A DNA stretch of 21,020 nt, taken from assembly GCF_000341285.1 (NCBI RefSeq), contig NW_005178466.1, positions 124,204 through 145,223 on the forward strand. The letters are read 5' to 3'. Below the pieces are notes generated by a model, which worked only from the letters and a program-made list of their open reading frames with translations, ran no database searches and was not told the origin of the DNA. Source of the stretch: Galdieria sulphuraria. Its lineage: Eukaryota > Rhodophyta > Bangiophyceae > Galdieriales > Galdieriaceae. This document shows, piece by piece, positions 1-21,020 of this stretch. Both the position numbers and the translations under genes were made by a program. Numbering within the stretch: the first letter of the stretch is position 1; each line of letters starts with the position of its first letter.

Positions 1-466
1 CTCATATGAACTGGAATCTGCTTTGTAAGGAGTTAGAAGTTGCTCTCCTCCCAGTTAACAAGCACCAACTCGGCTAAGACGGGTTGTCTGTCGACTTGAA
101 AATTCTCCTATCAGAACCAACGCTGAGATTAATGTTTTCACAGCGTGTTACTTTGGGTGAGCCAGCAAATCGTACATAGAAATCAGTTCCTTGAGAAATA
201 GACTCTTGGTTAATAAACGAGTCAAGGTGACCCCAGAGAACCAATACAGAAAAAAACTAAACAACTGTCAACCGTCGACAGCTACGTTGGATTGCTCAAT
301 AGAACAGATACAAGAAAATTTCAACTTGACATTAATTTTTTCTGTATTTGAACAACTTCCTTTCAAATCCACAGTCTCTTCTGTTTAGTTCTCGAGACAA
401 ACCAAAAAGAGACGCAAGATCGTCACTCCTTGTCTTGGAATTTTCAGAGAGCCAAACAACAATGTT
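1..466. other. Left-edge interval, no supported gene
   Basis: Nothing here can be supported as a gene. Open frames are short and lack ATG starts or recognisable domains. A plus-strand frame entering from the left edge closes at 26-28 (ending in ELESAL) and could be the last codons of a gene outside the window, but seven or eight residues cannot show this. There is no oligo-T run directly after the tRNA-Met 3' end. The nearest run of T on the minus strand lies about 60 nt downstream, near 403-407. Confidence 0.4.
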
Positions 467-554
467 TGCCTTGGGTGAGGATCGAACTCACGACCTTAGG
501 ATTATGAGACCTACGCTTGCGGCTTTTCTATTCTACCGACTGAGCCACCAAGAC
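467..554 (-). tRNA. Elongator tRNA-Met (CAT) with a 15-nt intron in the D-arm
   Basis: On the minus strand the acceptor stem GTCTTGG pairs with CCAAGGC (one G-U), followed by discriminator A. The anticodon loop CTCATAA carries CAT in a stem like that of eukaryotic elongator tRNA-Met. The T arm is GTGAG-TTCGATC-CTCAC. A G1-C72 pair and a TTCG T loop argue against an initiator tRNA. The D arm starts normally (GCTC, loop AGTCGGTA) but its 3' strand GAGC is split: G-A is followed by 15 extra bases (about 531-517, or shifted one base) before G-C. Removing them restores four D-stem pairs and a normal 73-nt tRNA. Eukaryotic nuclear tRNA introns normally sit at 37/38; D-arm introns are known from the red alga Cyanidioschyzon merolae. 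There is no intron at 37/38 here. Confidence 0.9.
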
Positions 555-1307
555 AGTAAATATGTATAACAACAGAATCCAATAGACTAAGAATTCAGAT
601 GCTTTAATAAATTTTGAGGTTGTTTCGCCTTTTAGAGAATCCTCGGGATTTTGAGATACATTCTTTCTACAGAAAGAAGTTACAAGAATATAGCTTTCCA
701 ATCAAATCGACCTATGTCGAGAACTAGCTTGTATCATTTCCTGTGACAAAGAATAAATAGCAATTGTATCAAATAAGTATACTTTGAAGATGGAAGAACC
801 ATATTCTGTTTGCGAAAAGAAGCTAACCCAATAAAGTTACAATTAGAGCCATCTTGACCAATTCACAGCTCTGTGGGACTCATTAGAAAAATCGCTTTTT
901 TAAACTAGAAAAGAAACCAATAGTTGAAATGGAACATGCTAAAGAACAGACTTCTTTGGAATAGCTATGCATGAACCACGTTTGAGTTCTTCGTTCTCCT
1001 TCAGAGACATGGCACTCCTCGATTTCACGTGTCAAGTTACGCTCATGATGTTTCGGGGATGTCGTATACAACAAAAGGTTAAGGACGAGCGGAAGCTAAG
1101 TAACATCATCACATAATAAGCGTTACGAAAAAAATTGACTCTCATCACATAATCTTGCATGAACTAAATACAACAGCTTAGTAACTACTGCATTCGGTCT
1201 TTCGCATGCAACAAGCATAAAAACTTTTAGCGTTTCTCTTTCATAAAAGATTTCCCTTTAAAAGAACCTTACACAGGAAGAATCGAACAATCTTAAAAAA
1301 GCTGAGT
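555..1307. other. Intergenic interval with a weak U5-like stem-loop
   Basis: No protein-coding frame here looks real. One structured patch lies at 616-678 on the plus strand. An imperfect stem (GAGG at 616-619 with CCTC at 641-644) closes a loop containing TTTCGCCTTTTA. An Sm-like ATTTTGA follows, and then a perfect 7-bp hairpin (661-667 with 672-678, loop TACA). This order recalls the 3' half of U5 snRNA but is far too short and changes an invariant base (see findings). The rest is AT-rich with no repeats seen. Confidence 0.4.
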
Positions 1308-2086
1308 CTAAAAGGTATCTAATGAAATCCTTTCAAGTTTCGGTAGTTCTTCTTCAGTTGCTTCTTCTTTGCTGTTCTTTTCTTCAAGTTTTTTGAATGC
1401 AAAAGAGAATATTTTTCTCTGTTGTAGACGATATTCTCTGATAGCTGTTGAAAGCTTCTGTTCTTGGACCTTGGCAGCGTGCAAAGATGCAATAATTGAA
1501 GAGTCGCCTGGCAGTAACCCATATGCTCTTCTAAGATCATGTTTTGCTTGACTCAACAACTTTTCTTGAAAGAGCAAACAATTTAATCGACAAAGGTACA
1601 CACCTGCAAAAGTAAAAACGTACCAGCTTTCTCAGGATCCCATAACTCTTTCTCTTCTTCTTTCTGCAATTCTCGTTCAACCAGTTGTAAGTATATTGAG
1701 CCTCTTCGATATAATGCCTTGATATTTGTAGGATCCAGTCGCAGAGTTTCGTCAAAGTCCCAAAGTGCATCTTCTAGCTTTCCCAGTTTCCACTTACACA
1801 AACCTCTATTCAAATGACAAGGAACCTTGAAGCGGTTGATAACTTCACGATCTTCATTAGAATATAGCAATTCCCACTCGTCACGGGGACTGAATACAAA
1901 GACAAAAGCTCTATCCAACTCAACAAGTGCTTCCTCCAGCTTTCCCTGCACTAGAAAACGAGTTCCTCGCTCTTTGTGTTTAGAAGCCAATTTGACTTTT
2001 TCAGAAGGAGTAGGGTTTTCTGGAAGCTTCTCTTCTTGCCGAGAAGGGTCACCGTATATTGTTTCCTCGAAGTTCTGCTTTTCCAT
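1308..2086 (-). CDS. TPR-repeat protein, FKBP/TTC9-like co-chaperone type
   Basis: Two exons are proposed on the minus strand, 2086-1624 and 1564-1308, giving about 239 residues. Residues 30-160 form TPR helices. The first pair reads GTRFLVQGKLEEALVELDRA, then CHLNRGLCKWKLGKLEDALW with FDETLRLDPTNIKALYRRGS, the typical TPR 2/3 pattern of FKBP, cyclophilin-40 and TTC9-type co-chaperones. A third repeat is interrupted by an acidic insert and crosses the splice junction (DPEKA/EKLLSQAKHDLRRAYGLLPGD). The C-terminus is a charged helix. No peptidyl-prolyl isomerase or other catalytic domain is present, so it probably works as an adaptor, perhaps with Hsp90 or Hsp70; this is inferred from the family. 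The intron (59 nt) has a GTACGT donor and an AAG acceptor. A CAG 39 nt upstream would also keep frame but would leave an implausible 20-nt intron. The gene diverges from the zinc finger-bZIP gene. Confidence 0.75.
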
Positions 2087-3268
2087 ATAGAAAGAAGCCA
2101 GTCGAAAGAAACCTGGTTCTCAAAGGGGGCAAACAATATATAAATAGACCAAAAATTTGTCTGTTATTCTTATGACAATAGTGTAGCTTTTGTGATCTAT
2201 TCTAATAAATCAACCTCTCAAAGCAACTATGCTAATGTGCGATAACTGCAAATGAGTAGTTGGAAAGATCAAATGGAACGTATGCAATTGAGAAGTATCG
2301 GTTTACTTTTGGCCTTTCTATTGCTGTGAAATGTTTTGAGAAGTTTCTCCAACAGCGATGGATAGGAGACATCCAGGTTGACGTGGAAGAAATGGTTTTT
2401 GGTCCACATCAGCGTACAAGACTTTATAGTTCCTAACACTTTTGTTTCTGCTGTGTTTCTATCTTGCATAACAACGCAACTGATTCGAACAATTTGAACT
2501 GTTTAATGCAATATTTACTGGAACTGGTGTTCATGGATAGGTTTTTTGGGAAGAAGCATAGCATCTGAAACCGTTTTCACCTACCACTGTATTGGTAACA
2601 ACGACTCGCCTTGAAGATTTTGATTCATGTTTGTAAAAGTACAGTATCAATATCAATCAATTATAACGCAGGAAATAAGATATTTGTTCTGACATCTTTG
2701 AGAATGGCATGATGTAGAAAATATCTCGAGATAAAGACACTTGACTTCAAATTCAATACTTCTGGCTTCTTATTCGAAATAGTAACTATATTAGTAATAA
2801 CAATCAAGATCCTTGTACGCAATTCTGCCCAAGCCTTGTCATATTAAAAATGGATAAAACAGACTTTCCGAGAAAGGAAGCTTTAGAAAAACAATTGGAA
2901 CTATTCTTTCTTTTCTACTTGAGAAAAGCAAGACTAATTCGTTCCTTGTTGTAGAGCCTATATTTTCTCATAGTAACTAGTTTCTTTTGGAGGCTTCGGA
3001 TTGACTCCTGCACTATTTTCAAAATAGAAATGCACTAGATTTCCTGAATGGCAAAACTTTGCAACGTTCCTTCGTCACCTGCTATGTTGGGTATTTGAAT
3101 ATGGTTTTTACTGCTATTCATTATTTCAAATAATTCCACAACCTTCATATTTCCAGTTAAGTTTACATAGACGTACACAACTCAATAACTGAATTGGAAA
3201 TCATTGCACAACTCAATTTTACAGCAATGATTTTGTTTGGGCCATTTCCTGTTGTCTTCTGAAATTGT
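2087..3268. other. Divergent intergenic region between the TPR and bZIP genes
   Basis: This 1.2-kb interval lies between two genes transcribed away from each other, so it presumably holds both promoters. No frame reaches 70 residues and none shows a domain. A short plus-strand frame from 2252 (MSSWKDQMERMQLRS followed by a hydrophobic run) ends after 25 residues. I could not join it to more coding sequence with a convincing intron. I see no repeats or RNA genes. Confidence 0.5.
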
Positions 3269-4348
3269 ATGGAACATCATCCCTACGACACTTTAGACTT
3301 GTGTTCTTTGTCTTCTACTTCTTCTTACTTCTATGAGAACATTCCTTGTGGTGGTCCGTATGGTGACGGCTGTGGTGAATTGTTTTCAAAGGCCTCAATA
3401 CCTGGTCACGAACTGTTCTGTGATGCCATTCCAGTACCTTGTCCCTTTTCTGGTTGTGATCAACGTCCAGCGCGGAAGGAACTAGTCTCTCACGAGTTGA
3501 ATTGCTCTTTTTTACCGGTGCCTTGTATTCATGAAGGCTGTGTAGAACGCCCAAGGAAGATTGATCTCAGCTCACATCTTGAAGCTTGTGAGGCTTGTGA
3601 TACTAGAAATGAAGACGGACACTGTGCGCATATTGACCAACTTGATGCGTTTTTGGCGGAAATACTAGGTGAGCATCCCCACACTTCGTTTTCGGAGTAC
3701 TTCTCGGACGTTTCTAGTAATTACGGCAGCCAACGCGATTTCTGGGAGGACTGCCTTTCAAAAGACTGGCACTCGGAGGAGAAAGTACGGTATGCACAGT
3801 GTGAAAATGTGCAGTCGATTGATATTAAAAAGAACCTTGATACGGGGCCGAGCGCGGTAGAGACTTTGGCTGATATGGGGACTGAGTCTTCGTCTTGGAA
3901 CACTTCGAACTGTAGTGCTTATTCTTTGAACCAAATTGTTGACAACACTGAAACGAGTACCGAAAGTAAACTTCGACCTATCGAGAAGGATAGATATGTT
4001 GTTGTAGGACAACCTCCAGTATTTTCTCCACCTCCTTGTGCGTCGAAGGATGAGGTTAGGTTGCTTCGACAAAAACATTTGGAGTCGCTGAAAAATCTTA
4101 CTCCAGAAGAACGGTTAGAGAGAAGAAAGATGCGAAACAGACAAAATGCTGTGTTATCGAGGAAAAAGAGATATGAAAGGCTTGAACACCTTAAGAGACG
4201 AAGACAAGAAGTGAAAGAGCGTTTACAACAACTAGCTTCCTATATGACAGACTTAAGAAAATATGCTCTCGAACTTCATGAAAGGCGTGATAAATGTATC
4301 TTCCTATTGTATTCAATACGTCAACTGACAGCGGATCTACGCCGTTAG
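3269..4348 (+). CDS. TRAF-type zinc finger / bZIP fusion transcription factor
   Basis: Single exon, 359 residues. The N-terminus holds three regularly spaced TRAF-type fingers: C27-x7-C35-x11-H47-x3-C51, C58-x4-C63-x11-H75-x3-C79 and C86-x4-C91-x11-H103-x3-C107. Residues 110-270 are acidic, serine-rich and probably disordered, as expected of an activation or regulatory segment. A bZIP domain ends the protein: the basic region has the N290-x7-R298 signature (RNRQNAVLSRKKR) and is followed by a helical zipper with L, Y, M and I at core positions to about residue 355. bZIPs bind DNA as dimers in the nucleus, and TRAF-type fingers usually mediate protein contacts in E3 ligases and signalling adaptors. 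The two on one chain is not a standard bZIP arrangement. Both halves lie in one uninterrupted frame, so this is not an annotation join. The first ATG is taken as the start because the fingers follow closely. Target genes cannot be inferred. Confidence 0.85.
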   Translation: MEHHPYDTLDLCSLSSTSSYFYENIPCGGPYGDGCGELFSKASIPGHELFCDAIPVPCPFSGCDQRPARKELVSHELNCSFLPVPCIHEGCVERPRKIDLSSHLEACEACDTRNEDGHCAHIDQLDAFLAEILGEHPHTSFSEYFSDVSSNYGSQRDFWEDCLSKDWHSEEKVRYAQCENVQSIDIKKNLDTGPSAVETLADMGTESSSWNTSNCSAYSLNQIVDNTETSTESKLRPIEKDRYVVVGQPPVFSPPPCASKDEVRLLRQKHLESLKNLTPEERLERRKMRNRQNAVLSRKKRYERLEHLKRRRQEVKERLQQLASYMTDLRKYALELHERRDKCIFLLYSIRQLTADLRR

Positions 4349-6861
4349 GTAGTTTGGTGAAAAGTTTCTTTATATGAATGTAATCTTTTAAAACACTAAT
4401 GTCTTGCTTTGTACATGTACCACGTACATAAAGTCTAATTTTTTTTATTTGACTAAAAATTTTGGACAGTTTTGCGGCTACCTAGCTTTTTTCATTTTCT
4501 TTTTTCCGTTCCTTGAATGAATATAACTAAAAGTTTCAAGGATGTTCGTAGATGTTTTCAGGATTCAACGCCACAACATTCTTTGACAGCGATAAAAAAG
4601 AGGCAAAGACCTCCTTTAAGTAAACAATTATTTCCGGATTTCATTTTGCTTTCAAAGAGTTTCCTATCCTAACGAGTCTATTCGGTCGAGTTCTCCAGAA
4701 CATGTTTTAAGGGTGGAAACAACTAGAGCCATGAGATCTGATAAAAATGAATCACTTTCATGAATGTTTATCAGCAGCTAGTGACTAGCGTAGAATCGTA
4801 TCATGAAAGCCTAAGTCGACGTGTCGGCAAGAATATTCTTTTACATTACAGTCTAATGTCAGTAGCTTCGTAATAATTCTACATCAGCAGTTGTTGCAGT
4901 TGGACCTTGTAAAACGTCATATTAGAAGATTATCATTCGAATACTCGTTCGAATGCTGTTGTAATAACTATTCTTTCGTTGATGATAGCAATCTGCTTGT
5001 TCCTTATACTGTTTCATATTCAAGATGCCTTATATAAAAATTCAAATACTCAAGAAAATAGTATTTTCAAACAACTACATGAATAACTTTTCCTCGTGTA
5101 ATAAAGAACACTGCCTACAACAGAAACTTTCGCAGGCTGTAATATTATAAGAATATCGAGCAGTTGAGAATTGAAGTATATTCTCATTCACTTTTAACGA
5201 TGAGGTTTTCAAACGCGCAGCTACGGAACGAGAGCACAAGATTTCGAAGAGGTCTTTGATATGGTTGCTCTTCTTTCCGCACTGCAAAAACAAGACTGTG
5301 ATTCGTCCAACATATGTGGTTGACTATTCCGTTCATAGTTTGAAATGTCGCCCGGTCAACTGGTGTTTTTATAACTCGTCAAGAAAGCTTGTGAAAGTTC
5401 AGCACTATTGAGTACCAATTTTGTACTTGTTCCAACTGATCGCGTCCAAGACTTTGAAAAAATTTCAAGAAGCAGAAAGAAACTCTAAGAAAGCTGTTAT
5501 AACTAGTACCAAGAAGGAACATGTTTTACATAATTTCTTATGAAGTGTCTTTGGCGAACGACTTCATTCCTACTTGTAGGTCTCCTTCAATTAGATTGTT
5601 AAGAATTGACATTGCCCTACGGTTGTCTTCTCGGATCGATACAGTTTAAAGTCGTAAAACCAGAGTGATTTTAAGGACTTCAGAGGTTAGAAACTCACAT
5701 CTGCAAGATAGCACTTCAAGTATTTAGTAGTTACAGAAATGTAGTTAGAGAGCCTGAGTTTTAATATTTGCTGACCTCGGCATCTTGGAACTTCAAAGAC
5801 TCGATAGCATGGTCTGTTGGATTGGGAAGAACTATTCGTATAACACTGTTCTCTGAGTTGCAATATGGGCTGTGGATTATGTCGTTTCCAGAAGACAAAA
5901 TTGTAAGAGAGAATAAGTAGCACTCGGTTGATCTGTTCCAACCCGGACAGAATGTTTTTTAAGCGACCATGCAAGTTCGAAGCTGTTCAAACAAGTGAGT
6001 TTTCTCAAACTATACCAGTTGTTTATCGAAAATGAAATGAAAACTACATGTTGACTGAGCGCTGAAACTCGAATCTGGAAAACATTGTTGTCTATGCGAC
6101 GTGCTTGATATGGTGAAGGCTTATCTGAGTAGTCATCAGTAGTCTCCAGAACCACTTTTATAACCCTGGCAAAGAGAACTGTTTTACCGTGGACAATACT
6201 TTGAAGAGCAATCGCCTCACATCTCGGAAGGATATCTCAGAAAATGTAGTCAACTATACTAAAGTAATCTTATCTTTCTGTGGAAAGAAGTTCCGAAGTT
6301 GGTCTCTTCAAGTGTTATGTTATTCTAATTATGGTTTCAATCAGACTTGGAGACTATAATCGAATCTTTTTGGTCAGCTATTCTTTCATGTTCTGAACTC
6401 TGATACTGCAGAAGCACTAGCTGCAGGGTTGGTATAAAAAAAACGGCTGTTCAACACAAAGAAACGAGTCCATTGGAGGAAATAACCTCACTGTCACCAG
6501 GAAATGCAATGGAAAGGAATGCTATTTTGCAAGCAAGACATGCCTAAAGTAATGGATGATTCTTGTGACAGCAAAAGTTATAGTATATGGATATTTGCAT
6601 CATATCTGGAAGGAAGGAACTTAATGGTTTACAGACAACTTTGATGAAAATCGAAAAAACAATACATGTATTATTCACCATTTCAAAGTGATAATAACTG
6701 ACTGTTTTATTGCAAAAGCCATACAAGATGCAACGGATTTTTTCAATATTAATGCTTTTGATGCTGTTGATTCTTGTTTGATTGATTGATTGGTCGATGA
6801 AAGTGAAAAAAAAAATTTGTTACCCACAAAACTTTTCCTCTCAGAATCGCAAGAATTAGCG
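4349..6861. other. Long gene-poor interval (2.5 kb)
   Basis: This is by far the longest gap in the window; neighbouring gaps are 35-1180 nt. No frame longer than about 95 codons appears, the longest minus-strand frames (5687-5974, 5877-6155) overlap each other in different frames, and none shows a domain. A short plus-strand frame at 4517-4675 has mildly coding-like composition but no match I know. A palindromic site is listed separately at 4934-4955. I recognise no tRNA, snRNA, SRP or RNase P RNA by eye. The interval ends at the ABCF3 promoter. It could hold a non-coding RNA, an unrecognised fast-evolving gene or plain spacer. Confidence 0.5.
4934..4955. repeat. Perfect 8-bp inverted repeat with 6-nt spacer
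   Basis: CATTCGAA at 4934-4941 and TTCGAATG at 4948-4955 are exact reverse complements separated by TACTCG. This could be a hairpin or a dimeric protein-binding site. It sits in the middle of the long gene-poor interval with no gene nearby to assign it to. Confidence 0.7.
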
Positions 6862-9368
6862 ATGAGCTCCAGTATACTGCGGTCGAAACTACAAATATGT
6901 GTTCCAAAAGCGGACGAAGTGGTAGTTCGATATCTGTCCGAGGTGTTTGAAGAACCCTCCTTCGAACTTATAGAACTGATAAACGCGTGAGAAAGCCTGT
7001 ATGTGATTCTAATATGAAGTAACCTGGTTTCTAGGTTAACTCCTATTTTTACCGAATTTGGTGCCAACTCTCCTAAGGAACAGATTACAGAACTTTATAC
7101 AGATCTGCATCCCGATCTTCTGGAAGCCGATGAAGAGGAAGAAGAAACTCTAGCAAGACTAAGCCGCCCTGTGCGCCTTGCAGACAAATTTGGAGAAAGA
7201 CAAGCCGATCAAAACTCAAAGAGACTTGAGAACCTAGTCGGAGTAACTCAAACAAAAGGCTCTATGGGTGGAAATGCCAACGAAACACTCGATCGTTCTA
7301 AGGAAGCTGCTTTGGCTAGAGATATGGCAAGGGAACGTAAAGCAAAGCGAAGTGGGAAACCCTACCAAAGTTCTTTCGCCGAATCCGCAACAGTCTCGCT
7401 TTCGTCAAGCACAAAACAAACTCAGGAAGGTGTTCGAGATATTAAGATAGATGGTCTTGACTTATCTTTCGGGGGTTTAGAATTGCTGAGCAACGTGAAC
7501 TTGATTTTGACTTACGGACGTAGATATGGTATAGTTGGTAGAAATGGTGTGGGTAAGAGCACACTTATGAAGGCCATCGCTCATAGAGACCTTCCAATTC
7601 CATCCGATATGTCAGTTCTGTATGTAGAACAAGAAGTTGTGGGTGATGAACGTACTCCTTTACAATATGTGTTGGAGAGTGACGAGGAAAGAAGACAACT
7701 GACTGAGAAAATACTCAGTTATCAAAACTCATCTGAGGATAGTGTGGACTCGAAGGATATTTCGGCAACTTACGAAAGAATGTCTTTATTGCAAGCGGAT
7801 AAAGCAGAGTCTAGAGCTAGTGCTATTCTTGCAGGACTTGGTTTTAATAATGAAATGCAACAACAGCCTTCGAAACAGTATTCAGGTGGATGGAGAATGA
7901 GAATTGCAATAGCACAAGCTTTGTTTTGTGAACCTGAATTATTGGTAAGATCAATGTTGGGGATATCACTTCTTTTCTAACTTCTATAAAAGCTTTTAGA
8001 TGAACCTAGCAATCATGTAAGTTGTGGGTCTTGTACTCAAAAAATAGTTTTACTAATTTCGTAACTTATCAACAGCTCGATTTACACACAGTCTTATGGT
8101 TAGCCAATTACTTGCAACAGTGGCCACATACTCTCTGTGTGGTTTCGCACGATAGAGACTTTTTAAATCACATTTGTACAGATGTAATTCATCTGAATGA
8201 CAAGTCTCTCTGTTACTATTCCGGAAATTACGATGACTTTGAAAGAGCTCGAAAGGAAAGGGTAAAAGACTTGGAAAGACAGGCAGCCAATCAAGAAATG
8301 AAGATGAAGCATATGCAGCAGTTTGTGGATCGTTTTCGGTACAATGCCAAACGTGCATCATTAGCACAGAGTCGTTTGAAGGCAATCGAAAAGATTCAGC
8401 AGAACCGAGTCTATGTACCTGAAGAGGAAGAACAACATGCTTTCTTCTTCCCGGATCCTGGTCCTCTTGTTGGTAGCCATGCAACTTTACAACTTAGCAA
8501 CGTTTCATTCGGCTATGATTCGCCACCTTTGAAATCTTCTTTGAAGAAAATAGACTCTGAGGGTCGTTTGATTCTCGACCAAGTTGATTTCTGTGTAGCA
8601 ACGGACTCAAGATATGCCATAGTTGGTCCAAATGGCGCGGGGAAGGTAAGTAAATGTTGTATCATTTATGCATGAATAATTTTATTTAACTTTTCTAGAC
8701 CACTTTTTTAAAACTCATAACTGGAGAACATGTTCCTTTTTTGGGTGAGGTACGCAAGTCACCAAAGATGCGCTTGGGATACTTTTCACAGCACCATGTG
8801 GAGCACTTGGTTCTTGCTAGAACACCATTGGAGCACTTGATACATTGTTTTCCTGATGCTGACCATACACTTCTTCGTGGACATTTGAGCAACATGGGTA
8901 TTAAGGGAGAAATGGCACTGCGACCAATTTTCACTCTTTCTGGTGGACAAAAGAGTCGCGTTGCTTTGGCTGTTATTACCTTCAAAAGGCCACATATTCT
9001 TGCACTGGATGAACCTACAAACCACTGTAAGTTATTGTTTTTTTGTTTACATTCTTAACTTAAATGTGGTGTTTTTAGTGGATATTGTAAGTTGTCGTTA
9101 GATTGATATAAAACTTTATAGTTCATTTGTTAACTTGTAATATGAATAGGAAACTATTGACAGCCTGGTGGAGGCGCTCAATTCCTTTCAAGGAGGAATT
9201 GTTCTAGTAAGCCACGATGCAAGACTAATATCTCAAGTTTGTGACGACATATTTGTATGCAAAAATGGCAAACTGACGCATTTTGATGGCTCTTTTGAGG
9301 AGTATCGTGAAAGAGTTTTGAAGAAACTTCCTCCTGCGCAATATATAGGGAAAAGTTCTCACGTTTAG
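6862..9368 (+). CDS. ABCF3: ABC-F family ATPase, ABCF3/GCN20 type (7 exons)
   Basis: The exons are 6862-6986, 7035-7944, 7993-8016, 8076-8645, 8699-9026, 9079-9086 and 9150-9368, giving 727 residues (human ABCF3 is about 709). It has two nucleotide-binding domains and no membrane segments. NBD1: Walker [10 protein letters not shown] from 210, signature SGGWRMR from 325, Walker B LLDEPSNH 346-353. NBD2: Walker A GPNGAGK 537-543, signature SGGQKSRV from 624, Walker B ALDEPTNH with D647/E648. The N-terminal segment (SSILRSKLQ, then helices) resembles the ABCF3/Gcn20 N-terminal domain, which in yeast contacts Gcn1 to help activate Gcn2. It acts on cytosolic ribosomes. The start at 6862 fits the family N-terminus; an in-frame ATG at 6796 would add 22 residues. 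All introns are GT-AG, 48-63 nt. Intron 2 ends in AAAG. The next gene starts only 97 nt downstream on the same strand. Confidence 0.93.
7993..8016 (+). other. ABCF3: 24-nt micro-exon encoding NBD1 Walker B (ABCF3 exon 3)
   Basis: The 24 nt encode exactly LLDEPSNH, the Walker B motif plus the D-loop approach of the first ATPase domain. It is flanked by a 48-nt intron (GTAAGA...AAAG) and a 59-nt intron (GTAAGT...ACAG). Both junctions are phase 0. The protein motif leaves no other reasonable splice choice. Confidence 0.85.
9079..9086 (+). other. ABCF3: 8-nt micro-exon (ABCF3 exon 6)
   Basis: TGGATATT is bounded by TTTTTAG before it and GTAAGT after it. Exon 5 ends in CAC-T. T+TG, GAT, ATT and then GAA ACT ATT give L-D-I-E-T-I, exactly the sequence expected after DEPTNH in ABCF3 (human LDMETI). 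The flanking introns are 52 and 63 nt. Skipping it would shift the frame, since 8 is not a multiple of three. Confidence 0.85.
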
Positions 9369-9464
9369 AGTTTGTTCAATAGCGATATAGGCATGTTATT
9401 TTGTTACTGAAATAAAGTACTGAGGCCCAAACCATTTTCACAGAATTATCTATTATTTGGTTTA

Positions 9465-10823
9465 ATGGAAGGAGGAGACATGGACAACTTTTTTGACAGC
9501 CTTGAAAGCCTTCAGGGACAGGAGGAAGTATGTAACGGAGAAGCTTTGACCAGTTCTGAGTTTTGTTTCTATGGGAACTTTCGTGAGGATAGTTTTGCAG
9601 ATTTGGAACTGAAACACTATGCCGAAGAGGAGTGTCTCTGGCAACCGAAGGTTGCACCTCATGGAGCGTTTTCCTATACTTCAGGTTACAATAAAACACC
9701 GGAGAGAGACAAAGAGCTTCTAATAGACCAGAATAACAGCTTCGTAAATACGCCTGTTACAGACTCTGTTCCTGAAACGACTTGTGTGAAAGAGAGTCTC
9801 TCATGGTCTTCTGTAGGCTCGTCGACTAACCTTGACGATGAAGCTGAAGCTTGCAAGAATTTGCAGTCAAATGGAAGTTGCTGTAAACGTGAACGTGAAC
9901 AACAGCTGTTTCCACTTATAGAAAAACTACAGTTTCAAGTCGACCTGTTAAAAAGTGAAAACCACGACTTACGAAAACATATGGGTCGTATTTCCCAAGA
10001 GAATGAAATCCTTCGGTCACAGCTACAACATTTACAAGAAAATAAGACTTTAGTGTTCAAATCTGCGAAAACTGGTAACAAAAGGCAGAGACCAGAAGAA
10101 GCCGTTGCAGTCGATAGTGAAACTATTTCTGCAAAGTGTAACCCGTCTACAACGAAAGCAGAACGACGAAAACGAACTTTGAAGTCCAAGACTCTCTTTT
10201 GCTTCAGTATAATTTTAGGTTTTTTCATACTCCCGTACTTTTTCCGCAGGCAGTCCTATTTGGATAAGAATTATGTTGGTATTGTGTGGAAAAATGGAAG
10301 CAAACCGGTGACAGCCATAGCGAAATATATTCCTTATATGGAAGAGAGAAGTCCAAGTGAGTTGGTTGGTACTTCTCAAACGAAACAAGTTGTAAGGGGT
10401 GAAACTCATTTTGACAGTTTTTTCCCAGCTGTGAGGAAGAGCTATGATCCTTCTACTGAACATTGGATAAGAAGAGCAGTAGAGGCTGCAATGCAATTGG
10501 CTGATCCATCCCCCGAAGATGTACACAACTTGGTAACACATCAGAAAGCAGAAGATTTTCTACGCTCCTATGCCTCTTGGATTACCCACAGAAGGGGCAG
10601 TCCAACCATGTTGGTAATTACCAGAGATTTGGTCTCAGTGCTACCTGAAAACGTGATAGAAAACTCATCTTGTCCGGACCCGTCCAAGGGGAATTGTGAC
10701 TATACTGTTTCACTGTTAATGCCAGTGCGTTCTTTTAACGAAAGTTTGAGTGATTGTATTTACACGTCATTGGAATGCCAACTTACTCAAGGAAAGAGTA
10801 ATAAAACACTGTGTAAATGTTAA
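9465..10823 (+). CDS. Single-pass membrane protein with leucine zipper, ATF6/bZIP28-like but lacking a basic region
   Basis: Single exon, 452 residues. The first 130 are acidic and serine-rich. Residues 148-190 form a perfect zipper: L148, L155, L162, L169, I176, L183, L190 at d positions, with I152, V159, N166, M173, N180, L187 at a. The Asn at a positions is typical of bZIP dimers. A basic linker (TTKAERRKRTLKSK) precedes one hydrophobic span at about 243-260 containing a proline, then a C-terminal domain with sequons (NGS, NSS, NES, NKT) that fits the ER lumen. This order matches membrane-tethered bZIP stress sensors such as ATF6 and plant bZIP28. However, the bZIP spacing N-x7-R-x9-L from L148 puts Cys at 130 and Ser at 138, so no DNA-binding basic region is present. 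It may be a dimerisation partner or a golgin-like protein. The C-terminal domain is not recognised. Confidence 0.7.
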   Translation: MEGGDMDNFFDSLESLQGQEEVCNGEALTSSEFCFYGNFREDSFADLELKHYAEEECLWQPKVAPHGAFSYTSGYNKTPERDKELLIDQNNSFVNTPVTDSVPETTCVKESLSWSSVGSSTNLDDEAEACKNLQSNGSCCKREREQQLFPLIEKLQFQVDLLKSENHDLRKHMGRISQENEILRSQLQHLQENKTLVFKSAKTGNKRQRPEEAVAVDSETISAKCNPSTTKAERRKRTLKSKTLFCFSIILGFFILPYFFRRQSYLDKNYVGIVWKNGSKPVTAIAKYIPYMEERSPSELVGTSQTKQVVRGETHFDSFFPAVRKSYDPSTEHWIRRAVEAAMQLADPSPEDVHNLVTHQKAEDFLRSYASWITHRRGSPTMLVITRDLVSVLPENVIENSSCPDPSKGNCDYTVSLLMPVRSFNESLSDCIYTSLECQLTQGKSNKTLCKC

Positions 10824-10925
10824 ATTTTTGTATAAACTTACGGATTTTGCCATTGTTTTCGTTCTATTGGACATGACCAACTTTCCCAAACTTCATTCTC
10901 AGATTATGAATTTTGGATCCTAAGC

Positions 10926-12566
10926 ATGAATTTCGTAGCGTTTTATAATAAAGTTACTCTGGTGGACTGCCGTTGTAGAAACTCCACGTACACTGCAAAT
11001 AATGTACAGCGAACTTCACTTTATGGTATACCTCGAGGATATAGAGTGTCGAAAACGATGCGGCCTCAGTTCTTCTATGTTTTGAGGAAGAAGATACGAA
11101 GTTCTACGTGGTGGAGGATTAAAGCCACTTTTCTAGAGAAGACGGAGGAATTGGAAAACTGGTTGTTTGATAATGGAGTTCCGAGTATCAAAGGAAAGCC
11201 AGTATTAAGTCCTCACAACTGTCGAACTTTTCGTGCAAAGATTCCTCTGAAGTTGGGTGAAGAAGTTCTTGCTATTCCGGAAAGGTTTTGGCTCACCAAG
11301 CAGTTGTCAGAGAAACTTTTGGGCTTTCACGTTTCGGATTTGAGCGATGAGGAAGCAATTGCTGCTTTGCTGTTAGTGGAAACTGCTAGAAAAGAAACTT
11401 CCTTTTGGAAACCTTGGATAGAGACTCTTCCTAGTTCGGATGAACTGCACCACTTTCTTGTGTGGTCGACAGCTGAGACACAATACTTGGAGTCTAGTTC
11501 AACTTTTGAAGATATTCTTTCTCTTCGAGAAACTGCGTCGCTTGTTTTTGAAGAGTTAAATACGGAACTATTCCCAAAGTTTTTGTATCCTCAGTACGAC
11601 GTTAAGTATTTTACTCTGCCATATTTTACGTGGGCTTTGAGTATTGTGCAATCCTTTGGATTGTATGATATTATGGATTCTTGTCCCCTCGTTATAGTGC
11701 CTGGTCTTGAGTGGTTGACTTACAAATACAGTTTGATTACGGAGGAGAGCTTTTTCCGTCAGTATTTCCATATTAGCAATGTCAGTTTAATACGGGTTGG
11801 GCCTTTTTTTACGCAGGAGCGTCGCTTAAAGATTACGGCTTCGGAAGACTTGAAAGTTGGTGAACCGGTTTCTCTTGTATATGAAGGAAATGTTAGTCTT
11901 ATAGATACCTTTTGTCGATGGGGTTGGAAGTTGGATTTGGGAGCTTTGGATGAGGAGCAGTTGTTAAAGATGGGGTCTTATGAAATATCTTTTGCAGTTA
12001 CTACAACAGATCAATTTTTTGATGACAAAGAGGACATTTTAGATGCTCAAAGACTAGAGTTACTTCAAACTTTTGAGTTAAGATATGATATGAGCAAAGA
12101 ATTGTTGCAGCGAATTTTGCCATTTCTGCGTTTGATTTGTTTGAAAGACAAAGATTCATTTATTTTAGAATCTGTTTTTCGTTCCGAAGTTTGGTCACAT
12201 CTTCAGCTACCATTTAGTTACAATAATGAGAAAGCAGTCTGCGAGTTAGTTATCCAGACTTGTGAAGAGTCCTTAGAAAGGTGGCATCCAGTTTCCTTGG
12301 AAATTATTGAAAGAGGTATGAAAGACTCTCCTGAAATCCGAAAGAAAATGGTTTCGATAATAAAATGGATGGAAGAAGCTGTTTTGAAAAGAACAATAGA
12401 ATACTTCGAACGTTACCTTGCTGGTTTGGAACAGATTGAATACTATCAGGAGCGTCGCTTGCGTCAACTTGACCTTTTGAGGCCTTTGGATAGTTCTGAA
12501 AGAGTGGGGCAGCCACCATCCGAAGGAAATGCCGCAGAGAGACCTTTTGATCAATATTACCTCTAG
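10926..12566 (+). CDS. Rubisco LSMT-family SET protein, probably catalytically dead
   Basis: Single exon, 546 residues. Family membership is clear from the C-terminal substrate-binding half, which tracks plant Rubisco large-subunit methyltransferase (FFDDKEDILDAQ, ILPFLRLICL, FILESVFRSEVW, EQIEYYQERRLRQLDLL). The family methylates lysine in the Rubisco large subunit or plastid aldolase using S-adenosylmethionine. The first 50 residues are basic and serine/threonine-rich, compatible with a plastid transit peptide. The SET half has lost its key motifs. The N-terminal glycine motif (GLGL in plants) reads HNCRTF; the cofactor-binding ADLINHS reads LEWLTYKYS, losing Asn-His; and the YGF motif with the catalytic Tyr reads RWGW. 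I therefore infer a non-catalytic lysine or protein binder. It begins 102 nt after the preceding gene on the same strand. Confidence 0.85.
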   Translation: MNFVAFYNKVTLVDCRCRNSTYTANNVQRTSLYGIPRGYRVSKTMRPQFFYVLRKKIRSSTWWRIKATFLEKTEELENWLFDNGVPSIKGKPVLSPHNCRTFRAKIPLKLGEEVLAIPERFWLTKQLSEKLLGFHVSDLSDEEAIAALLLVETARKETSFWKPWIETLPSSDELHHFLVWSTAETQYLESSSTFEDILSLRETASLVFEELNTELFPKFLYPQYDVKYFTLPYFTWALSIVQSFGLYDIMDSCPLVIVPGLEWLTYKYSLITEESFFRQYFHISNVSLIRVGPFFTQERRLKITASEDLKVGEPVSLVYEGNVSLIDTFCRWGWKLDLGALDEEQLLKMGSYEISFAVTTTDQFFDDKEDILDAQRLELLQTFELRYDMSKELLQRILPFLRLICLKDKDSFILESVFRSEVWSHLQLPFSYNNEKAVCELVIQTCEESLERWHPVSLEIIERGMKDSPEIRKKMVSIIKWMEEAVLKRTIEYFERYLAGLEQIEYYQERRLRQLDLLRPLDSSERVGQPPSEGNAAERPFDQYYL

Positions 12567-12723
12567 CCCTTTCATTGTGTCTTGTCAGTATTAAGCGTTG
12601 AAAATGGTTGTTGGATACTATACTTTAGAAGTTATTCAGTCTTTAGAAAAGTCCTCAATAAGTGGCTCGTTGTACAATAAATGCTAAAAAGGCTCATGAC
12701 AAAAATTCAAATTTTGGTTAAAC

Positions 12724-14278
12724 ATGTCGGAGGTTTCTTGGGAGGCAGGTAGGTCCCCTGTCCAACCCGGTAAGGACCACAAGTCAAGTAGTTCAGAGCA
12801 GGATGAGATTTTAAGGAGAGATGAAGTGAATTCCTCGAACAAAATTCGTAAGAAAGTTATCTTGAACCAACCTTGCTTTTGTTGAACCTTCTTGGCAAAG
12901 TTTCCAACCCTTCTTCCGAGGCCGAAGAGGATGGCACTAGACACAGACAGCTTTATGTAGGAAATATACCTCCTGACGCTACGGTGCCCCAGATACAGAA
13001 GCTTTTTGAAGAGTTCCAACCTATTGCTAGAGTAGACTTGAAGTCAGGTTTTGCTTTTGTCTTCTTGGAGGATGGGGAACAAGCTGAACGTGCAATCAGA
13101 CTACTTAATGGTACAAAGAATGAAGAACTGTTTGGTTTTCGTACTTTGAAGGTCGAATATGCCAAAGATGCCTCTCTTGTAAAGCAGAGAGAGGAAGAAA
13201 GGAAGCGTCGTGCAGAGCGAAATCCTACCGAGAGCTTGTTTGTGACGAACTTTCCTTCGTACTTTCGTGAGAGAGACTTGGAGCGTATTTTTGATCAGTT
13301 CGGAAAGGTCGTTAATGTACGTGAGTGTCTTGCACCAAGGTTTTCCTTTGACTACCCTCACTCTAGGTGGAAATTATTCGAAGCTATGCTTTTGTTACCT
13401 TTGCCTCCATAAAGGATGCTTCTTTTGCATATGAAAAAATGCATCATTTTACCCTAGATGACGGAAGGGAGTTACATGTGGAATATGTTACTGCAAACCG
13501 TGTGGGAAGACGATTGCCTCGTGAACGAGAGTCACGTTTTGGTTACAGACGACGTTCACCCCGTCGACATCCTTCCACGTCTCCCCCGAGAAGAAGGGCA
13601 CCTCGTTCAAGATCAGGGTCTCTGGATCGTGAAGACAAGAGAAGGAGGCTTGCTGACTATCGTGTGGGCTCGGAACGAAAATATTATTCCCGAAGGACTG
13701 GCGCACGGATTTTATCTCCTCAGCGAGAGAGAAGCCCGTCACGTTTTGTTAGTGAGTATTCCAGAATGACTCGTAGTCCTCCAGTTGGACGTGATTTGCG
13801 TAGGGAATATCGTGGCGATGAAAAGGATAGGACGATGAGAAGACGTGAAATAGGTGGAAGTAACAGAAACTTTTCGCAGGAAGGAGGATCACCGCAATAT
13901 TCTCACAGACGTGAGTCGCCAACCCCGCCAAGGGATAGGGAAAACTCTCCTATAACTCGAAGAGCTGCTGAACGAAGAGAGTTGCCACAAAGAAGAATTC
14001 ATTCTCCTGTAGATTCCGATTATTCTCGACATAGAGATAAAAGTGGTCTCCCAGAAGCTTCAAGAAGGGAAGGCTATCGTGAAGTTGACAGAGAGCCTCA
14101 TATCAACCACAACGGAGAAGGACAGGCACGGAGTAGTCCAGATCGTTACGATAACAGGAGGCATTCTTTCCGTCCAATGCGCTCGTATGAGGAGAGAGAC
14201 TATCAACGTAGAGACCGTTCCTCGACAGAGAATCGTAACTCTGGAAGAAGAAGATCAGTTGAAGGACGAGCTCGTTGA
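12724..14278 (+). CDS. RS-domain splicing factor with two RRMs (plant RS31/RS40-like)
   Basis: The exons are 12724-12847, 12901-13316 and 13367-14278, giving 483 residues. RRM1 starts near residue 59 (RNP2 LYVGNI, RNP1 SGFAFVFL from 90) and RRM2 near 154 (RNP2 LFVTNF, RNP1 RSYAFVTF). A basic tail of about 250 residues, rich in Arg with scattered SP, RS and RD pairs, completes the protein. The RRM pair resembles plant RS-subfamily SR proteins, which bind exonic RNA and help choose splice sites in the nucleus. Intron 2 (13317-13366, donor GTACGT) lies inside RRM2 and is fixed by the motif VVNVEIIRSYAFV. Intron 1 (12848-12900) is inferred from phase and a strong GTAAGA donor, and its acceptor is AAAG. 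The frame also stays open through an alternative donor, GTAGGT near 12746, so the N-terminus is the least certain part. Confidence 0.87.
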
Positions 14279-14447
14279 TTTCAGTTATTCGAAGGAAGTT
14301 CTTTATCATCATATTTTGTCGTTTTCTTGGATAAAGAAGGCTGGAGAAGAGTACTCAACAAGTATATAACTAGTTTAGAAAAGTTTTTCTGCTACAATGT
14401 TTCAAAACTATGACAACAAACCCAGCGAAAGATCTGTCCAAATAACA

Positions 14448-14471
14448 CAACAACAACAACAACAACAACAA
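14448..14471 (+). repeat. (CAA)8 microsatellite
   Basis: Eight CAA units lie in the 215-nt gap between the convergent RS splicing factor and SDHAF2 genes, so probably within one or both 3' untranslated regions. Confidence 0.9.
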
Positions 14472-14493
14472 GAGATTACAGTCAACCTCAACG

Positions 14494-14868
14494 CTAGTTA
14501 TTTCTTTTGCTTTTGTTGACAGTACCATTTAGCACTGACTCGCGAATGCGACGAAAAATGTTTCCATCAAGTTGTTCTGGGGGTTTCTGCTGACCACTCA
14601 GCCACGAGTACAAGTCGGGGACTTCACTGTGTATAAGCTTCTCGTACTCTTGGACTTCTAACTCGGACAGTTTTGGAAGGTTCTCTTCAGCCCAACTTCC
14701 AAGGATTAGATCAAGTTCAAGGAAACCGGTCTGTTTACTTCTATAAAGCAGTTTTCGTTTATTCACAGGTAAAGGAGTCACTAGGTTGTAAGAACTCAGG
14801 CATCTATGAGGCCCACCTATGACAGTGTAACTAACTAGAGACTGTAAATAGCGAACCAACATAGTCAA
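14494..14868 (-). CDS. SDHAF2: Succinate dehydrogenase assembly factor 2, mitochondrial
   Basis: Single exon, 124 residues. It matches the Sdh5/SdhE family, small helical proteins that help attach FAD covalently to the SDHA flavoprotein of complex II. Conserved stretches are KLLYRSKQTGFLELDLILG (39-57), WAEENLP and ELEVQEYEKLIHSEVPDLYS ending in W-L-S-G-Q. Residues 1-35 have Arg but no Asp or Glu and are amphipathic, as expected of a mitochondrial presequence. The family motif R-G-x-x-E appears as T-G-F-L-E, with Thr47 in place of Arg. Plant homologues read KQRGFLELD at this place. It is transcribed towards the RS splicing factor gene. Confidence 0.92.
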   Translation of the reverse strand: MTMLVRYLQSLVSYTVIGGPHRCLSSYNLVTPLPVNKRKLLYRSKQTGFLELDLILGSWAEENLPKLSELEVQEYEKLIHSEVPDLYSWLSGQQKPPEQLDGNIFRRIRESVLNGTVNKSKRNN

Positions 14869-14962
14869 CGTTTTGGTTCCGCTTTTGCAATTAATGGATC
14901 AAAAAATCGTATTATTCACATGAATTGACTCTTCAGATTAACTCGTGAAAACTCAATAGTTT

Positions 14963-15241
14963 TCAAGAGGCTAGAAAAAGAAAAGTCCTATTATTCCTCT
15001 CGTACTCGTCCTTAGACAGAATAAACTTGACTGGTGGCTGTTTACCTTTTGCGCTTGTAAGTTTACTCCAAGTTGTTCTTTTTGGCAGATAGAAGGTGCC
15101 TTTATCGTTTTTTTCCAAATCTTTAAAACTTTCTAAAAAAGATTTCCACGTTAGTTTTGAGGAATGATAACCATAATATCGAGAGAACAGTAACATTGTA
15201 GTTGCACTCTGTGACTCGTTAAAGGATATTCCCAAACACAT
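14963..15241 (-). CDS. Short hypothetical ORF, possibly the last exon of the TIMELESS gene
   Basis: 92 residues from an ATG at 15241 (MCLGISFNESQS...) to a stop at 14963; no domain recognised. The protein is basic, with aromatic residues and TWKSFLESFKDLEKNDKGTF in the middle. Only 35 nt separate its ATG from the stop of the TIMELESS homologue on the same strand. Two readings are possible. It may be a separate small gene in a very tight tandem. Or an unrecognised intron removes the TIMELESS stop: a GTG donor before the final VINDNDDD codons and the AG just before AAA-ATG (15245-15244) are in matching phase and would make it a C-terminal extension. The first AG after a plausible branch region, six bases earlier, would not keep this frame. 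Confidence 0.45.
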   Translation of the reverse strand: MCLGISFNESQSATTMLLFSRYYGYHSSKLTWKSFLESFKDLEKNDKGTFYLPKRTTWSKLTSAKGKQPPVKFILSKDEYERNNRTFLFLAS

Positions 15242-15276
15242 TTTCTACCTAAATAGACAAAATATTCCTCATAGCC

Positions 15277-17871
15277 TTAGTCATCATCATTATCATTGAT
15301 CACTCGGATTCTTCTTCTCACACAATTTTGAGAAGATAGTTGATCATTTGATCCTTCCACTAGATAATTAATATTGTCTATCTCTGTCCTAGAAACTCTC
15401 ATCGAGGGTGAGGATTCCTCTGTTCTCAAACTCTCCAAATTTGATCTTCGAAGTGCTTTTCTATGCTTCTTTCTTGTGCGACTCGTTGATTCTGTCTCTT
15501 CTCTCCTCGTCATGTTTTCATAATATGAACATGTTGCTGAGTTCATTGGAAATAATGCATCTACCGCAACTACAATGTTTTGACGAAAAGTTTCGACAAA
15601 AGAATCAGATATATCTTTCGACAAACTTCTTAGACCCGAAAGAAATTCACCATGATCTTTGAAAACGATACTAAAACGTAGCTCTGCTTCTGGCAAAGTC
15701 AAGGCGTAAAAGAAAGCGATGAAAGTAGCAGAATAAAGCTGAGGCCTCAATTTACGAGAACACGCTATTTTCCATAATCTTTTCAATGCCATGTAACATA
15801 ATCTGCATAATATGGAAAGTGATTTATGAATAGCCACATTCTTTGCCTCAGATACGAAATGGTTTGACAATATATTGTGAAATGGTAATAACAGAAGTTC
15901 GAACGTTTGTGAACGTATCAAAGGAGTCATTAAAAGGTCAGAAGGTCGATGGACTACTTTTTTGGCATGACTTTCCATATTCCGTACAGCGGACAATTCC
16001 TCATCGTTATTAGCTTGTTTCCGCCGTTTCCGTTTTGTCCTTTCCACACTCAGATTACCTCCCGAAACTTGCTCTAATACTTGATGCAATCCAATCAAAG
16101 TAGATAAAAGTTGTACGCATAAATCTAGGAATGGACGAGAATGTCCTTTCCTTGCTTTGAAGCTTTTGAAATAAGCGATAACGGGACTGTGCAGTTCTTC
16201 TTTCTCAAAGAATACCTCTATGAGCTGCTTTGCCTGAAATTTCCATTGTGGATACTTATTACATTCAAAGATTCGCTGTCTACTTGAGAAATTTTCAGGC
16301 ATCAGTCCTTCGTTCCTCGATACAAGAACAAACAACATCCATAAATAATCGGCCAATGCTGTAAGAAATGCACGCTCCATTTCATAGTCTTCCCACTCTA
16401 CGAATCGAGAAAACGTCCTGACTAAGAAATGAAGACAGCGCTCGTCCAAAAAATACGCCAAATGCTCAATCATAGAGCCCGACGAAAATGCTGCCGCGTA
16501 AACAATTCTAATGTAAGAAGAAACTATTGAAGGAAACCGATAGATTGGCAGCTTTTTCACGTATGGACAGTCATTGCTCAGTATACTAGTGTAACCATTT
16601 AGAAGCCATTTGTGGATAAAGGCTATACAAGAATCAAACAGTTCTTCTATGCATAATAACACTTCATTTGGCAGACCATATGGAGCTTCTTGGCAGATGG
16701 AAGAAAAACTCTCAACTAGACCATTATCACGGCTAACTTCAAGTCTATATGAGGCTGTTGCATGCTTCAAGACACCATCACATATTGACACAATATTTCT
16801 TTCCTTCTTTTCTTCCCAATGACCGTATTTTCGTTCTCCATCCTTATAAAATTTCAAAATGGGTATCATCGAATTGTGTTGCGAGCTCCATCTCATGATT
16901 CTTTCTGAACGCTTACTGTTATCCACTTTGGCAGAACTTGAAATATGAGGCTTGTTTTCATTGTTTTGAGAGCTTTCTCCACGATCTGCAACGTTGGCAC
17001 TCATAAAAACTGGACCAAAGCATTGGATAACGAAATAGCAAGGTCCAGCAATTACTCCTATCATAAGACACAAGATAGTATTTGGTATATTGTCTCTCAC
17101 ACTTTCTGCACTTAAGAATACAAATACCGCGTCATATATCTTGAGTGAAACTAACCACGATACTGTCTCTTCTTTTATTGGGCTCCGACAGTGTTTTGTC
17201 GAATAGAAAGTTTTTGAGTCCTTTCCTTGACATGTCAGCCTTTCAATAAGCGATAGTATGACTCCTATAATAGATTTACTGACACCCGACCATCCTTCGA
17301 GTAGCACAAGGCTCAAGTTTTCAACAAGGATTTTGCCGACGAACCAAAGAAGATTCAGATTCTTTGGAAGGGCTTTAGATTCAGTGACCGTTTTTCCGGA
17401 TACTGTGGTAAATACTGGTTCTATAAATGCTTTCTCTAGCGTTGTAAAATAGCTGGCTAATCGATCCTTCGACTGGTTTGTGTTGCCTAAACTTTGAGGG
17501 ATTTCAACCAACCGAAGGAGAATCTGCAGCAGACAACTTTGGATTTCTAGTTCCTCAATTATAGTAGCATAGAAAAGAAGAGGAGTAACAACGGAAGTCA
17601 CAATTTGCCAGTTCACAAAGCATTCACATAAAGTTTCAAGACCTTCGGTGTGACTGAGTATTGTGGACAGCTCTACGAGAGATTCTTTGAGTTCTCCTTC
17701 ATAAATACAGTCTCTGATAGATTCTTTAGAGGAGCATTTCTGTAACCGACTCAAAAGCTGTTTTATGTGGTCAATGAGCAGAGCAACTGCCTCCACTAAC
17801 TTGTTTTCGTTGAGGTTCAAATCAGTAGACATAAAATTTTTGGCGCCACTTCCTTTCGGTCTTCGGGGCAT
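15277..17871 (-). CDS. TIMELESS/Tof1/Swi1-like replication fork protection protein
   Basis: Single exon, 864 residues, mostly helical. Recognition rests on the order of features in the TIMELESS family: an N-terminal armadillo-like half with LLQILLRLVEIPQ and a bent repeat near 75-120, a loop with basic residues, and the second helical half including a stretch near 565-618 in which F-K-S-F and GGNLSVERTKRKRRK parallel the human segment ending in a basic RVSRKSRKRRK-like patch. The C-terminal tail is charged and disordered. Family members pair with TIPIN/Csm3 to stabilise stalled replication forks and pass checkpoint signals in the nucleus. Similarity is weak outside these blocks. I see no C-terminal PARP1-binding-type domain in this frame. 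An E2F-type motif lies inside the first codons. The next short ORF starts 35 nt downstream. Confidence 0.7.
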   Translation of the reverse strand: MPRRPKGSGAKNFMSTDLNLNENKLVEAVALLIDHIKQLLSRLQKCSSKESIRDCIYEGELKESLVELSTILSHTEGLETLCECFVNWQIVTSVVTPLLFYATIIEELEIQSCLLQILLRLVEIPQSLGNTNQSKDRLASYFTTLEKAFIEPVFTTVSGKTVTESKALPKNLNLLWFVGKILVENLSLVLLEGWSGVSKSIIGVILSLIERLTCQGKDSKTFYSTKHCRSPIKEETVSWLVSLKIYDAVFVFLSAESVRDNIPNTILCLMIGVIAGPCYFVIQCFGPVFMSANVADRGESSQNNENKPHISSSAKVDNSKRSERIMRWSSQHNSMIPILKFYKDGERKYGHWEEKKERNIVSICDGVLKHATASYRLEVSRDNGLVESFSSICQEAPYGLPNEVLLCIEELFDSCIAFIHKWLLNGYTSILSNDCPYVKKLPIYRFPSIVSSYIRIVYAAAFSSGSMIEHLAYFLDERCLHFLVRTFSRFVEWEDYEMERAFLTALADYLWMLFVLVSRNEGLMPENFSSRQRIFECNKYPQWKFQAKQLIEVFFEKEELHSPVIAYFKSFKARKGHSRPFLDLCVQLLSTLIGLHQVLEQVSGGNLSVERTKRKRRKQANNDEELSAVRNMESHAKKVVHRPSDLLMTPLIRSQTFELLLLPFHNILSNHFVSEAKNVAIHKSLSILCRLCYMALKRLWKIACSRKLRPQLYSATFIAFFYALTLPEAELRFSIVFKDHGEFLSGLRSLSKDISDSFVETFRQNIVVAVDALFPMNSATCSYYENMTRREETESTSRTRKKHRKALRRSNLESLRTEESSPSMRVSRTEIDNINYLVEGSNDQLSSQNCVRRRIRVINDNDDD

Positions 17872-18635
17872 TCATAATAGAAGCCCAAGTTTCGTGGGAA
17901 TAGCATAGCCGTTTAGTCGATAAAGAGAAGGTGCTGGATTTCTATCTTTCACTGTTTTCTTCGTTGTTGGTGTAAAGGTAGAAAATTCATTGTTTTATTT
18001 ATTTAGGATTGTTCACTGAAATAAAAACTACTTAAAAGTGACACGACCTTATAATCGGTGTAAGCTGTTATGTGAGGACCACAAAAGCCATCGATAGATA
18101 GTTGATTTCTTATATAGCTACCACTTATGACAGCCTGAGCTATCTCCTTTTAAGCTGTAACCATATCCCTGCTACGCCACAATCTTTGGTCTCTAATTGC
18201 GACTATGTTGCTTCTCTACGACTCCCTGATAAGTTTCTCAACCGACATATAATCATTAATATTTAAGAACAATTGAAGAAAGTGTATTATTTGTTTGGAG
18301 CTTGAACTGTTCCTCACTAGCGGAAAACCATCTTATGAGGGTATTATCTGGTAACAAATAGGGGTCTTCAGTCAAAGCGAAACTTGTCTTATCGTCCCAA
18401 TAATTCATTAACTTTGCAGATTGTACAGCGTTCTGCTAAATTTGCACGCCTTTCTGAGCAAGAAAGACAAAAGGATACTGTGGGGATACTTCACTAGATA
18501 CCGTGGACAAATCTTCAGTGTAGTAATAAATTATCATTAGCAACAGCAAGCATAAATCTATAGTTGCTGCTGCCACTTCGGAACAGCTTGGCGACGTTAC
18601 AGGAATACGAAGTTTTCTCACCTATTTAGATTGAA
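17872..18635. other. Divergent intergenic region between TIMELESS-like and RNA methyltransferase genes
   Basis: This 764-nt AT-rich interval lies between divergent genes and presumably holds both promoters. A 61-codon minus-strand frame (18436-18621) has a hydrophobic run but begins 14 nt from the opposing ATG and resembles no family I know; I treat it as chance. I see no repeats or RNA genes. Confidence 0.55.
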
Positions 18636-20033
18636 ATGACTAGAGGAAGTAGTTTGACATTTATACCGATAGCCTTGACGTTGAACAGAGAACGTAGCGA
18701 GGACTTGAAAGGGCACAGGAGAAGACGAAGACCGTCTTCACTCTTCCTTTCTCCGATATTCAAAGGTGAAATTTGTCGTTCGTGTAGAGTTCTTCATGGA
18801 GCAAGAAGTAATCTACAAGAAACAGAGAAGCGGCAGGAGAACTGCAAAGTCACCAGTGTTTCGGATACTCTGGACTGCCAACACTTTTCTTTCTGTGACG
18901 GTTGTTTGTTGGCACAAAGCTTAACCACTCCCCCTTGTTCTAAGAAAATTGAAGAATACTTTTGGAAACAGAAAGTACGAGTGTTGTTTCACTCTGATAC
19001 GCCAGTCCATGGTTGGCGCTCTGTTGCACGACTGGCTGTAAGACGAGATGACAAGGGTAGAACTAGAATAGGTTTGTTCAAGGAAGACTCCCACAGTGTG
19101 GTTGAGATTCCTCACTGCCGGGTGCATCATCCTCTGATAAACGGTGAAATGGAAACAGTGAAAAAGGCAATGAAGGAGACAGGTGTCAGTGGCTATGATG
19201 AAGATAGAGAAGAAGGGCAGTTGAGATATATTCAGATGTCAGTAGAACACCGTTCACAAACTTTGCAAGCAGCTTTTGTTTGGCATGCGCCTAGACTAAA
19301 GGAGGCAGGTCCGTTATGTAAGCGCTTCATGCGCAGTCTGGAAAGATCAAGTTCGAAGTTTCATTCGCTTTGGTTGAATTTTAACACTTCTCGTGGAAAT
19401 AGAATTTTCAATTTTGATCAGTCAAGCTGGCTTTTGTACAGTGGTAAGCGCTATGCGTTAGAATCTATCGGTGGTGTCAACATATATTTTCCCCCTTATG
19501 TTTTTCGTCAGTCAAATATAGAAATGCTAAAAGAACTTGTTAAAGAAATCAGCAAATATATCGAACCAAGAACAAAGGTGCTTGAATTCTATGCAGGAGT
19601 CGGTGCCATTGGTATTCCAGTGGCATATTTATCCGGTGCGGAGCTTGTTGGAGCTTGTGAGCTAAATGGGCTTTCCAAAGAGGCTTACTTGAAGGCTACA
19701 TGGGCTTTGACTCCTTCGCAAAGGCACAATGCTGAATTTTTTATAGGAACTGCAGCCGCTCATCGTGACAAGCTCAGATTCTCTGAAGTCATTATTGTCG
19801 ACCCACCTCGGAGTGGAATGGATTATGCCTTGGCTGCACGTTTAAGTTCAGTTAGGGACAATGATATTATTAAACGAATCATTTACGTGAGCTGCAAGTT
19901 TGAAAGTCTCCAACGTGACCTAGAAATCATTCAGCGTAACGGTAAATGGACACTTCGAAAGGCAGAGGCATTTCTGTTCTTTCCAGGAACTGATCACTGG
20001 GAGCTATTATGCGTATTAGACCGTAAAGTCTAG
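18636..20033 (+). CDS. Iron-sulfur RNA uracil-C5 methyltransferase, TrmA/RumA family
   Basis: Single exon, 465 residues. It transfers a methyl group from S-adenosylmethionine to C5 of uridine in tRNA or rRNA. Visible features, in order: a basic, Ser-rich N-terminus (1-70) that may be an organelle targeting sequence; a 4Fe-4S cluster set C81-x5-C87-x2-C90 with the fourth ligand C161 (IPHCRVHHP); the SAM loop LEFYAGVGAIGIP from 316; DPPRSG with D389; the nucleophile C420 in YVSCKFESLQRD; and the general base E456 in TDHWELL. The usual Asn after the catalytic Cys is Lys here. There is no N-terminal TRAM domain, unlike RumA/RlmD. Substrate (tRNA U54 or an rRNA site) and compartment (plastid or mitochondrion) cannot be settled from sequence alone. 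Confidence 0.9.
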   Translation: MTRGSSLTFIPIALTLNRERSEDLKGHRRRRRPSSLFLSPIFKGEICRSCRVLHGARSNLQETEKRQENCKVTSVSDTLDCQHFSFCDGCLLAQSLTTPPCSKKIEEYFWKQKVRVLFHSDTPVHGWRSVARLAVRRDDKGRTRIGLFKEDSHSVVEIPHCRVHHPLINGEMETVKKAMKETGVSGYDEDREEGQLRYIQMSVEHRSQTLQAAFVWHAPRLKEAGPLCKRFMRSLERSSSKFHSLWLNFNTSRGNRIFNFDQSSWLLYSGKRYALESIGGVNIYFPPYVFRQSNIEMLKELVKEISKYIEPRTKVLEFYAGVGAIGIPVAYLSGAELVGACELNGLSKEAYLKATWALTPSQRHNAEFFIGTAAAHRDKLRFSEVIIVDPPRSGMDYALAARLSSVRDNDIIKRIIYVSCKFESLQRDLEIIQRNGKWTLRKAEAFLFFPGTDHWELLCVLDRKV

Positions 20034-20244
20034 CGAGTGGATATTTTTTGGAACTGTTTAGCCAAGGCTTAGAGACAGATCAATGCTGTTAGCTTTTAGA
20101 ACATAGACCGAGAGTATCGACATAACATTTGGGAAACTTCGATATGCAAAGGAAGCAAGGAATGAATAATTCTTGTATGTCGTCATTTTGCCTCGTATCT
20201 TGAGTTTGGTCTTTACGAAAGATTCGTTGGCCATAAAAATGATG

Positions 20245-20559
20245 TTAGCCGGTATAGTAGGGAAGCGGATTCAGTAGTAGTCTAGTCAAACTCAACATTT
20301 CAATATTGCAAACCTTCCACACAAACAGTGCCAAATCAGTCACTGCAGAAAGAAACTCAATATTGACGTTCAGGTAATATATGGGAAAACTAAAATACAA
20401 TACTGAACGGGAATCAGTCAACAAAGTTTCGTCAAGACACTGCTTACCTATGCCTTGACTTAAAAGTGCTTCCGATATCGAAGCGTCGATCTGTAAAGAG
20501 ACACAAGCCCGTAGTTTCTGTTTCCCGAGCAAGATGTCGCCCATATGAAATTCCGACAT
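20245..20559 (-). CDS. Hypothetical protein divergent from RPSA
   Basis: 104 residues (MSEFHMGDILLGKQ... to a stop at 20245), not recognised. The frame contains a possible in-frame intron of 45 nt after SQGI: donor GTAAGC, acceptor TTCAG, so splicing would remove 15 codons without shifting the frame. The two halves (QKLRACVSLQIDASISEALL and NVNIEFLSAVTDLALFVWKV) look helical and faintly recall a histone-fold pair of the CENP-S/MHF1 kind, but the conserved HAxRxTI segment is absent, so I do not assign it. It starts about 70 nt from the uS2 transcription unit on the opposite strand, which suggests a shared promoter. It may be a chance frame. Confidence 0.35.
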   Translation of the reverse strand: MSEFHMGDILLGKQKLRACVSLQIDASISEALLSQGIGKQCLDETLLTDSRSVLYFSFPIYYLNVNIEFLSAVTDLALFVWKVCNIEMLSLTRLLLNPLPYYTG

Positions 20560-20720
20560 ATTGAAGATAAGATATCACGTCTTGACAACTTCTATTTTAC
20601 CTCTACAATAGAATTCTTTACAAGAGCTTGATGGCGGCTGCAACAAGAAACGAAGACTCATCAAAGAAAGAATCTAAATTTTATTGGATTCTACGGCGAC
20701 GGTGTTCAAGTTGGGAAGTC

Positions 20721-21020
20721 ATGACAGCTGGAGTCGTTACTGCTTCAAAACAAGAGGACATTCAAAAAATGCTTGTTTGTTCTACTCACATCGGAACCAA
20801 AAACTGTGATGTTCTGATGAGTCCATACGTCTACGCAAGACGTGAAGACGGCGTCCATATTATAGATTTAGGTAAAACTTGGCAAAAGATCCAGCTCGCA
20901 GCAAGGGTTATTGTCGCTGTGGATAATCCAGAAGATGTAGTTGCAGTGTCTGCTCGACCATATGGTCAACGAGCAGTGTTAAAGTTCTCAAAGTACACCG
21001 GAGCCCGAGCCATGCAGGAC
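20721..21020 (+). CDS. RPSA: Ribosomal protein uS2 (40S subunit SA), 5' part
   Basis: One hundred codons to the right edge, partial at the 3' side. The sequence follows eukaryotic uS2: [67 protein letters not shown] and YTGARAM. It sits on the 40S head/platform junction and is needed for small-subunit maturation. The start at 20721 ([15 protein letters not shown]) gives the usual 12-20 residues before the first helix. An in-frame ATG at 20631 would add 30 residues ([13 protein letters not shown]...) with an unusual FYWILRRR segment that uS2 proteins lack; I take that stretch as leader but cannot exclude it. No intron is seen in the visible part. Confidence 0.93.

Follow-up and report, generated by a model that had tools for sequence, protein, structure and literature searches.

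Structure of an interrupted tRNA-Met gene

The 21,020-nucleotide window, that is, the whole stretch of DNA analysed, contains on its minus strand an elongator tRNA-Met(CAU) gene whose 88-nt precursor part spans positions 467–554. The Rfam model RF00005 matched this part with 49.6 bits (gathering score 29), all 71 model positions being matched and the surplus bases being placed in the D-arm. An own-genome tRNA model, derived from 22 of the genome's intronless tRNA genes, Met genes excluded, scored it at 61.9 bits. ARAGORN left the gene unreported, both in its bacterial setting and with the standard code and introns of up to 300 nt. The anticodon CAU (504–506), evident from the sequence and the Rfam match, lies within the loop CUCAUAA, and the whole anticodon stem-loop, UAGGU-CUCAUAA-UCCUA with its U31·U39 apposition, is as in other eukaryotic elongator tRNA-Met.

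Taking 15 nt out of the gene leaves 73 nt, with a D stem of 4 bp (GCUC/GAGC) and a D loop of 8 nt; the acceptor, D, anticodon (except U31·U39) and T stems of this product are all paired. The junctions were located with a script that admitted only a 3-nt bulge, a 4-bp helix and a 3-nt bulge (a bulge-helix-bulge, BHB) together with a normal D stem. Within the range scanned, there was one solution, the 15-nt intron AAUAGAAAAGCCGCA between tRNA positions 22 and 23, read on the minus strand from window position 532 to 518. Exon 1 (533–554) thus comprises positions 1–22, with the acceptor 5′ strand and the A-box region, and exon 2 (467–517), delimited by the Rfam match and the cut scan, comprises positions 23–73. 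The first-pass annotation, which had recognised an elongator tRNA-Met with a 15-nt D-arm intron and a 73-nt product, was borne out by the Rfam score and the restored D stem; its intron at 531–517 is a one-base slide of ours (registers 22 and 23) that leaves an identical mature sequence. An insert at 22/23 rules out a canonical eukaryotic tRNA intron, which lies at 37/38. The intron falls past the A-box region (positions 8–19), and the B box is intact. The first downstream T5 run, a candidate RNA polymerase III terminator, is at 404–408 on the same strand, ~60 nt past the tRNA.

The central helix of the BHB pairs the exon strand CGGU (535–538; tRNA positions 17–20) with the intron strand GCCG (520–523). 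It is flanked by the 5′ bulge AG^A (532–534) and the 3′ bulge CA^A (517–519), in each of which the predicted cut follows the second base. The precursor therefore has the BHB that had been anticipated at both ends of the intron, in textbook 3-4-3 geometry, which places the insert among BHB-type introns. When the 88-nt precursor is folded to minimum energy, the predicted helix (17–20 with 32–35) forms; the stability of the whole precursor is unremarkable (z = −1.29; 22 of 200 shuffles were as good). A fraction of 0.017 of shuffled inserts match the BHB quality of this gene, which is only mild evidence when taken alone, and the weight of the BHB case therefore rests on the other genes described below.

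A second elongator tRNA-Met gene, at C44:110501–110589, has a 16-nt insert and differs from the window copy by one exon base. The two genes lie in a duplicated block (window 1–560 versus C44:110495–111055) in which 553 of 561 aligned positions are identical; on the tRNA side, the block breaks off a few bases beyond the 5′ end of the gene. The eight differences comprise two substitutions in the 3′ flank, three substitutions and one gap in the intron, one change in exon 1 (position 17) and one just upstream of the gene. The ~460-base 3′ flank thus differs at two positions, against three substitutions and a gap in the 15-nt intron, a pattern that would be explained by an older duplication after which exon 2 and the 3′ flank were homogenised. 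All stems are intact in both copies, and the helix is kept, as CGGU:GCCG in the window and UGGU:GCCA in C44, so that C17-G in one copy faces U17-A in the other, the change having gone in either direction. The first T5 run is ~60 nt past the gene in both copies. Both also have the heptamer CCAAGAC (window 432–438, minus strand) ~30 nt downstream of the gene, a perfect complement, perhaps by chance, of the acceptor 5′ strand GUCUUGG.

Off-centre introns across the genome

PDB entries 1bwv (1117.6 bits) and 4f0h (1100.2 bits), which we take to be those of Galdieria partita and G. sulphuraria, are the nearest matches of the assembly's RuBisCO large subunit, followed by 8bdb (955.7 bits), in agreement with the Galdieria-type genome surmised from the window. 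The assembly searched comprises 12.05 Mb in 102 contigs. RF00005 gave 64 hits up to an E-value of 10. Contig C36, which we take as the plastid contig because it carries rbcL, accounts for 20 of these and has a tRNA set of its own. That set includes a class II tRNA with a long variable arm (C36:150200–150285) to which ARAGORN nevertheless assigns a CAU anticodon, an odd combination. A B-box pattern gave 90 matches, versus 55 for the reversed pattern; 14 were on the plastid contig and 30 on known genes, and four of the remaining 46 were tRNA genes by the own-genome model. Together with the 44 RF00005 hits off C36, these bring the tally to 48 tRNA genes, a lower bound for the contigs other than C36, mitochondrial contigs not being set apart.

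Eleven of the 48 genes, with eight anticodons among them, have an insert outside 37/38, nine in the D-arm and two in the T-loop, of 12 to 20 nt. The site 22/23 is used by the two elongator Met genes, Gln-UUG (C9:94010–94097, minus strand), Gln-CUG (C4:69556–69645, plus) and Arg-UCU (C13:30859–30945, plus). Val-UAC (C30:112096–112181, plus) is interrupted at 20a/21, two Glu-UUC genes (C7:242342–242431, plus, and C7:266220–266309, minus) at 14/15, Gly-GCC (C2:112906–112996, minus) at 15/16, and two Lys-UUU genes (C45:104903–104988 and C9:152738–152829, both plus) at 59/60 in the T-loop. The only 37/38 intron found is in Arg-UCG, which brings the intron-bearing genes to 12 of 48, and a second intron was seen in none of the 12.

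No intact gene for any affected anticodon was found among the 48 off the plastid contig. Elongator Met, Gln-UUG, Lys-UUU, Glu-UUC and Arg-UCU should be the sole decoders of their codons. Since several of the affected tRNAs should thus be the only cytosolic readers of these codons, the inserts must presumably be removed if translation is normal. Further pattern searches of the genome gave no matches for initiator Met or for Tyr, and a Met anticodon-arm pattern (two mismatches to the known genes) gave no tRNA in the seven of 21 matches run through the tRNA model. By RF00005 and the pattern searches combined, no gene was found off the plastid contig for initiator Met, Tyr, Pro-AGG/UGG, Ser-GCU/UGA or Leu-CAA; these genes may be multiply interrupted or permuted, as in Cyanidioschyzon merolae, or may have been missed by the searches.

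The arrangement of a 3-nt bulge, a 4-bp helix and a 3-nt bulge, in which each cut is two unpaired bases away from the helix, fits 11 of the 12 intron-bearing genes, the exception being Lys-UUU on C9 with three of the four pairs. Each of the other 48 spacings, given equal register freedom and evaluated on the same mature sequences, yields four pairs in at most three of the 12 genes; where a junction had two possible registers, the BHB was used to choose between them, a procedure that favours the BHB result. When the inserts were shuffled, per-gene probabilities ranged from 0.017 to 0.225 (0.017 and 0.086 for the two Met genes), with a product of 10^-15.3 over the 12 genes and of ~10^-9.7 if only the weaker value per family is used (eight families: Met, Gln, Val, Arg-UCU, Glu, Gly, Lys and Arg-UCG).

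Some junctions involved a choice. The Gln-UUG junction has 11 formal solutions, of which the one with an 8-nt D loop was chosen, partly for its likeness to the human tRNA. The Gln-CUG, Glu, Gly and Lys junctions were placed by hand, outside the cut scan, and a C12·A23 mismatch remains in the D stem of the Gly-GCC product. Nine of the 12 precursors were folded freely (the set left out the second Glu gene, Lys on C9 and Arg-UCG), and the full helix was present in the minimum-energy fold of six of them. The C44 Met precursor formed three of the four helix pairs, and the helix was missing for Glu, whose slice began 2 nt early, and for Gly. Ten of the 11 off-centre introns end in CA at their 3′ end, a count that includes non-independent paralogue pairs; we know of no source that names a terminal CA as a signal.

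Paralogue pairs other than Met were compared as well. In the Gln pair, GGUU pairs with GACC in one copy and AACC in the other, a one-sided change from U·G to U-A. The Glu pair shares GACU-CA in inserts that are otherwise dissimilar, and in the Lys pair one base pair is lost. Paired changes that keep the helix between copies are thus present, but the events are very few.

Splicing enzymes and comparison with other systems

The genome that carries these BHB-type introns encodes a tRNA splicing endonuclease. Two genes match PF01974, one with the Sen34 chain 6z9u_A as its best match (2.2e-16) and the other with the Sen2 chain 8iss_B (1.9e-12), both of which we take to be human. A Sen15 homologue at C62:14658–15002 is interrupted by a short GU-AG intron. 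Against PF09631, for which the cut-off is 22, its spliced prediction scores 36 bits, and its best match among Sen15 chains is at 4.6e-4; exon 1 by itself has no match in the PDB set and 13 bits in Pfam, and the spliced prediction alone is convincing. The Sen54 candidate is weak: it reaches 24.2 bits with PF12928 (cut-off 24), a neighbouring ORF resembles Sen54 chains (E = 0.5), and the Sen54 ORF alone scores 13.4 bits with PF01974, under its cut-off. The ligase RtcB is encoded by a full-length ORF (549.3 bits).

The closest known system is that of C. merolae, also a cyanidiophyte red alga. The first-pass annotation had pointed to its D-arm introns as a precedent, and these are indeed described for its nuclear tRNA genes in three papers, together with introns in the T-arm, BHBs at the junctions and a candidate Sen2/Sen34 enzyme (PMC4090602, PMC3978253, PMC9602550); our comparison of positions rests on reviews. 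The two genomes differ in several respects. According to PMC9602550, introns occur in more than 62% of C. merolae nuclear tRNA genes, compared with 12 of the 48 found here; at least 12 C. merolae genes have several introns, compared with none of our 12; and tRNA-Ile(UAU) is interrupted at 12/13, 37/38 and 53/54, whereas the tRNA-Ile(UAU) here has no intron. Permuted genes are present in C. merolae according to PMC3978253, whereas none was found here in a partial search. Sen15 is reportedly absent from C. merolae, and reviews propose a reduced enzyme or a bare Sen2-Sen34 pair for its scattered BHBs (PMC3978253, PMC4090602, PMC6379350), whereas a Sen15 homologue is present here. If this homologue is part of the enzyme, such introns do not depend on Sen15 being absent.

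The nucleomorph of Guillardia theta is of red-algal origin. It resembles the present case in its insertions of 3–24 nt at non-canonical positions, including the D and T arms, and its elongator tRNA-Met is interrupted by three introns (PMC4090602). According to PMC3978253, many of the nucleomorph introns lack a defined BHB, in contrast to the strict geometry of 11 of the 12 genes here. The same source reports for Crenarchaeota that BHB introns are scattered along tRNA genes, with the D-arm and T-arm among their sites; the genes here, however, are eukaryotic, and the endonuclease genes resemble the four eukaryotic subunits. In the literature covered on Galdieria tRNA introns and permuted tRNAs, beyond which most subscription papers lie, we found no report of such introns.

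As a kind, D-arm tRNA introns have precedents in C. merolae and the G. theta nucleomorph. The present case adds a Galdieria-like host, a BHB that is strict and uniform, a double change between the Met copies and an accompanying Sen15 homologue. The first-pass annotation had anticipated neither this homologue nor that the Met gene would be one of at least 11 such genes.

Proposed splicing route and alternatives

We conclude that 467–554 is very probably a functional nuclear gene for elongator tRNA-Met, interrupted at 22/23 in the D-arm by a 15-nt BHB intron. From the sequence, we infer its transcription, cutting and joining as well as the identity of the ligase. Pairing of exon bases 17–20 with four bases of the intron would leave each junction of the precursor in a 3-nt bulge. 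Both bulges would then be cut after their second base by the tRNA splicing endonuclease, with Sen2 and Sen34 as catalytic subunits and Sen54 and Sen15 as candidate partners. A normal 73-nt tRNA would result once a ligase, for which the encoded RtcB is the simplest assumption, had joined 22 to 23.

Three alternatives were weighed against this reading. The Met copies could be pseudogenes in decay, or tRNA-like repeats, that took up an insertion by chance, with the work done by an intact gene; we regard this as very unlikely. Both of the elongator Met copies found carry the insert with the stems kept, seven further anticodons are in the same situation with no intact copy among 48 genes, and one BHB geometry recurs in 11 of 12 genes, even though the assembly may be incomplete and an intact Met copy could have been missed, as some isotypes were not found by the searches. 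Where other eukaryotes have a short D-arm insertion in one of many synonymous genes, that gene is supposed to be a pseudogene (PMC4090602). At the Met loci, by comparison, the sole other elongator copy in a search that did not cover every gene also has a D-arm insert, and with intact stems in both copies the locus does not classify as a tRNA pseudogene.

More improbable still is a functional tRNA that retains the insert and so has an enlarged D-arm. With the insert in place, the D stem is split between 22 and 23, and the 4-bp stem forms only once the insert is removed; the insert varies in sequence and length between the Met copies, whose exons differ by one base; and the inserts of the other genes, at 14/15, 15/16, 20a/21, 22/23 and 59/60, nearly all have the same BHB geometry.

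Permuted genes were sought with a model consisting of tRNA positions 38–73 followed by 1–37, run on 49 and then 28 sources rather than genome-wide and without a positive control. No permuted tRNA gene was found in this partial search, which is weak evidence of absence: all five hits and then all 30 overlap tRNA genes found in normal order by the ordinary model or Rfam. It is scarcely credible that the Met locus belongs to a C. merolae-like rearranged or permuted arrangement of which the D-arm insert is a by-product, since both halves are in normal order and the ordinary model fits far better (61.9 bits, versus a weak 21.9-bit permuted-model hit), whatever is made of the flanking complement to GUCUUGG in both copies and of the C. 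merolae permutation junctions at 20/21, 37/38, 50/51 and 59/60 (PMC3978253).

Descriptions of the eukaryotic splicing endonuclease liken it to a ruler that locates 37/38. The same signal is found in the D-arm or T-loop of at least ten further genes, so that recognition of the local BHB, and not only measurement to 37/38, must be part of how the enzyme works here. We tentatively suggest, as a reading that falls a little short of probable, that a full four-subunit, Sen15-containing endonuclease removes the D-arm and T-loop introns here by reading the BHB alone. Were this true, the loss of Sen15 in C. merolae would not be what permits such introns. The introns at 20a/21 and 59/60, which lie at or adjoining the C. 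merolae junctions 20/21 and 59/60, would in addition be living examples of the intron-first stage proposed for permuted genes. C. merolae broke the 37/38 rule, and the reviews offer its reduced, Sen15-less enzyme as one explanation (PMC6379350, PMC3978253). A second, Galdieria-like genome that combines strict, scattered BHB introns with a Sen15 homologue provides a direct test of that explanation. The Glu and Gly introns lie within the A-box region and the Lys introns within the B-box region, a placement that would suit transcription from an upstream promoter as discussed for permuted genes in PMC3978253.

The introns also matter for annotation. ARAGORN mishandled all seven off-centre genes that it was given: it missed four (both Met genes, Arg-UCU and one Glu), called Gln-UUG a Trp gene, and reported wrong ends for Val-UAC and one Lys-UUU. 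The non-canonical intron search of tRNAscan-SE 2.0 is described for archaea (PMC8450103).

Elsewhere in the window, eight of the ten ORFs of at least 150 amino acids were searched against Pfam, and the matches above cut-off were TPR, TRAF zinc finger, ABC transporter, Rubisco-LSMT substrate-binding and tRNA uracil-5-methyltransferase. The last of these, a tRNA (uracil-5-)-methyltransferase ORF at 18636–20033 on the plus strand, places a tRNA-modification enzyme in the same window as the tRNA-Met gene.
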